The notes under the pieces were generated by a model. The model made no database searches. It was not told the origin of the DNA and saw nothing but the letters and a program-made list of their open reading frames with translations. A DNA stretch of 64,000 nt from Byssovorax sp. GTDB taxonomy: Bacteria > Myxococcota_A > Polyangia > Polyangiales > Polyangiaceae. Below, piece by piece: positions 1 through 64,000 of this stretch. The stretch's first letter is position 1. Every line of letters begins with the position of its first letter. Both the position numbers and the translations under genes were made by a program. The stretch is taken from NCBI GenBank assembly GCA_025362495.1, contig JANYGI010000144.1, forward strand, positions 1 to 64,000, read 5' to 3'.

Positions 1-1
1 T

Positions 2-738
<737 letters not shown>

Positions 739-742
<4 letters not shown>

Positions 743-1398
743 TCCACCTTCGCTTCAGCCTCGCCGCCGTGACGGTGGCCTTCGCGGCGGCCGCCTGTGG
801 CTCGACCGACACGACCGCGACGGCGTCGTCATCATCAGGGACCGGCGGCTCCACCGGGACAACATCGTCAACGTCCGGAGCCGGCGGCTCCACGCCGGGC
901 AAGGAGCCCGTGCATCACCGCGCGTCCGCCGCGCCGTGCACCGCGCCGCGAGACGCGGAGAACCAGGGCAACGCCCAGGGAGGGTGCCTGAAGGACGCCG
1001 ACTGCACGACGGGCGCCAATGGCCGCTGTGTCGCCTTCCTCGGCAAGCCGAGCATCTGCTCGTACGACGCCTGCAAGGCCGACGCCGAGTGTGGGAGCGC
1101 GAGCGTCTGCGATTGCCGCAACTCGGACAATTTCGGCGCCAACACCTGCTTTCAAGGCGGCTGTCAGGTCGACGCCGACTGCGGCGCGGCCGGGTACTGC
1201 TCGCCTTCGGCCGTCGCCATTGGCACCGACTGCTATACGGGGATCCCGCAGGGCTCCTTCGGGTACTTTTGCCACACGGCCGCGGACACCTGCGTGGACG
1301 ACGCCGACTGCACCGCGGGGCCCGCGGGCTCACAAGCCTGCTTGTTCCAGGTCGACACGACGCGCTGGGCCTGCGTGCAGCTGATGTGCGTCGGGTGA
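739..1398 (+). CDS. Cys-rich secreted lipoprotein, unknown function
   Basis: The GTG at 739 overlaps the upstream stop codon and gives a 219-residue protein. The N-terminus is a short hydrophobic signal ending in lipobox AAAC, followed by a Thr/Ser/Gly linker of about 35 residues. The rest holds at least four spaced segments of the type CxxDxDC (for example CLKDADC, CQVDADC, CVDDADC), which look like disulfide-rich repeats of a surface protein. Start choice rests on the lipoprotein signal; the longer open frame upstream is only the shadow of the dehydrogenase. No enzymatic motif is visible. Likely anchored in the envelope, role unknown. Confidence 0.8.
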
Positions 1399-1417
1399 GC
1401 GCGGCTTCCGGGCGCGC

Positions 1418-1690
1418 TCAAATACCCCCCTTGTAGATCGCGTACGCCCCGAGGATCGGGATCAAGATTCCGCTGATGAAGAGCGGCCCCGAGCTGGTGA
1501 TCGCCCCGGCCGTGATCGCGCCGACGCCGAAGAGCGCCAGCAGATCGTACTGGCCGATGAAGCAGGCGCGGCACACCGGCTCACCGCGCTTGCCGTCGTG
1601 GATCGCCGAGAGGTCCGCGAACGGAGCGCCGCAACGGTCGCAGCTCGGGAGCGGCTCGGGCGGCGGGGCTCGGTAGGGGGTCGTGGGCAT
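1418..1690 (-). CDS. small zinc-ribbon membrane protein
   Basis: A 90-residue protein with an N-terminal Pro-rich stretch, then CDRCG and CRACF about 23 residues apart, a probable zinc-binding pair of knuckles. Two hydrophobic segments follow (LLALFGVGAITAGAI and LFISGILIPILGAYAIY). The arrangement, a cytosolic Cys4 module followed by a membrane hairpin, is common in small uncharacterised bacterial proteins. It converges on the preceding lipoprotein gene with 19 bases between. Nothing indicates a specific function. Confidence 0.7.
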   Translation of the reverse strand: MPTTPYRAPPPEPLPSCDRCGAPFADLSAIHDGKRGEPVCRACFIGQYDLLALFGVGAITAGAITSSGPLFISGILIPILGAYAIYKGGI

Positions 1691-1846
1691 GCGCGCTCTC
1701 GCGCAAAGCAGGCCTCATGCCACGGCGTCGTCGCCGCGATTCCCCCGGCGGGCCAGGGATCCTGCCGCGGCGTCGGGGATGCGCGGCGAAAAATTGTTGA
1801 AGATCCGGCGGCCGGCGATTGAAAATAATGGGATGCCGGGGCGCTG

Positions 1847-2677
1847 TCAGGGCATCGCGTCAGTGATGGCGCGGAGCGCCGCGAGAGCGCCAGTCGCGAT
1901 CCCGATCTGCCCCGCGGGGACCTCGCTCTCGCGCACGTTGATCCGGATCAGGGTCGCCCCGCGCCGCGCGAGCTTCTCCGAGAAGAGGCGCACCGTCGGT
2001 ATCGCGGTGCCCGCGCCGCACTCGACGACCACGATCTTCGCGGCGTCGATCCCGGCCGCCCAGGCGTCGAATCGACTCTCCTGCTCGGCCCCGCGCGTGG
2101 GATCCCAGCCGCCGTCACCGAACATGAGAATGCTCGGGCGCAAGAGGCCTTTACAGCGCGGGCAGGCCGGCAGAGGCGCCGCGGCGCGCAGCGTCTCCGG
2201 ATCGACGGTGACGCTGAACGGAGCCGCGTCGACGAGTCCGACGCCGCAGTCGGCGAGGCACTGGAGGTGGTGAATCGAGCCGTGGGCCTCGATGATGCGC
2301 TCGGGCGCGAAGCCGGCGCGCTGGAACTGACCGTCGACGTTCGACGTGAACACGCCCGCGCCGTGGCGCAGGCGCTCGCCGAAGCCGCGTAGCAGCGCGA
2401 AGCCCTCGTGAGGAACGCAGCGGCGATAGAGCTCGAGCCGGTGGCCGTAGAAGCCCCAGGCGAAGGCGGGATCGATGGTGAACCAGCGCGGGTTGGCCAT
2501 CGACGAGAAGCTCAAGCCGAGCTTCGCGTAGACCGGGTAGGCCCGCCAGAAGCCCTGATCGCCGCGGAAGTCGGGGAGGCCCGAGTCGACGCCCATGCCC
2601 GCTCCCGCGGTGACGACGAGGGCATCGGCGGCGGCGATCGCCCGGGCGGCGCTGCGGATCGGATCATCGGAGGTCAT
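1847..2677 (-). CDS. Sir2-family NAD-dependent protein deacylase
   Basis: 276 residues from ATG at 2677; the frame continues upstream but only as a shadow of the divergent gene. Sirtuin motifs are in order: GAGMGVDSGLPDFRG (NAD site), TSNVDGQFQRAG (variant of the TQNID motif), EAHGSIHH with the catalytic His, a zinc site made of CLADC and CPRC, and SILMFGDG. Family knowledge: removes acyl groups from lysines using NAD and produces nicotinamide. The zinc loop spacing and the phrase RPSILMFGDGGWDP suggest a bacterial SIR2 subgroup distinct from CobB, so substrate is not inferred. It is divergent from the SDR gene with about 50 bases between. Confidence 0.88.
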   Translation of the reverse strand: MTSDDPIRSAARAIAAADALVVTAGAGMGVDSGLPDFRGDQGFWRAYPVYAKLGLSFSSMANPRWFTIDPAFAWGFYGHRLELYRRCVPHEGFALLRGFGERLRHGAGVFTSNVDGQFQRAGFAPERIIEAHGSIHHLQCLADCGVGLVDAAPFSVTVDPETLRAAAPLPACPRCKGLLRPSILMFGDGGWDPTRGAEQESRFDAWAAGIDAAKIVVVECGAGTAIPTVRLFSEKLARRGATLIRINVRESEVPAGQIGIATGALAALRAITDAMP

Positions 2678-2725
2678 CCGGTGAGGATACTTGACCTTGC
2701 GGTCCGACAGGCGAATCGTTGCGCG

Positions 2726-3442
2726 ATGCAGAGCTCGAAGGTGGCGGTGATCGTCGGCGTCGGCCCCGGCCTCGGTGGCGCGGTGGCCCGGCGATTCGCG
2801 CGCGAAGGGTACGCGGTGGCCCTGCTCGCGCGGAAGCTCGAGTCGCTGCGCGAGACGCACGAGCTCATCCACGCGGCAGGCGGGCGGGCGCTCTCGCTGC
2901 CGGTCGACGCGACCGACGCCTCCTCGGTCGCGGACGGCTTCGGCGAGATCCGCGCGCAGCTCGGCGATCCCGAGGTGCTCGTCTACAACGCGGGCGCGTT
3001 CAAGCACGGTGGCATCCTGGAGATCACGCCCGAGGACTTCGAGTCGAGCTGGAAGGCCAACTGCATGGGCGGGTTCCTCGCGGCGCGCGAGGTCGTCCCG
3101 GCGATGCTCGCGCGCAGCCGCGGGACGATGATCTTCACCGGCGCCACGGCGTCGAGGCGCGGCTCGGCGAGCTTTTCGTGCCTCGCGGTGGGCAAGTTCG
3201 GGCTGCGCGCGCTCGCGCAGTCGCTCGCGCGCGAGCTCGGCCCGCGCGGCATCCACGTCGCGCACGCGGTGATCGACGGTCAGATCGACATGCCGGGGAT
3301 CCGGCGGCGCCAGCCCGGCCGGGCGACTCACACGCTGCTCGATCCCGACTCGGTCGCGAAGACGTACTGGGAGCTGCACGGTCAGGGGCCGACGGCGTGG
3401 ACGCAAGAGCTCGATCTCCGCCCCGCCGTGGAGAAGTTCTGA
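2726..3442 (+). CDS. SDR-family protein lacking the catalytic tyrosine
   Basis: 238 residues from ATG 2726. The N-terminus has a nucleotide-binding glycine motif GVGPGLGGAVARRFA and the segment VLVYNAGAF equivalent to the NNAG motif. Where classical SDRs have YxxxK, this protein has LAVGK, so the lysine is kept and the tyrosine is replaced by leucine. The downstream FGLRALAQSLARELGPRGIHV fold elements are conserved. This resembles a known atypical SDR subgroup in which Phe replaces Tyr. Dehydrogenase activity is therefore doubtful; binding or another chemistry is possible. Its 3' end overlaps the probable start of the FG-GAP lipoprotein. Confidence 0.82.
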   Translation: MQSSKVAVIVGVGPGLGGAVARRFAREGYAVALLARKLESLRETHELIHAAGGRALSLPVDATDASSVADGFGEIRAQLGDPEVLVYNAGAFKHGGILEITPEDFESSWKANCMGGFLAAREVVPAMLARSRGTMIFTGATASRRGSASFSCLAVGKFGLRALAQSLARELGPRGIHVAHAVIDGQIDMPGIRRRQPGRATHTLLDPDSVAKTYWELHGQGPTAWTQELDLRPAVEKF

Positions 3443-5226
3443 GGCGCGGTGGCGTCGCGCTGGGGGCTTTGCTCGCCAGCGCGGGAGTCGCCGGGTGCGG
3501 CGGCGGGAGCACGCCCGCGGGCAGCACCGGGGATGATGTTTCGACGAGTGCGAGCGCGTCGACCGGGGCCGGCGGCGCCGGCGGATCGACGAGCGCGAGC
3601 GCCTCGAGCGGCTCCGGCGGAGCCGGTGGGAGCCCCGCGCCCGAAGACGCGCCGCCGCGCGCGCTAACCCCTCTCTCCACGTCGACAGTCACCTCGCAGA
3701 CTCCCACCTTCCGGTGGGCGCTCACCGGCCAGTGGGACGGGGCGCGCGTGGAGATCTGCACCGATCGCACCTGCGCCGTCGCGAAGACGCTCGACGTCGT
3801 CGGGACCAGCGCCAAGCCCCCCAAAGCGCTCTCGCCGGGGCTGTGGTTCTACCGGATCTTCGGCCGCCACGGCTCGATGATCGCCACGAAGCACGGGCCA
3901 GTGTGGCAGTTCACGGTGGGCGCGCGGAACGCGCCGATCGACACCAGCTACGGCGCCACGCTGGACCCTGACGGAGACGGCTTTGCGGACGTGGCGGTCG
4001 GCGCGCCGGGCGGCGCAGGCTCGGTCTACGTTTATCGAGGGAGCGCCGCGGGGCCGCCGGCCACACCGAGCCTGACGCTCGCGGCGGCGGATCTCCAGGG
4101 CACCTCGTTTGGCGCCGCGATCGCCGCGGCGGGAGATCTCGACGGCGATGGATATGGCGATATCGTGGTGGGCCAGCCGAGCTATCCCGCCATGGGAGGC
4201 GACGGTCGAGCCTTCGTTTACGCGGGATCGAAGGACGGGCTCGCCCTGACACCGACCCTGGTGCTCGCGCCGCCCGCGGGGATGGGAGGATCGTTTGGAG
4301 CCACGGTGACGAGCGCGGGCGACGTCAACGGCGACGGCTACGCCGACGTGCTCGTGGGGGCCCCCGCCGCTGCCGGCGGCGCGGGCCGAGCGTTCCTGTT
4401 CCTCGGCGGCCCTACCGGGCTCGAGCCCGCGCCGGCAGCCGTGCTGAAAGGGGCCGATACGTCCGGCGAGAGCCATGGAATCGCGATCGCCTCGGCCGGC
4501 GACGTCAACGGAGATGGCTTTGGCGACGTGATCGTCGGCGCGTACGATCCGACGACGCCGGGGGCTCCCGCGGGCAAGGTGCGGCTCTATCTCGGCTCGG
4601 CGACGGGGCTCTCCGAGGCGCCGCTGATCGTGCTATCGGCGCCGGGGTCCACGGCCGGTGATGGCTTTGGCCTCGGCCTCGCGACCCCGGGTGACGTCAA
4701 CGGAGATGGGTATACCGATCTGGTGATCGGAGCCCCGTTCGCGGCGATGGGCGCCGGGCGCGCGTTCGTGTTCCTCGGCGGGACGGCGGGCGTAGGTGCC
4801 AGTCCGGCATTCACGCTCAAAGGCACCTTCGGCGAGCTCGGATCGTTCGGGCGCGGTCTCGCCGCGTCCGGCGATCTCAACCACGATGGATACAGCGACA
4901 TCGTGGTCGGCGAGCCCGGCGCCGTCGCCAAGCAAGGTCGGGTGCACGTCTTCAGCGGGAGCAACAGCGGGTTGAACAGCGTGGCCGACGTGCTCCTCGA
5001 GGCGCCGGTGAAGGGCGCCGGCGCGTTCGGTGCGGCCATGTCGATCCCTGGCGACCTCGATCGCGACGGCCACGACGACGTGATGATCGGGGCTCCAACG
5101 GTGGGCGGGAGCGACGGCGAAGCCTACGTTTTCCGGGGCGGCGCCAACGGTCCAGTCCCGGGGAGCAAGCCTGTGCTGAAAGCGCTCAGCCCGGGAGGCT
5201 CGTTCGGCGCGGCCGTCGCTCGGTGA
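3397..5226 (+). CDS. FG-GAP repeat lipoprotein
   Basis: Contains a signal (VALGALLASAGVAGC, lipobox VAGC), a Ser/Ala/Gly linker, a beta-sandwich-like segment of about 100 residues (PTFRWALTGQWDGARVEIC), and then seven FG-GAP repeats. Each repeat carries a calcium-binding DxDGxxD loop, such as DGDGFADVAVGAP, NGDGYADVLVGAP and DRDGHDDVMIGAP, so a seven-bladed beta-propeller is expected. Start is uncertain: no ATG lies close to the signal peptide. GTG 3397 gives 609 residues and overlaps the SDR gene by 46 bases; CTG 3439 would give a cleaner signal peptide. Surface adhesion or carbohydrate recognition is the usual guess for such propellers. Confidence 0.8.
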   Translation: MDARARSPPRRGEVLRRGGVALGALLASAGVAGCGGGSTPAGSTGDDVSTSASASTGAGGAGGSTSASASSGSGGAGGSPAPEDAPPRALTPLSTSTVTSQTPTFRWALTGQWDGARVEICTDRTCAVAKTLDVVGTSAKPPKALSPGLWFYRIFGRHGSMIATKHGPVWQFTVGARNAPIDTSYGATLDPDGDGFADVAVGAPGGAGSVYVYRGSAAGPPATPSLTLAAADLQGTSFGAAIAAAGDLDGDGYGDIVVGQPSYPAMGGDGRAFVYAGSKDGLALTPTLVLAPPAGMGGSFGATVTSAGDVNGDGYADVLVGAPAAAGGAGRAFLFLGGPTGLEPAPAAVLKGADTSGESHGIAIASAGDVNGDGFGDVIVGAYDPTTPGAPAGKVRLYLGSATGLSEAPLIVLSAPGSTAGDGFGLGLATPGDVNGDGYTDLVIGAPFAAMGAGRAFVFLGGTAGVGASPAFTLKGTFGELGSFGRGLAASGDLNHDGYSDIVVGEPGAVAKQGRVHVFSGSNSGLNSVADVLLEAPVKGAGAFGAAMSIPGDLDRDGHDDVMIGAPTVGGSDGEAYVFRGGANGPVPGSKPVLKALSPGGSFGAAVAR

Positions 5227-5282
5227 GCGAGCGATCATCGTCGTCCTTGACACCGCGTTCGGCCTTCGGCTTCCTTGCGGGC

Positions 5283-6815
5283 ATGGCGACTGAACCCGCG
5301 CTCCCGAGCTTTCACGACGGCCTCCCCATCCGCACCGCGGCCGACTACGTGGCGAGCCTCCGAGGCCGTGATCTACGGGTGTATCTCTTCGGCGAGCTCG
5401 TGGCCGAGCCGGTCGATCACCCGGTGATCCGGCCCTCGATCAACGCTGTCGCCGAGACCTACGCCCTCGCCGAGCGCGAGCCCGGCCTCGCCACCGCGCA
5501 ATCGTCGCTCACCGGGCAGCGGGTCAATCGCTTCCTCCAGATCGCCGAGAGCGTGGATGACGTCGTCGGCCAGAATAAAATGCAGCGCAAGCTCGGCCAG
5601 CTCACCGGCACGTGCTTCCAGCGCTGCGTGGGGATGGACGCGCTCAACAGCCTTTACTCCGTCACGTTCGAGATCGACGAGGCCCACGGCACCTCGCATC
5701 ACGAGCGATTGAAGCGCTTCATCCGCCTGGCGCAGACCCAGAACCTCGTCATCGGCGGGGCGATGACCGATCCCAAGGGCGATCGCGGCAAAGGCCCCTC
5801 CGAGCAGGAGGATCCCGATCTCTTCGTCCGCGTCGTCGAGCGCCGGCCGGATGGCCTGGTGATCCGCGGCGCCAAGGCCCATCAGACGGGCTGCCTCAAC
5901 TCGCATGGTATCCTGGTGATGCCGACCATGCGCCTCTCGCCGGCCGATCGCGACTACGCCGTCGTCTGCGCCGTGCCCGTCGCGCACCCGGGCCTCTCGT
6001 ACATCTATGGTCGTCAGTCGTGCGACACCCGCGCGATGGAGGGCGGCGACATCGATCCTGGCAACGCGCGCTTCTCCGGGCAAGAGGCGATGATCATCCT
6101 CGACGACGTGTTCGTGCCCTGGGAGCACGTGTTCATGGATGGCGAGACCGGGTTTGCCTCGATGCTGGTCGAGCGGTTCACCGCTTATCATCGCCGCAGC
6201 TACGTGTGCAAGACGGGGGTGGGCGACGTGCTCATCGGCGCCGCGGCGGCCATCGCCGACTACAACGGCGCCGCGAAGGCCTCGCACGTGCGCGACAAGC
6301 TGGTCGAGATGACCCACCTCAACGAGACGATCTACAGCGCGGGGATCGCCGCCTCGTACGAGTCGCGCCCGACGCGGGCCGGGAATTTTCAGAACGACGA
6401 GCTCCTCGCCAACGTGTGCAAGCACAACGTGACGCGGTTCCCCTTTGAAATGGGGCGAATCGCGCAGGATCTCGCGGGCGGCCTCGTGGCGACGCTGCCG
6501 TCCGAGAAAGAGTGGAGGAGCCCCGTCACCGGGCCGCTGCTCGAGAAGTTTCTGCGCGGGCGGCCGGGCGTGCCCACCGAGAGCCGCGTCCGCATGCTGC
6601 GGTTGATCGAGAACATGACGATGGGGCGCAACGCCGTCGGCTACCTGACCGAGTCGCTCCACGGCGCCGGCTCGCCCCAGGCGCAGCGGATCCAGATCGG
6701 CCGACAGATGGATTTGCCCGCAAAAATAAGGCTCGCCGAGCGCCTCGCGGGGATCGCGCCCGCGGCCGAGGCCGGCGCGGGCGGGGAGGGGACGGGAGAG
6801 AAAGGCACCCCCTGA
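5283..6815 (+). CDS. 4-hydroxybutyryl-CoA dehydratase-like flavoprotein (HpaB superfamily)
   Basis: 510 residues from ATG 5283; GTG 5223, overlapping the previous stop, is an alternative. The protein follows clostridial AbfD along its whole length: VDHPVIRPSIN, TCFQRCVGMDALN, GAMTDPKGDRG, RGAKAHQTG, YGRQSCDTR, GVGDVLIGAAAAIADYNGA, HLNETIYSAGIA, and ESLHGAGSPQAQRI. In AbfD three Cys and one His hold a [4Fe-4S] cluster beside FAD. Cys111 and Cys115 match the first two; His303 is followed by a Cys six residues later (HRRSYVC) instead of the seven known in AbfD. Likely reaction is dehydration of 4-hydroxybutyryl-CoA to crotonyl-CoA or vinylacetyl-CoA isomerisation. No pathway partners adjoin it. 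Confidence 0.85.
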   Translation: MATEPALPSFHDGLPIRTAADYVASLRGRDLRVYLFGELVAEPVDHPVIRPSINAVAETYALAEREPGLATAQSSLTGQRVNRFLQIAESVDDVVGQNKMQRKLGQLTGTCFQRCVGMDALNSLYSVTFEIDEAHGTSHHERLKRFIRLAQTQNLVIGGAMTDPKGDRGKGPSEQEDPDLFVRVVERRPDGLVIRGAKAHQTGCLNSHGILVMPTMRLSPADRDYAVVCAVPVAHPGLSYIYGRQSCDTRAMEGGDIDPGNARFSGQEAMIILDDVFVPWEHVFMDGETGFASMLVERFTAYHRRSYVCKTGVGDVLIGAAAAIADYNGAAKASHVRDKLVEMTHLNETIYSAGIAASYESRPTRAGNFQNDELLANVCKHNVTRFPFEMGRIAQDLAGGLVATLPSEKEWRSPVTGPLLEKFLRGRPGVPTESRVRMLRLIENMTMGRNAVGYLTESLHGAGSPQAQRIQIGRQMDLPAKIRLAERLAGIAPAAEAGAGGEGTGEKGTP

Positions 6816-6875
6816 CGGGCCGCACAGCAGGAATCCGATTGACGGCGGGCGAGGGTATGGAAAAACGCTGCCTCC

Positions 6876-7814
6876 ATGAACCGCTCCCGCCACCACGTGC
6901 TCCTCCCTGCGCTCCTCGGCGCGCTGCTCTCGGCCTGCAACGCGTCGCCGTCGCCCTCCTCCACGTCCACGGAGCCCGCGAAAGAGTCGACGTCGAAGCC
7001 GGCCGAGACCATGGCCCCGGCGAAGACCGCGGCCGTCGAAGCTCCTCCCGGCAAGGACGATCTGCCCGCGCCCGCCGACGTCGCCGCCCCGCCCGCCGAC
7101 GCCGTCAAGACGGCCTCGGGCCTGCAAAGCAAGGTGCTCACGCCGGGCACTGGCAAGGATCATCCCGGCCCGCAGGACACGGCCAAGGTGCACTACACGG
7201 GCTGGACGAAGTCCGGGAAGATGTTCGACAGCTCGGTCGTCCGCAAGGAGCCGGCGTCGTTCAAGGTCGACCAGGTGATCAAGGGCTGGACCGAGGGCCT
7301 GCAGCTGATGGTCGTCGGCGAGAAGCGCCGCCTCTGGATCCCCGCCGCGCTCGCGTACGGCGATCACCCGCGCGGCGGCGCCCCGGGCGGTGATCTGGTG
7401 TTCGACGTCGAACTGCTCGACGTGAAGGCGGCGCCGAAGCCGCCCGAGGTCCCGGCCGACGTGAAGGCCCCTCCGGCCACGGCCAAGAAGACGGCCTCTG
7501 GACTGGCGTACACGATCCTCAAGAAGGGCACTGGCACCAAGTCGCCCAAGGCGACAGACACCGTGACAGTGAATTATTCCGGCTGGACACCGGACGGAAA
7601 GATGTTCGACAGCTCGGTCACGCGCGGCGAGCCGATGAGCTTCGCGCTCAACCAGGTGATCAAGGGCTGGACGGAGGGTGTCCAGCTCATGCACGTCGGC
7701 GATTCGGCTCGATTCTGGATCCCTGGCAACCTCGCCTATGGCGACAAGCCGGCGCGTCCGGGCACCCCGGCGGGCATGCTCGTCTTCGATATCGACCTTC
7801 TCGACGTCAAGTGA
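6876..7814 (+). CDS. lipoprotein with two FKBP-type peptidyl-prolyl isomerase domains
   Basis: 312 residues. Signal ending in lipobox LSAC, then a Ser/Pro/Thr/Ala/Lys linker of about 70 residues. Two FKBP domains follow, at about 80-185 and 200-312. Each shows the family pattern VHYTGW or VNYSGW, GKMFDSSV, F..QVIKGWTEG, Q.M.VG and AYGD, with the segment PGG(D/M)LVFD.(E/D)LLDV at the end. The two domains are clearly paralogous (both contain KTASGL at their start), so an internal duplication is likely. Role: folding of periplasmic or surface proteins by proline isomerisation. A strong hairpin follows the stop, so it is probably a single-gene unit. Confidence 0.93.
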   Translation: MNRSRHHVLLPALLGALLSACNASPSPSSTSTEPAKESTSKPAETMAPAKTAAVEAPPGKDDLPAPADVAAPPADAVKTASGLQSKVLTPGTGKDHPGPQDTAKVHYTGWTKSGKMFDSSVVRKEPASFKVDQVIKGWTEGLQLMVVGEKRRLWIPAALAYGDHPRGGAPGGDLVFDVELLDVKAAPKPPEVPADVKAPPATAKKTASGLAYTILKKGTGTKSPKATDTVTVNYSGWTPDGKMFDSSVTRGEPMSFALNQVIKGWTEGVQLMHVGDSARFWIPGNLAYGDKPARPGTPAGMLVFDIDLLDVK

Positions 7815-7820
7815 AGGCCT

Positions 7821-7852
7821 GATTGGGCCCACCCGATCTGGTGGGCCCAATC
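7821..7852 (+). terminator. perfect 13-bp hairpin after the FKBP gene
   Basis: Arms 7821-7833 and 7840-7852 are perfectly complementary (GATTGGGCCCACC) around the 6-base loop CGATCT, six bases after the FKBP stop codon. No T-run follows, so if it ends transcription it may be through a strong stem alone. It sits 47 bases before the TonB-like start. Confidence 0.65.
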
Positions 7853-7899
7853 ACTCGGCGCTGGACGCGGCCGCTCATCTGGCATTCACTGAAGGCCGG

Positions 7900-8763
7900 A
7901 TGAGGGACGGGGACAAGCGAGACAGGTTCGGAGCCTGGCTCGGGTTCGGAGCGGGCGCTCACGCCCTCGTCGACGCAGGGGCGATGCTGCTCGCCCCGTC
8001 GGACCTCCTCCGCCTCGTGCAGAGCCTCCGGCTCGATCAACACGCCCAGTTCACGACGCGCCTCGACATCGGTGTCGAGGCGCCGCCGCGGCCTGTCGAG
8101 CCCGCGCCCACGCCGCCGCCCGAGCCCGCCGTGGTCGAGGCGCCGGCGCTCACGCTCTCGCCGCCCGCGCCCCCGCTGATGAAGCCGCCGGATCCCTCGC
8201 CGCCCACGAAGGCGCCGCTGCGCGAGGCGATCGAGAACCACTCGCACCGCTTCTTCGAGGCGGCGGCCGACGCCGTCGCGCAGGCCGGCAAGGCCCTCAC
8301 GCGCGAGGATGAAGGCGGCGGCGACTCGATCGCGAGCGGCGACTCGAATGATCCGATGTTCGGCCTCGTCGTCGGCGGCGGCACGGGCAACGTGCCCACG
8401 CGCAACCCGCATGCGAAGGTCGGCGGCAAGGTCGGCGGCCACGGCGCCAGCACCCGCGCCGACGCCGTGGTCGAGCCCGATCTCACCCGCGGCGCGCACG
8501 CTCCCAGCGTGATCACCGACGAGTGCGATTTCCCGACCGAGGCCGATCTCGCGCGCGTCGATCACGCGGCGGTCCTCATCCAGGTCAACGTGCTGCCGAA
8601 CGGGCGCGCAGGGGCGATCAGCGTCCTGTCCGATCCGGGTCACGGCTTCGGCCGTGCGGCCATCGCCTGCGCCAAGCGGATGACCTTCAGCGCAGCCCGG
8701 GACAGACACGGCACGTACATCCAGGCCGATACGCCTCCGACCACCATTCGATTCACGCGTTGA
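7900..8763 (+). CDS. TonB-like energy transducer protein
   Basis: 287 residues from ATG 7900. An N-terminal hydrophobic segment (FGAWLGFGAGAHALVDAG) could be a membrane anchor. It is followed by a long Pro/Glu/Ala stretch (PVEPAPTPPPEPAVVEAP) as in periplasm-spanning TonB linkers. The C-terminal 80 residues match the TonB C-terminal fold (VLIQVNVLPNGRAGAISVLSDPGHGFGRAAIACAK). No ExbB/ExbD or receptor gene adjoins, so it may work with complexes encoded elsewhere or be a TonB-domain protein of another role. The start is chosen because translation from earlier positions adds sequence without a membrane anchor. Confidence 0.75.
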   Translation: MRDGDKRDRFGAWLGFGAGAHALVDAGAMLLAPSDLLRLVQSLRLDQHAQFTTRLDIGVEAPPRPVEPAPTPPPEPAVVEAPALTLSPPAPPLMKPPDPSPPTKAPLREAIENHSHRFFEAAADAVAQAGKALTREDEGGGDSIASGDSNDPMFGLVVGGGTGNVPTRNPHAKVGGKVGGHGASTRADAVVEPDLTRGAHAPSVITDECDFPTEADLARVDHAAVLIQVNVLPNGRAGAISVLSDPGHGFGRAAIACAKRMTFSAARDRHGTYIQADTPPTTIRFTR

Positions 8764-8878
8764 CGACGGTCGAGAAGTCGACTCGGGCGATCCCCGAGCG
8801 TCGGACAGGGGGGCGTAGGTCATCAATCACGGCCTCGCCCGACTTTCCAACTGGGCCCGGTGAGCAATTCTTGAGGTC

Positions 8879-9616
8879 GTGGCACACCCGGCAAATCAAC
8901 CCGTGCTTCAGCCGCAGGGAACCGACCGAAGGCGCGCCGAAGGGCCGCGCTCGGGTGGGTTCCAGCTCCGCCTCGTCCCGGCGCCGGATGCTGACGACGA
9001 GCTGGTGCTCGGCATCGGCGCCGCGCGGCTGCGCGTCGGCGACGAAGCGGCGCTGCTCTACCTGACGCCGGAGGCGCGGAGCCGTGGCCTCGTCGCGGCG
9101 GTGAACGAGGGGCTGCGCGCGGGCGATCGGATCGTTCACGTCGTGAACGATGTCCCGGTCACGGGGTGGCAAGGCGCGCTCGCCGCGGCGGGCGTCGACG
9201 TCGCGTCGTCGCGCCTGGCGATCGCGTCGGCGTCGGACGTGCTCTTTCGCGGCGGCCACTTCGATCCGACGGCCGCGCTCGATCGGCTGCGTGAGCTCGT
9301 GACGTCCCGCGGCGCGCGGCGGACGCGGCTCTTCGTCGACATGACGTACCTCCTCGCCGACGTCCCGGGGATCGAGCGCGCTCTCGAGCTCGAGGCGCGC
9401 GTGGGCGAGGCGCTGCGCGGGCTCCCGCTGGTGCGGATCTGCGCCTTCGATGCCGGGCGCGAGGTCAGCGATCGCGTCGCCGACGTGCTCCGCAATTTCC
9501 CGATGGTGATCGGCGAGGGGGGCTCGCTCTGGAACCCCTATTATCGCCCCTGGAACGAGCTGCGCGCGGTCCGCAAGGCCGCCCACCTGGCGCGCCCGGC
9601 CCGCGAGGCCAAATGA
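8879..9616 (+). CDS. stand-alone MEDS-domain sensor protein
   Basis: 245 residues from GTG 8879. Residues about 25-230 match the MEDS (DcmR-type sensory) fold: ALLYLTPEARSRGLVAAVNEGLRAGDRIVHVV, RGGHFDPTAALDRLRELV, RLFVDMTYLLADVPG and LVRICAFDAG are its usual blocks. No DNA-binding or kinase part is attached. The stop overlaps the start of the next gene (ATGA), so it is almost certainly co-translated with the histidine kinase and probably feeds a signal to it. MEDS domains are associated with sensing of small carbon compounds in other bacteria; the ligand here is unknown. The first 20 residues are basic and poorly conserved, so the start is uncertain. Confidence 0.75.
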   Translation: MAHPANQPVLQPQGTDRRRAEGPRSGGFQLRLVPAPDADDELVLGIGAARLRVGDEAALLYLTPEARSRGLVAAVNEGLRAGDRIVHVVNDVPVTGWQGALAAAGVDVASSRLAIASASDVLFRGGHFDPTAALDRLRELVTSRGARRTRLFVDMTYLLADVPGIERALELEARVGEALRGLPLVRICAFDAGREVSDRVADVLRNFPMVIGEGGSLWNPYYRPWNELRAVRKAAHLARPAREAK

Positions 9617-10896
9617 CCGTGCCGCCCGTGTCTGTCGCGCCCGGCGACGCCGAGCCCAGGCTCGCGCTGATGGAGAGCCTGCTCGGCGACGACGACGCCA
9701 TCACGGCGGCGCAGCACGCCGTCGACTGGCTCGGCGCGCGTGTGTCGGCGGGGCCGCTCCTCTGCGCCGGGGTCGATCGAGGACGCGGCCTGCTCGTCGG
9801 GCTCGCGGGCTCGGGGATTGCCGGCTGCCGCGCGCGCAGCCTCTCGGCGGCGCTCGACGATCGCGACGACTTCCTCGCCGCGGTGCTCGTCGGCGAGCGG
9901 CCCGCGCTCCTCGGCCAGCGCACCGGCGTGCAGTCCACCCTCCACCTGCGCGCCCCGTTCCGCGGCGCGTCGCTGATGGCGGTCCCGCTGCGCGCGCCCC
10001 GCCGCGCGGGCGAGCCGATGGAGAGCCTCGGCCTCCTGCTCACGCCGATCCTCACGACGGCGTTCATCGAGGAGGCGCGCTGGGTCGCCTCGGCGCTCGC
10101 GCGGCACCTGATCCGCCTCGCGCCGGTCGGCCGCCCCGACACCGGCCCGCGCCCGCGCGCCGATCGCGAGCGCGCGCGGGATCGCGAGCAGCGCGCGCAT
10201 TTCCTCTCGTGCATGTCCCACGAGATGCGGACGCCGCTGAACGCCGTCGTCGGCTACACCAGCATGCTCCTCCAGGGCATGGCCGGGCCGATCTCCAGCG
10301 ATCAATCCCGGATGCTCGCCCGCGTCGACGAGAACAGCCGCCGCCTGCTCTCGCTCGTCAACGACGTGCTCGACATCGCGCGGATCGAAGCCGATCGCAT
10401 GCCCGTGACGCCGACCGAGATCCACCTCGCCGAGCTCGTCAGCGAGGTGCTGCGCGAGCTCGAGCCGCTGGCGGTGGAGTCCGGCCTCCGGGTCTTCGCC
10501 GAGGCCGACGCCGCCGCGCCGCCGCTGTTCAACGACCGCCAGAAGATCAAGCAGATCTTGCTGACTCTGCTCGTCAATGCGCTCAAGTTCACGCCCGAGG
10601 GCACGGTGCGCGTCGGCTGCGCGCACGATCCGCGCAGCCGTCGCTTCAAGCTCGACGTGGCCGACACCGGCGTGGGGATCCCCGTCGAGGATCAGGCGGG
10701 ATTGTTCGCGGATTTCGGCCTGCCAGGGCAGACGCGATCCGGCGTGGGCGCCGGCCTCGGCCTGGCGATCGCGCGCCGCCTCGCGAACCTGATGGGCGGC
10801 ACGATCACGCTCGTGAGCGCGCCCGGGCGCGGCTCGACGTTCACGCTCGAGATCGGCGACGCAGCGCCCGGCGAGCCGCGCGAGCTCGCGCTGTGA
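9613..10896 (+). CDS. sensor histidine kinase (GAF-like, HisKA, HATPase)
   Basis: 427 residues, overlapping the MEDS gene by four bases. Residues about 15-175 resemble a GAF-type input domain without membrane segments. His203 is in the H-box FLSCMSHEMRTPLNAVVGY, followed by the N-box LLVNALKFTPEG, the G1 box DTGVGIP, and the G2 region GVGAGLGLAIARRLANLMGG. So it is a soluble kinase that should autophosphorylate and pass phosphate to a separate response regulator. No receiver is attached or adjacent, which makes it an orphan kinase in this window. Partner input is likely the MEDS protein upstream. Confidence 0.88.
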   Translation: MTVPPVSVAPGDAEPRLALMESLLGDDDAITAAQHAVDWLGARVSAGPLLCAGVDRGRGLLVGLAGSGIAGCRARSLSAALDDRDDFLAAVLVGERPALLGQRTGVQSTLHLRAPFRGASLMAVPLRAPRRAGEPMESLGLLLTPILTTAFIEEARWVASALARHLIRLAPVGRPDTGPRPRADRERARDREQRAHFLSCMSHEMRTPLNAVVGYTSMLLQGMAGPISSDQSRMLARVDENSRRLLSLVNDVLDIARIEADRMPVTPTEIHLAELVSEVLRELEPLAVESGLRVFAEADAAAPPLFNDRQKIKQILLTLLVNALKFTPEGTVRVGCAHDPRSRRFKLDVADTGVGIPVEDQAGLFADFGLPGQTRSGVGAGLGLAIARRLANLMGGTITLVSAPGRGSTFTLEIGDAAPGEPRELAL

Positions 10897-10900
10897 CGGG

Positions 10901-11779
10901 TCACTGCGCGAGCTCCATCTGCCGGGCGATCGCCTCGGCGGTCTCGTCGCCGGCGAGCCGCCGCACGAGGTGAATCCCGACGTCGAGCGCGCAGGTGACG
11001 CCGCCGCCCGTCACCAGCTGCCCCTCGTCGACGACGCGAGAATTCATGGCGATCGCCTCGAAGTCCGCGAGCCTCGCCAACGCGGTGTGGTGCGTCGTGG
11101 CGCGCTTGCCGCGCAGGCGCCCCGCCGCGCCCAGCAGCAGCGCGCCGGTGCACACCGACGCCGCGATCCGGTTCGGCGGGTAGCCGCGCAGCCAGTCGAT
11201 GACCGCCGCGTCCTGCTCGAGCGCGCGCGTCCCGTGACCTCCGGGGACCACCAGCACGTCGAACGCGTCGAGCGGCGGGCGCACCGCGTCGACGGTGATC
11301 GTGGCGCCGCCCTGGGCCCAGACGCGCGACCCGGTGGCGCTGACGATCGCGCAGATCGAGGCCGCGTCGAAGCCCATCGAGGCCAGTCGCGAGAGCGGAT
11401 CGTGCGCGCCGACGAGATCGAGCAGCGTCATCCCGTCGAACGCGACGAAGGCGATTCGCGTCCCGATCACGCGATCGGGCGCGCCGTCGATCGCCTCGAT
11501 CGGCAGCTCTTCCGCGATCGCGTCGACCGGCACCGCGCCGTGAATGTGCGGCATCGGCCCGCGCGGCGTCGCGGCGATCTCCACGCGCGCGTCGAGCCTG
11601 CGCGGATCGATCCGCAGCGCGGTGAGCGCCGCGCCTGACGGAAAATAGAGGCGCGCGCTCTCGCGGACGTCGCCCTGGAACGACGCATGGATGAAGCCCT
11701 CGCTCGCGAGCGAATCGGGCGCGTAGACCCGGGGCAGCGGCGATCCCGAGGCGGCGCGGATGTGATAGAGCCAGCGCAT
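10901..11779 (-). CDS. DUF952 - DJ-1/PfpI fusion protein
   Basis: 292 residues from ATG 11779. Residues 1-95 match DUF952 (MRWLYHI start, [36 protein letters not shown]). Residues about 105-285 match the DJ-1/PfpI superfamily with [19 protein letters not shown], the nucleophile elbow [12 protein letters not shown], and the downstream THH and [13 protein letters not shown] blocks. This resembles the isonitrile hydratase/AraC-N type of DJ-1 protein. The gene converges on the histidine kinase gene with four bases between. What the two fused domains do together is unknown. Confidence 0.85.
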
Positions 11780-11825
11780 CGCGCCGAGCCTACTCGACCT
11801 CTCACGGCGGCGCGCCGGATCCCCG

Positions 11826-12596
11826 ATGCCGCCCGCCGCCCCCACGCTTCGCGAGCACCTGTCCGAGCGCCCGTTCGCGCTCGGCATGTCGTCCGGCTTC
11901 TTCGGCTTCTTCGCCCACACCGGCGTGCTGTCAGTGCTCGAAGACGAATGCCTCCTCCCGTCGCGCCTCACCGGCTCCAGCGCCGGCGCGCTCGTCGCGG
12001 GCCTCTGGGCTTCGGGCCTCTCCACGACACGCCTCCGCGACGAGCTCTTCGGCCTGCGCCGCGAGCACTTCTGGGATCCGAGCCCCGGCCTGGGTCTCCT
12101 CCGCGGACGCCTCTTCCGCGAGCGCCTCGAAGCGCTCCTCCCTGCGCCGACGTTCGGCGACTGTCGGGTCCCGGTGTCCATCTCCGTCTACGATGTGCTC
12201 TCGCGCTCCACGAAGGTGATCACCGCGGGCGATCTCGCGTCCGCGATGCAGGCCTCGTGCTGCGTGCCGCTGCTCTTTCACCCGATCTGGGTCGACGGGC
12301 GCCCGCTGCTCGACGGCGGGATCCTCGATCGCCCCGGCCTCGACGGGTTGCCGGCGGGCGAGCGCGTGCTCTACCACCACCTCTCGTCGCGCTCCCCGTG
12401 GCGTCGCGTCGGCAGCCCTTCGCTCGACGTCCCCGAGCGCGACGGCCTCACGGCGCTGGTGATCGACGATCTGCCGCGCGTCGGTCCTTTCCGGCTGGAG
12501 CAGGGGCCGAAAGCCTTCGAGGCCGCCCGGCGCGCAGCCCGCGTGGCCCTCTCGCGCCCCGTCGCCGGACGAACCATCCAGCTCTCGGCGACCTGA
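11826..12596 (+). CDS. patatin-like phospholipase
   Basis: 256 residues. The glycine-rich oxyanion region is [16 protein letters not shown], the nucleophile is Ser52 in GSSAG, and the catalytic Asp is Asp163 in DGGILDRPG, giving the Ser-Asp dyad of patatins. There is no signal peptide or membrane segment. The middle ([19 protein letters not shown], then [17 protein letters not shown]) follows the patatin fold. Expected activity is hydrolysis of membrane lipids or acyl esters. Start 11826 lies 46 bases from the divergent DUF952-PfpI gene, which leaves room for a shared promoter region. Confidence 0.88.
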
Positions 12597-12827
12597 CTCG
12601 CGCGCGCTCGGTCCGCTCGGCGCGTCCGTGTCGCTTTTCACGCAACCGAAGGCGCGCCCGTGTCGATGGATGATCGTGGACCTCCTCGATCATCAAAACG
12701 TCGCCGCCGCACCCCGACCCCTCGGCTCCCCGCTGCTCGGCGGAGCCGGCCTCCCCCGCCATCGCGCTCGAGACGCAGGCGGGTGGAACCCGCCGATCCA
12801 GGCAGGTGTTGCCGTGCAGCGGTCGAC

Positions 12828-12848
12828 GAGTATATTCCAAATATACTC
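12828..12848. promoter_or_regulatory. 21-bp palindrome abutting the antitoxin start codon (probable operator)
   Basis: Arms GAGTATATT (12828-12836) and AATATACTC (12840-12848) are perfect inverted repeats with the 3-base centre CCA. The palindrome ends at the base before the antitoxin ATG, and it is an AT-rich island in a GC-rich region. Toxin-antitoxin modules with ribbon-helix-helix antitoxins are normally self-repressed through such palindromes. The stretch 12597-12827 upstream holds no other gene I can support. Confidence 0.75.
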
Positions 12849-13097
12849 ATGCCGACGAGTGTCCACATCCCGAAGCCGCTGCTCGATGCCGTCGACCGCC
12901 GGGCGCGCGCCCTGCGGATCAGCCGCAACCATTTGATCGTGCTCGCCCTGGAGAGAGAGATGAAGCAAGTCGCGGAGTGGTCGCCTGGGTTCTTCGAGCG
13001 CCTGGCCGAGGTCGACGACGCCACGTCGCGATCGGTCGACGAGCTGATGGCCGCGGTGCGGAGCGGGCGGCGGTCGAAGGAGCCGCAGCGACTGTGA
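12849..13097 (+). CDS. vapB: ribbon-helix-helix antitoxin
   Basis: 82 residues. The N-terminal 45 residues fit a ribbon-helix-helix DNA-binding domain: TSVHIPKPLLDAVDRRARAL, then ISRNHLIVLALEREM. The C-terminal part (WSPGFFERLAEVDDATSRSVDELMAAV) is acidic and probably wraps around the toxin. The ATG directly follows a perfect palindrome. The stop overlaps the toxin start by GTGA, a typical coupled antitoxin-toxin order. Role: neutralises the toxin and represses the operon. Confidence 0.85.
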   Translation: MPTSVHIPKPLLDAVDRRARALRISRNHLIVLALEREMKQVAEWSPGFFERLAEVDDATSRSVDELMAAVRSGRRSKEPQRL

Positions 13098-13501
13098 GGT
13101 ACGTGCTCGATACCAACGTGCTCTCGGCGCTCATGAAGGGCGACCGTCGCGCCGCCTTGCGGCTGAAGGCCGTGAGCAAGGACGAGGTCGCCGTGCCCCA
13201 GCCGGCGCTCGCGGAGATCGCTTACGGGATAGCGCGCCTCCCGCGCTCCCGGCGAAAGGACGCGCTGCAAGAGCGGCTCGACCTCCTGCGGAGCGAGCTC
13301 CCTCGCGTCGCGTGGGGCGACGAGGTCAGCGCGTCGTTCGGCTCGATCAAGGCGCACCTGGAGAAGAAGGGCGAGCGGATCGAGGACTTCGACGCCGCGA
13401 TCGCCGCGCACGCGCTCGCGAGCGGCGCGGTGCTGGTGACGGCGAACGTGAATCACATGGTCCGCGTTCCAGGCCTCGTCGTGGAAGACTGGTCGGCATA
13501 G
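13094..13501 (+). CDS. vapC: PIN-domain ribonuclease toxin, VapC type
   Basis: 135 residues from GTG 13094. The PIN-domain acidic residues are visible: Asp6 in YVLDTNVLSALMKG, Glu in PALAEIAYGIARLP, Asp in IEDFDAAIAAHAL, and the final LVTANVNHMVRVPGLVVEDW. These make the metal site of a VapC-type ribonuclease. Expected activity is cleavage of tRNA or rRNA when the antitoxin is lost. Complete, with all acidic residues present, so probably functional. It converges with the transglycosylase gene, separated by a hairpin. Confidence 0.9.
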   Translation: MRYVLDTNVLSALMKGDRRAALRLKAVSKDEVAVPQPALAEIAYGIARLPRSRRKDALQERLDLLRSELPRVAWGDEVSASFGSIKAHLEKKGERIEDFDAAIAAHALASGAVLVTANVNHMVRVPGLVVEDWSA

Positions 13502-13521
13502 CCCGCCGGCTGACGGCGGGC
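13501..13521. terminator. hairpin between convergent toxin and transglycosylase genes
   Basis: Arms GCCCGCCG (13501-13508) and CGGCGGGC (13514-13521) around the loop GCTGA lie exactly between the toxin stop and the stop of the opposite-strand gene. It could end transcription in both directions. Confidence 0.55.
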
Positions 13522-13522
13522 T

Positions 13523-14227
13523 TCAGCGCGCCGGCGGACGTCGATCCGTCGGGCGAGGCGGGGGCGCCGCCGGAGCCGCGACGGCGGGCGTCTTCGGCGT
13601 CGCCGCCGGCGCTGTGGCGCTCTCGTTGAGCTTCATGTTCGGTACGCTCGCCGGAGCCTTGCCGGGGGCGCTCCGGTCCGCGACCCGCGCCTTCGCGTGC
13701 GGCGCCGCCTTCGGCAGCAGCGTCGACATCAGCTCCTTGCGGTACTCGAGCACGCGCCATGTCTTGTCGCCGGGCGAGCACCAGCGATCGCTGCTCGGCG
13801 AGTTGTACCCCTGGTAGCCGGCGAGCCACTGCGGAGCCCAGGCCGTCCCCGTGCGCTCGCGGCACATCTCGCGGTTGGCGGTGATGATCGTCGCCATGCG
13901 CCGGATGTTGAACGCGCCGTCGAGGAGGTTCGACTTCGCGGCCTGGCACGCCGCGCTCGGCGCCCCGACCGGGTCGTCGTCGCTGCGGCACGCGGAGAGG
14001 TAGCGTCCGCGCACCTGGCCGAGGCCGTAGTCTTCGCCGTCGGGCGACACCAGCGAAGGCTGCCAGTGCGTCTCGAAGTGGATGATCGCGACGGCCGTGA
14101 GCGGATCGAAATCGTGCTCCAGCGCGACCTGGTTCAGCACCGTGGCGTAGCGCGCGGCCTCGGGCTTCGGCATCGTCGGCCGCGAGAGGAGGATCGCCGA
14201 CACGAGCACGGGGATGGATCGGATCAT
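13523..14227 (-). CDS. lytic transglycosylase-like exported protein
   Basis: 234 residues from ATG 14227, giving a signal peptide MIRSIPVLVSAILLS. The lysozyme-like core has the catalytic Glu in AIIHFETHWQPSLVSPDGED and the following YGLGQVRGRYL, the usual layout of Slt enzymes. WLAGYQGYNSP supplies the aromatic-rich end of the domain. The last 60 residues are Ala/Pro/Lys-rich and disordered. Expected role: cutting peptidoglycan glycan strands in the periplasm. Longer starts upstream run into the divergent gene and lack a signal peptide. Confidence 0.82.
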   Translation of the reverse strand: MIRSIPVLVSAILLSRPTMPKPEAARYATVLNQVALEHDFDPLTAVAIIHFETHWQPSLVSPDGEDYGLGQVRGRYLSACRSDDDPVGAPSAACQAAKSNLLDGAFNIRRMATIITANREMCRERTGTAWAPQWLAGYQGYNSPSSDRWCSPGDKTWRVLEYRKELMSTLLPKAAPHAKARVADRSAPGKAPASVPNMKLNESATAPAATPKTPAVAAPAAPPPRPTDRRPPAR

Positions 14228-14276
14228 GGAATGACCTCGCTTTCCTGCGGGCAGTTGAGGCGTCGCTTGTGCCACG

Positions 14277-14747
14277 ATGGAGCGCGTCGCGTCAAAAAAC
14301 GCGGGCCGCCGGGAACCAACCCGGGCGCCGGGCTCGAACGCCGAGCCGAGGAGGCGCGCTCTGAAATCGAGGCACGGCACCGCGGGGATCGGTCGGGTGA
14401 TCCGCGTCGCGGCGGTCGTCGTGGCGTCGGCGCTCGCTCACGGCGCGCTGCTCGGCGCGCCGCAGATCTGCGCGCATCTCGCCTCCCACGACGCGCCCGC
14501 GCCGATCGTGCTCCGTCGTGCTGGCTACGCGGCGAGCGTCGAGCCCATCGTGCGGCGGATCGGCGTAACGATGGATCGCGCGGCGCTGATCGCGCGGGCG
14601 CGCGCGGCGCGGCGGACCGGGCGCCTCGCGCTCGGGGAGTTCCTGCTCGACTCCAGCGCGATCGACGCGCGCGAGCAAGGGGTGGGCTTCGATCGTCGGC
14701 GCGCCGGAGCGCTCTTCGCGGCGCGCCTAGGGCGCCGATCAGCTTGA
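14277..14747 (+). CDS. hypothetical protein with one membrane segment
   Basis: 156 residues. A basic N-terminus of about 38 residues precedes one hydrophobic segment (IRVAAVVVASALAHGALLG), then an Arg/Ala-rich tail (DRAALIARARAARRTGRLALG). No domain is recognised. Codon third positions are GC-rich as in the neighbours, but opposite-strand frames are also open here, so reality of the gene is moderately supported only. It starts 49 bases from the divergent transglycosylase gene and ends just before the palindromic repeat at 14761. Confidence 0.45.
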   Translation: MERVASKNAGRREPTRAPGSNAEPRRRALKSRHGTAGIGRVIRVAAVVVASALAHGALLGAPQICAHLASHDAPAPIVLRRAGYAASVEPIVRRIGVTMDRAALIARARAARRTGRLALGEFLLDSSAIDAREQGVGFDRRRAGALFAARLGRRSA

Positions 14748-14760
14748 AATGCCAAAAAAA

Positions 14761-14875
14761 AGACCGGAAATTTAACAGGGAGGCGAGGAGACGGGGAGGT
14801 GAGAGGAAGATCGGGAAAGATTTTCCCTCGGGTCTCCCAGTCCTCCTCGCCTCCCTGTGAATTCTCCGACTCTTC
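14761..14875. repeat. dispersed palindromic repeat, copy 1
   Basis: A run of eight A's (14754-14761) leads into the element. Left arm from ACAGGGAGGCGAGGA (14775) pairs with the right arm TCCTCGCCTCCCTGT (14844-14858) with one indel and a mismatch further in; an inner stem GGGAAA/TTTCCC sits at the centre. Bases 14761-14798 match 36 of 38 with the reverse complement of 44621-44658, so this is one of two copies of a family. The right side continues as degenerate similarity to about 14875. It lies where a gene on the right has lost its 5' end. The local base composition is purine-rich on one strand and pyrimidine-rich on the other. Confidence 0.8.
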
Positions 14876-16414
14876 AACCTGTTCGGTGCTCTAGACGCTC
14901 TCCGCGCGGCGTCGGCGCGCGGCCCGCTGCGCGCGGCGGTGCCCGAGGCCTTCGGCGATCTGCACTAGTACGGGCGTCCCGGTGGCCGCGTCGGCGACGC
15001 GCTGCTCGAGGGCGGCGGCTCGTGCGAGCCGCTGGCGCAGCTCCTCGCCGCGGCGCTCTTCGACGCTGGCCACGGCGCCGTCGTCGGGCTCCGCTACTAC
15101 GGCGGAGTCGGCGGGATCCCGCACCTCACGCCGCTGCTGATCGAAGGGAAGAACGAGGTCGATCTGCTCGCCGGGCGCGCCGCGGTGCCGGGCGGCGCGC
15201 GCTTCGCCGCGGACGAGCTGGTGGAGATCTACGCGCGCGCGCACGAGCCCGCGCCCGCGAGCGATGCGGCGACGGGCGCCGAGGCGAGCGGCGAGGACTC
15301 GCCGCCCGCGGCAGGATCGATGGCCGACGGCTACCCGCCCAACCACGATCGCTACCCGGGGACCACGCCGCTCTATGCCGGGAGCGCGGTGCCGGTGGCA
15401 GGCGCGATCGCCGCGGCGGAAGCAGCGGCGATGCCCGCCGAGGATCAGAGCGCGGACTGTGCGTTCTTCGTGCGGCTCGCGGCGCTCGATCCGCCGTCGA
15501 TCGCGCTCGGCGAGGGCGACGCGGCCCCCTCGATCGAGCTCCGTCGCGTGCCCACGTCGGCGCAGATCGATCGCACGTTCGCGCGGATCTCCGCCGTGGA
15601 ACAGACGGTGGCGCCGCTCGCGTCGAAGGCGCCGCAGGCCGCCGCGGCCAGCGCCGATCGGCTCATGGCGCTCGCTTGCCTCACCGCCGTCTACGATCGC
15701 GCCGCCGTCGATCTCGCCCTCGCGCGCTCTCCCGCGATCGCCCGCGCTTTGCTCGTGAAGCGCAACGAGTCGGCCGACGCCGGCGCGAAGCTGCTCGCGT
15801 CGATCGACTGGGTCTCGCCTGCGGGCCGAGGGATCTCGCGGCGGCTCGCGTCGCGCTACTCGGGTCGGAGCTGGCTCCTCCTCGTGCTCGCCGGCGGCGA
15901 CGTGCCGGTCCTGGCGTCGCTCGCCGATCACGACGACTGGGGGCGCGTCAACGCGCTCGCCGCGCTGATCCTCTTCCCGGACACGCGGCTCCGGGCCCTC
16001 GCGCTGGCCGAAAAGCTCCCGCGCGGACAGCAGATCGAGGTGATGCACGAGATCTTCCACGCTCACGACGATCTCCGCCCGTGGAGCTCGAACTACGCGC
16101 TCGACGCCCGCGGTGACGGCGAGATCGTGCGCGCCTACCGCGTCTTTCGCGGCGTCGCGTGGGGCCTGTGGGAGGGCGCCCGCTCGCCCGACGAGGTCCT
16201 CGAGGGGATGCATCGCGACGCCGAGAAGGCCGGCCTCGATCCGACGTGGGAGGCTGCGTTCGCCGAGTATTTCGCGCTGAACGGGCTCAATCTGCACCAG
16301 CTCCGCGCCGACGGTCCGGCCTTCTCGCGGGCGCTCGGGCGCTGGCTGCGCGATCGCGGTCACGCCGATCTCGACGTCTACCGCCGCGTCGTCGCCGCCG
16401 TCGATCTGAACTGA
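14861..16414 (+). pseudogene. 5'-truncated gene with an in-frame TAG, unknown function
   Basis: The frame that is clearly coding from 15185 to 16414 continues upstream with protein-like sequence (LFNLFGALDALRAA, then GPLRAAVPEAFGDLH), is broken by TAG at 14966-14968, and runs back into the palindromic repeat without a credible start codon. Just after the stop come GRPGGRVGDALLEGGGSCEP and LAQLLAAALFDAGHGAVVGL, which resemble the Cys region of transglutaminase-like proteins (weak inference). A truncated product could start at GTG 15185 (409 residues), containing HEAT-like helical C-terminal sequence. Alternative: a short 5' gene fragment plus a live downstream gene. A sequencing error at the TAG cannot be excluded. 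Confidence 0.6.
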
Positions 16415-16439
16415 AGGCGCGCGACGATCGCGCCTGGTT

Positions 16440-17561
16440 TCAGAGCGATTTGCAGTCCGCGGCGCAGCCGTCGCCGCTGACGGTGTTGCCGTCGTCGCAG
16501 ACCTCGCCGCCGTCGAGGATCCCGTCGCCGCACGCGGGGATAGTGCAATCGAGGCGGCATTTCGAGGGGGTCTCGAACGCGGTGAGCGTCGCCGTCGTCG
16601 TCAGCGTGAGCGGGATCTCGGTGGTCGTCGGCGCGGGCGAGACGCCGTCGAAGTAGCGCCATCCGTCGATGCCCGTCGAGAACGTGGGGGCGACGTCGAC
16701 CGACCAGCTCCCGGGGAGCGGGAAGCCCGAGAGCGCGCCGCCGTCGCTGTTGCCGTTGAAGCTCCAGTCGCCGGTGACGCTGGTGGGCGAGTCGAAGAAG
16801 AATTCGCTCGGCATGTCGTCGGTGAGCGCGACGGTGACCTGCGGCGGGATGCCGAGGAAGTGCTCGATCACCTGCGACTTCGGCTGGGTCTGGCCCGAGC
16901 TGTCGGCGTCGATCCCGTGCTGCGAAACGAGGGTGAGCACGCCCGTCGTGACGTCGCGATAGAAGTAGATCTGACTCTTCTGCAGGGCCTCGAACCCGGT
17001 GTGGCCGCTCGCCGACGAGAAGCTGTAGAACGAGACGAAATCCTGGGCGCGGTCCACCGGCGCGACCCACCGCGACAGGCTGCCTTGCTGGAGCAGGATC
17101 GCCGGGCGATCGGCGTTCATCGGGCCTTCATCGCAGGCCTCGACGCCGGTCTGGACGAAGCCGTCGCCGCACTTTGCGAAGAGGCAGCGTGACGGGCACG
17201 CGTCGGTGTCGTCCTGGTTGCCGTCGTCGCAGTCTTCGCCCGCCTGGACGATGCCGTCGCCGCACGTGGGGAGCGCGCAGCCGTTCGTGCAGCCGTCGCT
17301 GTCGACCGTGTTGCCGTCGTCGCAGGCCTCGACGCCGGCCTCGACGACGCCGTCGCCGCAGCGGGCAAACACGCAGCCGTCGACGCACGCGTCGGTGCTC
17401 ACGGCGTTGCCGTCGTCGCACGCTTCGCCGGGATCGACCTTGCCGTTGCCGCACGTCGCCGACGTCGTCGTCGGCGCGTCGCCCGGGAGGCTGGAGCGCG
17501 CCCCGCAGGCGGGCAGTACGGCGAGCGCGAGGGCGGCGAGGGCGAGGGTCGAACGGTTCAT
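16440..17561 (-). CDS. lipoprotein with myxococcal CDDGN cysteine-rich repeats
   Basis: 373 residues from ATG 17561, giving a signal that ends in lipobox LPAC. Four consecutive repeats of the form CGDGxxxxGxxxCDDGN follow ([65 protein letters not shown]), then a beta-rich domain of about 170 residues, and a fifth repeat at the C-terminus ([16 protein letters not shown]). These are the DUF4215-type repeats found in great numbers in Myxococcota. The middle domain ([16 protein letters not shown]) has no clear family. Surface location is inferred; function is unknown. Confidence 0.88.
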
Positions 17562-17659
17562 CGCCGCGCAGCATGCACCCGGCGCGCGGGGATCTCCAGA
17601 TCTCCGCGAAGCGCGTAGATCTGCTTGCAACGCAGGGCTTTTGCGACAATCGTTCCCGC

Positions 17660-18463
17660 ATGCCCGACACCGTCTCTCTTCGCACCGAGGATCACGTCGC
17701 CACCGTCACGCTCGAACGATCGACGATGCCGCCGGTGTTCTTCGCCGAGATCGAGGCGCTGTTCCGCGAGATCAACGCCGACTCGAACGTGCGCGCCGTG
17801 GTGATCCGGGGCGCGGGCAAGGCCTTCAGCTATGGCCTCGATCTGCCCGCCGCTGCGCAGGAGATGGGCCAGCACTTCCAGGGGTCGACCACCGCCGGGC
17901 CGCGGATGGAGCTCCTGGGGATCATCCGTCGGTTGCAGGGGGCGTTCGACGCCATCGCCGCGTGCCCCGTCCCGGTGATCGCCGCGGTTCACGGCTGGTG
18001 CGTCGGAGGCGGGGTCGATCTGATCGCCGCGTGCGACATCCGCCTCGCGACCGACGGCGCGAAATTCTCGGTGCGCGAGACCAGGATCGCCATCGTCGCC
18101 GATCTCGGCAGCTTGCAGCGCTTGCCGCGCCTGATCGGGCAGGGGAACACGCGCGAGCTGGCCTTCACGGGCACGGACGTCGGCGCGGCGCGGGCGAAGC
18201 AGATGGGCCTCGTCAACGAGACGTTTGCGAACGAAGAGGCCCTGTTCGCCGCGGCGAAATCGATGGCCACGGAGATCGCCGCCAACCCGCCGCTGACGGT
18301 GCGCGGCGTGAAGCAGGTGCTCGATTTCGGGGAGGGGAAGTCCGTCGCCGAGGGCCTCGCCTACGTGGCCGCGTGGAACTCGGCGTTCCTGGCCTCGGAG
18401 GACCTCGGCGAAGCGATGATGGCGTTCGTCGAGAAGCGCGCTCCCGTGTTCAAGGGGCGCTGA
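17660..18463 (+). CDS. crotonase, delta3,5-delta2,4-dienoyl-CoA isomerase-like
   Basis: 267 residues from ATG 17660. Oxyanion-hole elements are present ([12 protein letters not shown] and the [20 protein letters not shown] block). The active-site segment reads [22 protein letters not shown], with Glu and Asp eight residues apart. That matches the two catalytic acids of dienoyl-CoA isomerase (Glu196/Asp204 in the rat enzyme) rather than the two Glu of enoyl-CoA hydratase. Expected role: beta-oxidation of unsaturated fatty acids with odd-numbered double bonds. The gene is convergent with the next with three bases between and stands alone. Confidence 0.85.
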
Positions 18464-18466
18464 GCG

Positions 18467-19069
18467 TCAGTCCTTCTTGGCGTCGGGGGGCGCCGCGGCA
18501 GTGACCGGGATGAACGTCCCGCGCTTCACGCGCTCGCCGCCGTCGCTCGCGGGGATCGGGCCGGGCCACACCGTGACCTTGGCGTCGCCGACGACCTGAC
18601 CGCGATCCTTCACCCACTCGTCGCGCTCGCGCACCCAGGCGATCACCGCGTCCTTCACCTCTTGCGAGATCGGGCGCTCGTCGGCGAGATCGGTGAGCGT
18701 CATCTCGGCGTTGAAGGTCCAGTGGACCTCCATCAGGCGGTTGGGGTCGGCGCCGCGCAGGGCCACGCGGTGCGCGTCGGAGGCCTCGCGCTCGTGGCGC
18801 ATCTTCTCTTCTTCGCGCTCGCGCGTGACGGCCTGGATCGCCGCGTCGAGCCGCCGCTCGAGGAGCTTCTCCTCGGGATCGAGCGGCCGGAGCGAGCCCT
18901 TGAGTCGCATGCTGGTCTCGTGGTCGAGCTCGAGCGTGGCGACGCCGAGGACCTCGATGAATTTCGGGCGCGCGACGAGCCAGGCCGTCGCGGCCTCTTC
19001 GCTGTCGAACGAGACCAGCGAGCTCACGCCGGAGTTGAGATCACGTACGCGGAGATCGAGCTTTCCCAT
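18467..19069 (-). CDS. hypothetical coiled-coil protein
   Basis: 200 residues starting MGKLDLRVRDLNSGVSS. A charged middle section (EEKLLERRLDAAIQAVTRER followed by EEEKMRHEREASDAHRV) is very likely a coiled coil. The N-terminal half contains a small alpha/beta pattern and the C-terminus ends in a polar tail. No signal peptide, membrane segment or catalytic motif is seen. Ends three bases from the convergent crotonase gene. Function not recognised. Confidence 0.7.
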   Translation of the reverse strand: MGKLDLRVRDLNSGVSSLVSFDSEEAATAWLVARPKFIEVLGVATLELDHETSMRLKGSLRPLDPEEKLLERRLDAAIQAVTREREEEKMRHEREASDAHRVALRGADPNRLMEVHWTFNAEMTLTDLADERPISQEVKDAVIAWVRERDEWVKDRGQVVGDAKVTVWPGPIPASDGGERVKRGTFIPVTAAAPPDAKKD

Positions 19070-19152
19070 GCGCGCAGCATATCCGGCCCCGGGACGACGG
19101 TGGGGAGAGATCCAGCTCGCACGAGCCGCCGCGTCGGTCTATCGAACAGGCC

Positions 19153-19968
19153 ATGGAAACTCCCGTGCCCCTCGTCGTCCTCGGCTGCGGTTTCACCGGC
19201 GTCGAGGCTGCGCGGTTCGCCCTCGGCGACGGTCGTCGCGTGCTCGCCTCGACGCGGACGCCGGCGCGCGCGGTCGAGCTCGCGGCCCTCGGGATCGAGG
19301 CGCGCGTGGCGCCGCGGCTCGACGCCGCCGCGGTCACAGCGCTCGTGCCCGTCGGCGCCGACGTCCTGATCACGTTCCCTCCCGACGGCATCACCGACGC
19401 AGCGATCGCCGGCGCGCTCGGCGTCGCGCGGGCCATCGTCTACATCTCCTCGACGGCCGTGTACGGCGACGCGTCGGGATCGATCGACGAGAGCGTGCCT
19501 GTCGATCCGGCCGCGCCGCGGGCCGCCGCGCGCCTCGCCGCGGAGGAGGCCTATCGGGCCCACGGAGGCTTGATTTTACGGGCCGCCGCGATCTACGGCC
19601 CCGGCCGCGGGCTCCACGTTCGCCTGGCTCGGGGCGAGCATCGCCTCGCCGGGGACGGCCGCGCGGTGGTCTCGCGCATCCACGTGACCGACCTCGCGCG
19701 CCTCGCGCTCGGGGCGCTGGATCGCGGCCCGCGCGGCGCCGTCTTCAACGCGGCCGACGCAACGCCGGCCCCGCAAATCGAGGTGATCACCTGGCTCGTC
19801 TCGCGGCTCGGCGTCCCGATGCCGCCCTCGGCCGAGGCCGAGAGCCTGCACGAGACGCTCCGCCACGATCGCGCCATCGACTCCGCGCGCGCCCGCCGCG
19901 TGCTCGGCGTCGAGCTGCTCTATCCCTCGTACGTCGAGGGCTTCGAGGCCTGCCTCGAGCCGCGCTGA
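19153..19968 (+). CDS. NAD-dependent epimerase/dehydratase family protein
   Basis: 271 residues. The N-terminal Rossmann motif is VLGCGFTGVEAARFAL, and the catalytic region has STAVYGDASGS with Ser and Tyr placed as in extended SDRs, although the usual Lys four residues after Tyr is absent. VFNAADATPAP and RHDRAIDSARARRVLGVEL match the C-terminal part of the YeeZ/nucleoside-diphosphate-sugar epimerase group. Substrate unknown. The missing Lys suggests a divergent member, as in YeeZ-like proteins. Confidence 0.78.
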   Translation: METPVPLVVLGCGFTGVEAARFALGDGRRVLASTRTPARAVELAALGIEARVAPRLDAAAVTALVPVGADVLITFPPDGITDAAIAGALGVARAIVYISSTAVYGDASGSIDESVPVDPAAPRAAARLAAEEAYRAHGGLILRAAAIYGPGRGLHVRLARGEHRLAGDGRAVVSRIHVTDLARLALGALDRGPRGAVFNAADATPAPQIEVITWLVSRLGVPMPPSAEAESLHETLRHDRAIDSARARRVLGVELLYPSYVEGFEACLEPR

Positions 19969-19978
19969 TCGCCAATCG

Positions 19979-20740
19979 TCAGATGCCGCCGTCCATGGAG
20001 GGCGCGCCGCCTTTGCCACCCGCCCCGCCCATACCGCTCATCCCACCCATACCGCTCATCCCGCCCATACCGCTCATCCCGCCCATGCCGCTCATCCCGC
20101 CCATGCCACCGCTGCTCGCCTGCGACGTGACGCACTCTGCAGCGTGGTTGAAGCAGTCATTCGGACACGCGTCGCAAAACACGCAGTGAGTGACGTCGTG
20201 GAAGAGGGCGAGGCCGTCGGGGTTGGGCCCCTCGCACTGGTTCTGGCAGGCGACGTCACCGTCGGCGCAGCCCGACTCGCAGGTGATGATGTTGGTGCAC
20301 GCGGTGCTGTTCATGCACGTGAGCACGCTGGGGAGGCAGAGGTTGTTCTGCGCGCAGGAGACGCACCCGGAGTTGAAGAACGTCCCGCAGAACGACTGAT
20401 TGTCGCAGGAGAAGTTTCCCGTCGTTGTGTCGGGGGGCGGCGGCGGGCCCGACGAGGTGGTCGGGACCTGGCAGCTCGGGAGCGCGCCCTGCTTCGTCAC
20501 AGGGTAGCAGCAGAGGTTGCCTTCGCGCGTGCCCTCGGCGTCGACCGACGTGATGTTGGTGCACGTCCCGATGTGCTCTTTGAGGACCGTCCCGGCGGCG
20601 GGGCACATGCCTTCCTCGACGGACCACTCGATGCACGCGCGCTGTCCGCAGCCCGCGCTCGCGGCGGCGAGGACCAGCGCGGCGAAGAGGCCCGCGCGCG
20701 CCGGCAGCGCGACCCGACCGGTGAAAAAAGAGAAGGTCAT
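19979..20740 (-). CDS. Cys-rich lipoprotein with GGMSGM tail repeats
   Basis: 253 residues from ATG 20740, preceded by AAGGA eight bases upstream. The signal ends with lipobox SAGC. About 20 cysteines are spread over the body (CDNQSFCGTFFNSGCVSC, CTNIITCESGC, CVFCDACPNDC), so many disulfides are likely. The C-terminal 45 residues are Gly/Met/Ser-rich with repeated MGGMSG. Surface-anchored protein of unknown role. The overall plan (lipobox, Cys-rich body, low-complexity end) resembles several other lipoproteins in this window. Confidence 0.85.
   Translation of the reverse strand: MTFSFFTGRVALPARAGLFAALVLAAASAGCGQRACIEWSVEEGMCPAAGTVLKEHIGTCTNITSVDAEGTREGNLCCYPVTKQGALPSCQVPTTSSGPPPPPDTTTGNFSCDNQSFCGTFFNSGCVSCAQNNLCLPSVLTCMNSTACTNIITCESGCADGDVACQNQCEGPNPDGLALFHDVTHCVFCDACPNDCFNHAAECVTSQASSGGMGGMSGMGGMSGMGGMSGMGGMSGMGGAGGKGGAPSMDGGI
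20024..20108. repeat. 18-base tandem repeat coding for MGGMSG
   Basis: Four 18-base units (20024-20041, 20042-20059, 20060-20077, 20078-20095) plus a degenerate partial unit lie inside the lipoprotein gene. Units differ at only one or two positions, so copy number could vary between strains without shifting the frame. Confidence 0.85.
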
Positions 20741-20834
20741 CACGGAGATCCTTTGCTCGCAGAAGAAAGTCGACGTGGAGGATAGCCAAGGCGCGCCGTC
20801 CCCGAAAGGGCCGACGGGGATCGCGGGCTGATCC

Positions 20835-21641
20835 TCATCGCGTGGCCGCCGCCGCGCGGCGCACGCCGGCGCCGATCGCGGCGTGGAGATCGCGCCGCAT
20901 CTCGGCCGTGATCGTGTGGACGACGCCCGGGTATTCGTGGAGCTCGACGCTGAAGCCCACGGCGCGGAGCCGCGCCACGCCCTGGCGATCGACGGCGATC
21001 GGCACCCTCGGATCGGCGTCGCCATGGAAGGCCTCGATCCGCGCCTGCGCCTTGCCGACAGCCCACGTCGAGGGCCAGTGCGGCGGCGTGAGAAGGCCGC
21101 CCACCGGGAATGCCTCGCCCACGCTCTCGGGGTGGAGGACGGCGAGCGCGTAGCTCAGCATGCCGCCCTGCGAGAAGCCGGTGACGATCGGCCGGCCCAC
21201 CGTCGGGCGCGTCGTGGAGAGCGCGGCGATCATCGCGGCGAGGCGCTCGGCGGCGCGCTCGGTCCCCGCGGCGATGGCGTCGGGGTTGAAGCGCGGGCTC
21301 ACCGCGAACCACGAGAAGCCCTCGCCGCTGGGCTCGCCGTACGGAAAGATGAAGCGCGCCTTGAGCGGAAACCCTTCAAAAAGGCTGGAGTAGCTCTCGG
21401 GTCGATCGCCGTAGCCGTGAATGCCAATCACCAGCGGCAGGGCGTCCTCGGCCGCGGCGCCGCCGGTGATCCGCTCGATGTAGCGCAGGCCCGCCGCCTC
21501 CCGCGAGGTCGACGCGGGCGCGCCGACCACGACGGCCGCGGGCGAAGGCGGCGGAGCGGGCGCGGGCATCGGGCTCGGCGCATCGCGCTGACAGGCCGGG
21601 AAAAGCAGGGCAAACGCGAAGAATACGAGGCTCCGTTTCAC
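20835..21641 (-). CDS. alpha/beta-hydrolase lipoprotein (carboxylesterase/phospholipase type)
   Basis: 268 residues from GTG 21641; GTG 21659 would add six residues. Signal VKRSLVFFAFALLFPAC carries the lipobox. After a Pro/Ala linker the hydrolase has LVIGIHGYGDRPESY (oxyanion region), the nucleophile GFSQGG, an Asp in GDADPRVP and a His in GVVHTIT, the full Ser-Asp-His set. It fits the esterase D / phospholipase-carboxylesterase family. Expected to act on ester substrates at the cell surface. The region 20741-20834 between this and the Cys-rich lipoprotein contains no gene. Confidence 0.85.
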   Translation of the reverse strand: MKRSLVFFAFALLFPACQRDAPSPMPAPAPPPSPAAVVVGAPASTSREAAGLRYIERITGGAAAEDALPLVIGIHGYGDRPESYSSLFEGFPLKARFIFPYGEPSGEGFSWFAVSPRFNPDAIAAGTERAAERLAAMIAALSTTRPTVGRPIVTGFSQGGMLSYALAVLHPESVGEAFPVGGLLTPPHWPSTWAVGKAQARIEAFHGDADPRVPIAVDRQGVARLRAVGFSVELHEYPGVVHTITAEMRRDLHAAIGAGVRRAAAATR

Positions 21642-21712
21642 TCGCTCGCACGCTAGCACGGGCCGCGCGGCGTTGACGGCCGAGGGATCCGCGGGCGATC
21701 ATCGCAGTCACC

Positions 21713-23239
21713 ATGAGCGACGAGACGCGGAAGGAGCCGGACCTTCCGCCGGCCGACGTGGCCAGCGACGAGAGCACACTGCACGCCCTCGGCTACGCGC
21801 AGGAGCTGCTCCGGCGCATGAGCGGCTTCTCGAACTTCGCCATCTCGCTCTCGATCATCTGCATCGTCGCCGGCGGGATCACCTCGTTCCAGGTGGGGTA
21901 CGGCAGCGTCGGCGGCGCGTCGATCGGCCTCGGCTGGCCGCTCTCGTGCGCCTTTTCGCTGATCGTCGCCGCCACGATGGCCCAGGTCGCTTCGGCCTTC
22001 CCGACGGCGGGCGGCCTCTATCACTGGGCCTCGATCCTCGGTGGAAAAGGCTTCGGATGGATCACCGCGTGGTTCAACCTGCTCGGCCTCGTGACGGTGC
22101 TCGCGGCGATCAACGTGGGCACGTACCTCTTCGTGGTGGCCTCGCTCGGGAAGCTCTGGGGCTTCGATCCCGCGGCGCTCGGGCCGGCGCGCGCCGCCGA
22201 GCTCCAGGCCGCGTGCGTGATCGTGATCACCGGATCGCAGGCCCTGGTGAACCACCTCGGCATCGGCCTCACGAGCCGGCTCACCGACTTCAGCGGCTAC
22301 TGGATCCTCGGCGTGGCGGCGGTGCTGACGCTCTCGCTCCTGTACTTCGCGCCGCACCTCGACGCCTCGCGCCTCTGGACCTTCGTCAACAACAGCGGTG
22401 ACGCCGGCGGCAAGACCTGGCCGGCGACGAAGAGCCTCGGCTGGCTGTTCCTGCTCGGTTTTCTGCTGCCCGCGTACACGATCACCGGGTTCGACGCCTC
22501 GGCGCACACCTCGGAAGAGACGGTGAGCGCTTCCACCAACGTGCCTCGCGGGATCGTGCGCTCGGTGCTCGTCTCGGGCCTGTTCGGCTGGGCGATGCTC
22601 TCGGCCGTGGTGCTCGCGGCGCCGGATCCAGTCGCCGCCGCCGCGTCGGGGGACTCGGCGTTCACGTTCATAGTCAACGGGACGCTCCCGCGCGCGCTGG
22701 CGATGGCGCTCTTCGTCGGCCTCGCGCTCGGGCAGTACCTCTGCGGCCTCGCCACGGTGACCTCGGCCTCGCGCATGGCCTACGCCTTCGCGCGCGACGG
22801 CGGGCTGCCCTTTTCAAGCCACCTTCGCCGCGTCAGCCCGCGCTTCCGCAGCCCGGTCGCCGCGGTGTGGTCGACGGCGATCGTCTCGATCGCGTTCACC
22901 CTCTACGCGCGCGTTTACTCGACGATCGCCGCGGTCTGCGTGATCTTTCTCTACATCTCGTACGTGCTGCCGACGGCGCTCGGCTTCGTCGCGCACGGGC
23001 GCACCTGGACGCGGATGGGCCCCTTCACGCTGGGACGCTGGTATCGGCCCCTCGCGGCCGTCGCGGTGATCGGCTGTCTCGGGCTCCTGGTCATCGGCGT
23101 GCAGCCGCCGAACGATCAGGCGCTCTGGATCTTGCTCGGCTGCCTCGCGGTCGCGGCCATCGTCTGGTTCGGCGCGGAGCGTCGCCGCTTTGCCGGCCCG
23201 CCCGTGATGAGCGCCGGTCGCCCCGACCCGGAAGTTTGA
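21713..23239 (+). CDS. APC-family amino acid permease
   Basis: 508 residues with about 12 hydrophobic segments. The first shows the APC pattern (FSNFAISLSIICIVAGGITSF), and GFDASAHTSEET together with VPRGIVRSVLVSGLFG is characteristic of GABA/choline/amino-acid permeases of the ACT subgroup. Both termini are hydrophilic. It probably imports an amino acid or related amine by proton symport; substrate cannot be assigned. Transcribed alone, divergent from the esterase lipoprotein gene. Confidence 0.9.
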   Translation: MSDETRKEPDLPPADVASDESTLHALGYAQELLRRMSGFSNFAISLSIICIVAGGITSFQVGYGSVGGASIGLGWPLSCAFSLIVAATMAQVASAFPTAGGLYHWASILGGKGFGWITAWFNLLGLVTVLAAINVGTYLFVVASLGKLWGFDPAALGPARAAELQAACVIVITGSQALVNHLGIGLTSRLTDFSGYWILGVAAVLTLSLLYFAPHLDASRLWTFVNNSGDAGGKTWPATKSLGWLFLLGFLLPAYTITGFDASAHTSEETVSASTNVPRGIVRSVLVSGLFGWAMLSAVVLAAPDPVAAAASGDSAFTFIVNGTLPRALAMALFVGLALGQYLCGLATVTSASRMAYAFARDGGLPFSSHLRRVSPRFRSPVAAVWSTAIVSIAFTLYARVYSTIAAVCVIFLYISYVLPTALGFVAHGRTWTRMGPFTLGRWYRPLAAVAVIGCLGLLVIGVQPPNDQALWILLGCLAVAAIVWFGAERRRFAGPPVMSAGRPDPEV

Positions 23240-23300
23240 AGCCGTTCCGGGCTGGTCCAAATTTTCGACGAAAAAGAATGAGCGGAAATGTAAGTAGTCA

Positions 23301-23329
23301 TTGACGTATGACCTACACGTAGGTACTTG
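23301..23329 (+). promoter_or_regulatory. palindrome and -35-like box upstream of the DUF6748 gene
   Basis: The 14-base palindrome ACCTACACGTAGGT (23311-23324, six-base arms, two-base centre) follows TTGACG at 23301-23306. The spacing could place it over a promoter, but the hexamer 17 bases later (TACTTG) fits a -10 box poorly. The region 23240-23380 is AT-richer than its surroundings. Probable operator or promoter; weak. Confidence 0.35.
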
Positions 23330-23380
23330 GGCCCTCACCTGGGTGCGCCACAGCGGCGCAAGGAAAGAAGGCTCGTTGTG

Positions 23381-24286
23381 ATGAAGAATTGGTTGACGCT
23401 CGCGGCTCTCCTTGGTGTGGCCTCCTCGACCGGAGCGTGCGTCGTCGACGCGCAGACGGCGGACGAGGGTGATCTCTCGGCGAGCTCGCGCAGCTACGTC
23501 ACCCTGCGCGCCGACGCCCGCAAGTGCGCGGCCCCGCTCTGCGGCGGCTACTTCGTTCACGACGTCAACCGCAGCACGGCCGAGCGCTACGTCTCCGCCC
23601 TCGATCTGACGGCCGCCAACCTCTCCCCCGAGCTCGAGGATAGCATCCTCGCGGCGCCGGCCGAGGAGCTCGTCCTCCGCGGCAAGCTCGGCCCGATCGA
23701 GTCGGCGCACGGCACGCGCCAGTTCCTCGTCAGCGAGGTGTACCGCGGGATGCCCGGCATGGCGCCCGCCGACGCCGCGGTGTTCTTCGCCACGAAGACG
23801 CACACGCCGGCGATCCAGTGCATCACGGCGCCCTGCAACAACGAGATCGCCACCAAGCTCAACTCGAGCTCGACCACGAGCTTCACCTCGTACGACACCA
23901 CGGCGGCGCTCCCGAGCGGCGGCGACACGGCGTGGCTCACCGACCGGATGGAGACGCACGGCGCGATCACCGCCGGTACGATCGTCAAGGGTGCCAAGCA
24001 GCCGGGCGGCTACGAGCAGGTGCTCACGGCGACTCAGGTCTACGTCCGGCTGCCCGACGGACTCGGCCCGTGCCCCAAGGTCGCTCAGCCGAGCTGCTCG
24101 TCGGGCAACGTGCCGACGTTCACGCGCTCGGTCGATCGCTGTCTGGTGTTCGATACCTGCGTCAAGCCCGGTGTCTGCCCGCAGTACCTCCCGGCCTGCC
24201 CCGCGGACTACACGCAGACGTCGTGGGCCCACGCGTCCTCGTCGTGCCGGGCGTTCGTCTGCGATCCCTCGTTCCTCTCGGAGTGA
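23381..24286 (+). CDS. exported DUF6748-type protein
   Basis: 301 residues from ATG 23381, with AAGGAAAGAAG about ten bases upstream as ribosome binding site. The signal ends at STGAC, a possible lipobox. The segment SYVTLRADARKCAAPLCGGY followed by FVHDVNRS matches DUF6748 of Myxococcota, where a calycin-like beta-barrel is assumed. The C-terminal third is Cys-rich (CPKVAQPSC, CLVFDTC, CPQYLPAC), like a disulfide knot. A strong terminator follows directly. Function unknown; envelope location inferred from the signal. Confidence 0.82.
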   Translation: MKNWLTLAALLGVASSTGACVVDAQTADEGDLSASSRSYVTLRADARKCAAPLCGGYFVHDVNRSTAERYVSALDLTAANLSPELEDSILAAPAEELVLRGKLGPIESAHGTRQFLVSEVYRGMPGMAPADAAVFFATKTHTPAIQCITAPCNNEIATKLNSSSTTSFTSYDTTAALPSGGDTAWLTDRMETHGAITAGTIVKGAKQPGGYEQVLTATQVYVRLPDGLGPCPKVAQPSCSSGNVPTFTRSVDRCLVFDTCVKPGVCPQYLPACPADYTQTSWAHASSSCRAFVCDPSFLSE

Positions 24287-24313
24287 GAGAGTGGCCGATT
24301 ATCGGCCACTCTC
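24287..24313 (+). terminator. 12-bp perfect hairpin directly after a stop codon
   Basis: Arms GAGAGTGGCCGA (24287-24298) and TCGGCCACTCTC (24302-24313) with the loop TTA begin at the base after the DUF6748 stop. No T-run follows. Stem strength and position make a terminator likely. Confidence 0.7.
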
Positions 24314-24358
24314 GAAGCGGGGGTGGGGTGGGGCCCCGAGGAAGCCTCTTCCGCGGGG

Positions 24359-24381
24359 CGGGGAGGCAACTTGCCTCCCCG
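24359..24381. repeat. 11-bp inverted repeat with one-base centre
   Basis: CGGGGAGGCAA (24359-24369) and TTGCCTCCCCG (24371-24381) flank a single C. It is too tight to fold to the tip as RNA but is a good protein-binding palindrome. It lies between the terminator and the hybrid kinase start, so an operator or second terminator stem are both possible. The interval 24314-24509 has no other feature. Confidence 0.4.
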
Positions 24382-24509
24382 TGCGACCTCCGAGACGCGG
24401 CGCTCGCGCGACTGCACACCTCCCCGGCTGACGGGCCCGGTCGTGCGGCGCGTCGATCGGAAGCAACTTCCCACTTGCGGACGCGGGTCGCGGTCGTCAT
24501 GCACCCGCG

Positions 24510-26342
24510 GTGACGCGTGCTTGCACCACCGCGACGAACGTGCACACCGCCCTCCCGGCGGCCGCGCTCGCCGGCTCGGAGGGTGCCTGTCGGCACGTCG
24601 TGCAGTTCCACGATCAGGGGCTGTTTCCGGTCGCCGCGGTGGCAGACTATCTCTGGACGGGGATCCAGGCGGGCGAGGGCGCGCTGCTGCTCACGCTGCC
24701 CGGACACGCTGATACCGTCTGCGCGAGCCTGGCCGAGCGTGGCGCCGCGGTCGATGATCTGACCTGCAGCGGTCGCCTCGTGGAGCGCGATGCGCCGGCG
24801 ATGACCGAGGCGATCCTGGTGGACGGCGCCGCGGATCCCGTGCGCTTCCGGGCGTTGATCGGCCCGCTGATCGCCGCGGGCACCGCTGCGTCCCCGCGCG
24901 GCTCGGTGCGCGTCTACGGCGAGTGCGTCGCGGTCCTCGCCGCGGAGGAAAACCTCGCGGCCGCGCTCGCGACGGAGCGCCTGTGGAACCAGCTGCTGTC
25001 GGCGTCGGCGGGCACGTTCTCGCTCCACTGCGGCTACGCGCTCCAGGATTTCGCGAAGCGATCGCGCGAAGATGTCTTCCGCCAGGTGTGCGACCTGCAC
25101 GACGAGGTCGTCCCGGCGCTGACGGACCTCGACGCGCCCGATCGCCCGGGCCGATGCATCGCGGCGCTCCAGCGGCACGCGCGGGCTCTCGAGGTCGACA
25201 TCGAAGAGAGCCACCGCAACCAAGCGCGCCTCGCCGCCGCCGATCGCCGCAAAAACGAGTTCCTCGCGATGCTCGGCCACGAGCTCCGCAACCCGCTCGG
25301 GCCCATCACGACCGCGGTCGAGCGGATGAATCAGTGCGACGATCCGCGCTGCCGGTGCGAGCGCGCCGTGATCCGCCGGCAGGCCGCGCACCTGAAGTGC
25401 CTCGTGGACGATCTCCTCGATATCGGGCGGATCACCGCGGGAAACGTCGCGATCCGCCGCGAGCCGATCGAGATCGCGACGGTGGTGCGGCGGGCCATCG
25501 AGCTGTTGCGGCCGGCGATCGATCACCGGTCCCACGAGCTCCGCGTGGACGTGGCGAGCGTGGGGCTCGTCGTCGACGGAGATCCGACGCGGCTCTCCCA
25601 GATCTTCGCCAACCTGCTCGGCAACGCGGCGGCGTACACCGATCGCGGCGGGCATCTCGAGATCGGCGCGCGGCGTGAAGGCGACGAGATCGTGGTCGCC
25701 TTCCGCGACGACGGGTGCGGCATCCGCCCGGAGGTGCAGCCGACGCTCTTCGATCTCTTCGTGCGGGGGGAGCGCGCCCTCGATCGATCGCCCGGCGGGC
25801 TCGGCCTCGGGCTCGCGCTCGTGAAGATCTTCACCGAGCTCCACGGCGGCACGGTCACGGTCGAGAGCGATGGCGCGGGCCAGGGCAGCACCTTCACCGT
25901 GCGCTTGCCAGCCAGCGCCGGTGTCCACGCGCGCGAGGTCGACGCGAGCGCGGCGGCGCCCGCGAGCCGGACGCGGCGTGGCTCGCGCGTGCTCGTCGTC
26001 GACGACAACGAGGACGCGACCGAGCTGCTGGCCGAGACGCTCGGCGGCGCGGGCTACGAGACGATGGTCGCGTACGACGGCCCCGAGGCGCTCCAGCGCG
26101 CGGCGTCGTGCCCGCCCGACGTCGTGCTGATCGACATCGGCCTCCCGGGGATGGATGGATACGAGCTCGCGGAGCGGCTGCGCGAGGCGCGGCCGCCCGG
26201 CAATCTGCGGCTGATCGCCCTCACTGGCTATGGCCTCGACAGCGACCGTGCGCGCAGCCGCGCCGCTGGCTTCGACGTTCACCTGGTGAAGCCGGTCGAT
26301 CTGGATACGCTGGTGGGCGCGATCGAGCCCGCCGCCGACTAG
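24510..26342 (+). CDS. hybrid sensor kinase: MEDS, HisKA, HATPase, receiver
   Basis: 610 residues from GTG 24510. Residues about 28-190 form a MEDS input domain (HVVQFHDQGLFPVAAVADYL, then VRVYGECVAVLAA). His257 is in FLAMLGHELRNPLGPITTAV. The ATPase part shows FANLLGNAAAYTDRGG, RDDGCGIRPE and GLGLGLALVKIFTELHGG. A receiver domain follows from about residue 495 (VLVVDDNEDA, phospho-acceptor Asp542 in VLIDIGLPGMDGYEL, Thr in ALTGYG and Lys in HLVKPVD). It lacks membrane segments, so it senses an internal signal. It is the fused counterpart of the MEDS plus kinase pair at 9 kb. No adjacent output protein is seen. Confidence 0.88.
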   Translation: MTRACTTATNVHTALPAAALAGSEGACRHVVQFHDQGLFPVAAVADYLWTGIQAGEGALLLTLPGHADTVCASLAERGAAVDDLTCSGRLVERDAPAMTEAILVDGAADPVRFRALIGPLIAAGTAASPRGSVRVYGECVAVLAAEENLAAALATERLWNQLLSASAGTFSLHCGYALQDFAKRSREDVFRQVCDLHDEVVPALTDLDAPDRPGRCIAALQRHARALEVDIEESHRNQARLAAADRRKNEFLAMLGHELRNPLGPITTAVERMNQCDDPRCRCERAVIRRQAAHLKCLVDDLLDIGRITAGNVAIRREPIEIATVVRRAIELLRPAIDHRSHELRVDVASVGLVVDGDPTRLSQIFANLLGNAAAYTDRGGHLEIGARREGDEIVVAFRDDGCGIRPEVQPTLFDLFVRGERALDRSPGGLGLGLALVKIFTELHGGTVTVESDGAGQGSTFTVRLPASAGVHAREVDASAAAPASRTRRGSRVLVVDDNEDATELLAETLGGAGYETMVAYDGPEALQRAASCPPDVVLIDIGLPGMDGYELAERLREARPPGNLRLIALTGYGLDSDRARSRAAGFDVHLVKPVDLDTLVGAIEPAAD

Positions 26343-26545
26343 CCTGCAAATCCTGGTCAATCGAGCGTGCCTGTTCGATCCCGCGCTGGTCGGGGCTGGC
26401 CGCGGGGACGGGCTGGCTCTAGTTTTCTTCGTGGCGGGTACGGGGGTGGGCGACGGCGCCTCGCGAGGGGCGACCGCGGATGGGGGATTGCGGCGAACGA
26501 GCCGCGCGCGGGCGGCCCTGCGCGCGGCCGCCGAGGGGGCGGATC

Positions 26546-27637
26546 ATGCGACTCAAACCGGTCAATCAGCAAATCGTGGTGGTCATGGGCGCGTCGTCCG
26601 GAATCGGCCGCGCCACGGCAATGGCGTTCGCCGCACAGGGGGCCACGGTGGTGTGCTCTGCGCGCGATCAAGGGGGCCTGTCGACGCTGGTGGAGGAGAT
26701 CTGCGCCCGCGGCGGCAAGGCCGTGGCGGTGGTCGCCGACGTCGCGGATCCCGAGCAGATGGCGGGCGTCGCGGACTTCACCGCGCGGGAGCTCGGACGC
26801 ATCGATACCTGGGTTCACCTCGCCGGGGTCACCGTGTATGCGCGCTTCGAGGACACCACACCGGCCGAGTTCGCCCGGGTGATCGAGGTGAACCTGCTCG
26901 GCCAGATCCACGGCGCGCTGGCGGCTCTACCGCACCTGCGCCGCGCCGGGCGAGGCGCGCTGATCTGCGTCTCCTCGGTCGAGGGCCGCATCTCGTTGCC
27001 CTTCCAGAGTGCCTATGCGGCCTCCAAGCATGGAGTGGTGGGCTTCCTCGATTCGCTGCGGATCGAGCTCGATCGCGAGCGGATCCCCGTCAGCATCACC
27101 AACATCATGCCGGCCGGCATCAACACGCCTTTCTTCGAGAAGGCCTTGACGCGGCTCGGCGTCGAGCCGCGGCCGCCGGCGCCGGTGTACTCCCCCGAGC
27201 TGGTGAGTCGCGCCATCCTCCATGCGGCCGCCACGCCGACCCGCGATCTCGTCGTCGGCGGGGCCGGCTGGGCGCTCGTGCTCGGTCAACGGATCTCTCC
27301 GTCGCTCGTCGACGCCGTGCTTCGCGGCCCCGCCGGGGTCGAATCGCAGCTCTCGGACCGGCCGAAATCACCGCAGGCGCGCAACAACCTCTGCGAGGCG
27401 TCGCCCGACACGCTGGCCCGCGTCGAGGGGCGCTACGGCGCCGAGAGCGTCCGCCGTAGCCTGTTCATGCGCCTCGAGCTCAGCCGCGGCGCCGACGTGG
27501 TGCGCCGGGTGACGCGGGCGATCTCCGGCGTCGTCGCCCGGGGCATCACCGCGGCCTGGCGCCTCGGGGTGGCGAGGGGGGCGCGGGTCGGCCGCGGGCG
27601 CGAGGAAGCGGAGCTGCGTCGGCGACGGGCCAGGTAG
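26546..27637 (+). CDS. SDR-family oxidoreductase with C-terminal extension
   Basis: 363 residues from ATG 26546; an earlier ATG at 26480 exists but the added residues look non-coding. Classical SDR features: VVMGASSGIGRATAMAFA, the Asp after the second strand (VVADVADPEQM), the YAASKHG active site with Tyr and Lys, and SITNIMPAGINTPF. The last 110 residues are Arg/Ala-rich and less conserved, beyond the usual 250 to 300. Substrate unknown. A strong terminator hairpin follows 33 bases after the stop. Confidence 0.85.
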   Translation: MRLKPVNQQIVVVMGASSGIGRATAMAFAAQGATVVCSARDQGGLSTLVEEICARGGKAVAVVADVADPEQMAGVADFTARELGRIDTWVHLAGVTVYARFEDTTPAEFARVIEVNLLGQIHGALAALPHLRRAGRGALICVSSVEGRISLPFQSAYAASKHGVVGFLDSLRIELDRERIPVSITNIMPAGINTPFFEKALTRLGVEPRPPAPVYSPELVSRAILHAAATPTRDLVVGGAGWALVLGQRISPSLVDAVLRGPAGVESQLSDRPKSPQARNNLCEASPDTLARVEGRYGAESVRRSLFMRLELSRGADVVRRVTRAISGVVARGITAAWRLGVARGARVGRGREEAELRRRRAR

Positions 27638-27670
27638 CCTCGGCGCGGAGCAGGCCAGAGCCGCGGAGGT

Positions 27671-27723
27671 AGTCAGGCGCGAGGATCGATGAGGATCCTC
27701 GCGTCTGACTGGCTCTCTCTTTG
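27671..27723 (+). terminator. 17-bp hairpin followed by a T/C-rich tail
   Basis: Arms 27671-27687 and 27694-27710 pair along 17 positions with one G-T wobble around the 6-base loop GATGAG, followed by GGCTCTCTCTTT, a pyrimidine-rich tail. It sits after the SDR gene and before the CxGxC lipoprotein. The remaining bases to 27831 contain no gene. Confidence 0.75.
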
Positions 27724-27831
27724 CTGGCCACGGCGGAATTATCCACGCCGAAATTGAGGACTTGCAGTGTTCTCGGGTACATGTGCCGTAATCGGTAACA
27801 ATCAGTCCTGTCTGGCGTTACGGTGGACCGC

Positions 27832-29247
27832 ATGGTGCAAACCCGATCTGCCAAAGCTCGCTTCTGGACAGCCGCTCTCGTCCCGTGTGGACTCCTCGGC
27901 CTCGTGGGCGCCTGTGGGAACCCGGCCGGGACGTCGACGTCGGGCGACGGCGGGCCGGCCACCGCGTCGTCCGCCGGCGTGGTCGTCGCGCCGACGTGCC
28001 CGCCGGGCCTGAGCGCCGATCCGCTCGGGGCCTGCGTGGCCAGCGCCCCGAGCGCCCCTTTGCCGGACGTCACCCCGGGCGCGACGGCCACGGCGTCGGC
28101 GTCGGCGGCGGCCTCGGCCTCGGCGCGCCCCGCGCCGGGCTGCCCCGACGTGACGGAGCCCGATCGCGTCGCGGCGTTCGAGTGGGTCAAATCGCTCGGC
28201 GTCGACGCCCCGCTCGGCGTCCACCTGCGCGGCACGAGCGGCACGGCCGTCGAGCTGCGGCTCCTCGCCAACCAGATCGAGACTCAGCTCCGCACCGCCT
28301 GCGCGGCGATGGCCTCCGAGCTCGGCAGCAAAGGCCCCTTCGTCAGCTCGCAGACTGCCTGTCAGGCGGCGATCGACGGCCTGCACACCACGCGATCGAA
28401 GCTCGGCCCCGCGACCAAGATCGCCGTCCACGTCCACCCGCCGCTCTGCGCCGAGAGCGCCGAGGCGGCGCGCGAGTGCGGCAAGCGCTGCAGCGGCGAA
28501 GACGCGGCGCCCGAGGCCACGTGCCCCGGCCAGACGGTGGGCAAATGCCCCGGCGCCTGCGACGGAGCGTGCGAGATGCGCCCTCCGAGCACCTGCGACG
28601 GGACGTGCCTGGGCCAGTGCGAGAGCGCCTTCACGGGGACGTGCGCCGGCTCGTGCAAGGGCAAGTGCGACGGCAAGACGATGGCGCAGCCCGGCGAGTG
28701 CAAGGGCAAATGCGAGGGCTCGTGCGACTCGGTCGCCAAGGGCGAGTGCAAGGGTCGCTGCTTCGGCGGATGCCAGCTCCACGCGTCGGCGTGCAACGGG
28801 ATCTGCGCCGGCAAGTGCTCGGTGAAGGTCGAGGATCCGCGCTGCATCGGCACGATCAAGCTCGCCGCGGCGGCGCCCGAGTGCGCGGCCTACTGCGACA
28901 TGCAATCGATCCACCGGATGGCGTGTGGCCCTGCCCAGGTCGACGCCCGGGCCTCGGGAGCCAAGGACTCTGCTGCTGCCGCGGCCTACGTGAGCGCCGT
29001 CGAGAAGCACCTCCCGGCCATCCTCACGCTCTCGCAGCAGCTCAAGGGACACACCGAGTCCATCGGCCGGTCGAAGGGCATCGTGGCAGACGGGCTCAAG
29101 GCCATTCACGAGAGCGGCAGCCCGGCGCTACCCGGTCTCGCAGCGTGCCTGTCCAGCTACGACAAGGCGACCTCGGAGAGCACGGCGAGCCTGGCAGCCA
29201 GCGCGCGATCCGCGGCGCAAGTGGCCACCACGGCCGAGGGGAAATAG
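27832..29247 (+). CDS. lipoprotein with CxGxC repeats
   Basis: 471 residues from ATG 27832 (GTG 27823 would add three). Lipobox VGAC follows a hydrophobic segment, then a Ser/Ala/Pro linker. A helical stretch (VELRLLANQIETQL) precedes a central region of six spaced CxGxC-like motifs (CPGACDGAC, CDGTCLGQC, CAGSCKGKC, CKGKCEGSC, CKGRCFGGC, CNGICAGKC). The C-terminus is helical again (YVSAVEKHLPAILTLSQQLK). I do not recognise the family. The repeats could bind metal or form a disulfide ladder. The flanking helices suggest a structural or metal-handling surface protein; this is inference. Confidence 0.8.
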   Translation: MVQTRSAKARFWTAALVPCGLLGLVGACGNPAGTSTSGDGGPATASSAGVVVAPTCPPGLSADPLGACVASAPSAPLPDVTPGATATASASAAASASARPAPGCPDVTEPDRVAAFEWVKSLGVDAPLGVHLRGTSGTAVELRLLANQIETQLRTACAAMASELGSKGPFVSSQTACQAAIDGLHTTRSKLGPATKIAVHVHPPLCAESAEAARECGKRCSGEDAAPEATCPGQTVGKCPGACDGACEMRPPSTCDGTCLGQCESAFTGTCAGSCKGKCDGKTMAQPGECKGKCEGSCDSVAKGECKGRCFGGCQLHASACNGICAGKCSVKVEDPRCIGTIKLAAAAPECAAYCDMQSIHRMACGPAQVDARASGAKDSAAAAAYVSAVEKHLPAILTLSQQLKGHTESIGRSKGIVADGLKAIHESGSPALPGLAACLSSYDKATSESTASLAASARSAAQVATTAEGK

Positions 29248-29397
29248 GCGACAGCGCCGCATTTTGCGCCGTGGCAATTCGCCCCGTCGCGATCGCGCGG
29301 CGGCGCGAGGGTGCCATCCGGTGCTGGCGCGGCAGTTGCAAATCATGGCGTACCGTCCCCGGAAGAGCTGGGGATCGCTTCGCCGAGGCAACGATCC

Positions 29398-30108
29398 ATG
29401 ACGACCCCATCGAACGCGCGCGCCCACAAACGAAGCCCGATCCGTGAGATCCACAGCGCCGGTGCCGCGCCGCAGAACGGGGCCGCGAACAGGGTCGCGA
29501 TCGAGGCCACGATCACGCCCGTACCTGCGCCCGTGCCCACGCCTACGCACGCCGTCGCGATCGCCGAGCTCGAGCGGCGCTTCACCGAGCTGACGAACCT
29601 GCTCTACGACACGTCGGTGCCGGCGCCGGTGCTGAAGGAGAAGGTTTTCCCCTTCCTCGCGCCGGACATCGAGTTTCGCGATCCCTGGGTGAAGGCCAGC
29701 GGGCTCCGGCATTTCTGGATTGGCCTCAAGGGCTTCCACGCCGTGATCCGCTTCGATTTCTGCATCTCGCAGCTCGCCGTGAAGCTCAACGAGCGCGGCG
29801 ACGGAGGGCGGGTGACGGTCGACGGGGTGATGAACCTCAACCAGCTCGTCGTCTACACGTACCCGCTGCGGACGATCCTCGTTTACGAGTTCACCATGAC
29901 GCCGGACGGCCAGCGCCTCCAGATAACCTCCCTCGAGGAGATGTGGAGCCTCGGGGATCTGATCGAGAACCTCCCGGGCGCGAAGCGGCCGTACGAGCTC
30001 TACCGCCGCTTCTTCGGCTACCTGTTCGGAGGGATGTTCTGGGTCGCCGCGACCGCAAAGGATCGGTTGACGAACGCCGCCGCGGGCAAGAAGGCCGCGG
30101 CGGCGTAG
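29398..30108 (+). CDS. NTF2/SnoaL-fold protein
   Basis: 236 residues from ATG 29398. The central 120 residues (LLYDTSVPAPVLKEKVFPFL, DIEFRDPWVKASGLRHFW, FTMTPDGQRLQITSLEEMWS) have the alternating helix-strand pattern of the SnoaL/NTF2 fold, with paired D-P and W residues typical of nuclear-transport-factor-like proteins. A 50-residue polar N-terminus lacks homology. The final segment (FFGYLFGGMFWVAATAK) is amphipathic or membrane-attached. Probably a small-molecule-binding or hydrolytic fold; no catalytic assignment is justified. Confidence 0.7.
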   Translation: MTTPSNARAHKRSPIREIHSAGAAPQNGAANRVAIEATITPVPAPVPTPTHAVAIAELERRFTELTNLLYDTSVPAPVLKEKVFPFLAPDIEFRDPWVKASGLRHFWIGLKGFHAVIRFDFCISQLAVKLNERGDGGRVTVDGVMNLNQLVVYTYPLRTILVYEFTMTPDGQRLQITSLEEMWSLGDLIENLPGAKRPYELYRRFFGYLFGGMFWVAATAKDRLTNAAAGKKAAAA

Positions 30109-30115
30109 CCCGCGA

Positions 30116-31405
30116 TCAGGGGTGCGGCGGCTGCGCCTGACGGCGCTTGCGATTGAGCACCTCGGGCGACTCGGCCACGGCCATGCCGATGAGGCGCATG
30201 CTCTCGAGAGCGTGCTTGAGGCCGAGGCGGATCGTCTCGGCGTTGGTGTCGCCGACGTTGGGATAGCCGCGGCCCTCCGCGTCGGTAGGCACCTTGCCCC
30301 AGTTGGCGAAGAGCTTGCCCCAGTCGCTCTGCAAGGCCTCGTTGATGTGCTTCTGGCCGTAGTACGGATACCAGAACGCGTCGTGGTAGGCGACAGAGGC
30401 CATGTAGGCCCAGGGGGCGAGCCAGGTCTTCAGCGACCACTCGACGGGCTTCTTGAGCGGGCCCCAGTAGATGCGGTGCTGGTTGCGCGAGGCGAACGTC
30501 ATCTCCTTGAAGGGGCCCTGGAAGTGCCAGTTCTCCTTCGCGAGATCGACGTCGCCGACGATCTCGATGTCGCGCACGTCGCCGCAGCCGAGGCCGAGGT
30601 CGTGCGCGAGGCGGATGAATTTGCAGTCCTTGAGCGGGTCCATGCCCATCAGCTTCGCGGCGACGGCGTCGATCGCCACCTGATCCTGCGAGGCGAGGAG
30701 CACGTTCTTGACGTGCGGGATCATGCAGCGCGGGCCGGGGCCGTCGCCCGCGAAGGTGCCATCCATCACGGCGAAGATGCCCTTGTGGATCTTCTTCTGG
30801 ATCATCAGGAGATCGACGAGCGTCTCGTGGATTACCGGATGCGTCCAGTGGCGGTGCTCGTTCAGGAGGCCTCCGAAGGCGTTCTTCATCGCGCCGGTCG
30901 TGGTCGTGAAGATGTGGGTCTTCACCGTCGGCAGGTGGATGATGTTCTCGCCGATGAAGCGCTTCGGGATCTTGAAGCCCTTCGGGTACACCTCGTTCAA
31001 GCAGAGGAACTTCTTCGTCAGATCGCCGACGGCGTCGCGCACATCGATCCACTCTTCGGTCTCGTAGAGGTGGATGTTGCGCAGGCCGTGGGCCTGGATG
31101 ACGTCGATGTGCTTGTTTTCCCGCTCGCCGAGGTGCGCGTCGATGACGACGGTGCGGTTGTGGCAGCCGTGGATGAGGTCGGACGAATAGCCGTCCTTCT
31201 TCATCGCGCGGATGACGCCTTCAAGCTGCCAGGGCGTCGTCGACGCTGCCGGGTAGAAGAAGTGCCACGAGATGTTGATCTTCAAGCCGGTGTCGGCAGT
31301 CTTGTCGATCACCTCCTGGTAGCCGGCGAGGTTCATCACCCGGTGGTGGTCCTCGAGGACAGTTTCGGGGCTGGTGCGGACGATTGCGACCTTGGACCGT
31401 GACAT
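30116..31405 (-). CDS. DUF362 domain-containing protein
   Basis: 429 residues. KVAIVRTSPETVLEDHHRVM, LKINISWHF, CHNRTVVIDAH, and IHLPTVKTHIFTTTTGAMKN give the DUF362 signature, including the conserved Asn/Lys/His blocks after the first third. CMIPHVKNVLLASQDQVAID and AKLMGMDPLKDC are further conserved blocks. No iron-sulfur ferredoxin part is attached, unlike many DUF362 proteins. DUF362 proteins have no agreed function. The gene converges on the NTF2-fold gene with seven bases between. Confidence 0.88.
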   Translation of the reverse strand: MSRSKVAIVRTSPETVLEDHHRVMNLAGYQEVIDKTADTGLKINISWHFFYPAASTTPWQLEGVIRAMKKDGYSSDLIHGCHNRTVVIDAHLGERENKHIDVIQAHGLRNIHLYETEEWIDVRDAVGDLTKKFLCLNEVYPKGFKIPKRFIGENIIHLPTVKTHIFTTTTGAMKNAFGGLLNEHRHWTHPVIHETLVDLLMIQKKIHKGIFAVMDGTFAGDGPGPRCMIPHVKNVLLASQDQVAIDAVAAKLMGMDPLKDCKFIRLAHDLGLGCGDVRDIEIVGDVDLAKENWHFQGPFKEMTFASRNQHRIYWGPLKKPVEWSLKTWLAPWAYMASVAYHDAFWYPYYGQKHINEALQSDWGKLFANWGKVPTDAEGRGYPNVGDTNAETIRLGLKHALESMRLIGMAVAESPEVLNRKRRQAQPPHP

Positions 31406-31516
31406 GGCGCGGACCTTAGCATCAGCGAGGCGGAGGGCCGCGAGGAAGTCGTCGGGAGGGTTCGAGGAGGGCGCGGGGAGGGCGCGTGACGCGCGTGGAG
31501 CCAGCGTGGAGGAGCG

Positions 31517-32659
31517 TCAGTCCGCGCGCGCGGGAGCGAGGAAGGGGAACTGCTGCTCGAGGTCGTGGACGAGGCGCGTGGCCGGCGGCGAGGCCTGCTG
31601 CAGGCGGTGAAAGGCCGCGAGGCCGGGCGCGCGGCGATCGCCGGTGAGGTACGCGCGCGCGAGCCAGGCGAGGATGACGGGGCTGTCGGGCTTGGCCTCG
31701 TGCGCGCGGGCGAGCTCGCTCGCGGCGAGATCGAAGTGCGCGTCCTGGAAGAAGCTCAGGCCCTTGGCGAAGAGGAAGAAGGGATCGCTCTGTTCGACCG
31801 TTTTCCCCTGCTTTTCCAGGCTCGTGACGAGATCGGTGCGGCCGGCGCCGCGCGCGGCGGTGAGGGCGTTGGTGAAGAACGGCTCGTAGCCGGGGAAGCG
31901 CGCCATGCCGGCCTCGAGGAACGCCAGCGACTCGTCGTGGCGGCGCTCGCGGTTGAGCAGCACGCCGAGGTTGTTGTAGAGCTCGGGCACGCCGGGCTCG
32001 CGCGCGAGCAGGAAGCGGAAGAGCCGCTCGGCGTCGGCGCGCTGGCCGTCGACCATCTGCTCGACGGCGACGTTGTTGTAGAAGAGCGCGAGGGCCGCGC
32101 CGTCGTCGATCGTCTCGTAGACCGAGAGCCACCAGTCGGAGATCTCGTTCGAGAAGTCGAAGATCACCGCGGTGGGACCGTGGCCCGCGCCGACGGCGAC
32201 GTGCGATGACGTGAAGAGCCAGCCCTTGCGCTCGTAGTAGTTCTTCACCTGGCTGACGTGGACGAAGTACGCGTGGATCCCGATCTGCCGCGCCAGGGCG
32301 AGGAAGAGGTTGGAGTACGCGATGCAGTCGCCGCGGCGCTCGCGGAAGGCCTCGCGCGCCGTGAGCGATCGCGAGGGCAGGTACTGGAAATTCACGTAGC
32401 CCGCGTCGTTGAGGTAGCGGTGCAGGTAGCGGAGCCGCTCTTCCGGCGTGCCGCGGCGACCGACGGCGTCGTCGATCTCTTTGATCATCGCGCCGTCGAT
32501 CTCGAGCGGATCCTCGAGATCGAAGCCCTCGGCGCGGCCTTCGCGGATCATCGTCGCTGCGGTGATCGACGCCGGCGGCGCGACGCTCGCGGCGCAACCG
32601 GAGAGGAGCGCCGCAGCGCCCAGACAGAGCAGCCCGATCGTCGTCCAGCGGTTCTGCAT
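31517..32659 (-). CDS. lipoprotein with transglutaminase-like and TPR domains
   Basis: 380 residues. Signal ends in lipobox LSGC. Residues about 60-200 carry a transglutaminase-like fold: catalytic Cys in RRGDCIAYSNLFLALA, His in SSHVAVG, and Asp in IFDFSNEI, all present. From about residue 210 TPR-type helices follow (ALFYNNVAVEQMVDGQRADA, YNNLGVLLNRERRHDESLAF, PVILAWLARAYLTGDRRAPG). Likely a periplasmic or surface-anchored thiol enzyme with an interaction domain. Function beyond that is unknown. Confidence 0.85.
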   Translation of the reverse strand: MQNRWTTIGLLCLGAAALLSGCAASVAPPASITAATMIREGRAEGFDLEDPLEIDGAMIKEIDDAVGRRGTPEERLRYLHRYLNDAGYVNFQYLPSRSLTAREAFRERRGDCIAYSNLFLALARQIGIHAYFVHVSQVKNYYERKGWLFTSSHVAVGAGHGPTAVIFDFSNEISDWWLSVYETIDDGAALALFYNNVAVEQMVDGQRADAERLFRFLLAREPGVPELYNNLGVLLNRERRHDESLAFLEAGMARFPGYEPFFTNALTAARGAGRTDLVTSLEKQGKTVEQSDPFFLFAKGLSFFQDAHFDLAASELARAHEAKPDSPVILAWLARAYLTGDRRAPGLAAFHRLQQASPPATRLVHDLEQQFPFLAPARAD

Positions 32660-32696
32660 GGGATCCGTGGAATAATCACACGGAGCGCGCCCGGGC

Positions 32697-33440
32697 TCAC
32701 CTCGCGCGAGCGGTGAATGCGCGGGCGCCGTCCTCGACGCCCGCGGCGAGGGAGATCAGGCCGTGACGCAGCTCACCGGAGATGGCCTGATCGAGCGTCA
32801 ATCCAGCCTGCTCGTAGGTGGAGAGTCGGTCTTCGCGCATGCAGATCTGCGGGAGCGCAGCGATGGTGCGGGCCAGCTCTTCGGCCGCGGCGCGCGCCGT
32901 GCCCTTCGGGACGATGCGGTTGGCGAGGCCAATCTGAAGGGCCTCGGCCGCGTCGACGGCGCGGCCCGTGAGGATGAGGTCGAGCGCGCGGCTGAGGCCG
33001 ATGAGGCGCGGGAGGCGGACCGTTCCCCCGTCGATGAGCGGCACGCCCCAGCGGCGACAGAACACGCCCAGCGTCGCGTCTTCCTCGACGACGCGGAGAT
33101 CGCACCAGAGCGCGAGCTCGAGCCCGCCGGCCACCGCGTGCCCGGCGATCGCGGCGATCACCGGCTTGCGCAGGAGCATGCGGGTCGGGCCCATCGGCCC
33201 GTCGCCGTCGACGGTGACGCGGTTGCCCTCGCCCGCGGCGATCGCCTTGAGATCGGCGCCGGCGCAGAACGTCCCTCCGTCGCCGAAGAGCACGCCGACC
33301 CGCGCGTCGTCGTCGCGATCGAAGTCCTGGAACGCGGCGGCGAGCTCGGCCGCGGTGGCGCGATCGACGGCGTTCTTCACGCCGGGACGATCGAGGATGA
33401 CGGTGGTGATCGAGCCCTGTTTTTCCACGCGGACCGGCAT
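32697..33440 (-). CDS. crotonase-family protein with one changed catalytic position
   Basis: 247 residues. Standard crotonase blocks: GGTFCAGADLKAIA, AIAGHAVAGGLELALWCDLR. The first catalytic Glu of hydratases is in GGLELAL. At the second (Glu164 of the rat hydratase, in QPEILLG) this protein reads FCRRWGVPLIDGG, so an Arg or Trp stands near that position. This GVPLIDGGTVRLPRLIGL pattern defines a widespread crotonase subgroup of uncertain reaction. CoA-binding is expected. It is divergent from the small hypothetical gene at 33535. Confidence 0.82.
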   Translation of the reverse strand: MPVRVEKQGSITTVILDRPGVKNAVDRATAAELAAAFQDFDRDDDARVGVLFGDGGTFCAGADLKAIAAGEGNRVTVDGDGPMGPTRMLLRKPVIAAIAGHAVAGGLELALWCDLRVVEEDATLGVFCRRWGVPLIDGGTVRLPRLIGLSRALDLILTGRAVDAAEALQIGLANRIVPKGTARAAAEELARTIAALPQICMREDRLSTYEQAGLTLDQAISGELRHGLISLAAGVEDGARAFTARAR

Positions 33441-33534
33441 GGCGGGACTTTACCGATCCGCGGAGGCGAACGCGAGAGGGCCACGGCTTGCGGTGCGGCG
33501 CGCCGGCGCCACGGGCTCACGCAGGAGACCGACC

Positions 33535-33891
33535 ATGACCAGCGCGAGCCTCAACCACGTGATCCAGGTCTACGGCGAGGAGCTGCGCGTCCTCGCGCAC
33601 GCTCGCCCCGGCGCGGCGCTGGAGAGCAGCCGGCCGACGGTGCAGGCCCTCGTGCGAGCGTGCGCGCGGACAGGCGCCGTGGCCGAGGACGTCGTCACGG
33701 CTATCGAGGCCGATCGCACGCTGTGGGAGCTGACCGACGCCGTGACGCGCGAGGCGCTGGTGGCGACTCCGGACCCCGGCCCTTACGACGTCATCTCGCG
33801 CGAGGCATCGAGCGGGACGCCTGAAAACAAGCACATCGGCGCGATTGGCACCCTGGAGGTGGGGTTACCGTGGGAGGATCGCTGGTGGTGA
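33535..33891 (+). CDS. small hypothetical protein
   Basis: 118 residues from ATG 33535, with AGGAG (33523-33527) as ribosome binding site. Helical, soluble, with no Cys cluster or membrane segment. The segments NHVIQVYGEELRVLAHARPG and AVTREALVATPDPGPYDVI look like a small globular domain. Not recognised. Ends 21 bases from the convergent DUF2079 gene. Confidence 0.6.
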   Translation: MTSASLNHVIQVYGEELRVLAHARPGAALESSRPTVQALVRACARTGAVAEDVVTAIEADRTLWELTDAVTREALVATPDPGPYDVISREASSGTPENKHIGAIGTLEVGLPWEDRWW

Positions 33892-33912
33892 CTGGCCATG
33901 ACGTGATCCTGT

Positions 33913-35385
33913 CTATCGTGAACCGGCGCGCTTGACGAGCAGCACGCCCGCCGCGTCGACGACGACCGTGAAATCCCTGGAGCCGCGGAGGCGCGCGGAG
34001 GCCTCGTCGACGGCCTGGACGCCGCCCGGGCGCCGCGCCGCGCCGTCGCGATCGAGGAGGATGTACTCGTCGGTCTCCTCGCCGTCGGGGAACGCGTGCA
34101 CGTCGACGCGCGACGCCACGTGGGGGACGACGTCGTCCTGCGCCGAGATCGACGCGGCCTTCGGCACCGCGTCGATCGCCTGGTGCAGCGCCAGGCCGCG
34201 CGGCGATTTGCTGAACCCGCGATCGATCGCCGAGCCCGGGCCGAAGGGCGAGGGCAGCGCCTTCGCGTCGTGCATCATCACCAGCGAGAGCCACCCGGCG
34301 ACGGCGATGATCCGCGCGTCGCCCTTCGCGGGCAGGAAGCCGAGGGCCAGCACCGCGGCCGCCGCGAAGAGCGGGACGAGCGGCGCGCCGTAGTGGGTGT
34401 GGATGCTCCATTTGGCCGGATCATCGCTGTAGAGCTGCACCGCGAGCAGCGGCGCGACGAGCAGGAGGGGCCACGCCGCGCGGCGGATCGATCGCAGCGA
34501 GAGGAAGAGCAGCGGCAGCGATCCGCTGGCGAGCTCGATCGCGAACACCTTGCGATCGCCTTGAAACGCCATCTCCAGGAAGGCGAGAGGCCCGCTCGCG
34601 GCGGTCGCGAGCACGCCGTCGGCGGTGCCGCCGAGGCGGTTGTACTGCGCCATGTAGCGGAACGATTGGCCGGATCCGAAGGCGGGGATGGCCCACTTCA
34701 CGGCGATGAAGAAGAACGCGAGACCGCCGAGCGCGAGCAGCGCCGCGGGGAAAATGCGGCGCGCCCCGTGGCGGATCACCCAGGCCACGCCGGCCGCGAA
34801 GAGCAGCAACCCCATCTGCTCGCGCAGCGAGATCGCCGCGAGCGCCGAGAGAAACACCGCGCGCGGCGAGTCGATCTCGAGGCCCCACGCGAGGATCGCC
34901 ACCGGGAGCACGCAGAGCGTCGCGGCGTGGAAGTCGGCCAGATCGGCGAGCACGAGCTGCGGCGTGAGCAGCATCGCCAGCGCCGCGAGGCTGGCGATCA
35001 GGCGATCGTGGGTGAGGCGCCGTGCGAGGGCCTCGATCGGGAAGGCCGCCCCCGCGACCGCGAGCGCTTGCGCGGCGAGCAGCCAGATCGGCGTAGCGAC
35101 GATCCGGTAGGGGATCCCGAGCCAGGCGAGGCCGAGCTCGAGGTGGTTCGACCACTGATGCACGCGCTCGACGCCGTTGTACGGCGTGCCCCGGTGCGCA
35201 AGGTTCCAGAACACCGAGTGGTAGGCGCCGAGATCGACCCCCGAGCCGAAGTGGTGATCGCGGAGGACGCCCCACCCGAGCATCGCCGCCGCGTACAGGG
35301 CGACGAGGGCGACGAAGGCTGGATGACGGCGGGCAGCTACGTCACCCGGTTGGGGCAGGGGGGCGCGCTCGGCGTTCGAGGGCAT
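33913..35385 (-). CDS. DUF2079-family integral membrane protein
   Basis: 490 residues with about nine to ten hydrophobic segments from residue 25 to 380. The DUF2079 opening is present (FGSGVDLGAYHSVFWNLAHR, then HLELGLAWLGIPYRI), followed by DLADFHAATLCVLPV and SLREQMGLLLFAAG. Such proteins resemble GT-C glycosyltransferases, with the acidic loop after the first membrane helix. Last 100 residues are soluble, with a short alpha/beta pattern. Expected in the inner membrane and involved in envelope polysaccharide or lipid-linked sugar transfer; this is family inference. Confidence 0.85.
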   Translation of the reverse strand: MPSNAERAPLPQPGDVAARRHPAFVALVALYAAAMLGWGVLRDHHFGSGVDLGAYHSVFWNLAHRGTPYNGVERVHQWSNHLELGLAWLGIPYRIVATPIWLLAAQALAVAGAAFPIEALARRLTHDRLIASLAALAMLLTPQLVLADLADFHAATLCVLPVAILAWGLEIDSPRAVFLSALAAISLREQMGLLLFAAGVAWVIRHGARRIFPAALLALGGLAFFFIAVKWAIPAFGSGQSFRYMAQYNRLGGTADGVLATAASGPLAFLEMAFQGDRKVFAIELASGSLPLLFLSLRSIRRAAWPLLLVAPLLAVQLYSDDPAKWSIHTHYGAPLVPLFAAAAVLALGFLPAKGDARIIAVAGWLSLVMMHDAKALPSPFGPGSAIDRGFSKSPRGLALHQAIDAVPKAASISAQDDVVPHVASRVDVHAFPDGEETDEYILLDRDGAARRPGGVQAVDEASARLRGSRDFTVVVDAAGVLLVKRAGSR

Positions 35386-35436
35386 GCCCGGCCGAGCGTA
35401 TCAGCGTGGGCCCGGGTATGGTACGAGTGCTCGCGC

Positions 35437-36609
35437 ATGACTATGGCTTCGTCGCCTCTCCACGATCGCCTCAAGATCGTCGCCGGCTCTCTCGAGCGCC
35501 AGTTCCTCGGCAAAGACGAGATCATTCGCCTGCTCATGATCGCGGTCGTCGCGGGCGAGCACTGCGTCCTCCTCGGCCCGCCCGGCACCGCGAAGAGCGC
35601 CCTGATCCGCTCGCTGGCCGAGCTGCTCCAGGCGCAGTACTTCGAGTACCTGCTCACGCGCTTCACCGAGCCCAACGAGATCTTCGGCCCGGTCGACATC
35701 GCGGCCTTCCGCGAGGGGATCTACCGCCGCAACACCGCGGGCATGCTCCCCGAGGCCGAGGTGGTCTTCCTCGACGAGGTCTTCAAGTCGAACAGCGCGA
35801 TCCTCAACGCCCTGCTGACGCTGCTGAACGAGCGCAAGTACACGAGCGGCGGGCAGGTGATCAAGTGCCCCTTGATCAGCGTGTTCGCGGCCTCGAACGA
35901 GGTCCCCGGCGACGAGACGCTCAACGCCGTCTTCGACCGCTTCTTGCTGCGCGTGCACTCCGACAACCTCGACGCGTACCACTTCAACGAGCTGCTCCAG
36001 CGCGGGATCCAGCACGAGGTCCGGCAGATGTCGGGCGAGGTGCTGCAGCCCATCGTCGCCGCGCGCGAGCTCGCCGATCTCGGCCGGGCCTTCGGCGGCC
36101 GGATGAATTTCACCGACGCGTTCCTCTCGGCCTACAAGGGCCTCGTCTTCCAGATCCGCGCCGAGGGCGTGTCGCTCTCGGATCGTCGCGTGGTGAAGAT
36201 GCTCAAGCTCTTCGCGGCGAGCTCGTTCCTCGACGGCCGCGCCACGGCCGACTCGAGCGATTTTTTCGTGCTCAAGCACATCTGGAACAACCAGGATCAG
36301 GCGGCGATCCTCGAGGGGATCGTGACGCCGGTGCTCGAGGCGTTCTTCCGCGAGCACCCCGATCGTCGCCGCGTCGGCGCGCTCGGCGTCGGCGTCGAGG
36401 CCCTGGCCGCGGAGATCGATCGCATCCGCCAGATCCTCACCGGCGGCGCGGCCCTCGGCGACGTGCAGCTCTTCAGCCAGCTGAAGGCCCTCGGCGAGAT
36501 CAAGACGGCGCTCTCGTCCCTCACCGACGTGCGCGCGCGCGAGCTCGAGTCGCGGGTGTCGCAGCTCCTCGAGGCGAGCTTCCGCAGCGGGCGCTTCGCG
36601 CAGATCTGA
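35437..36609 (+). CDS. MoxR-family AAA+ ATPase (RavA-like)
   Basis: 390 residues from ATG 35437. Walker A is GPPGTAKS (47-54), Walker B and sensor region are EVVFLDEVFKSNSAILNALL, followed by NERKYTSGGQ and FAASNEVPGDETLNAVFDRF, all typical of MoxR ATPases. The lid domain ends with long helices. RavA/MoxR proteins are chaperones normally encoded beside von Willebrand factor A proteins; none adjoins here. The neighbour is a convergent ZU5 lipoprotein 64 bases away. Role in complex assembly is inferred. Confidence 0.9.
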   Translation: MTMASSPLHDRLKIVAGSLERQFLGKDEIIRLLMIAVVAGEHCVLLGPPGTAKSALIRSLAELLQAQYFEYLLTRFTEPNEIFGPVDIAAFREGIYRRNTAGMLPEAEVVFLDEVFKSNSAILNALLTLLNERKYTSGGQVIKCPLISVFAASNEVPGDETLNAVFDRFLLRVHSDNLDAYHFNELLQRGIQHEVRQMSGEVLQPIVAARELADLGRAFGGRMNFTDAFLSAYKGLVFQIRAEGVSLSDRRVVKMLKLFAASSFLDGRATADSSDFFVLKHIWNNQDQAAILEGIVTPVLEAFFREHPDRRRVGALGVGVEALAAEIDRIRQILTGGAALGDVQLFSQLKALGEIKTALSSLTDVRARELESRVSQLLEASFRSGRFAQI

Positions 36610-36673
36610 AGCGACGCGACGACGGCGGTCGCGACCCGATCTCGCCTGGATCGAGGCGTCGCGCCGCGCGCCG

Positions 36674-38257
36674 TCACTTCTTCGTTCTCATCACCCGGTT
36701 CGACTCGGTCCAGTACACGTGGGTCCCGTCGACCGCGATGCCACTGGGGTTCGAGATGTTCGCTCCGGCCACGAGCGTGGTCGCCTGACCGTTGCAGCCG
36801 GAGGCCGCGCACTTCATCACCGCCGGCTTACCCATCGGACCCGGATGGTTCGACGAGAAGTACACGTTGACGCCATCGGTGGCGATCGCCAACGCGTCGT
36901 TCGGGCTCGGGAGTGTGGCGAGCGTGGTCGGCTTCAAGGAGCCAGCGAGCGGGCACGTCTGCACGGTGGGACCTGTGGTCGTCCAGTAGAAGTTGACCGA
37001 GTCCATGGCCAGGTACGCCACGCCGAAGCCGAATCCCGAGGTGACCGCAGTCGGCGTACACGCGGCGGGCGAGCACATCATCACCGCGGTCGTCTGCGCG
37101 GGAGTGGTCGGGTCCACACCCCAGAACAGCCCTGCTCCCGAGACCTGGATCGAGGTCGCGTTGCCATCCACGACGGCGAGGGGGACCGATCCGCCGGCGC
37201 ATCCGCTGCCAGGACATCGCCTGATCGCGCTCGTCCCTGTCAGCTGGAGGTCGGTCGAATCGGTGAAGTAAACCTGCGCGTTGGCGGCGGCGAGGGCCGT
37301 TGGATAGACGTTCGTCGCGAGCACGTCCGGTGTCCCGTTGCAGCCGCCGATAGCGCACCTCTTCACCGTGCCATCCGGGCTGTCGATGCCGAGAGAGCCG
37401 GTGCTTCCCCAGTACACGTGGGTTCCATCGACGGCGATTGCGCTCGCATACACCTCTCCGGTGACCAGGGTCGTAGGCAGTCCGCCGCACCCTCCGACGG
37501 CGCACTTCATCACCGCGCCAGTGTAGGTGATCCAGTACGCGTTGACGGCGTCCACGGTGATCGCGAACCCGCCAGCGTTCACGCCTTCGACCAGCACCTC
37601 CACGCAGTGATCCGTTCCGTCGCATTCCTCGTTCGGCGAGCACGCGGCACAACCTCCTGCGCCCATGGTGCCGCCGGTGGCGGAGCTCGTGCTCGCGCTG
37701 CCTGCGCCACCCGAGCCGCCTGCGCCGCCTGCGCCACCTGCGCCACCTGCGCTCTGAAGGTCCGCGACTGCGTAGAGCGAGAAGCTGTGGGTGGAGATCA
37801 CCGCGAAGCCGGGCTGCACGTCGACGCCGTCGAGCGGCGCGTCCCACGGTGAACAGTGAGCGGCGGCCGCGGTGTTCGCCGCGCACCCGGCGTGGAGGAC
37901 AGCGGTGGAGGACGCCCCTTCGGCGCGCGGGAGTCGGATCTGCACAGGCACATCGAACGCGAGGCCGTGCGGCTCGAACGCGTACACCTCGCCCGCGTAC
38001 GCGAGGCCGCCCTGGAGCGCAGGCGCTGACGACGCCGCCACCGCGCGGATAGTGATCGCCGTCGCGTGATCGAGCGCGCCCGCAGGGATGATCGCCTGCG
38101 CTCCGTTCGGCCCCGTGACGGTGCCGCCTGCGGGCCCGACCTCTGTCGACACGACGACGCTGCTCGTGCACGCGGCTCCCGGCAGCAAGGCCAGCGTCGC
38201 GAGGGCCGTGGAGAGCGCGACGAGGCTGGATGCGGGGAAGCCGAGACGACGTTTCAT
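36674..38257 (-). CDS. lipoprotein with ZU5-like domain and beta-propeller-type repeats
   Basis: 527 residues from ATG 38257; lipobox GAAC. Residues about 38-160 match a ZU5-like domain (EVGPAGGTVTGPNGAQAIIP, then ITIRAVAASS). A Gly/Ala/Ser linker and CSPNEECDGTDHCVE follow. The C-terminal 330 residues hold at least seven copies of a motif like IAVDGTHVYWGSTG or IATDGVNVYFSSNH. Each contains D..NVY(W/F) and often a CxxxGC pair, which should form a propeller. Secreted and anchored; function unknown. Shadow frames on both strands are open here because of the periodicity. Confidence 0.85.
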   Translation of the reverse strand: MKRRLGFPASSLVALSTALATLALLPGAACTSSVVVSTEVGPAGGTVTGPNGAQAIIPAGALDHATAITIRAVAASSAPALQGGLAYAGEVYAFEPHGLAFDVPVQIRLPRAEGASSTAVLHAGCAANTAAAAHCSPWDAPLDGVDVQPGFAVISTHSFSLYAVADLQSAGGAGGAGGAGGSGGAGSASTSSATGGTMGAGGCAACSPNEECDGTDHCVEVLVEGVNAGGFAITVDAVNAYWITYTGAVMKCAVGGCGGLPTTLVTGEVYASAIAVDGTHVYWGSTGSLGIDSPDGTVKRCAIGGCNGTPDVLATNVYPTALAAANAQVYFTDSTDLQLTGTSAIRRCPGSGCAGGSVPLAVVDGNATSIQVSGAGLFWGVDPTTPAQTTAVMMCSPAACTPTAVTSGFGFGVAYLAMDSVNFYWTTTGPTVQTCPLAGSLKPTTLATLPSPNDALAIATDGVNVYFSSNHPGPMGKPAVMKCAASGCNGQATTLVAGANISNPSGIAVDGTHVYWTESNRVMRTKK

Positions 38258-38330
38258 GGCCAGGTCTCTGGCCGCGCCGCGAGGATCCTTCGAAAGCGAA
38301 TCGCTCGCGGCGTGATCGCGAGCCGCCGAC

Positions 38331-39701
38331 TCAGGAGCGGCGGGGTTTGGCGGGGCCGGCGCGACGGGGACGGGCAGGCGCCTCGTCCGGGCGAGCTGCG
38401 GGCCGGGCGCGCGTCGGCGCCGGTCCATCTGCCCGACGCGAGCGGGGATTGGCCTCCGGGCGCTCCGGGCGAGCTGCGCGCGTGTCCGGGCGAGCTGCGC
38501 GCGCATCCGGGCGAGCTGCGCGGGCATCCGGGCGCGACGTGCGCGTGTCCGGGCGCGGTGCGCGGCTGTCCGTGCGAGGTCCGCGCGTGTCCGTGCGCGG
38601 CCCGCGGCCCTCGGTGCGAGGTGCGCGCGTGTCCGTGCGAGGTGCGCGCGTGTCCGGGCGAGGCGCGCGCGTGTCCGTGCGAGGTCCGCGGCTATCCACG
38701 AACGGCGTGCGGTTCTCGCTGCGGGTCGCGCGCGCGTCGGGGCGAGCTGCGCGCGAGTCCGGACGGCTGGCGCCGCGCTCGGCGGGCGCGCCTCCACGCT
38801 CGGCGTGCGGGATCGCGCGAGGCGCCCGGGGCGCGCCGCGCTGCGTGGGCGAGCCGCCGCCGCCCATGCGCTCGAGGCGTGTGGTGCTCGCCGTGTGTCG
38901 CTCCGATCGCGACGTGCGATCGTGACCGTGGCGGCCGGGCTTCTCGATCGGGCCGGCCATCGAGGCCATGCGCACCTTCTTCGGCACCCCGAAGTGCTTC
39001 CGTATGTCGAGCAGCTCGTCGACCGAGAGCGGGCGCCACTCGCCGGGGCGGAGGCTCTCGCTGCTGATGCCGGCGAAGCTCATCCGCGCGAGGCGCATCA
39101 CGGGGAAGCCGGTGGCCTCGCCCATGCGGCGGATCTGCTGGTTGCGGCCCTCGCGCAGCGTGACCTCGAGCCAGGTCTTGTCGTCCTCGTGGCGGATGAT
39201 CCGCACGTCGGCGGGGAGCGTGACGCCGTCGTCGAGCTGCACGCCCGTCGCCCATTTGATCACGTCCTCGTCGCCCATGTTGCCGTGGACCTTGAGCACG
39301 TACGTCTTCGGGACGCCGCCGCGCGGGTGCAGCAGCGCGTTGGCGAACTCGCCGTCGTTGGTGATGAGAAGCACGCCGCTGGTCGCGAAATCGAGCCGTC
39401 CCACCGGGTAAACGCGGCCGCCGACGTCGCGCAGGAGATCGGCCACGGTGGGGCGCCCTTCGGGATCGTCGAGCGTGGAGACGACGTTGCGCGGCTTGTG
39501 CAGCAGGATGTAGCGCGGCGACTCGGCCACGAGGCGCACGCCGTCGACCTCGATCTTGTCCTCGAACAGATCGGCCTTCGCGCCGAGCTCGGTCACGATC
39601 GTGCCGTTCACCCGCACCCGCCCCGCGAGGATCATCTCTTCGCCGGCGCGCCGCGAGGCGACGCCCGCGCGCGCGATGATTTTCTGAAGTCGTTCCTGCA
39701 T
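38331..39701 (-). CDS. 23S rRNA pseudouridine synthase with Arg-rich repeat tail
   Basis: 456 residues. Residues 1-55 form an S4 RNA-binding domain (MQERLQKIIARAGVASRRAG). Then the RsuA/RluB catalytic domain with YPVGRLDFATSGVLLITNDG containing the catalytic Asp, KTYVLKVHGN, and REGRNQQIRRMGEATGFPV. RluB family members usually end near 250 to 300 residues. After about residue 250 this protein carries a 200-residue tail rich in Arg, Pro, Ala, Asp and Ser, with many near-repeats such as RAPRPDT. It is predicted disordered and strongly basic. Expected function is modification of one uridine in 23S rRNA (position not assignable). Confidence 0.9.
   Translation of the reverse strand: MQERLQKIIARAGVASRRAGEEMILAGRVRVNGTIVTELGAKADLFEDKIEVDGVRLVAESPRYILLHKPRNVVSTLDDPEGRPTVADLLRDVGGRVYPVGRLDFATSGVLLITNDGEFANALLHPRGGVPKTYVLKVHGNMGDEDVIKWATGVQLDDGVTLPADVRIIRHEDDKTWLEVTLREGRNQQIRRMGEATGFPVMRLARMSFAGISSESLRPGEWRPLSVDELLDIRKHFGVPKKVRMASMAGPIEKPGRHGHDRTSRSERHTASTTRLERMGGGGSPTQRGAPRAPRAIPHAERGGAPAERGASRPDSRAARPDARATRSENRTPFVDSRGPRTDTRAPRPDTRAPRTDTRAPRTEGRGPRTDTRGPRTDSRAPRPDTRTSRPDARAARPDARAARPDTRAARPERPEANPRSRRADGPAPTRARPAARPDEAPARPRRAGPAKPRRS
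38480..38770. repeat. short-period tandem repeat coding for the basic tail
   Basis: Within the pseudouridine synthase gene, units of about 24 bases encoding eight-residue blocks of the type RAPRPDT or RGPRTDT are repeated with variation more than ten times. The same period gives open frames on the other strand that are not genes. Boundaries are approximate. Confidence 0.75.
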
Positions 39702-39792
39702 GGCTAGCGTCTCTCGGAGGGGGTCGGCGAAGGCGCCGGTTCGTCGTCGAACGGGCGTGCACGGGGCGCGCGCGCCGTGTTAAGCACGGCGG

Positions 39793-40146
39793 ATGCGCCG
39801 CGTCGACAAACCTTGGGGGTACGAGCTGGTCTGGGCGGAAACCGCCCGCTACGTCGGGAAGGTCCTGCACATCAACGCGGGGCAGTGCCTCTCACGCCAG
39901 TACCACCGCGTGAAAGAGGAAACCTTCATGGTCCAGCAGGGCGAGATGGACCTGGAAATCGGCCCGGTCGAGGCGATGGAAACCCGGCGAATGAAGGCCG
40001 GCGACGTGTTCCACGTGCTCCCCGGTACCATCCACCGCATGGTCGGCGTCGTCGACGTCGACGTGGTCGAGGTCTCGACGCCCGAGCTCGACGACGTGGT
40101 CCGCCTCGAGGACGTGTACGGCCGCCAGGGCACGAACGCGCCGTAG
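39793..40146 (+). CDS. cupin-domain protein, mannose-6-phosphate isomerase-like
   Basis: 117 residues. Begins VDKPWGYELVWAETARYVGK and continues with the cupin motifs HRVKEETFMVQQGEM (two metal ligands His and Glu) and GDVFHVLPGTIHRM. The length and the early WGYE box match stand-alone type II mannose-6-phosphate isomerase-like cupins. Metal-binding small enzyme, probably sugar-phosphate related. A bidirectional hairpin lies downstream before the opposite-strand lipoprotein. Confidence 0.85.
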   Translation: MRRVDKPWGYELVWAETARYVGKVLHINAGQCLSRQYHRVKEETFMVQQGEMDLEIGPVEAMETRRMKAGDVFHVLPGTIHRMVGVVDVDVVEVSTPELDDVVRLEDVYGRQGTNAP

Positions 40147-40180
40147 CCCGGGCCGATCGGCCGCCGACCCTCGCGCGAAT

Positions 40181-40215
40181 CGTTTGAGCTGCAACAAATC
40201 GTCGCAGCTCGAACG
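40181..40215. terminator. hairpin between convergent cupin and lipoprotein genes
   Basis: Arms CGTTTGAGCTGC (40181-40192) and GCAGCTCGAACG (40204-40215) pair with one mismatch that is a G-T wobble, around an 11-base loop. It lies 34 bases after the cupin stop and six bases before the lipoprotein stop on the other strand, so it can serve both. Confidence 0.7.
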
Positions 40216-40221
40216 GTGGGC

Positions 40222-41022
40222 TTACTTCTTCTTCGGCGCCTGCTTGCGCTTCGACGTCTCGACCGGGGACGGCGCGGCAGCGTCGGTGCCGTTCTCCTTG
40301 TCGGAGGTCTCCTTGGCGTCGGCGGCCTTCTTCGCGGCCGTCGCGGCGGCCTCGTCGTCTTTCTTGCGCTCGGCGTCCTCGAAGCGGCGGCGGAGCTCGT
40401 TGTCGTGGTCCCAGCGGTCCACGTGCTCGTCGCCGTCGACGTCGACGCCCATGCGCTCGAGCTTGCCGTCGCGATAGATCTCCCAGACGTCGGGCTTCGA
40501 GTCGTGGTTGGTGTCGCGGGTGACGCGCGAGAGCTTGCCGCCGCTGTAGTACTTCCACTCGTCGGGGTTGCCGTCGTAGTTGGTGTCGAGGCGGACCTCG
40601 GCGAGGCGGCCCTTCACGAAGGTGATCCAGGTGTCGATGCGGCCGTCGTAGTTCGAGTCGGCGTCCTCCGATACGCTCTCGCCCTTGTCGTTGTAGCGAC
40701 GGACGACGTCCTTCACGCCGTCGAAGTTGCTGTCGATCTCGCGGCAGATCAGGACCTTGTGGCGATCGTCGCCGGTGCCGACGATCTGGTACACGCGGCG
40801 CACGTTGGGCGTCACCGAGCCGGGGCCCGCCGTCTCGCTCGCCTCGCGATCGGTCTTGCCCTTCCAGTCGCACAGGGTGCGATCGTCGATGGTGCCGTCG
40901 GCGCGCTTGGTGGCGACGACGCCGGGGCCCTTGGGCTCGAACTTCGTCCCGCCGCAGGCCGGGAGCGCCGCGAGCAGCGCGAGCGTGAGCGGCAGGAGAG
41001 AGAGGCGCATCGATCGGTTCAT
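40222..41022 (-). CDS. lipoprotein with DxNxDGxxD repeats
   Basis: 266 residues. Lipobox LPAC. Five calcium-loop-like repeats follow at regular spacing: DSNFDGVKD, DSNYDGRID, DTNYDGNPD, DTNHDSKPD, DVDGDEHVD. They have the DxDxDG spacing of EF-hand or dockerin loops, each followed by strand sequence such as WKYYSGGKL or WEIYRDGKL. The C-terminal 60 residues are charged, Lys- and Ala-rich and disordered. It starts eight bases after the stop of a paralogous gene and is probably in one operon with it. Surface calcium binding is inferred. Confidence 0.88.
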   Translation of the reverse strand: MNRSMRLSLLPLTLALLAALPACGGTKFEPKGPGVVATKRADGTIDDRTLCDWKGKTDREASETAGPGSVTPNVRRVYQIVGTGDDRHKVLICREIDSNFDGVKDVVRRYNDKGESVSEDADSNYDGRIDTWITFVKGRLAEVRLDTNYDGNPDEWKYYSGGKLSRVTRDTNHDSKPDVWEIYRDGKLERMGVDVDGDEHVDRWDHDNELRRRFEDAERKKDDEAAATAAKKAADAKETSDKENGTDAAAPSPVETSKRKQAPKKK

Positions 41023-41029
41023 CGCAGGC

Positions 41030-41842
41030 TCACTTCTTGGGGGCAGGGGCGGGCGCCTTCGGCGCTGCGGCGGGAGGGAGCGCGGGCGCCGACGCGCTCG
41101 GGGCAGGCGGCGCGGGGACGACGGCGCTCGGCGGAGGCGCCACGGGCGCGCTGGCGCTGGCTGCGGGCCTGGCGCTGGCGCTGGTGACGGGCGCGGGCGC
41201 GGAGGGATCCTTCGGCGCGGTGTACGCCTCGCCGCAGAGGTCGACCACGCTGTCGGGATCGGGCTTGCCGTCGGCGTTGCGATCCGAGGCCACGATGGCG
41301 CACTTCGGGTTCGCGGGGTTGTTGTAGGTCCACCACTGGTCGATGATGCTGTCGCCGTCGGTGTCGCGCTCGCGCTTCACGAGGCGCCCGGCCTCGTAGT
41401 AGTCCCAGGTGTCGATCTTGTTATCGAAGTTGGTCTCGCGCAGCTTGAGCGTGATCTGGCCGTGCTCCGAGATGGCGATCTCGTCGACGCGCCCGTCGCG
41501 ATCGAAGTCCGACTCGCGGCGGCGCTCCGTCTTCCCGTCGGCCTCGTAGTAAATGAACGAGTCGGGGTAGCCGTCGAGGTTGAGATCGACGATGCGGCAG
41601 ACCTCCTTGTCGCCCTTCATCACGTGGACGATGTCGTTCTTGCCGTCGCCGTTGATGTCGACCTTCACTGCCGCGGCCGAGTTGCCGTCGCACGTCTCGT
41701 GCTTGACCTCGGTGTCGCGCTTCTCGTTGCCGGTCGGCGTGGTCGGCTTCGTCGACTCGGGATCGGCGCTCGTGCACGAGGCCACGAGGGCCAAGGCCAC
41801 GGCGGAAAGCAGGCGCGCGGCGGACGGAAAGGGCTGGATCAT
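41030..41842 (-). CDS. lipoprotein paralogue with DxDG repeats
   Basis: 270 residues from ATG 41842; a GAGG sequence lies eight bases upstream. Signal ends in lipobox VASC. Six loops resemble the neighbour's: DINGDGKND, DLNLDGYPD, DFDRDGRVD, ETNFDNKID, DTDGDSIID, DRNADGKPD. Intervening strand phrases (YYEADGKTERRRESD, YYEAGRLVKRERD) match the neighbouring protein's WKYYSGGKLSRVTRD. The C-terminal 80 residues are Pro/Ala/Ser-rich. First gene of the probable two-gene operon; likely arose by tandem duplication. Confidence 0.88.
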   Translation of the reverse strand: MIQPFPSAARLLSAVALALVASCTSADPESTKPTTPTGNEKRDTEVKHETCDGNSAAAVKVDINGDGKNDIVHVMKGDKEVCRIVDLNLDGYPDSFIYYEADGKTERRRESDFDRDGRVDEIAISEHGQITLKLRETNFDNKIDTWDYYEAGRLVKRERDTDGDSIIDQWWTYNNPANPKCAIVASDRNADGKPDPDSVVDLCGEAYTAPKDPSAPAPVTSASARPAASASAPVAPPPSAVVPAPPAPSASAPALPPAAAPKAPAPAPKK

Positions 41843-42182
41843 CGAAGGAGCCTCGCCGCCCCGACGGACGATCGGCCGGGGCGCAGGAAAAGAAGGGCAG
41901 CCGCCGACGAGGGCGGATCGGACGAAGAGCCGCGCCGGCAAGGCCGAACGGATCGTGGGACGCGAGGCGCGCAGCGACGGGCGGCCTGCTCCCGGGGACA
42001 CGGAAAACCAGAGACGGCGGGGAGTCTAGAACGCCCGCGCAGGGGTGAGCAAGCGAGGGCGCTCCGGGAGCACACCCCGGGCAGCCTCGTGAGGCCTCCG
42101 ACGACGCCTCGCTACGATCCGTTGCGGGCGGATGGAAAACGTTCAGCCTGAACCGACGAACCGTGCAGGCTGCCAGAACCGA
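41843..42182. other. 340-base intergenic region without a supported gene
   Basis: Between the DxDG lipoprotein start and the RHH promoter. Several frames are open by composition only. I see no ribosome binding site with a protein-like frame and no tRNA-like fold. The promoter for the lipoprotein operon must lie in its left half. Confidence 0.5.
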
Positions 42183-42211
42183 TTGACATCACACGTACCG
42201 GCATCTAGGGT
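42183..42211 (+). promoter_or_regulatory. sigma-70-type promoter for the RHH gene
   Basis: TTGACA (42183-42188) is an exact -35 consensus. After a 17-base spacer comes TAGGGT (42206-42211), which keeps the T, A and final T of a -10 box. The nearest gene downstream on this strand starts at 42406, so a leader of about 190 bases is expected. Confidence 0.65.
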
Positions 42212-42316
42212 AACGCCTTGTCAGTGCGTGCCATTTGCGTCGCGCGCCTCGAGTCGCGGCCTGGCATCGGAAGTCGTCTGCCTCCACTCGCCCTCCCGGG
42301 CGTCAAAGGCCCTTCT

Positions 42317-42376
42317 ACCCAACCGGGGTCCACAAGGCCCCTTCAGGGTCGCGGGGGCCGGTCCCAGCGGTTGGGT
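42317..42376 (+). promoter_or_regulatory. long hairpin in the RHH gene leader
   Basis: ACCCAACCG (42317-42325) pairs exactly with CGGTTGGGT (42368-42376), enclosing a G/C-rich interior with further short complementary blocks (GGTCC and GGCCC types). It lies within the presumed 5' leader between the promoter and the ATG at 42406. It could be a structured leader or attenuator; no known riboswitch class is recognised. Confidence 0.4.
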
Positions 42377-42405
42377 CCCGGCTCTCTCGGCCGAACCGGC
42401 GTGAT

Positions 42406-42633
42406 ATGTCGCGAAGGAAAGTCTCGACGACCATCTACATCACACCGGAGCAGGCCGAGCATCTCAAGATGCTGCACGACCGCACCAAGGTGCCGATAGC
42501 CGTCTACATCCGTGAAGGTATCGACATGGTCCTCAAGCACTACGACCATGTGCTGCCCGGTCAGATGTCGCTCGACTCGTCCGTGAGCCCTGGTTCACCT
42601 GGCGGGGCTGCGGCGTCGACGCCGAAAAAGTGA
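42406..42633 (+). CDS. small ribbon-helix-helix DNA-binding protein
   Basis: 75 residues from ATG 42406. KVSTTIYITPEQAEHLKMLH followed by VPIAVYIREGIDMVL is a ribbon-helix-helix fold: a short basic strand, then two helices. The last 20 residues (SVSPGSPGGAAASTPKK) are disordered. No toxin partner follows; the next gene is lepA 111 bases away. So it is a regulator and not an obvious antitoxin. Codon use is like that of its neighbours. Confidence 0.8.
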   Translation: MSRRKVSTTIYITPEQAEHLKMLHDRTKVPIAVYIREGIDMVLKHYDHVLPGQMSLDSSVSPGSPGGAAASTPKK

Positions 42634-42744
42634 GCTCTTCGGCGCCCACGCCGAGAAATACGACGCTCCTGTAGCCATCGCCGGGAGCACGCGCTAGGAG
42701 CGCTGAGCCGAGCCCTACCCCGGGGCGCGCCTCGACCTGCCGAC

Positions 42745-44547
<1,803 letters not shown>

Positions 44548-44555
44548 GGAACCGG

Positions 44556-44660
44556 AGCCGGAGGAAATTACAGGGAGACGGGGAGGCGGGGAGGTCGGAC
44601 CGGAATTTTTTATTTCCGGACTCCCCGTCTCCTCGCCTCCCTGTTTATTTTCCGGTCTCT
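44556..44660. repeat. dispersed palindromic repeat, copy 2
   Basis: Between the convergent lepA and MCE genes. Left arm ACAGGGAGACGGGGAGG begins at 44570 and pairs imperfectly with the right arm CCTCGCCTCCCTGT ending at 44644. An inner stem CCGGAA (44600-44605) / TTCCGG (44614-44619) flanks a T-rich loop. Outer flanks CCGGAGG and TTTTCCGG add pairing. Bases 44621-44658, reverse-complemented, match 36 of 38 with 14761-14798. The position between convergent stops suits a bidirectional terminator, but the cross-genome similarity also fits a mobile palindromic element. Confidence 0.82.
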
Positions 44661-44668
44661 TCTCCCGC

Positions 44669-45688
44669 TCATTCTCTCCAGAGGAACTTCCACGGGTTGT
44701 GCTTGAGGTCCCGGGCCAGCTCCTGGAGATCGTCGAAGAGCTGCTCGTCCATCACCAGCGCTCCGACCGTGCCCTTGCCTTTGCGCATGTGAGACACCAC
44801 GGCCTGCGCGTCGATCGTCATCGACTTCGCGCGGCTGGTGATGTCGGCGACGTCGTCGACGGCCTGCTTGATCTTCGCTTGCGCGGCCGGATCGCCGAGC
44901 GTCGCCGTCAGGCGCTTGGTGTTGGCGATCGTCTCCTTGGCGTCGGCGAGGAGCGGCGGGCCGTCCTTGGCGAGCGTGCCCGTCGTCCGATCGACGTTGT
45001 CGAGGATGCGGTCGATCTGCGGGTTCGCGACGTATTTCCCCTTCGCGCCGGTGACGAGATCGTCGGCGTGCTCGCTGATCTTCACCGCGTTGTCGGCCAG
45101 CTGATCGAGCTTGTTGCCGTTCTTGTCGAAGAAGTCGCCCGTGCCCTTGAGGGTGCGCGTGAGGCCGGTGAAGGCCTTGCCGATGTCTTCCTTGTTCTCG
45201 CGGATCGACGACACCGTCGAGTGGAGCAGCTCGTACATCTCGGCCACCAGCATGTCGAGGCGCGGCGGATCGAGGGCCCGCACGACGGCGTTCTCGGCCA
45301 GCACCGGCTGATCGCTCGACCCCGGCTCGATGGCGAGGAACTGCTCGCCCAGCACGCCCTGCGTCGTCACGTAGAAGATCGAGTTGGTGTGGACGCTCTG
45401 CTCGTAGCGCTTCTCGACGTCGATGCGGAGACGCACCAGCGGCTGGCGCACGCCGTTCGTCACGGTGCCGCCGCGAAAGGCGATCTCCTTGATCTTCCCG
45501 ACCTTCACGCCGGCGATCTTCACCGGCGCGCCCGTTTGCAGGCCGCCCGGGTTGTCAAAATCGACGAAGATGGAGTACGCCGGCTGGAAGTTGATGCCCC
45601 CCATCACGATGATGAACGCAGTCAACAAGCCGACCGCCGTGAGGATCAGCATGCCGACTTTGACTTCGATGGAACGGGGGCTGGCCAT
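44669..45688 (-). CDS. MCE/MlaD-family lipid transport protein
   Basis: 339 residues from ATG 45688. A membrane anchor (VGMLILTAVGLLTAFIIVMG) precedes one MCE domain (YSIFVDFDNPGGLQTGAPVK, VKVGKIKEI, VTTQGVLGEQFLAIEPG). Then come about 200 residues of helices with heptad-like character (ENKEDIGKAFTGLTRTLKGT, DNAVKISEHADDLVTG). One MCE domain plus a long helical tail fits the MlaD type that forms hexameric rings for phospholipid transport. Divergent from the MlaF-type ATPase with only 39 bases between. The permease MlaE is not in the window. Confidence 0.9.
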   Translation of the reverse strand: MASPRSIEVKVGMLILTAVGLLTAFIIVMGGINFQPAYSIFVDFDNPGGLQTGAPVKIAGVKVGKIKEIAFRGGTVTNGVRQPLVRLRIDVEKRYEQSVHTNSIFYVTTQGVLGEQFLAIEPGSSDQPVLAENAVVRALDPPRLDMLVAEMYELLHSTVSSIRENKEDIGKAFTGLTRTLKGTGDFFDKNGNKLDQLADNAVKISEHADDLVTGAKGKYVANPQIDRILDNVDRTTGTLAKDGPPLLADAKETIANTKRLTATLGDPAAQAKIKQAVDDVADITSRAKSMTIDAQAVVSHMRKGKGTVGALVMDEQLFDDLQELARDLKHNPWKFLWRE

Positions 45689-45727
45689 GGGCGCTATCTT
45701 CCTCGATCTCTCGATGGAAACGGAACC

Positions 45728-46468
45728 GTGATCTCCTTCCGGCACGTGAAGAAATCGTTCGGGGACAAGAGCGTCCTCGAGGATGTCTCGTTCGATGTGC
45801 AGGACGGCGAGGTGTTCTTCATCATCGGTCAGAGCGGCGTGGGCAAGAGCGTGCTGATCAAGCACCTCGTCGGCCTGCTCTACCCCGACGGCGGCGAGAT
45901 CTTGCTCGACGGCGAGGACGTCAGCCGCTTCGACGAAGAGCAGATGTACCCCGTGCGGATGAAGTGCGCGATGGTCTTCCAGCACTCCACGCTCTTCGAC
46001 TCCATGACCTGCGCGGAGAACGTGGCGCTGCCCCTCCGCAAGCACAAAGGCCACAGCCCGAAGGAGGCCATCGCCGAGGCCAGGAAGCGGCTCGTGCAGG
46101 TCCACATGCAAGACTTCGCCGACCGCTACCCGCCCGAGCTCGGCGACGGCATGCGCAAGCGCGTTGCCATCGCCCGCGCTCTCACCCTCGATCCTCGCTA
46201 CGTGCTCTTCGACGAGCCGACGACCAGCCTCGATCCCGTGAGCGCGCGCCGGGTCGACAAGCTCATCCGCGAGCTCAGCGACACGCTCGGCGTCACCAGC
46301 ATCGTCGTCAGCCACGATCTGCCGAGCATCTTCACGATCGCCGACCGGATCGTCATGCTCTACAAGGGCACAGTCCGGCTGATCGGCACGCGCGACGAGT
46401 TCAAGCGGTGCCCCGACGCCGTCGTGCAGCAGTTCATCACGGGCAGCGCCGAGGGCCCGATCGAATGA
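45728..46468 (+). CDS. MlaF-like ABC transporter ATPase
   Basis: 246 residues from GTG 45728, with GGAA upstream. Walker A is GQSGVGKS, the Q-loop is MVFQHSTLFD, Walker B is YVLFDEPTTSLDP, and the H-switch is VVSHDLPSIFTI. The signature is LGDGMRKRVAIARAL, which departs from LSGGQ at the second and third positions. The similarity to MlaF (VFQHSTLFDSMTCAENVALP, and the C-terminal TRDEFKRCPDAVVQQFITG) is clear. It energises transport of phospholipids. The next gene overlaps by ATGA. Confidence 0.9.
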   Translation: MISFRHVKKSFGDKSVLEDVSFDVQDGEVFFIIGQSGVGKSVLIKHLVGLLYPDGGEILLDGEDVSRFDEEQMYPVRMKCAMVFQHSTLFDSMTCAENVALPLRKHKGHSPKEAIAEARKRLVQVHMQDFADRYPPELGDGMRKRVAIARALTLDPRYVLFDEPTTSLDPVSARRVDKLIRELSDTLGVTSIVVSHDLPSIFTIADRIVMLYKGTVRLIGTRDEFKRCPDAVVQQFITGSAEGPIE

Positions 46469-47343
46469 GGGTCCTCGGGACGATCGTTGCGCTCGCAACG
46501 ACGCTCGCCGTCGCCGGCACGGCGCGGGCGGAGCCGATCCCGAGGCTCCATTTCAACGGGTACGTCGACGTGCCGATCACCGTCGGCCTGCTCTCCATCT
46601 ATGGCTTCAGCGAGCTCGCGGTGAAGGCGCGCCTCGCGCCGCGCGCCCCGTACTGGGACGATCGCGACACCAACGGATCGGACATCCTCGCGCCGCTCGA
46701 TCGCCTCGCGACGCGCCTGCGATGGACGAAGCCGCAGACCGCCGGGCACATCAGCGACGGCGGGCTCGCGCTCTCGCTGACCTCGTCCATCGCGCTCGAC
46801 GTCGGCGTCGCCGCGTACGATCACGACACGCCCGCGCACGTCGCCGAGAACAGCATCATCATCCTCGAGTCGATGGCGACGGCGATGTCGATGAACCAGC
46901 TCACCAAGTTCTTCGCGGGCCGCCAGCGCCCCTGCGCCCACTTCGGGTTGTACCTCGAGCGGCCGTGCTTCTCCGATGGATCCGACAACAACCTCTCTTC
47001 GTTCTCGGGCCACGCCACGTTCACGACGTCGCTCGCCGTCGCCAGCGGCATGGTGGCGACGATGCGGCGCTATCGCCTCGCGCCCCTCGTGTGGGCCAGC
47101 GGCGCGGCGATCGCCGTGAGCACGGGCTACCTGCGCCTCGCGGCCGACAAGCACTATCTCAGCGACGTCGTCACGGGCACGGTGATCGGCGTCGCCGTCG
47201 GCTTCTTCATTCCGTATCTCTTTCACAGCCCCCGCGCCGAGATCGGCGCGACGACCGAGAAGAGCGCGGGCTCGGCGGCCTCTTCGCTCACCTCGTCTTC
47301 GCTCGCGTCATCGCCGCTCTTCAGCGTGTCCGGCACCTGGTGA
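46465..47343 (+). CDS. PAP2-family phosphatase
   Basis: 292 residues, overlapping the ATPase stop by four bases. The three PAP2 motifs are present: KFFAGRQRP, SSFSGHAT with its catalytic His, and RLAADKHYLSDV. A signal or first helix (VLGTIVALATTLAVAGTARA) is at the N-terminus. Several hydrophobic segments follow. Expected role: dephosphorylation of lipid phosphates such as phosphatidate or undecaprenyl pyrophosphate in the membrane. Placement after a Mla-type ATPase suggests a lipid-remodelling function; this is inference. Confidence 0.9.
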   Translation: MRVLGTIVALATTLAVAGTARAEPIPRLHFNGYVDVPITVGLLSIYGFSELAVKARLAPRAPYWDDRDTNGSDILAPLDRLATRLRWTKPQTAGHISDGGLALSLTSSIALDVGVAAYDHDTPAHVAENSIIILESMATAMSMNQLTKFFAGRQRPCAHFGLYLERPCFSDGSDNNLSSFSGHATFTTSLAVASGMVATMRRYRLAPLVWASGAAIAVSTGYLRLAADKHYLSDVVTGTVIGVAVGFFIPYLFHSPRAEIGATTEKSAGSAASSLTSSSLASSPLFSVSGTW

Positions 47344-47417
47344 GCGCGGCGCGGCGCTGTCGGATCCGTGCACCTCTGATGCGCGGCCGGTCGCGCGCGG
47401 CTAGCGTCGTCCCCAGA

Positions 47418-48971
47418 ATGCCGCGTCGGTTCGCCCTGATCGGGAGCTTGCTTCTGCTCTTCGTCGGAGCCCCCGCGAGCGCGCGCGCCGACGAGCCCGC
47501 GCCGGTGCCGAAGAAGGTCGAGCCTGCAAAACAAGCCGATCCGATCAAGGCGCCCGATCCGATCAAGGCGTCCGAGCCTCCGAAGACGCCGGAGCCTCCG
47601 AAGCCGCCCGAGCCGGTCAAACCCGTCGAGGCGGCGAAGCCACCGGAGCCGATCAAGCCAGCCGCCCCGGCCAAGGTGCTCGAGCCGGATCAGGTCCGCG
47701 GGATGTTTCGCCCCGCCGTCCACCCGGGCCGCGTCTGGGGCGACATCGCCGCCGCGCTGCTGTTCCTTCCGAGGAAGACTGTCGAGCTGATCTTCCTCGC
47801 GAGCGGGACGGCGGCGGGCCTCGTGCGAGACGAGCAGGTGGTGCCGCGCGTGGAAGAGCTGCTGGCGCCGCGCTCGGGCGAGATCACCATCTTTCCGACG
47901 CTGTTCCTCGCCACGCGGCAGCACCCGAGCGCGGGTGTTCGCGTCCTCGCGCGGCGGGATCCGATCGCGACCTCGCTCGCCTTCGGCATCGGCGGCGCTC
48001 ACGACTACAACGGCGAGGCGCGCGTTCGTTACGGCATCTCGCGGCCGCTGCCGCTGGCGATCGACGTCGAGGGGCTCTACGACCTGCGCTCGGGGCTGCA
48101 GTACCTCGGCCTCGGGCAGGATCCGGCGCGCGATTGCCGCAACCGCTACATCAGCATGGCGACCGATGTCGCGTGCGCCAGCGGAGCGCGCTTTCGCCCC
48201 GTCGCGAGCGAACCCACGGCGCTCTACATGGAGCGCCGCGCGCGGGGGATCGTCAGCCTCGGCGTCCGGCCGGGCCAGAACTTCGAGCTCTTCGCGTCGT
48301 CGAGCTTCACCCTGAGCTCGGTCGAGGACAGCCCGGGCTCGGCCCTGGCGACGTTGAAGAACATCTTCCAGCCGGGCAACGTGGTGGCCGCCTCGGGATC
48401 GACGCACGAGTTTTACACCGAGCTCGCGCTCCGTTACGACACGCGCTTGACGTCGGGGCGGCCCTCCGCCGGAGCGCTGCTCGAAGGTTATGGCGGGCTC
48501 GCGCGCGGCACCGGCGACGATCCTTCGGGCTACTTCCGCATCGGCGGACGCGGCGCGGTGTTCATTCCAATCCTTCGCCCGTACAACATCCTGTCTCCGC
48601 GGGTGACGCTCGACGGGCTCGCCCCCGCGCTCGACGCCCGCGTCCCGTTCACCGCGCTGGTCAGCCAGCCGGATTTTCGTGGCTTCGATCTCCGCCGCGA
48701 CTACTTCAGCGCGGTGGCCTCGCTCGACTACCGCTGGAGCCTGATGCGCTACCTGGCCGCGCGGATCTTCATCGACGCGGCAGCCGTGGCGCCGAGCCCG
48801 GCGAAGATCTTCGAGGCCCCGCCGCGGGTGGCGGCCGGCTTCGGGATCGATCTCTTCAGCGACTCGGCGCTCCTCGGCCAGCTCGCGTTCTCGTTCAGCG
48901 GCGACGGGATGCGATTGCTGCTCTCCTTCGGCCTCCCCGCCGGCTATGGCGACCGACAGCATCGGTATTGA
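47418..48971 (+). CDS. outer-membrane beta-barrel protein, BamA/TamA-like
   Basis: 517 residues from ATG 47418. Signal RRFALIGSLLLLFVGAPASA, then a Pro/Lys/Glu-rich linker (EPPKTPEPPKPPEPVKPVE). The remaining 380 residues have alternating beta-strand pattern (LPLAIDVEGLYDLRSGLQYL, FELFASSSFTLSSVEDS, FFIPILRPYN-type strands) and end in a strand GMRLLLSFGLPAGYGD followed by a short tail. The sequence before the barrel (PGRVWGDIAAALLFLPRKTV) resembles the linker of Omp85-family surface antigens. Possibly exports lipids or assembles proteins. The gap to the upstream gene is 74 bases and to the downstream lipoprotein 16. Confidence 0.75.
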   Translation: MPRRFALIGSLLLLFVGAPASARADEPAPVPKKVEPAKQADPIKAPDPIKASEPPKTPEPPKPPEPVKPVEAAKPPEPIKPAAPAKVLEPDQVRGMFRPAVHPGRVWGDIAAALLFLPRKTVELIFLASGTAAGLVRDEQVVPRVEELLAPRSGEITIFPTLFLATRQHPSAGVRVLARRDPIATSLAFGIGGAHDYNGEARVRYGISRPLPLAIDVEGLYDLRSGLQYLGLGQDPARDCRNRYISMATDVACASGARFRPVASEPTALYMERRARGIVSLGVRPGQNFELFASSSFTLSSVEDSPGSALATLKNIFQPGNVVAASGSTHEFYTELALRYDTRLTSGRPSAGALLEGYGGLARGTGDDPSGYFRIGGRGAVFIPILRPYNILSPRVTLDGLAPALDARVPFTALVSQPDFRGFDLRRDYFSAVASLDYRWSLMRYLAARIFIDAAAVAPSPAKIFEAPPRVAAGFGIDLFSDSALLGQLAFSFSGDGMRLLLSFGLPAGYGDRQHRY

Positions 48972-48987
48972 GAAGGGTGGATTGCCG

Positions 48988-50535
48988 ATGCGAACGATGA
49001 TCCGGACTGCCTTGCTCCTCGCCCTCGCGGCCTCGCCCTTCGCGTGCTCGTACCGGCCCGCGCGCTTCGCCGCCGACCCGCCGGTCGTGGACGTGAGCGA
49101 CGTCGCGCCCATCCCGGTGCCGCCGAAGCTCGACCCCTTGAAGGAGGTCTATTACACCGACGCTTACGTGCGCCGGCCCATCGTGCTGGCGATGGACCCC
49201 GAGACTCCGACCGAGTCCGGCGACGTCAACGCCCTCGACGACGTCCCGCGATCGAGCTGGTTCGATCCGCCCGACGCACGCCCCGACGGGCCGCCGGTGC
49301 TGCCGTTCACGCCGATCGGGCCGGCCGTGAGCGGACAGCCCGGGCTCGCGGTCACCGACGCGCGCGGCCTTCGTTACGAGCTCCGCCGCGACGCGAAGGA
49401 GCGCCCCGAGCTGGTGAGCGCGTCGGCCGCGGTGTCGAGTCGCCTGCTCGCGTCGCTCGGCTACAGGACGCCCGAGGTCAACGTGATCACCGTCAGCCGC
49501 GACGACATCAAGGAGGGCGACAAGCCCGCTCAGGAGGCCGTGTCCGATCTGTGGCGCGAGGGCTCGCCGCCCGTGGCCGATCGGTATCGCGTGCGCGCGA
49601 CGCGGTGGCCGGTGGGCATCGATCTCGGCCCCACGCCGGTCGCGGGCGTTCACCGCGGCGACGACAACGATCACGTCCCCCACGCCGAGCGGCGCACGCT
49701 CCGCGCGATCGGTCTCGCGCTCTACTGGATGGGCCTGCGGCGACTGCCACCCTTCGCGCTCCGCGATGTCTACGTGGGTGATCCCGGCAAAGGCCACCTG
49801 CTCCATTACGTGGTAGCGATGGACGACGCGTTCGGCGCCGACGCCGTCGGGCGCGAGGCCGAGGCCCGCCTCGGCGGGGAAGGGAAGTACCTGAACGAGA
49901 ACGCGTTGACGGCGCTGCTCACCCTGGGTTTGCGCCGTCGCGTGGCTCCTCCGGTGCAGACTCGATGGCTCGCGCTCGGCGAGTTCCAGGAGGCCGACGC
50001 GCCCGAGGCCTTCACCACGAGCCCCCCGTACGAGCCCGCCGACAGGCTCCGTCCCGCCGACGCGTACTGGATGGGAAAGCGCCTGGCCGCCGTGCCCCCG
50101 GAGAAGGTGACAGCCGCCCTCGCCGCCGGCTATTTCAGCGACGCGAGCGCTCGCGCCCGGGTCGCGCAGGTGCTCGACGTGCGCCGCGATCGCGCCGTCG
50201 CATGGGCCTTTGCGCAGGTGACCCCCGCCGAGGTCGAGCGCATCGAGCCCGCGCGCCTGGTGCTCCGCGATCAGGCCAGCTCGCGGAAGATGCCCGGCCT
50301 CATGGCGGCGAAGTACGCGGTGACGTTCCTCGACGACCACGGGGTGACGGTCGCGCCATCAATCGTCGTACCGGTCCCCGACGCCGCCGTGGTGATCCCG
50401 TTGCCGCCGGGCGTGCCAGATTATCTGGTGGTGAGGGCGGTGGCGCTGCGCGAAGCGGGCAAGGCGCGGCGGCCCGTGGAAGTGCACGTCTTCAAGGATC
50501 CCCGTGGGATCCGGGTGCTCGGCGTCGTCCATTGA
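48988..50535 (+). CDS. large lipoprotein of unknown function
   Basis: 515 residues from ATG 48988; AGAAGGGTGG at 48971-48980 is the ribosome binding site and decides this start over the ATG at 48946. Signal with lipobox FAC (MIRTALLLALAASPFAC). The body has no motif I recognise; segments VDVSDVAPIPVPPKLDPLKE and SRLLASLGYRTPEVNVITVS are conserved-looking, the rest mixes helix and strand. Sixteen bases after the barrel gene, so they are almost certainly co-expressed, and it may be the lipoprotein partner of that barrel. Confidence 0.78.
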   Translation: MRTMIRTALLLALAASPFACSYRPARFAADPPVVDVSDVAPIPVPPKLDPLKEVYYTDAYVRRPIVLAMDPETPTESGDVNALDDVPRSSWFDPPDARPDGPPVLPFTPIGPAVSGQPGLAVTDARGLRYELRRDAKERPELVSASAAVSSRLLASLGYRTPEVNVITVSRDDIKEGDKPAQEAVSDLWREGSPPVADRYRVRATRWPVGIDLGPTPVAGVHRGDDNDHVPHAERRTLRAIGLALYWMGLRRLPPFALRDVYVGDPGKGHLLHYVVAMDDAFGADAVGREAEARLGGEGKYLNENALTALLTLGLRRRVAPPVQTRWLALGEFQEADAPEAFTTSPPYEPADRLRPADAYWMGKRLAAVPPEKVTAALAAGYFSDASARARVAQVLDVRRDRAVAWAFAQVTPAEVERIEPARLVLRDQASSRKMPGLMAAKYAVTFLDDHGVTVAPSIVVPVPDAAVVIPLPPGVPDYLVVRAVALREAGKARRPVEVHVFKDPRGIRVLGVVH

Positions 50536-50586
50536 CAGTCCAGCCGCGGTCGGGCCGGGGCCCGGCATTCCCTCTGAGCCGAGCGC

Positions 50587-52389
50587 TCAGAACCAGGCCG
50601 GCTTCATCCGACCATACGAGTCCTCGCCGGAGCGACAGAGCTCCGCGAGGGCCGGGATCCTCGGGATCTCCGTGAAGATCCAGTATTGCGCCGCGCAGAG
50701 CTTGCCCTCGTAGAAGTCGCCGAGGCCGTCTTGTCGGGCGAGCCCCTCACGCGCCGCGGCGGCCTGCTGGAGCCATTGCCAGCCGATCACCAGCACCGAG
50801 AACAGCTCCAGGTAATCGACGCTGTGGAGCATCATCTTCTCGACGTCGCCGCCGAGGGCGAAGGCGCCGAGCTCGGCGGTGATCGCCGCGACGGCGGCGC
50901 CCGCGCCGGTGACGGCGTCAATCCACGACACGGGCACGTCGGCCGTCCGCGCGCGAGTGGCAGCCTCGGTGATCTCCTCGAGCAGGGCGCGGATCGCGGC
51001 TCCGCCGCCGGCGACAGCCTTTCTGCCGAGCAGATCCATGCTCTGGATCCCGGTCGTGCCCTCGTGGATGGTGTTGAGCTTCTGATCGCGCATCCACGCT
51101 TCGGGGAGGTATTCGCTCGAGTAGCCGTAGCCACCGTGGATCTGCACGCTCAGGGCGTTGGCCTCGAAGCCCTTCTCCGCGGGGAACGATTTTGCGACCG
51201 GCGTCAGCAGATCGAGGAGCAGCGCGGCGTGGCTGCGCGCCGCGGGGGTCGCGCCGTGGAACGCGAGATCGGCATAGCGCGAGGTGGCGAGAGAGAGGCA
51301 GAGCGCGCCCTCGACGATGGCCTTTTGCCGCAGCAGCATCCGGCGCACGTCGGCGTGCTCGATGATCGGGATCTGCGGCGCCGCGGGATCGCGCTGCTTC
51401 ATCGATCGTCCCTGCGGGCGCACCCGCGCGTACGCCACCGACTCGTGGTAAGCGGCCGAGGCCGTCGCCGCGGCGCTGACGCCGACGAGGATCCGCGCCT
51501 CGTTCATCATCTGGAACATGTAGCCGATGCCCTTGTGCGGCTCGCCGAGCAGGTAACCATGGCAGTCCGAGGCCTCGCCGAAGCTCAAGATCACGCTCGG
51601 GAGGCCGCGCCAACCGATCTTGTGGATGACGCCCGCGGTGCTCACGTCGTTGTCGACCAAGCCTTCACGTGTGGGCCGCCGGCGCGGGACCACGAAGAGC
51701 GAGACACCCTTGATCCCGGGCGGCGCCCCGTCGATCCGCGCCAGCACCAGGTTGACGATGTTCTCCGTCAGGTCGTGATCACCACCGGAGATGAACGTCT
51801 TGCTCCCGCGGATCAGGAAGTGGCCGCGATCGGTCGGCGTGGCTGCCGTCTTCACGTCGGTGAGGCTACTGCCGGCCTGCGGCTCGGTCAGCGCCATCGT
51901 GCCTGTCCAGGTGCCGTCGTACATCGGGCGCATGTACGTGGCCTTGAGATCCTCGTCGCCGAAGGCCTCGATCAGGTGCGCCGCGCCCGTAGTCAGGAAC
52001 GCATAGCCCGCCGCGCTGAGGTTCGCGGCCATCAGGTAGGCCATCGCCGCGGTGGAGATCGTGAGCGGCAGCGACATGCCCCCCACAGAGGCGGGGCGCG
52101 AGGCGTTGATCAACCCGAGCTCGGCGAGCTTGGGGTAGATCGCGTGCATCATCGGATGCACGGTGACGCGGCCGTTCGCCAGCACCGGCGGGCTCTCATC
52201 CATGGGCTTGTAGGCCGGGTAGAGCACCTCGCGCGCGAAGCGGCGGGTGGTCTTGAGCAGCAGGTCGAACGTCTCGCGCTCGTGATCGGCGAAGTCGGGC
52301 AGCTCGACGAGGCGCTCGGCGTGGAGCACGTCGTAGAGCAGAAAATCGAGATCGCGATCGTCGAGCAGCGGGTTCGTTTGGTCGGCCAT
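50587..52389 (-). CDS. acyl-CoA dehydrogenase, FadE type
   Basis: 600 residues from ATG 52389. The FAD site motifs are [15 protein letters not shown] and [20 protein letters not shown]. The catalytic Glu is in [18 protein letters not shown]. There is an extra C-terminal helical domain of about 150 residues beyond the classical 380, as in FadE-like enzymes of this length. Expected role: first oxidation of acyl-CoA in beta-oxidation with ETF as electron acceptor. Divergent from the Ser/Thr kinase gene with 138 bases between. Confidence 0.93.
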
Positions 52390-52527
52390 GGCGCTCGATT
52401 CATAGCGCGCCTCGCCGCGAAAAGGGGGCCCCGCGTCCGGCGCGCCTCCTCGCGAGCGCGGCGACGCCGCGGAGGCCAACCTCCGCTGGCGCCGCGCGCC
52501 GTCCTCGGAGTAGGGTGTCCCAGGGCT

Positions 52528-54450
52528 GTGGACGATCCTACGACCGAGAGCCCTCCGCGAGGGCAGACCGAGCTCGACGCCGCGGCGGTGGCCCGCGCCG
52601 CGTCGGCCATCGGCCGCGTGATCTCCGAGCGCTACCGGGTCGACGATCTCCTCGCGATGGGCGGGATGGGCGCGGTCTACCGCGGCACCCACCTGCTCTT
52701 GAAGAAGCGGATCGCGATCAAGATCCTCCACCCGGGCACCGAGAACTTACCCGAGCTGGTGACCCGCTTCGAGCGCGAGGCCATCGCCGGCGCCCACGTG
52801 CAGCACCCGAACGTCGCGGCCGCCACCGATTTCGGTACGCTCGACGACGGCGGGTATTTCCTGGTGCTCGAGTACGTCAAGGGTCGGACCATCCACCACG
52901 CGATCAAGCGAGGCGGGGCGTTCCCGCCGGCGCGCGCCGCGACGATCGCGCGGCAGATCGCCTCGGCGCTCGCGGCGGCGCACGCGATTGGCATCATCCA
53001 TCGCGACGTGAAGCCGCGGAACATCATGCTCCTCGAGGGCACCGACGACGTCGCCAAGCTGATCGATTTCGGCCTCGCGAAGGTGCCGGTCGAGGCGATC
53101 TCGGCGGCGGCCGACCGCCTCTCGCGCGTGTCGCTGCTGGGGCGCGGCTCGGCCCTGAGCCAGCGCCACCCGAGCGAGGCCGACCGGCTCACCGTCGAGG
53201 GGATGATCTTCGGGACCATCGCCTACCTGGCGCCCGAGGCCGCGCTCGGCATGGACGCCGTCGACGAGCGGAGCGATCTCTACGCGCTCGGGATCGTGCT
53301 CTACGAGATGCTCGCGGGGAAGCACCCGTTCGACGCCATCGACGCGACCGAGCTCTTCAAGCAGCAGCGCTTCGCGACGCCGCAGCCGATCGCCGAGCGC
53401 GCCCCCGGCGTGGTGGTGCCGGCGGCGCTGGAAGCCGTGATGACGCGGCTGCTCGACAAGGCGCCGGACCTTCGTTATCCGAGCGGCGCCGCCGTGGTCG
53501 CGGCCATCGACGCGGCGATGCTGGAGTCCGCGGGGGAGGCAGGCGAGCCCGCTCCGTCATCGAAGGCGGCCTCGTCGTCCAAGTCGTCCACATCGTCCAC
53601 GGTGGAGACATCGTTGACGCCGACCACGCCCGTGCGGCCCGCGAGCTCGGCGGCGTCGGGAGGCCGGACTCGCGTGTTCGTCGGAGGGGCCTTGTTCTTC
53701 GCGCTCGGCGTCGGCGGGATGCTGCTGTTCGCGCGGGAGCGCGGCGGAGAGCCGGTGGCCCACCCGCGCGCCGCAGTAGAGGGCTCCTCGACAGCAGCGG
53801 TCGCGTCGGCGCCCGCGTCGGCGGTCACATCGGCGGTCGCGTCGGCGTCGGCGCCACTGCCGCTTGCCGCATCGGCGCCAGCGTCGCCCGGCGAGGTTGC
53901 TTCCGCGGCGGCAGAGCCGTCCGACGCGCTCACCCTGCGCGTGACCCTGGTCAAGTCGGTGCGGCAGCGCGACTGGGGGCGCGGCGGCGCGGCGCTGGTG
54001 GCGCTGGTCGACGTCGATCCCGGATCGCTGCGGCGGCCCGACGTCGCGGTCGCGGCGCGCGACGTGACGGCGGCGCTGGAGCGCGAGAGCGGGGCCGAGA
54101 AGCTTTTCACGGCCCTGGCGAAGGGGCCCGGCGACGAGGGCCTCGACGTGCTCTACGACATCGTCCAGTCCAAGGGCGGCTCGCACGCCGCCGAGCGCGC
54201 CTCGGACCTCCTCCGGGGAGACGCGGTGTTGCTCCGGGCGTCACCCGCGCTCCGCATCGCCTTCCGGCTCCGCGACGCGTCGTGCGTCGACAAGATACCG
54301 CTCTTCGACGTCGCCGCGAAAGAGGGAGACGGGCGGGCGCTCGTGGTGATGGAGACGCAGGGGAGGGCCTGCTTCAAGAAGAGCAAGGAGCTGGATTTCG
54401 GCATCAAGGAGCTGAAAGACCGGCTGACGCACGCCCCCGCGCCGCGGTGA
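52528..54450 (+). CDS. Ser/Thr protein kinase with membrane anchor
   Basis: 640 residues from GTG 52528. Kinase domain at about 33-330: glycine loop MGGMGAVYRG, Lys in RIAIKILHPG, catalytic loop IIHRDVKPRNIMLL, DFG in LIDFGLAKV, and PEAALGMDAVDERSDLYALG. A Ser/Thr-rich juxtamembrane stretch follows, then one membrane segment (FVGGALFFALGVGGMLLFA). The Ala/Ser-rich periplasmic part carries a C-terminal domain of about 170 residues (LRVTLVKSVRQRDWG, FRLRDASCVDKIPLFDVAA). So it is a transmembrane signalling kinase. Substrate unknown; the divergent acyl-CoA dehydrogenase may be unrelated. Confidence 0.93.
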   Translation: MDDPTTESPPRGQTELDAAAVARAASAIGRVISERYRVDDLLAMGGMGAVYRGTHLLLKKRIAIKILHPGTENLPELVTRFEREAIAGAHVQHPNVAAATDFGTLDDGGYFLVLEYVKGRTIHHAIKRGGAFPPARAATIARQIASALAAAHAIGIIHRDVKPRNIMLLEGTDDVAKLIDFGLAKVPVEAISAAADRLSRVSLLGRGSALSQRHPSEADRLTVEGMIFGTIAYLAPEAALGMDAVDERSDLYALGIVLYEMLAGKHPFDAIDATELFKQQRFATPQPIAERAPGVVVPAALEAVMTRLLDKAPDLRYPSGAAVVAAIDAAMLESAGEAGEPAPSSKAASSSKSSTSSTVETSLTPTTPVRPASSAASGGRTRVFVGGALFFALGVGGMLLFARERGGEPVAHPRAAVEGSSTAAVASAPASAVTSAVASASAPLPLAASAPASPGEVASAAAEPSDALTLRVTLVKSVRQRDWGRGGAALVALVDVDPGSLRRPDVAVAARDVTAALERESGAEKLFTALAKGPGDEGLDVLYDIVQSKGGSHAAERASDLLRGDAVLLRASPALRIAFRLRDASCVDKIPLFDVAAKEGDGRALVVMETQGRACFKKSKELDFGIKELKDRLTHAPAPR

Positions 54451-54577
54451 TCGCGCGCCTTCGGGGGGCGAGGGGGGCGAGGAGGGCGAGGCGGGATCGC
54501 CGAGGGCGTCGCTCTCCGTCGCGACGAGTCCGTGCGCTCGTCTCGCGACGCGCGGCGAGGGTGCTAAGGAACGCGCC

Positions 54578-55435
54578 GTGCGAATCAACGACGACGGCGA
54601 CCAGTCCAATATCGAAGATCGACGCGGCCAGGGCGGTGGCGGCGGCGGCGGCGGCATCAAGCTCGGCTTCGGCGGGATGGTGATCGTCGGGATTTTGAGC
54701 CTGATTTTCCGGCGAAATCTCTTCTCCACCCTGGGCGGCTCGGACGGTCCGAGCAATGGCAGCCCCGCCGCGGACAGCCAGCGTGATCCGGCGTCGGAGG
54801 AGCGCGCGAAGAAGGTGGCGGTGTTCGCCTTCAACGACAGCCAGCGCGTCTGGGCGGCCGAGACGCCGCAGCAGCACGTGGCCTACCGGCCCGCCAAGAT
54901 GGTGCTCTTCTGGGACGAGACGCGCTCGGGCTGCGGCGCCGCCGACGCCCAGGTCGGCCCGTTCTATTGCCCGACCGACGAGAAGGTCTATCTGGATCTC
55001 GGCTTCTTCGACGAGCTGGCCAAGCGCTTCGGTGCTCCCGGCGAGTTCGCCCAGGCCTACGTCGTCGCCCACGAGGTCGGTCACCACGTGCAAAAGCTCC
55101 TCGGGATCGAGGGCAAGATGCGTCAGGCGCAATCGCGCTCGCCCGAGCTCAAGAACGAGCTGAGCGAGCGCCTCGAGCTCCAGGCAGACTGCTTTGCCGG
55201 GGTGTGGGGGCACTCGACCAACGACCGACGCTTGCTCGATCCCGGCGACGTCGACGCGGGCCTGAAGGCCGCGGCGTCGATCGGCGACGACAAGCTGCAG
55301 AAAGACGCGACTGGCCGGGTGCGCCCCGAGAAGTTCACCCATGGCACGTCGGAGCAGCGGAAGAAGTGGCTGCTCCGCGGGCTGACATCCGGCAAGGTCG
55401 AGGACTGCGACACCTTCGGCGCGACGTCGTTCTGA
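54578..55435 (+). CDS. neutral zinc metallopeptidase, YpfJ family
   Basis: 285 residues from GTG 54578. A Gly-rich stretch after MRINDDGDQSN precedes one membrane segment (LGFGGMVIVGILSLIF). The zinc motif HEVGHH starts at His165, with the third ligand candidate in LQADCFAGVWGH. This matches YpfJ-type putative metalloproteases (long known as a predicted neutral zinc metallopeptidase family). Probably inner-membrane anchored with the active part outside. It lies after the kinase gene with a 127-base gap and converges on the Ig-like lipoprotein gene. Confidence 0.92.
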   Translation: MRINDDGDQSNIEDRRGQGGGGGGGGIKLGFGGMVIVGILSLIFRRNLFSTLGGSDGPSNGSPAADSQRDPASEERAKKVAVFAFNDSQRVWAAETPQQHVAYRPAKMVLFWDETRSGCGAADAQVGPFYCPTDEKVYLDLGFFDELAKRFGAPGEFAQAYVVAHEVGHHVQKLLGIEGKMRQAQSRSPELKNELSERLELQADCFAGVWGHSTNDRRLLDPGDVDAGLKAAASIGDDKLQKDATGRVRPEKFTHGTSEQRKKWLLRGLTSGKVEDCDTFGATSF

Positions 55436-55455
55436 CGCCGCGCGAAGGCGCCTGA

Positions 55456-56526
55456 TCACTTGGCCTTCTCGGGCTGTGGCACGCCGGGCGGCACCTGATC
55501 GACGGGGATCGATCGCGCGCTCATCGAGCCCGCGGCGGCGCCGCTCGACGTCTTGCCGAGCAGCACGTCGTCGGCGTTGAGGGCGCCGGTGCCCTGGAGG
55601 ACGTCGCCCACGAGCTTGAACGAGCCGGTGATCTGCGTGTTGCGCAGGGTGACGGGCGGCGACACCACCACCACGTCGGAGGGCGCGGTGATGAACGCCG
55701 TGGTGCCGTCGGGCTGATCGATGACGCAGCCGGTGGACTGGAAACTGAACCCGGTGGGAGGCATCGAGTTGGGGAGGAAGTCGGGGAACTCGTCCACCGT
55801 CCCGGCGCGCTCCGAGGGGACGACGCATTTCTGCGTCGGTAGCAGGCTGCAGACCTTGTCCGAGGGGCACTCGGGGGAGCAGCGTTTGGGATCCGGGTTG
55901 CGGAGGGAGTTGGTGAATCGGCCGACGAAGGCGCCCGTCGCCGGATCGAGGTCGATGGCCGTGAAGAGCTTCACCTGCGCGGGAATGGGGTCGGTCACGA
56001 CGGCGAGGAAGAAGTACGTGCCCGACTGGAACACCGTTGTCGGCTTGTTGCACTTCAGGTCGAACTGGTAGCTGAAGGGGATCCGCCGGCGGGTGGTGGT
56101 GGCGTGTCCTGCCGCGTCGGAGAAGCCCTTTTCGATCAGGAGCACCAGGCTCGCTCCGACCGGGAACGCCGCGCTCGGCTTGATCTTGAGCGAGGTGTTG
56201 TCGGCCGAGAGGACGGCGAATCCACCGGTGTCGCCCTCCACGGGATCGGTGGAGAAGAGCACGTCGAGGCTGGTGTTCGGATCGCTGTCCTCGTCGCCGA
56301 GGTTGCCTTCCACGTCGGTCGTGAGGCGGGCGATCTCGATCTTCACCGTCGCCGGATCGGCCGGCTTGGAGAACGTGAGGATGATCGGGACCTTGGGATC
56401 GGCGAGGTGACTGTTGTCGGCGCCTTCGAGGGTGACGTCGGGCGGGCCCAGGTACTCGGCGCAGCCGGGAGCGGCGAGGAGGGCAGTCGCGAGGAGGACG
56501 AGCGGAGGCGAGAGGCGGCGAGTCAA
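55456..56526 (-). CDS. lipoprotein with Ig-like domain (TTG start)
   Basis: 356 residues from TTG 56526. AGGAGG on the minus strand lies five bases before the TTG, and no ATG or GTG suits better. Lipobox APGC follows LTRRLSPPLVLLATALLA. Then an Ig-like beta domain (VPIILTFSKPADPATVKIEIA), a second domain beginning FQSGTYFFLAVVTDPIPAQ, a short Cys-rich insert (KRCSPECPSDKVCSLLP), and a final segment with NADDVLLGKTSSGAA. Downstream gene of a two-gene operon with the barrel 13 bases upstream. Surface or periplasmic partner of the barrel is a reasonable guess. Confidence 0.8.
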   Translation of the reverse strand: MTRRLSPPLVLLATALLAAPGCAEYLGPPDVTLEGADNSHLADPKVPIILTFSKPADPATVKIEIARLTTDVEGNLGDEDSDPNTSLDVLFSTDPVEGDTGGFAVLSADNTSLKIKPSAAFPVGASLVLLIEKGFSDAAGHATTTRRRIPFSYQFDLKCNKPTTVFQSGTYFFLAVVTDPIPAQVKLFTAIDLDPATGAFVGRFTNSLRNPDPKRCSPECPSDKVCSLLPTQKCVVPSERAGTVDEFPDFLPNSMPPTGFSFQSTGCVIDQPDGTTAFITAPSDVVVVSPPVTLRNTQITGSFKLVGDVLQGTGALNADDVLLGKTSSGAAAGSMSARSIPVDQVPPGVPQPEKAK

Positions 56527-56531
56527 GGTGT

Positions 56532-56537
56532 CCTCCT
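56532..56537 (-). promoter_or_regulatory. strong Shine-Dalgarno that decides the TTG start
   Basis: Minus-strand AGGAGG, spaced five bases from the TTG at 56526. It lies in the short 13-base interval between the two co-transcribed genes. Confidence 0.8.
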
Positions 56538-56539
56538 GA

Positions 56540-58228
56540 TCAGAAGAAGAAGGTCGTGCGCGTCTGGACGAGGCCGCTGCGGACCGCGGCGCCATCCTGG
56601 TTCTGGAGGGCGGCGCCCGGGAAGAGGACGGCGGCCTCGAGGTCGAAGAAGAAGTGATCGAGATACCGCCACTGGACGCGGCCGTCGAGCTCGGTGCCAT
56701 AGTAGCTGGCCGGCTTTCCCCCGACGAAGTTGACGAGATCGTCCTGGATCGTGGTCCCGTCGCGGCGCTGGAGCGAGGCCACAGGGTCGATGACCCGCGC
56801 CGGCGCCCAGGCCATGAGCACGCCGCCCCGGAGCAGCACTGTCTTGTGGGGGTGAAGATCGAACTGCGGGAAGATGGCGAAGGCATTGGTGAAGGCGCCC
56901 CGGGTGGCGATGGACTCGGCCGGGAAGGTGGGCGCGCCGAGGCGGCGGAGCGTCTCCACGGCGGCGGCCGACGAGCGCGCCGACTGGAAGGCGATGGTGT
57001 GCTTGAAGAGCAGGAGGCCAACGTTGGTGTCCTCCGAGAAGTTGAACTGCGAGAGCGGCGTCCCCGCGGTGGGATCGGGATCGCCCGAAGCGTAGTCGGC
57101 CTCGAGGTAGAGCGAGGCGAAGCGCTCGTCCCAGCGCACCACGCCGCGGGCGCCGATCTGCCGCACCGTCTGGGGAACGGCAGGATCGCTGTTGATGAAC
57201 TGGTAGGCGATCGCGACCTCTTCCGTGGTGCCGAGGTTGGCGCCGACGTCGAGGCCGGCGGCAAGGTGGTTGTGGAGGAAGCGCGAGGTGAGGCGGCCGC
57301 CGACGCTGTTGATCCGGGTGTGGTACTGCGCGTCCCAGCGATAGGCATGGTAGGCCGAGAGCAGGAGATCGGTGCCGAAGGCGTAGCGCGGCGCGAGGAA
57401 GCGGACGGCGGTGTCCCACTGATTGACGGACTGGCCGAGGTTCTCGGGATTGTCGGTGACGAGGCGATCGTAGGCCAGGGCGAGGATCAGCCCCTCGCTG
57501 GCCGAGGTGTTGCGCTCGCCCTTGGGCTTGAAGGCCTCGAGTGGCTTGGTCGCGAACAGGATGCGATCGACGACGCTGCCGGTGCGCGCGACGCCGAAGC
57601 GGTTGGCGCGCCCGTCGCCGTCGGCGGCCTGGACGCCGGTGCCGATGTTGACGGGCTGGCGTCCGACGCGGAGGAGGCCAAAGGGCAGGGCGACCTCGCC
57701 ATAGGCCTTGCGGACCTTGAGCGGATCCTGCGGACAGACGGTGTAAGAATAGGAGTTGGCGTCGAGCGGATTGGGCCCCGTGAGGCCGACGCACGGGCGC
57801 GAGACGTTGGGGTTCTTGGTGGCGACGTTGGTCCCGGCGTTGGAAGAGGGGTTGCCGCCGAAGTCGCCGTTGTCGCCCCAGAGGACGCCGTCGAGCACGT
57901 CGGTCGAGAAGACGACCTTGACCTTGTCGCGGTAGTCGACGGCGGCGTCGAGCCGGAGGCGGTGCTCGAGCCAGCTCAGCTCGCGATCCTTCTCGCTGTT
58001 GAGGCTCACCGGGTTGACGTAGACGAACTGAGCGCGGTACTCGGCGCCGGCCCGGAAGCCAAAATCACCGAGCGTCCAGCGGGTGCCCTCGTTCGGCGGG
58101 TCGGGGTCCGACCAGGGCTCGAGGGCGTGGGCCGGGGCGGCCGAGAGCGAGAGCAGCGCGAGCGTGGCGAGGGCCGTGAGGCGAGCGCCGAGGCGCCGAG
58201 CGAGCGAGATCGAGATCGAGAGTTGCAC
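56540..58228 (-). CDS. outer-membrane beta-barrel protein
   Basis: 562 residues from GTG 58228 (an upstream ATG at 58339 would give 599). Signal QLSISISLARRLGARL then ALATLALLSLSAAPAHA. The mature part has repeating beta-strands with aromatic edges (YRAQFVYVNP, WLEHRLRLDAAVDYR, KVKVVFSTDVLDG, LYLEADYASG) and ends in TTFFF, a terminal aromatic typical of barrel proteins. No catalytic motif. Resembles long barrel or alginate-export type proteins by pattern only. First gene of an operon with the Ig-like lipoprotein and divergent from the macroglobulin gene. Confidence 0.75.
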   Translation of the reverse strand: MQLSISISLARRLGARLTALATLALLSLSAAPAHALEPWSDPDPPNEGTRWTLGDFGFRAGAEYRAQFVYVNPVSLNSEKDRELSWLEHRLRLDAAVDYRDKVKVVFSTDVLDGVLWGDNGDFGGNPSSNAGTNVATKNPNVSRPCVGLTGPNPLDANSYSYTVCPQDPLKVRKAYGEVALPFGLLRVGRQPVNIGTGVQAADGDGRANRFGVARTGSVVDRILFATKPLEAFKPKGERNTSASEGLILALAYDRLVTDNPENLGQSVNQWDTAVRFLAPRYAFGTDLLLSAYHAYRWDAQYHTRINSVGGRLTSRFLHNHLAAGLDVGANLGTTEEVAIAYQFINSDPAVPQTVRQIGARGVVRWDERFASLYLEADYASGDPDPTAGTPLSQFNFSEDTNVGLLLFKHTIAFQSARSSAAAVETLRRLGAPTFPAESIATRGAFTNAFAIFPQFDLHPHKTVLLRGGVLMAWAPARVIDPVASLQRRDGTTIQDDLVNFVGGKPASYYGTELDGRVQWRYLDHFFFDLEAAVLFPGAALQNQDGAAVRSGLVQTRTTFFF

Positions 58229-58360
58229 TCCGCGCGAGACTACAACGAGGCGTGAAGGCTCCGGTTTTTTTTCCAGGCTGGGGAATGCGTCGATCCGGGG
58301 TTGGCGTTCGGTCGCGCACATCGCGGTCGCCCTTTTCACTCGGTCCGCGGCGGAGATTTC

Positions 58361-61300
58361 ATGCCCTCCTCACGACTCCGAGCCCTCGCGCCCTCGATCG
58401 CGGTGATCCTCTTCGCCTCGGGCTCGATGGTGTGCAGCGGCGTGCAGCCCGGGGCGCAGACGCCCGCGGGCGGCCCCGGCGATTTCCTCGCGCGCTCTGC
58501 GAAGACCACGGAGGGGACGCTGTCGTTCCCGCCGCGCGACGAGGATCGCACAGCGCGGGGCGAGCTCGGTCGCGCCGGCGTGAGGGGATCGACGGTGGCG
58601 CTGTCGGTGCGATCGCCCGAGCTCGGCCCCGATCGCCGGTTCTCGTTCGCGGGGACGGCGGTGCGGATCACCTTCAATCAGCAGATGGAACGAGGCAAGG
58701 GCGTGGCCTCGGGGAAGAAGGGCGCGCTGACCTGGCCGATGCCCGGAGCGATCGCCATCACGCCCGACGTGCCCGGGGCGACGCAGTGGATCGACGATCG
58801 CACGCTGGAGCTCGCCGCGACGGCGCCGTTCGAGAAGGATCGCGTCTACGCGATCACCGTGCGCGACGTGGCCTCGCTCGGCGGGACGAAGCTCGACGCG
58901 CCGTGGACCGCGACGTTCACCGCCCAGCCGAGCTTCGTCGTCGCCGGCAAGGAGCTCGGGTATCTGCCGGTGGCGGGCGCGCCCCGGGTGATCGCGACGC
59001 ATCCGCTCGAGGGGAGCCGCGTCGGGCGCGGGAGCGAGATGTCGGTGCTCTTCGATCAGTCGATCGATCTCGGCGCGGCGGCGGCGCTGATCAAGCTCAC
59101 CGGGATCAAGGGCGTGACGATCCCGGCGAGCCTCGCGCACCCGATCGGGCCCACGTTTCAAGGGATCAAGGTCGATCCCCGCTTCGTGGTGCTGGTGCAC
59201 CCGGCGGCGCCGCTGCCGGCCGGGCAGGAAATCGAGCTCGTCGCCGCCGACCACGATAAAGCGCGGACGCCGCGGACGAGCGGCTTCACGGTCGTCGATC
59301 CGCTGGCGCTGCGGGACGTGACCTGTGGCTGGGGGGCCGGGGACGAGTGCTCGTTCGCGAAGGGCGTGCTCCACACGTCGGAGCACAGCGTTCACGTGCT
59401 CTTCAACAACCAGCTCGACATGTCGGCGAAGACGCTGGCGCAGCGGGTGCGGGTGACGCCGCCCGTGAAGAACCTCTCGGTGCGCGCCGAGGGCTGGGAC
59501 GAAGGGCGGATCGTGATCAGCGGCCAGCTCGTCTCGTCGACCACCTACGACGTGGCGATCGACGGGCTCGTGGATCGCTTCGGGCAGCGGCTCGGGACGC
59601 CGGTGCGGTTCACGATCGCCACGGCGCCCCAGAGCGCGGGCGTGTCGATGGCCGAGGGGTTGATCCTGCTCGACGAAGCCACGACCAAGCACTTCACGGT
59701 GACGACGCGGAACCTCGCGTCGGCCGAGCTCGAGGCGTGGCCGGTGAAGAGCGGCGACGCGGCGGCGTTCGAGCAGGCGCTCTCGCGGGTGCGATCGCGG
59801 AGCGTGCCGGAGGAGGCGGCGCTGTTCCGCATCCCGGTGACGATCACGCCGAACCGCGACCGATCGGTCGAGACCGCCGTGGATCTCTCCACGCAGCTCG
59901 CCGCGGGGACGAGCTACGTGGTTGCGTTGCGGCCCGGCGCTCCGGCGTTCGGAGCGTCGGCCATGAAGTTCCCGAGGGACAGCGAGGCGACGCGGCCGCC
60001 GGTGGCGCTGCTCGGGCCCGGCAGCTCGAAGGCGCTCGCCGTTCACGCGCGGGTCATCGCAGGATCGACGCTGGTGCACGTGGCGCGGCTCGGGAGCGGC
60101 GAGCCGGTGGCCGGCGCGACTGTCCGCTTCGACGGCGCCGCGGCGAAGCCCGCCGTGACGACCGACGCGCTCGGGGTGGCGGTGCTCGCCGACGACGCGA
60201 CGGCGACGATGCTCGTGGTCCACGCCAGCGACGCGGATCTGCTGCTGCCGACGGGATCGGAGGGGATCACCGCGAAGCAGCTCTTCCCCGGCCTCGCGTC
60301 GGGCGCGGAGGCGGGGGCGGCCGATGCGCGCGCCGTCGTGGTGACCGATCGCGGCATCTACCGGCCGGGATCCACGGCGTTCATCAAGGCGAGCCTGCGG
60401 CGGCTCGCCGGCGACAAGCTGGTGCCGATGGTCGGGGCGCAGGCGGTGATCCATGTCGTGGGGCCGACCGGCGAGGACGCGTTCCGCGAGACGGTGACGG
60501 CCAACGATCTCGGGAGCGCGGCGATCGCGTTCGCGGTGCCGGAGGGCGCCAAGCTCGGCCGCTACCAGGTGCGCGTCGAGGATCCGAGCGTGGCCGATCC
60601 GCCGATCGCCAAGGGGATGATCCAGATCGCCGAGTTCGAGGCGCCGCGCTTCGCCGTCGATGTCGACCTGCGCTCGGAGGCCGCGAAGCCCGGGGCGAAG
60701 GCGCGGGCCGCGGAGCTCGCGGCGACGGTGCGCGCGCGGTATCTCTTCGGCGCGCCGATGGATGGCGCGCAGGTGAGCTGGACGCTGAAGCGATCCGAGG
60801 CGCGCTTCCCGGCCGGGCCGCTGACCGAGGCGCTCACGTTCCGCGCCGGCCGCACCTGGTATGACGACGATGACGACGTTGACGATGGTGACGACGCGCC
60901 CGCGCACAAGGGGTGGAGCCGCGCCGGGACCGGCCAGCTCGCGAGCGATGGCACGCTGGTGGTGAAGCAGGCGCTCGACGTCGATCCCGCGCTCGGGCCG
61001 CAGGAGTTCACGCTCGAGGCCGACGTCGCCGACAGCTCGTTCCGGCACATCGCGGGGCGCGGCGCCGTGACGATGAACCCCGCGAAGCGCTACGCGGGGC
61101 TCACGATCGCGCGGGGGTGGGTAGGCCTCGGCGAGGCGATCCCGATCGAGCTCGGCGTGATCGACACCGAGGGGCAGGCCGTCGTCGGGGCGCGGGTGAC
61201 GGCTCGCGTCGAGCGGATGGAGTGGAAGTACGCCCAGCGGCGCGGCGCGGGCGGGGCGCTGCGGTGGGACTGGACGTCGCGGCGCGTGCCGGCGGGGAGC

Positions 61301-64000
61301 TGCGTCGCGACGAGCGCGCGGACGCCGGTGACGTGCTCGCTCACGGCGACGACGCCGGGCGACTACGAGATCAGCGCCGAGGTCGACGGGCGGCGCGGCG
61401 GGACGCGATCGTTCTGGGCCTGGCGCGACGGCGACTCCGAGACGACGCCGTCGCCGAACCGCGGCAAGACGCTGGAGATTTCCCCGGACAGGACGCGCTA
61501 CCGACCCGGCGACACCGCGAAGCTGATGGTGAAGAGCCCGTACGCGGCGGCGACGGCGATCCTCACGGTGGAGCAGGGCGGGCTGCTCTCGCACGCGACG
61601 CGGAGAATCCAGGGCGGAGCGGCGCTGTTCGAGGTGCCGCTCACGGCCGCGAGCGCGCCGCACGTGCACGCGACGGTGACGCTGCTGCCGCTCGGCGCGA
61701 AGGGCGAGGGCGTCGCGGACTACCGCATCGGCGCGGTGCGGATCCCGGTGGCCCTCGAGGGCGCGCGGCTCCAGGTCGCGCTGAAGAGCGACAAGGGTAC
61801 GTACGAGCCGGGCGACGAGGCCGCGATCACCGTCGACGTGAGCGATGACGGCAAGCCCGAGGGCCACGCGGAGATCGCGCTCGCGGTCGTCGACGAGGGG
61901 ATCCTCCGCCTCAGCAACTTCCACGCGATCGATCCGGTGCCGCTGCTGCACCCGGGGCGCGCGCTCTCGTTCAAGCTCCGCGACAGCCGGCGCGGGCTCG
62001 CCGAGATGTTCGAGCGCAGCCACACCGCGGGCGACGGCGAGGGCGGCAGCGGCCACGCCACCGTCGGCGAGACGCGGAAGAAATTCGTGGAAACCGCGCT
62101 GTGGCGGCCGGATTTACGCACCGACGCGGCCGGGCGCGCCACCGTGAAATTCAAGCTGCCCGACAACCTCACCCAGTTCCGGATCATGGCCGTGGTGCTC
62201 GACGACGAGGGCAAGGGCGCCGCGACCGAGTCGGGGTTCACCGTGCGCAAGCCGGTGATGCTGGTGCCGATCGTCCCGCGCTTCGCGGCGGTGGGCGATC
62301 GCTTCGAGGCCGCGGCGATGCTCCACAACAACACCGGCGAGGCGATCACCGCGAGGATCACCGTCGTCGCGAGCGGCGCGGCGACGCGGGCCGAGGCGCT
62401 GCCCGCGACGACGGTGACAGTGTCGGCCGGCGGGCAGAGCCGCGTGGCGTTCCCGATCCGGGCCGAGTCGCCCGGCGCGATCGCGCTGTCGTTCGCGGTG
62501 GCGAGCGACGTCGCGCCGGCGACGGCGCTCGATCGCGTCGAGGCCCGCGTGCCCGTCGAGGAGGCCGGCCTCGACGAGCGGCCACACCTCGAGGGCGCGT
62601 TCTCGCGATCGCAGGAAATCTCCCTGGAAATCCCCGCGGATGTGAGCGGCGGGCCGACGGCGGCGCTCACCGTGCAGGTCGGTCAGCACCTCTGGCCCGA
62701 GCTCGGGCAGCGGCTCGATTACCTGCTCGACTACCCTCACGGCTGCGTCGAGCAGACCACGTCGAGCACGCTGCCGCTGATCGCCGCGCGCTCGATCTTG
62801 CCGCGCATCGGCTTCACGCGGCTGAGCGACGCCGAGCTCAAGCTGCGGATCGCGGCGGGGCTCGAGCGCTACGCGACGATGCGGACCGAGAGCGGCGGCC
62901 TCGCCTACTGGCCCGGCGGCAGCGAGCCCAACGTCTACGGCACGGCCTACGCGATCCGCGCCGTCGTGCTGGCGCGCGCGGCGGGCGTCGCGGCGCCGGC
63001 GGGGCTCCTCGAGGGGATGAAGGCGTACCTCGCCGAGCGGCTCCTCGACAGCAACGTCGAGCCCGAGGTGCAGGCCGCGATCGCGCAGAGCCTGAGCGAT
63101 CTCGGCGAGCTGCCCGCGAGCGCGTCCGATGCGCTCCAGGATCGCGCGGACAAGCAGAGCGTGTTCGGCAAGGCCAGCCTGGCGATGGCGCTGCACGGGC
63201 TCGCGGGGCAAGACGATCGCGTCGCGGCGCTGCTCGACGCCGTCGAGGCGAGCTTTGACGCCACCGGCGAGCTGCTGGTGAAGCCGGGCAACCACGATTT
63301 TTACTACTACGGCTCGCCCACGCGCTCGAAGGCCCAGGCGGCGATCGCCCTCAGCCGGCTCCGGCCGTCGGCGAAGGTGCTGCCGCTGCTGCTGCGCGAG
63401 CTCGCCGAGGGCACCGAGACGTACACGACGCAGGCCACCGCGTACTCGCTGCTGGCGCTCGCGGCGCACCTCGAAGGCTCGACGGCGGACGGCGCGCCAT
63501 TTCGCGTCACCCTCGACGGACACGATATCGTGGCCAGCAAGGATCTCGGCTTCGGCAGCAAAGAGTTCCAGATCCCGCTGGCGACGCTGCGCGGGAAGAA
63601 GGCCACGCTGGTGCTCGCGAGCGGCGACGACCGGGCCATCGGCTTCATCGCCTCGGCGCGCTGGCGACGGCCGCTCTCGGCGCACGGCAACGCGGTCGCG
63701 ACGCACACGCCGCGCAGCCCCGAGGTGTTCCGGGTGTTCACGACGCCGAAGGGCGGCGCGGTGGATCTGGCGAAGGTGCACGCCGGCGACGTGCTCCGCG
63801 TGGCGATCCTGGCGCGGCTCCCGGTCGACGCGATCGATCGCGAGCGGCTCGGTTACCTGGCGCTGACCGATCGCTTGCCCGCGGGATTCGAGCCGATCCA
63901 GCCCGATCTGGCGACGGTCGCGAGCGTGCCGGATCTCGGCGCCGAGCACCCGTTCGCCCCGGAGCTCCGCTGGGGCAACAGCGCGAGCCACGTCGAGCTC
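58361..64000 (+). CDS. alpha-2-macroglobulin family protein, 5' part
   Basis: The ATG at 58361 opens a frame that runs past the window, 1880 codons here. N-terminal signal or lipoprotein-like segment (LAPSIAVILFASGSMVC). Long series of beta-sandwich domains follows. Domain signatures: YRPGDTAKLMVKSPY, YEPGDEAAITVDV, WRPDLRTDAAGRATVKFKLP, and DNLTQFRIMAVV. A thioester loop HGCVEQTTSS has Cys1462 and Gln. This is the bacterial type with an intact CxEQ thioester, expected to trap proteases in the periplasm or at the surface. Divergent from the barrel-lipoprotein operon. The large opposite-strand open frames here are shadows. Confidence 0.95.
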   Translation, partial: MPSSRLRALAPSIAVILFASGSMVCSGVQPGAQTPAGGPGDFLARSAKTTEGTLSFPPRDEDRTARGELGRAGVRGSTVALSVRSPELGPDRRFSFAGTAVRITFNQQMERGKGVASGKKGALTWPMPGAIAITPDVPGATQWIDDRTLELAATAPFEKDRVYAITVRDVASLGGTKLDAPWTATFTAQPSFVVAGKELGYLPVAGAPRVIATHPLEGSRVGRGSEMSVLFDQSIDLGAAAALIKLTGIKGVTIPASLAHPIGPTFQGIKVDPRFVVLVHPAAPLPAGQEIELVAADHDKARTPRTSGFTVVDPLALRDVTCGWGAGDECSFAKGVLHTSEHSVHVLFNNQLDMSAKTLAQRVRVTPPVKNLSVRAEGWDEGRIVISGQLVSSTTYDVAIDGLVDRFGQRLGTPVRFTIATAPQSAGVSMAEGLILLDEATTKHFTVTTRNLASAELEAWPVKSGDAAAFEQALSRVRSRSVPEEAALFRIPVTITPNRDRSVETAVDLSTQLAAGTSYVVALRPGAPAFGASAMKFPRDSEATRPPVALLGPGSSKALAVHARVIAGSTLVHVARLGSGEPVAGATVRFDGAAAKPAVTTDALGVAVLADDATATMLVVHASDADLLLPTGSEGITAKQLFPGLASGAEAGAADARAVVVTDRGIYRPGSTAFIKASLRRLAGDKLVPMVGAQAVIHVVGPTGEDAFRETVTANDLGSAAIAFAVPEGAKLGRYQVRVEDPSVADPPIAKGMIQIAEFEAPRFAVDVDLRSEAAKPGAKARAAELAATVRARYLFGAPMDGAQVSWTLKRSEARFPAGPLTEALTFRAGRTWYDDDDDVDDGDDAPAHKGWSRAGTGQLASDGTLVVKQALDVDPALGPQEFTLEADVADSSFRHIAGRGAVTMNPAKRYAGLTIARGWVGLGEAIPIELGVIDTEGQAVVGARVTARVERMEWKYAQRRGAGGALRWDWTSRRVPAGSCVATSARTPVTCSLTATTPGDYEISAEVDGRRGGTRSFWAWRDGDSETTPSPNRGKTLEISPDRTRYRPGDTAKLMVKSPYAAATAILTVEQGGLLSHATRRIQGGAALFEVPLTAASAPHVHATVTLLPLGAKGEGVADYRIGAVRIPVALEGARLQVALKSDKGTYEPGDEAAITVDVSDDGKPEGHAEIALAVVDEGILRLSNFHAIDPVPLLHPGRALSFKLRDSRRGLAEMFERSHTAGDGEGGSGHATVGETRKKFVETALWRPDLRTDAAGRATVKFKLPDNLTQFRIMAVVLDDEGKGAATESGFTVRKPVMLVPIVPRFAAVGDRFEAAAMLHNNTGEAITARITVVASGAATRAEALPATTVTVSAGGQSRVAFPIRAESPGAIALSFAVASDVAPATALDRVEARVPVEEAGLDERPHLEGAFSRSQEISLEIPADVSGGPTAALTVQVGQHLWPELGQRLDYLLDYPHGCVEQTTSSTLPLIAARSILPRIGFTRLSDAELKLRIAAGLERYATMRTESGGLAYWPGGSEPNVYGTAYAIRAVVLARAAGVAAPAGLLEGMKAYLAERLLDSNVEPEVQAAIAQSLSDLGELPASASDALQDRADKQSVFGKASLAMALHGLAGQDDRVAALLDAVEASFDATGELLVKPGNHDFYYYGSPTRSKAQAAIALSRLRPSAKVLPLLLRELAEGTETYTTQATAYSLLALAAHLEGSTADGAPFRVTLDGHDIVASKDLGFGSKEFQIPLATLRGKKATLVLASGDDRAIGFIASARWRRPLSAHGNAVATHTPRSPEVFRVFTTPKGGAVDLAKVHAGDVLRVAILARLPVDAIDRERLGYLALTDRLPAGFEPIQPDLATVASVPDLGAEHPFAPELRWGNSASHVEL

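Follow-up and report, generated by a model that had tools for sequence, protein, structure and literature searches.

The window, the 64,000-nucleotide stretch of Byssovorax DNA analysed here, contains two palindromic sequences about 30 kb apart that match each other almost perfectly in inverted orientation. What are these sequences, and by what means do they spread? Bases 14761-14798 are identical to the reverse complement of 44621-44658 at 36 of 38 positions, exactly as an earlier note on this DNA had it, and the inverted match extends to 41 nt at 93% identity. It is the top-ranking distant inverted pair within the window; in twelve simulations of the window with a third-order Markov model, the best 38-mer reached 28-32 matches. 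Both copies fold as hairpins (z -6.8 for copy A and -6.4 for copy B against shuffled sequence), and whole-genome searches with copy A and with the core motif returned further copies, so that the note was also right about the folding and about a genome-wide palindromic family. Copies A and B are of different kinds, the former lying at the centre of a MITE and the latter being a bare palindrome. The features of both sites are listed below.

14277-14730, plus strand: 5' part of the split gene, without Pfam match
14727-14730: putative left target-site copy CTAG, from alignment of copies with their flanks
14731-14890: MITE body (copy A), 160 bp, about 32 genome copies
14731-14748, plus strand: left terminal inverted repeat GGCGCCGATCAGCTTGAA
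14775-14798, plus strand: left hairpin arm of copy A, three 8-bp units ACAGGGAG/GCGAGGAG/ACGGGGAG
14835-14858, minus strand: right hairpin arm of copy A, inverted
14873-14890, minus strand: right terminal inverted repeat, AGCACCGAACAGGTTGAA on the minus strand
14891-14894: putative right target-site copy CTAG, from alignment of copies with their flanks
14894-16414, plus strand: rear (3') part of the split gene, continuing the frame of the 5' part once the insert is left out
42745-44547, plus strand: lepA, upstream convergent neighbour of copy B
44555-44659 (about): copy B, solo palindrome without MITE ends
44570-44594, plus strand: left arm of copy B, ACAGGGAG/ACGGGGAG/GCGGGGAG
44620-44644, minus strand: right arm of copy B, the stretch matching copy A
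44669-46498, minus strand: MlaD-domain gene, convergent neighbour of copy B

Two kinds of palindrome in one genome

Copy A is almost certainly a MITE. Searching the whole genome (10.8 Mb in 240 contigs) with it yielded 26 near full-length matches (93-100% identity, mostly 93-99%) together with seven partial matches, often at the ends of contigs; weaker matches were to other hairpins of the genome. The MITE total is about 32, as copies on contigs C98 and C47 overlap at one place. Complete copies have sharp common ends, reading CTAG, then GGCGCCGATCAGCTTGAA ... TTCAACCTGTTCGGTGCT, then CTAG; most have a body of 158-160 bp, and the inverted repeats at the two ends are imperfect (GGCGCCGATCAGCTTGAA versus AGCACCGAACAGGTTGAA). 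Among the 17 copies with both ends, the 4-bp flanks are CTAG/CTAG in seven and CCAG/CCAG in two, and differ by one or two bases in the remaining eight; the CTAG site is itself palindromic, and the target-site duplication could be 2 or 4 bp. Copies L002, L006, L008, L012, L016, L020, L023, L024, L026 and L029 are flanked on one side or on both by CCAG, CTGG or CCGG in place of CTAG. The pairs L016/L023 and L024/L026 each have one flank in common and the other different, which suggests either recombination between copies or an assembly error.

The MITE contains neither a transposase ORF nor any ORF of its own. Without the MITE body and one CTAG, the ORFs to its left and right join in frame (...GALFAARL-DALRAAS...), and the rejoined frame meets an in-frame TAG 24 codons past the junction, at 14966-14968. 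The earlier note had placed copy A at 14761-14875, in a gene-free gap next to a 5'-truncated gene. That extent proved too small, the unit being the MITE at 14731-14890 with its CTAG flanks, and the supposed gap is an interrupted ORF; because the halves join in frame once the insert is removed, the truncated gene represents the downstream piece of a gene that has been split and is decaying. The note's idea that the family changes genes was borne out for the MITE. At the end of contig C35 the same 35-bp MITE end is followed by different DNA and the start of an ORF, where the contig stops. Judged by this sequence, it is probably the left end of the parent IS of the MITE, whose transposase would then move the MITE; IS701 or IS630 are presumably compatible with CTAG targets. 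No complete IS emerged when this genome and its relatives were searched with the C35 tail (174 bases), and the only outside match, 28 nt in genome G019, led to unrelated ORFs.

Copy B occupies the gap between lepA and the convergent MlaD-domain gene, and here the gene-free gap stands. A genome search with the core motif, followed by inspection of the sites, gave about 15 solo hairpins without MITE ends, copy B included. Their arms consist of three 8-bp units, ACAGGGAG GCGAGGAG ACAGGGAG, and their loops differ. A single MITE embracing copies A and B was ruled out, since copy B and the other solo hairpins have no MITE ends; likewise an insertion-sequence end, the explanation of the match that the note had held against its own proposal, fits only the outer ends of copy A. 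It is scarcely credible that only the MITE matters and that copy B is a decayed MITE stripped of its ends. The arms of copies A and B do match closely, but the solo copies are diverse, none has MITE ends, and they share flanking GGAG..ATTT signals with a gene-bearing copy on contig C19. Rfam returned only sub-threshold microRNA-hairpin matches, which we read as chance. Three solo palindromes (L101, L104 and L108) have the flank GATCGAAGGGGATCACGAGCAGAG in common and may lie within a further repeat; in L108 most of the left arm is gone. Elsewhere in the window, positions 38422-38803 hold a direct repeat array with a 21-nt period.

Inverted arms around GxxExxY genes

At C19:20844-21452 the same arms as those of the window palindromes enclose a single gene. 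Its product matches PDDEXK_3 (PF13366; E 1.7e-41) and lies far over the cut-off of the GxxExxY family (TIGR04256; 145.4 bits against 35). What differs from the family as named is the placement of the genes here between inverted repeats. Contigs C2 and C106 each carry a further GxxExxY copy, enclosed by inverted arms of a second flavour, AACGCAAAGGCGCGGAGACGCAG, and the copy on C106 contains an in-frame TAG. The C2 and C106 elements (C2:1150-1900 and C106:1-700) share long flanks beyond their arms, so that a larger duplicated repeat surrounds both. At C98:8114-8282, overlapping C47:1-137, the left half of a MITE hairpin is joined to a right arm that belongs to the other flavour, and we count this hybrid junction among the signs of movement. 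Inside the solo copies, tblastn found no GxxExxY remnants. Our main reading, to which we give a probability of a little under 0.6, is that copies A and B are gene-less copies of an element composed of an arm, a GxxExxY gene and an inverted arm, and that the nuclease would mobilise or convert its palindromes.

The pairing of gene and arms was examined by aligning the 250 nt upstream of each GxxExxY gene with the reverse complement of the 250 nt downstream, a score of at least 30 being counted. In an unselected sample of this phylum, inverted arms were found at 30 of 57 loci, as opposed to none of 136 controls shifted within the same locus and 2% of pairs taken across loci; for about half of the GxxExxY genes of the phylum, this flank test detected no arms. 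A second set comprised 80 loci from many phyla, archaea included (three records), collected with a query that favoured the LGPGLLES subgroup. Here, 61 of 78 loci lay between inverted arms, compared with 2 of 402 shifted controls. The cross-locus rate rose to 26%, because unrelated loci have the arm motif in common. A typical arm of this set reads ACCACRGAGRCACRGAGRCACRGAG. Generally, an arm is built as a short array of 7-bp motifs (of the CNCNRAR type, e.g. CACRGAG) in a fixed inward orientation, with a unit spacing of 8 in 166 cases, 9 in 92 and 10 in 16. In the window, the arms are arranged likewise, from CAGGGAG/CGAGGAG units, and this shared plan, together with the C19 copy, points to their membership in the same superfamily as other GxxExxY arms.

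Gene and motif also tend to occur in the same genomes. The motif is present in 48 of 50 GxxExxY genomes, in most of them far above the reversed-pattern control (maximum 150+139 versus 4). In the phylum sample, the gene occurs in eight of the ten genomes that give two or more exact matches to the motif, compared with 37 of 282 overall (Fisher 1.6e-6). In Undibacterium, all nine GxxExxY genes have inverted arm motifs (seven with scores of at least 30), and six genomes with at least nine motif hits, G374 and G375 among them, have no GxxExxY gene. Co-occurrence in this genus gave p 0.008 at a one-hit threshold and p 0.20, not significant, at two hits; the motif pattern used does not pick up the CGC flavour, which two of the species with the gene have. 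Arm similarity and protein similarity were weakly correlated (Mantel r 0.17, p 0.01). At one locus (L146), the GxxExxY N-terminus (MNHEIHEPHEK) is read from the arm, which means that arm sequence can turn coding. Several Undibacterium sites carry a second palindrome of about 70 nt (AAGACTTCTTGCAAGAAGTCTTCGTTCCGCAGGCGAGTGGCATGCC...CTGCTGCAC) within CACAGAG arms (L320:1553-1625; L314:17727-17830; L307:12205-12300; L291:660-800; L296:970-1075); it is absent from one orthologue.

An alternative is that GxxExxY is a cargo nuclease, for example with a defence or regulatory role, in a cassette moved by another enzyme or by repeat recombination, the palindromes having spread otherwise (e.g. by RAYT or replication slippage). 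We regard this as unlikely, but deserving of some weight. Many genomes hold palindromes without the gene, copy A is a palindrome carried by an IS-type MITE, and the nested palindromes inside the arms are of another kind, all of which it would accommodate. Set against this is the recurrence of the same pairing across many phyla and arm flavours. Genes of other classes were not encountered between such arms, a weak argument since the sample consists of GxxExxY loci only.

What the protein may do was approached through its predicted structure. An AlphaFold2 model built from 69 sequences (pLDDT 94) had its best structural match in the PDB in SSO0001, which we take to be a Cas4 (Z 9.6), followed by other PD-(D/E)XK enzymes at 6-7.3, including Hjc (7.0) and AddAB (6.5). 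Foldseek alone gave E values above 0.001, and a PDB sequence search with the GxxExxY profile returned no match. D68, K80 and Y96 are invariant in the 69 sequences, and E78 and Q92 are conserved in at least 90%. D...ExK...QxxxY is the pattern of RecB/Cas4 nucleases. Fold, conserved residues and PF13366 together predict that GxxExxY is a Cas4/RecB-like PD-(D/E)XK nuclease. In predicted fold and residue pattern it resembles Cas4/RecB-type nucleases, lambda exonuclease and the Hjc resolvase; unlike these, it is a stand-alone protein of about 125 aa encoded between palindromic arms.

Movement and stability of the elements

Comparison of related genomes revealed occupied and empty sites. Between one orthologous pair of Undibacterium genes, seven species have the hairpin and the 23 others listed have a gap of 31-171 nt without it. 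All nine GxxExxY genes of the genus are at one site, followed by an ORF that starts MIDNYDSFTYNL and is presumably trpG-like; inheritance plus replacement can explain this single site. Genomes G357 and G358 have flanks that are about 96% identical, with enclosed proteins at 73% and differing arms, and identity drops at the element edges. Judged from these alignments, this cassette was exchanged whole, either by conversion or by re-insertion. In Sphingomonas parapaucimobilis, arm, gene and arm fill the space between fabD and fabG (L365:1489-1917) with almost no extra sequence; the same gap measures about 30 nt in Sphingomonas paeninsulae and Rhizobium indigoferae. The palindromes had no clear target duplication.

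The gene-less Undibacterium genomes G374 and G375 are about 94% identical. All 11 testable palindromes of G375 are at orthologous sites in G374, from which it follows that movement there is slow or has stopped. No clean empty site was found between the two genomes, each tested site being filled in both, and several hairpins diverge faster than their flanks. Such gene-less palindromes are compatible with fossils that have long outlived a lost gene, but also with some other mobiliser.

This stability would also be expected if the palindromes were retained because they serve the host, chiefly by terminating transcription in both directions or by stabilising mRNA, with GxxExxY between them incidental. 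Gene orientation in Byssovorax speaks for such a function, as ten of 13 scorable solo copies (the copy B site and L091-L105) have convergent neighbours and none has divergent ones. Undibacterium, however, shows no convergent bias (2 convergent, 4 divergent and 11 co-directional among 17 scorable copies), leaving the terminator unsupported as a general function. Moreover, sites are empty in most species, and a host function leaves unexplained why arms occur at 61 of 78 GxxExxY loci and at 0.5% of nearby positions. We consider this explanation quite improbable.

Proposed mechanism and known systems

We propose that the GxxExxY nuclease would recognise the unit arrays or the extruded hairpin and cut there, and that repair of the break would copy or convert the palindromic element and so spread it. 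Copies without the gene would depend on GxxExxY acting in trans, or would be fossils. RAYTs are thought to mobilise or convert REPs, and the role proposed for GxxExxY parallels that of RAYT on REPs, with an unrelated enzyme. A wider claim, which we hold tentatively and at slightly under even odds, is that these elements represent a very widespread, undescribed class of mobile DNA, in which palindromes of 8-9-bp units are mobilised by Cas4/RecB-like GxxExxY proteins rather than by a transposase, in many bacterial phyla and in Archaea, with many gene-less derivatives. If true, bacteria and archaea would share a common selfish element that spreads by a repair-type nuclease without a transposase. 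Many phyla have intergenic repeats of the CACAGAG/CGCAAAG type, for which the proposal supplies a testable partner; for GxxExxY, a nuclease family that has a name but has not been characterised, it supplies a first hypothesis of function.

The earlier note had likened the palindromes to REP/BIME or MITE elements. The MITE likeness holds for copy A only, and the REP likeness failed on the features compared. REPs are described in PMC3733652 as palindromes of 20-40 bp with GTAG or CGTC at one end; the present hairpins measure about 90-105 nt and have neither motif at the foot, and the gene enclosed on C19 does not encode a Y1 transposase, so that membership in REP/RAYT was rejected. The general layout is the same as in REP/BIME with RAYT: many intergenic palindromes, a single gene between copies, and solo copies that outnumber gene-bearing ones. 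In contrast to the Y1 HUH transposase of that system, the enclosed PDDEXK_3/GxxExxY protein has a PD-(D/E)XK fold, and the hairpins are longer and built from arrays of 8-9-bp units. An ordinary REP/BIME family moved by RAYT is, on these differences, highly improbable.

The name of PATEs (palindrome-associated transposable elements) also links palindromes to transposable elements; they are tied to IS200/IS605-type elements. In open full-text literature, we found neither the arm sequences nor any function or repeat association for GxxExxY, a name that occurs in two papers and receives a passing mention in one of them, PMC8934634. The layout resembles REP/RAYT but has an unrelated enzyme, and the flanking of GxxExxY genes by these palindromes suggests a mobile-DNA system of which no description was found in open full text.

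Copy A itself resembles bacterial IS MITEs in its 160-bp length, terminal inverted repeats, CTAG flanks and about 32 near-identical copies. It departs from them in carrying a foreign palindrome that also lives independently, and its parent IS was seen only at a contig end. One palindrome would have entered an IS-derived MITE and been multiplied by a different enzyme, a case of one mobile element carried by another. The hairpin of copy A was multiplied about 32-fold with its MITE and, at a CTAG site in the window, split a gene.
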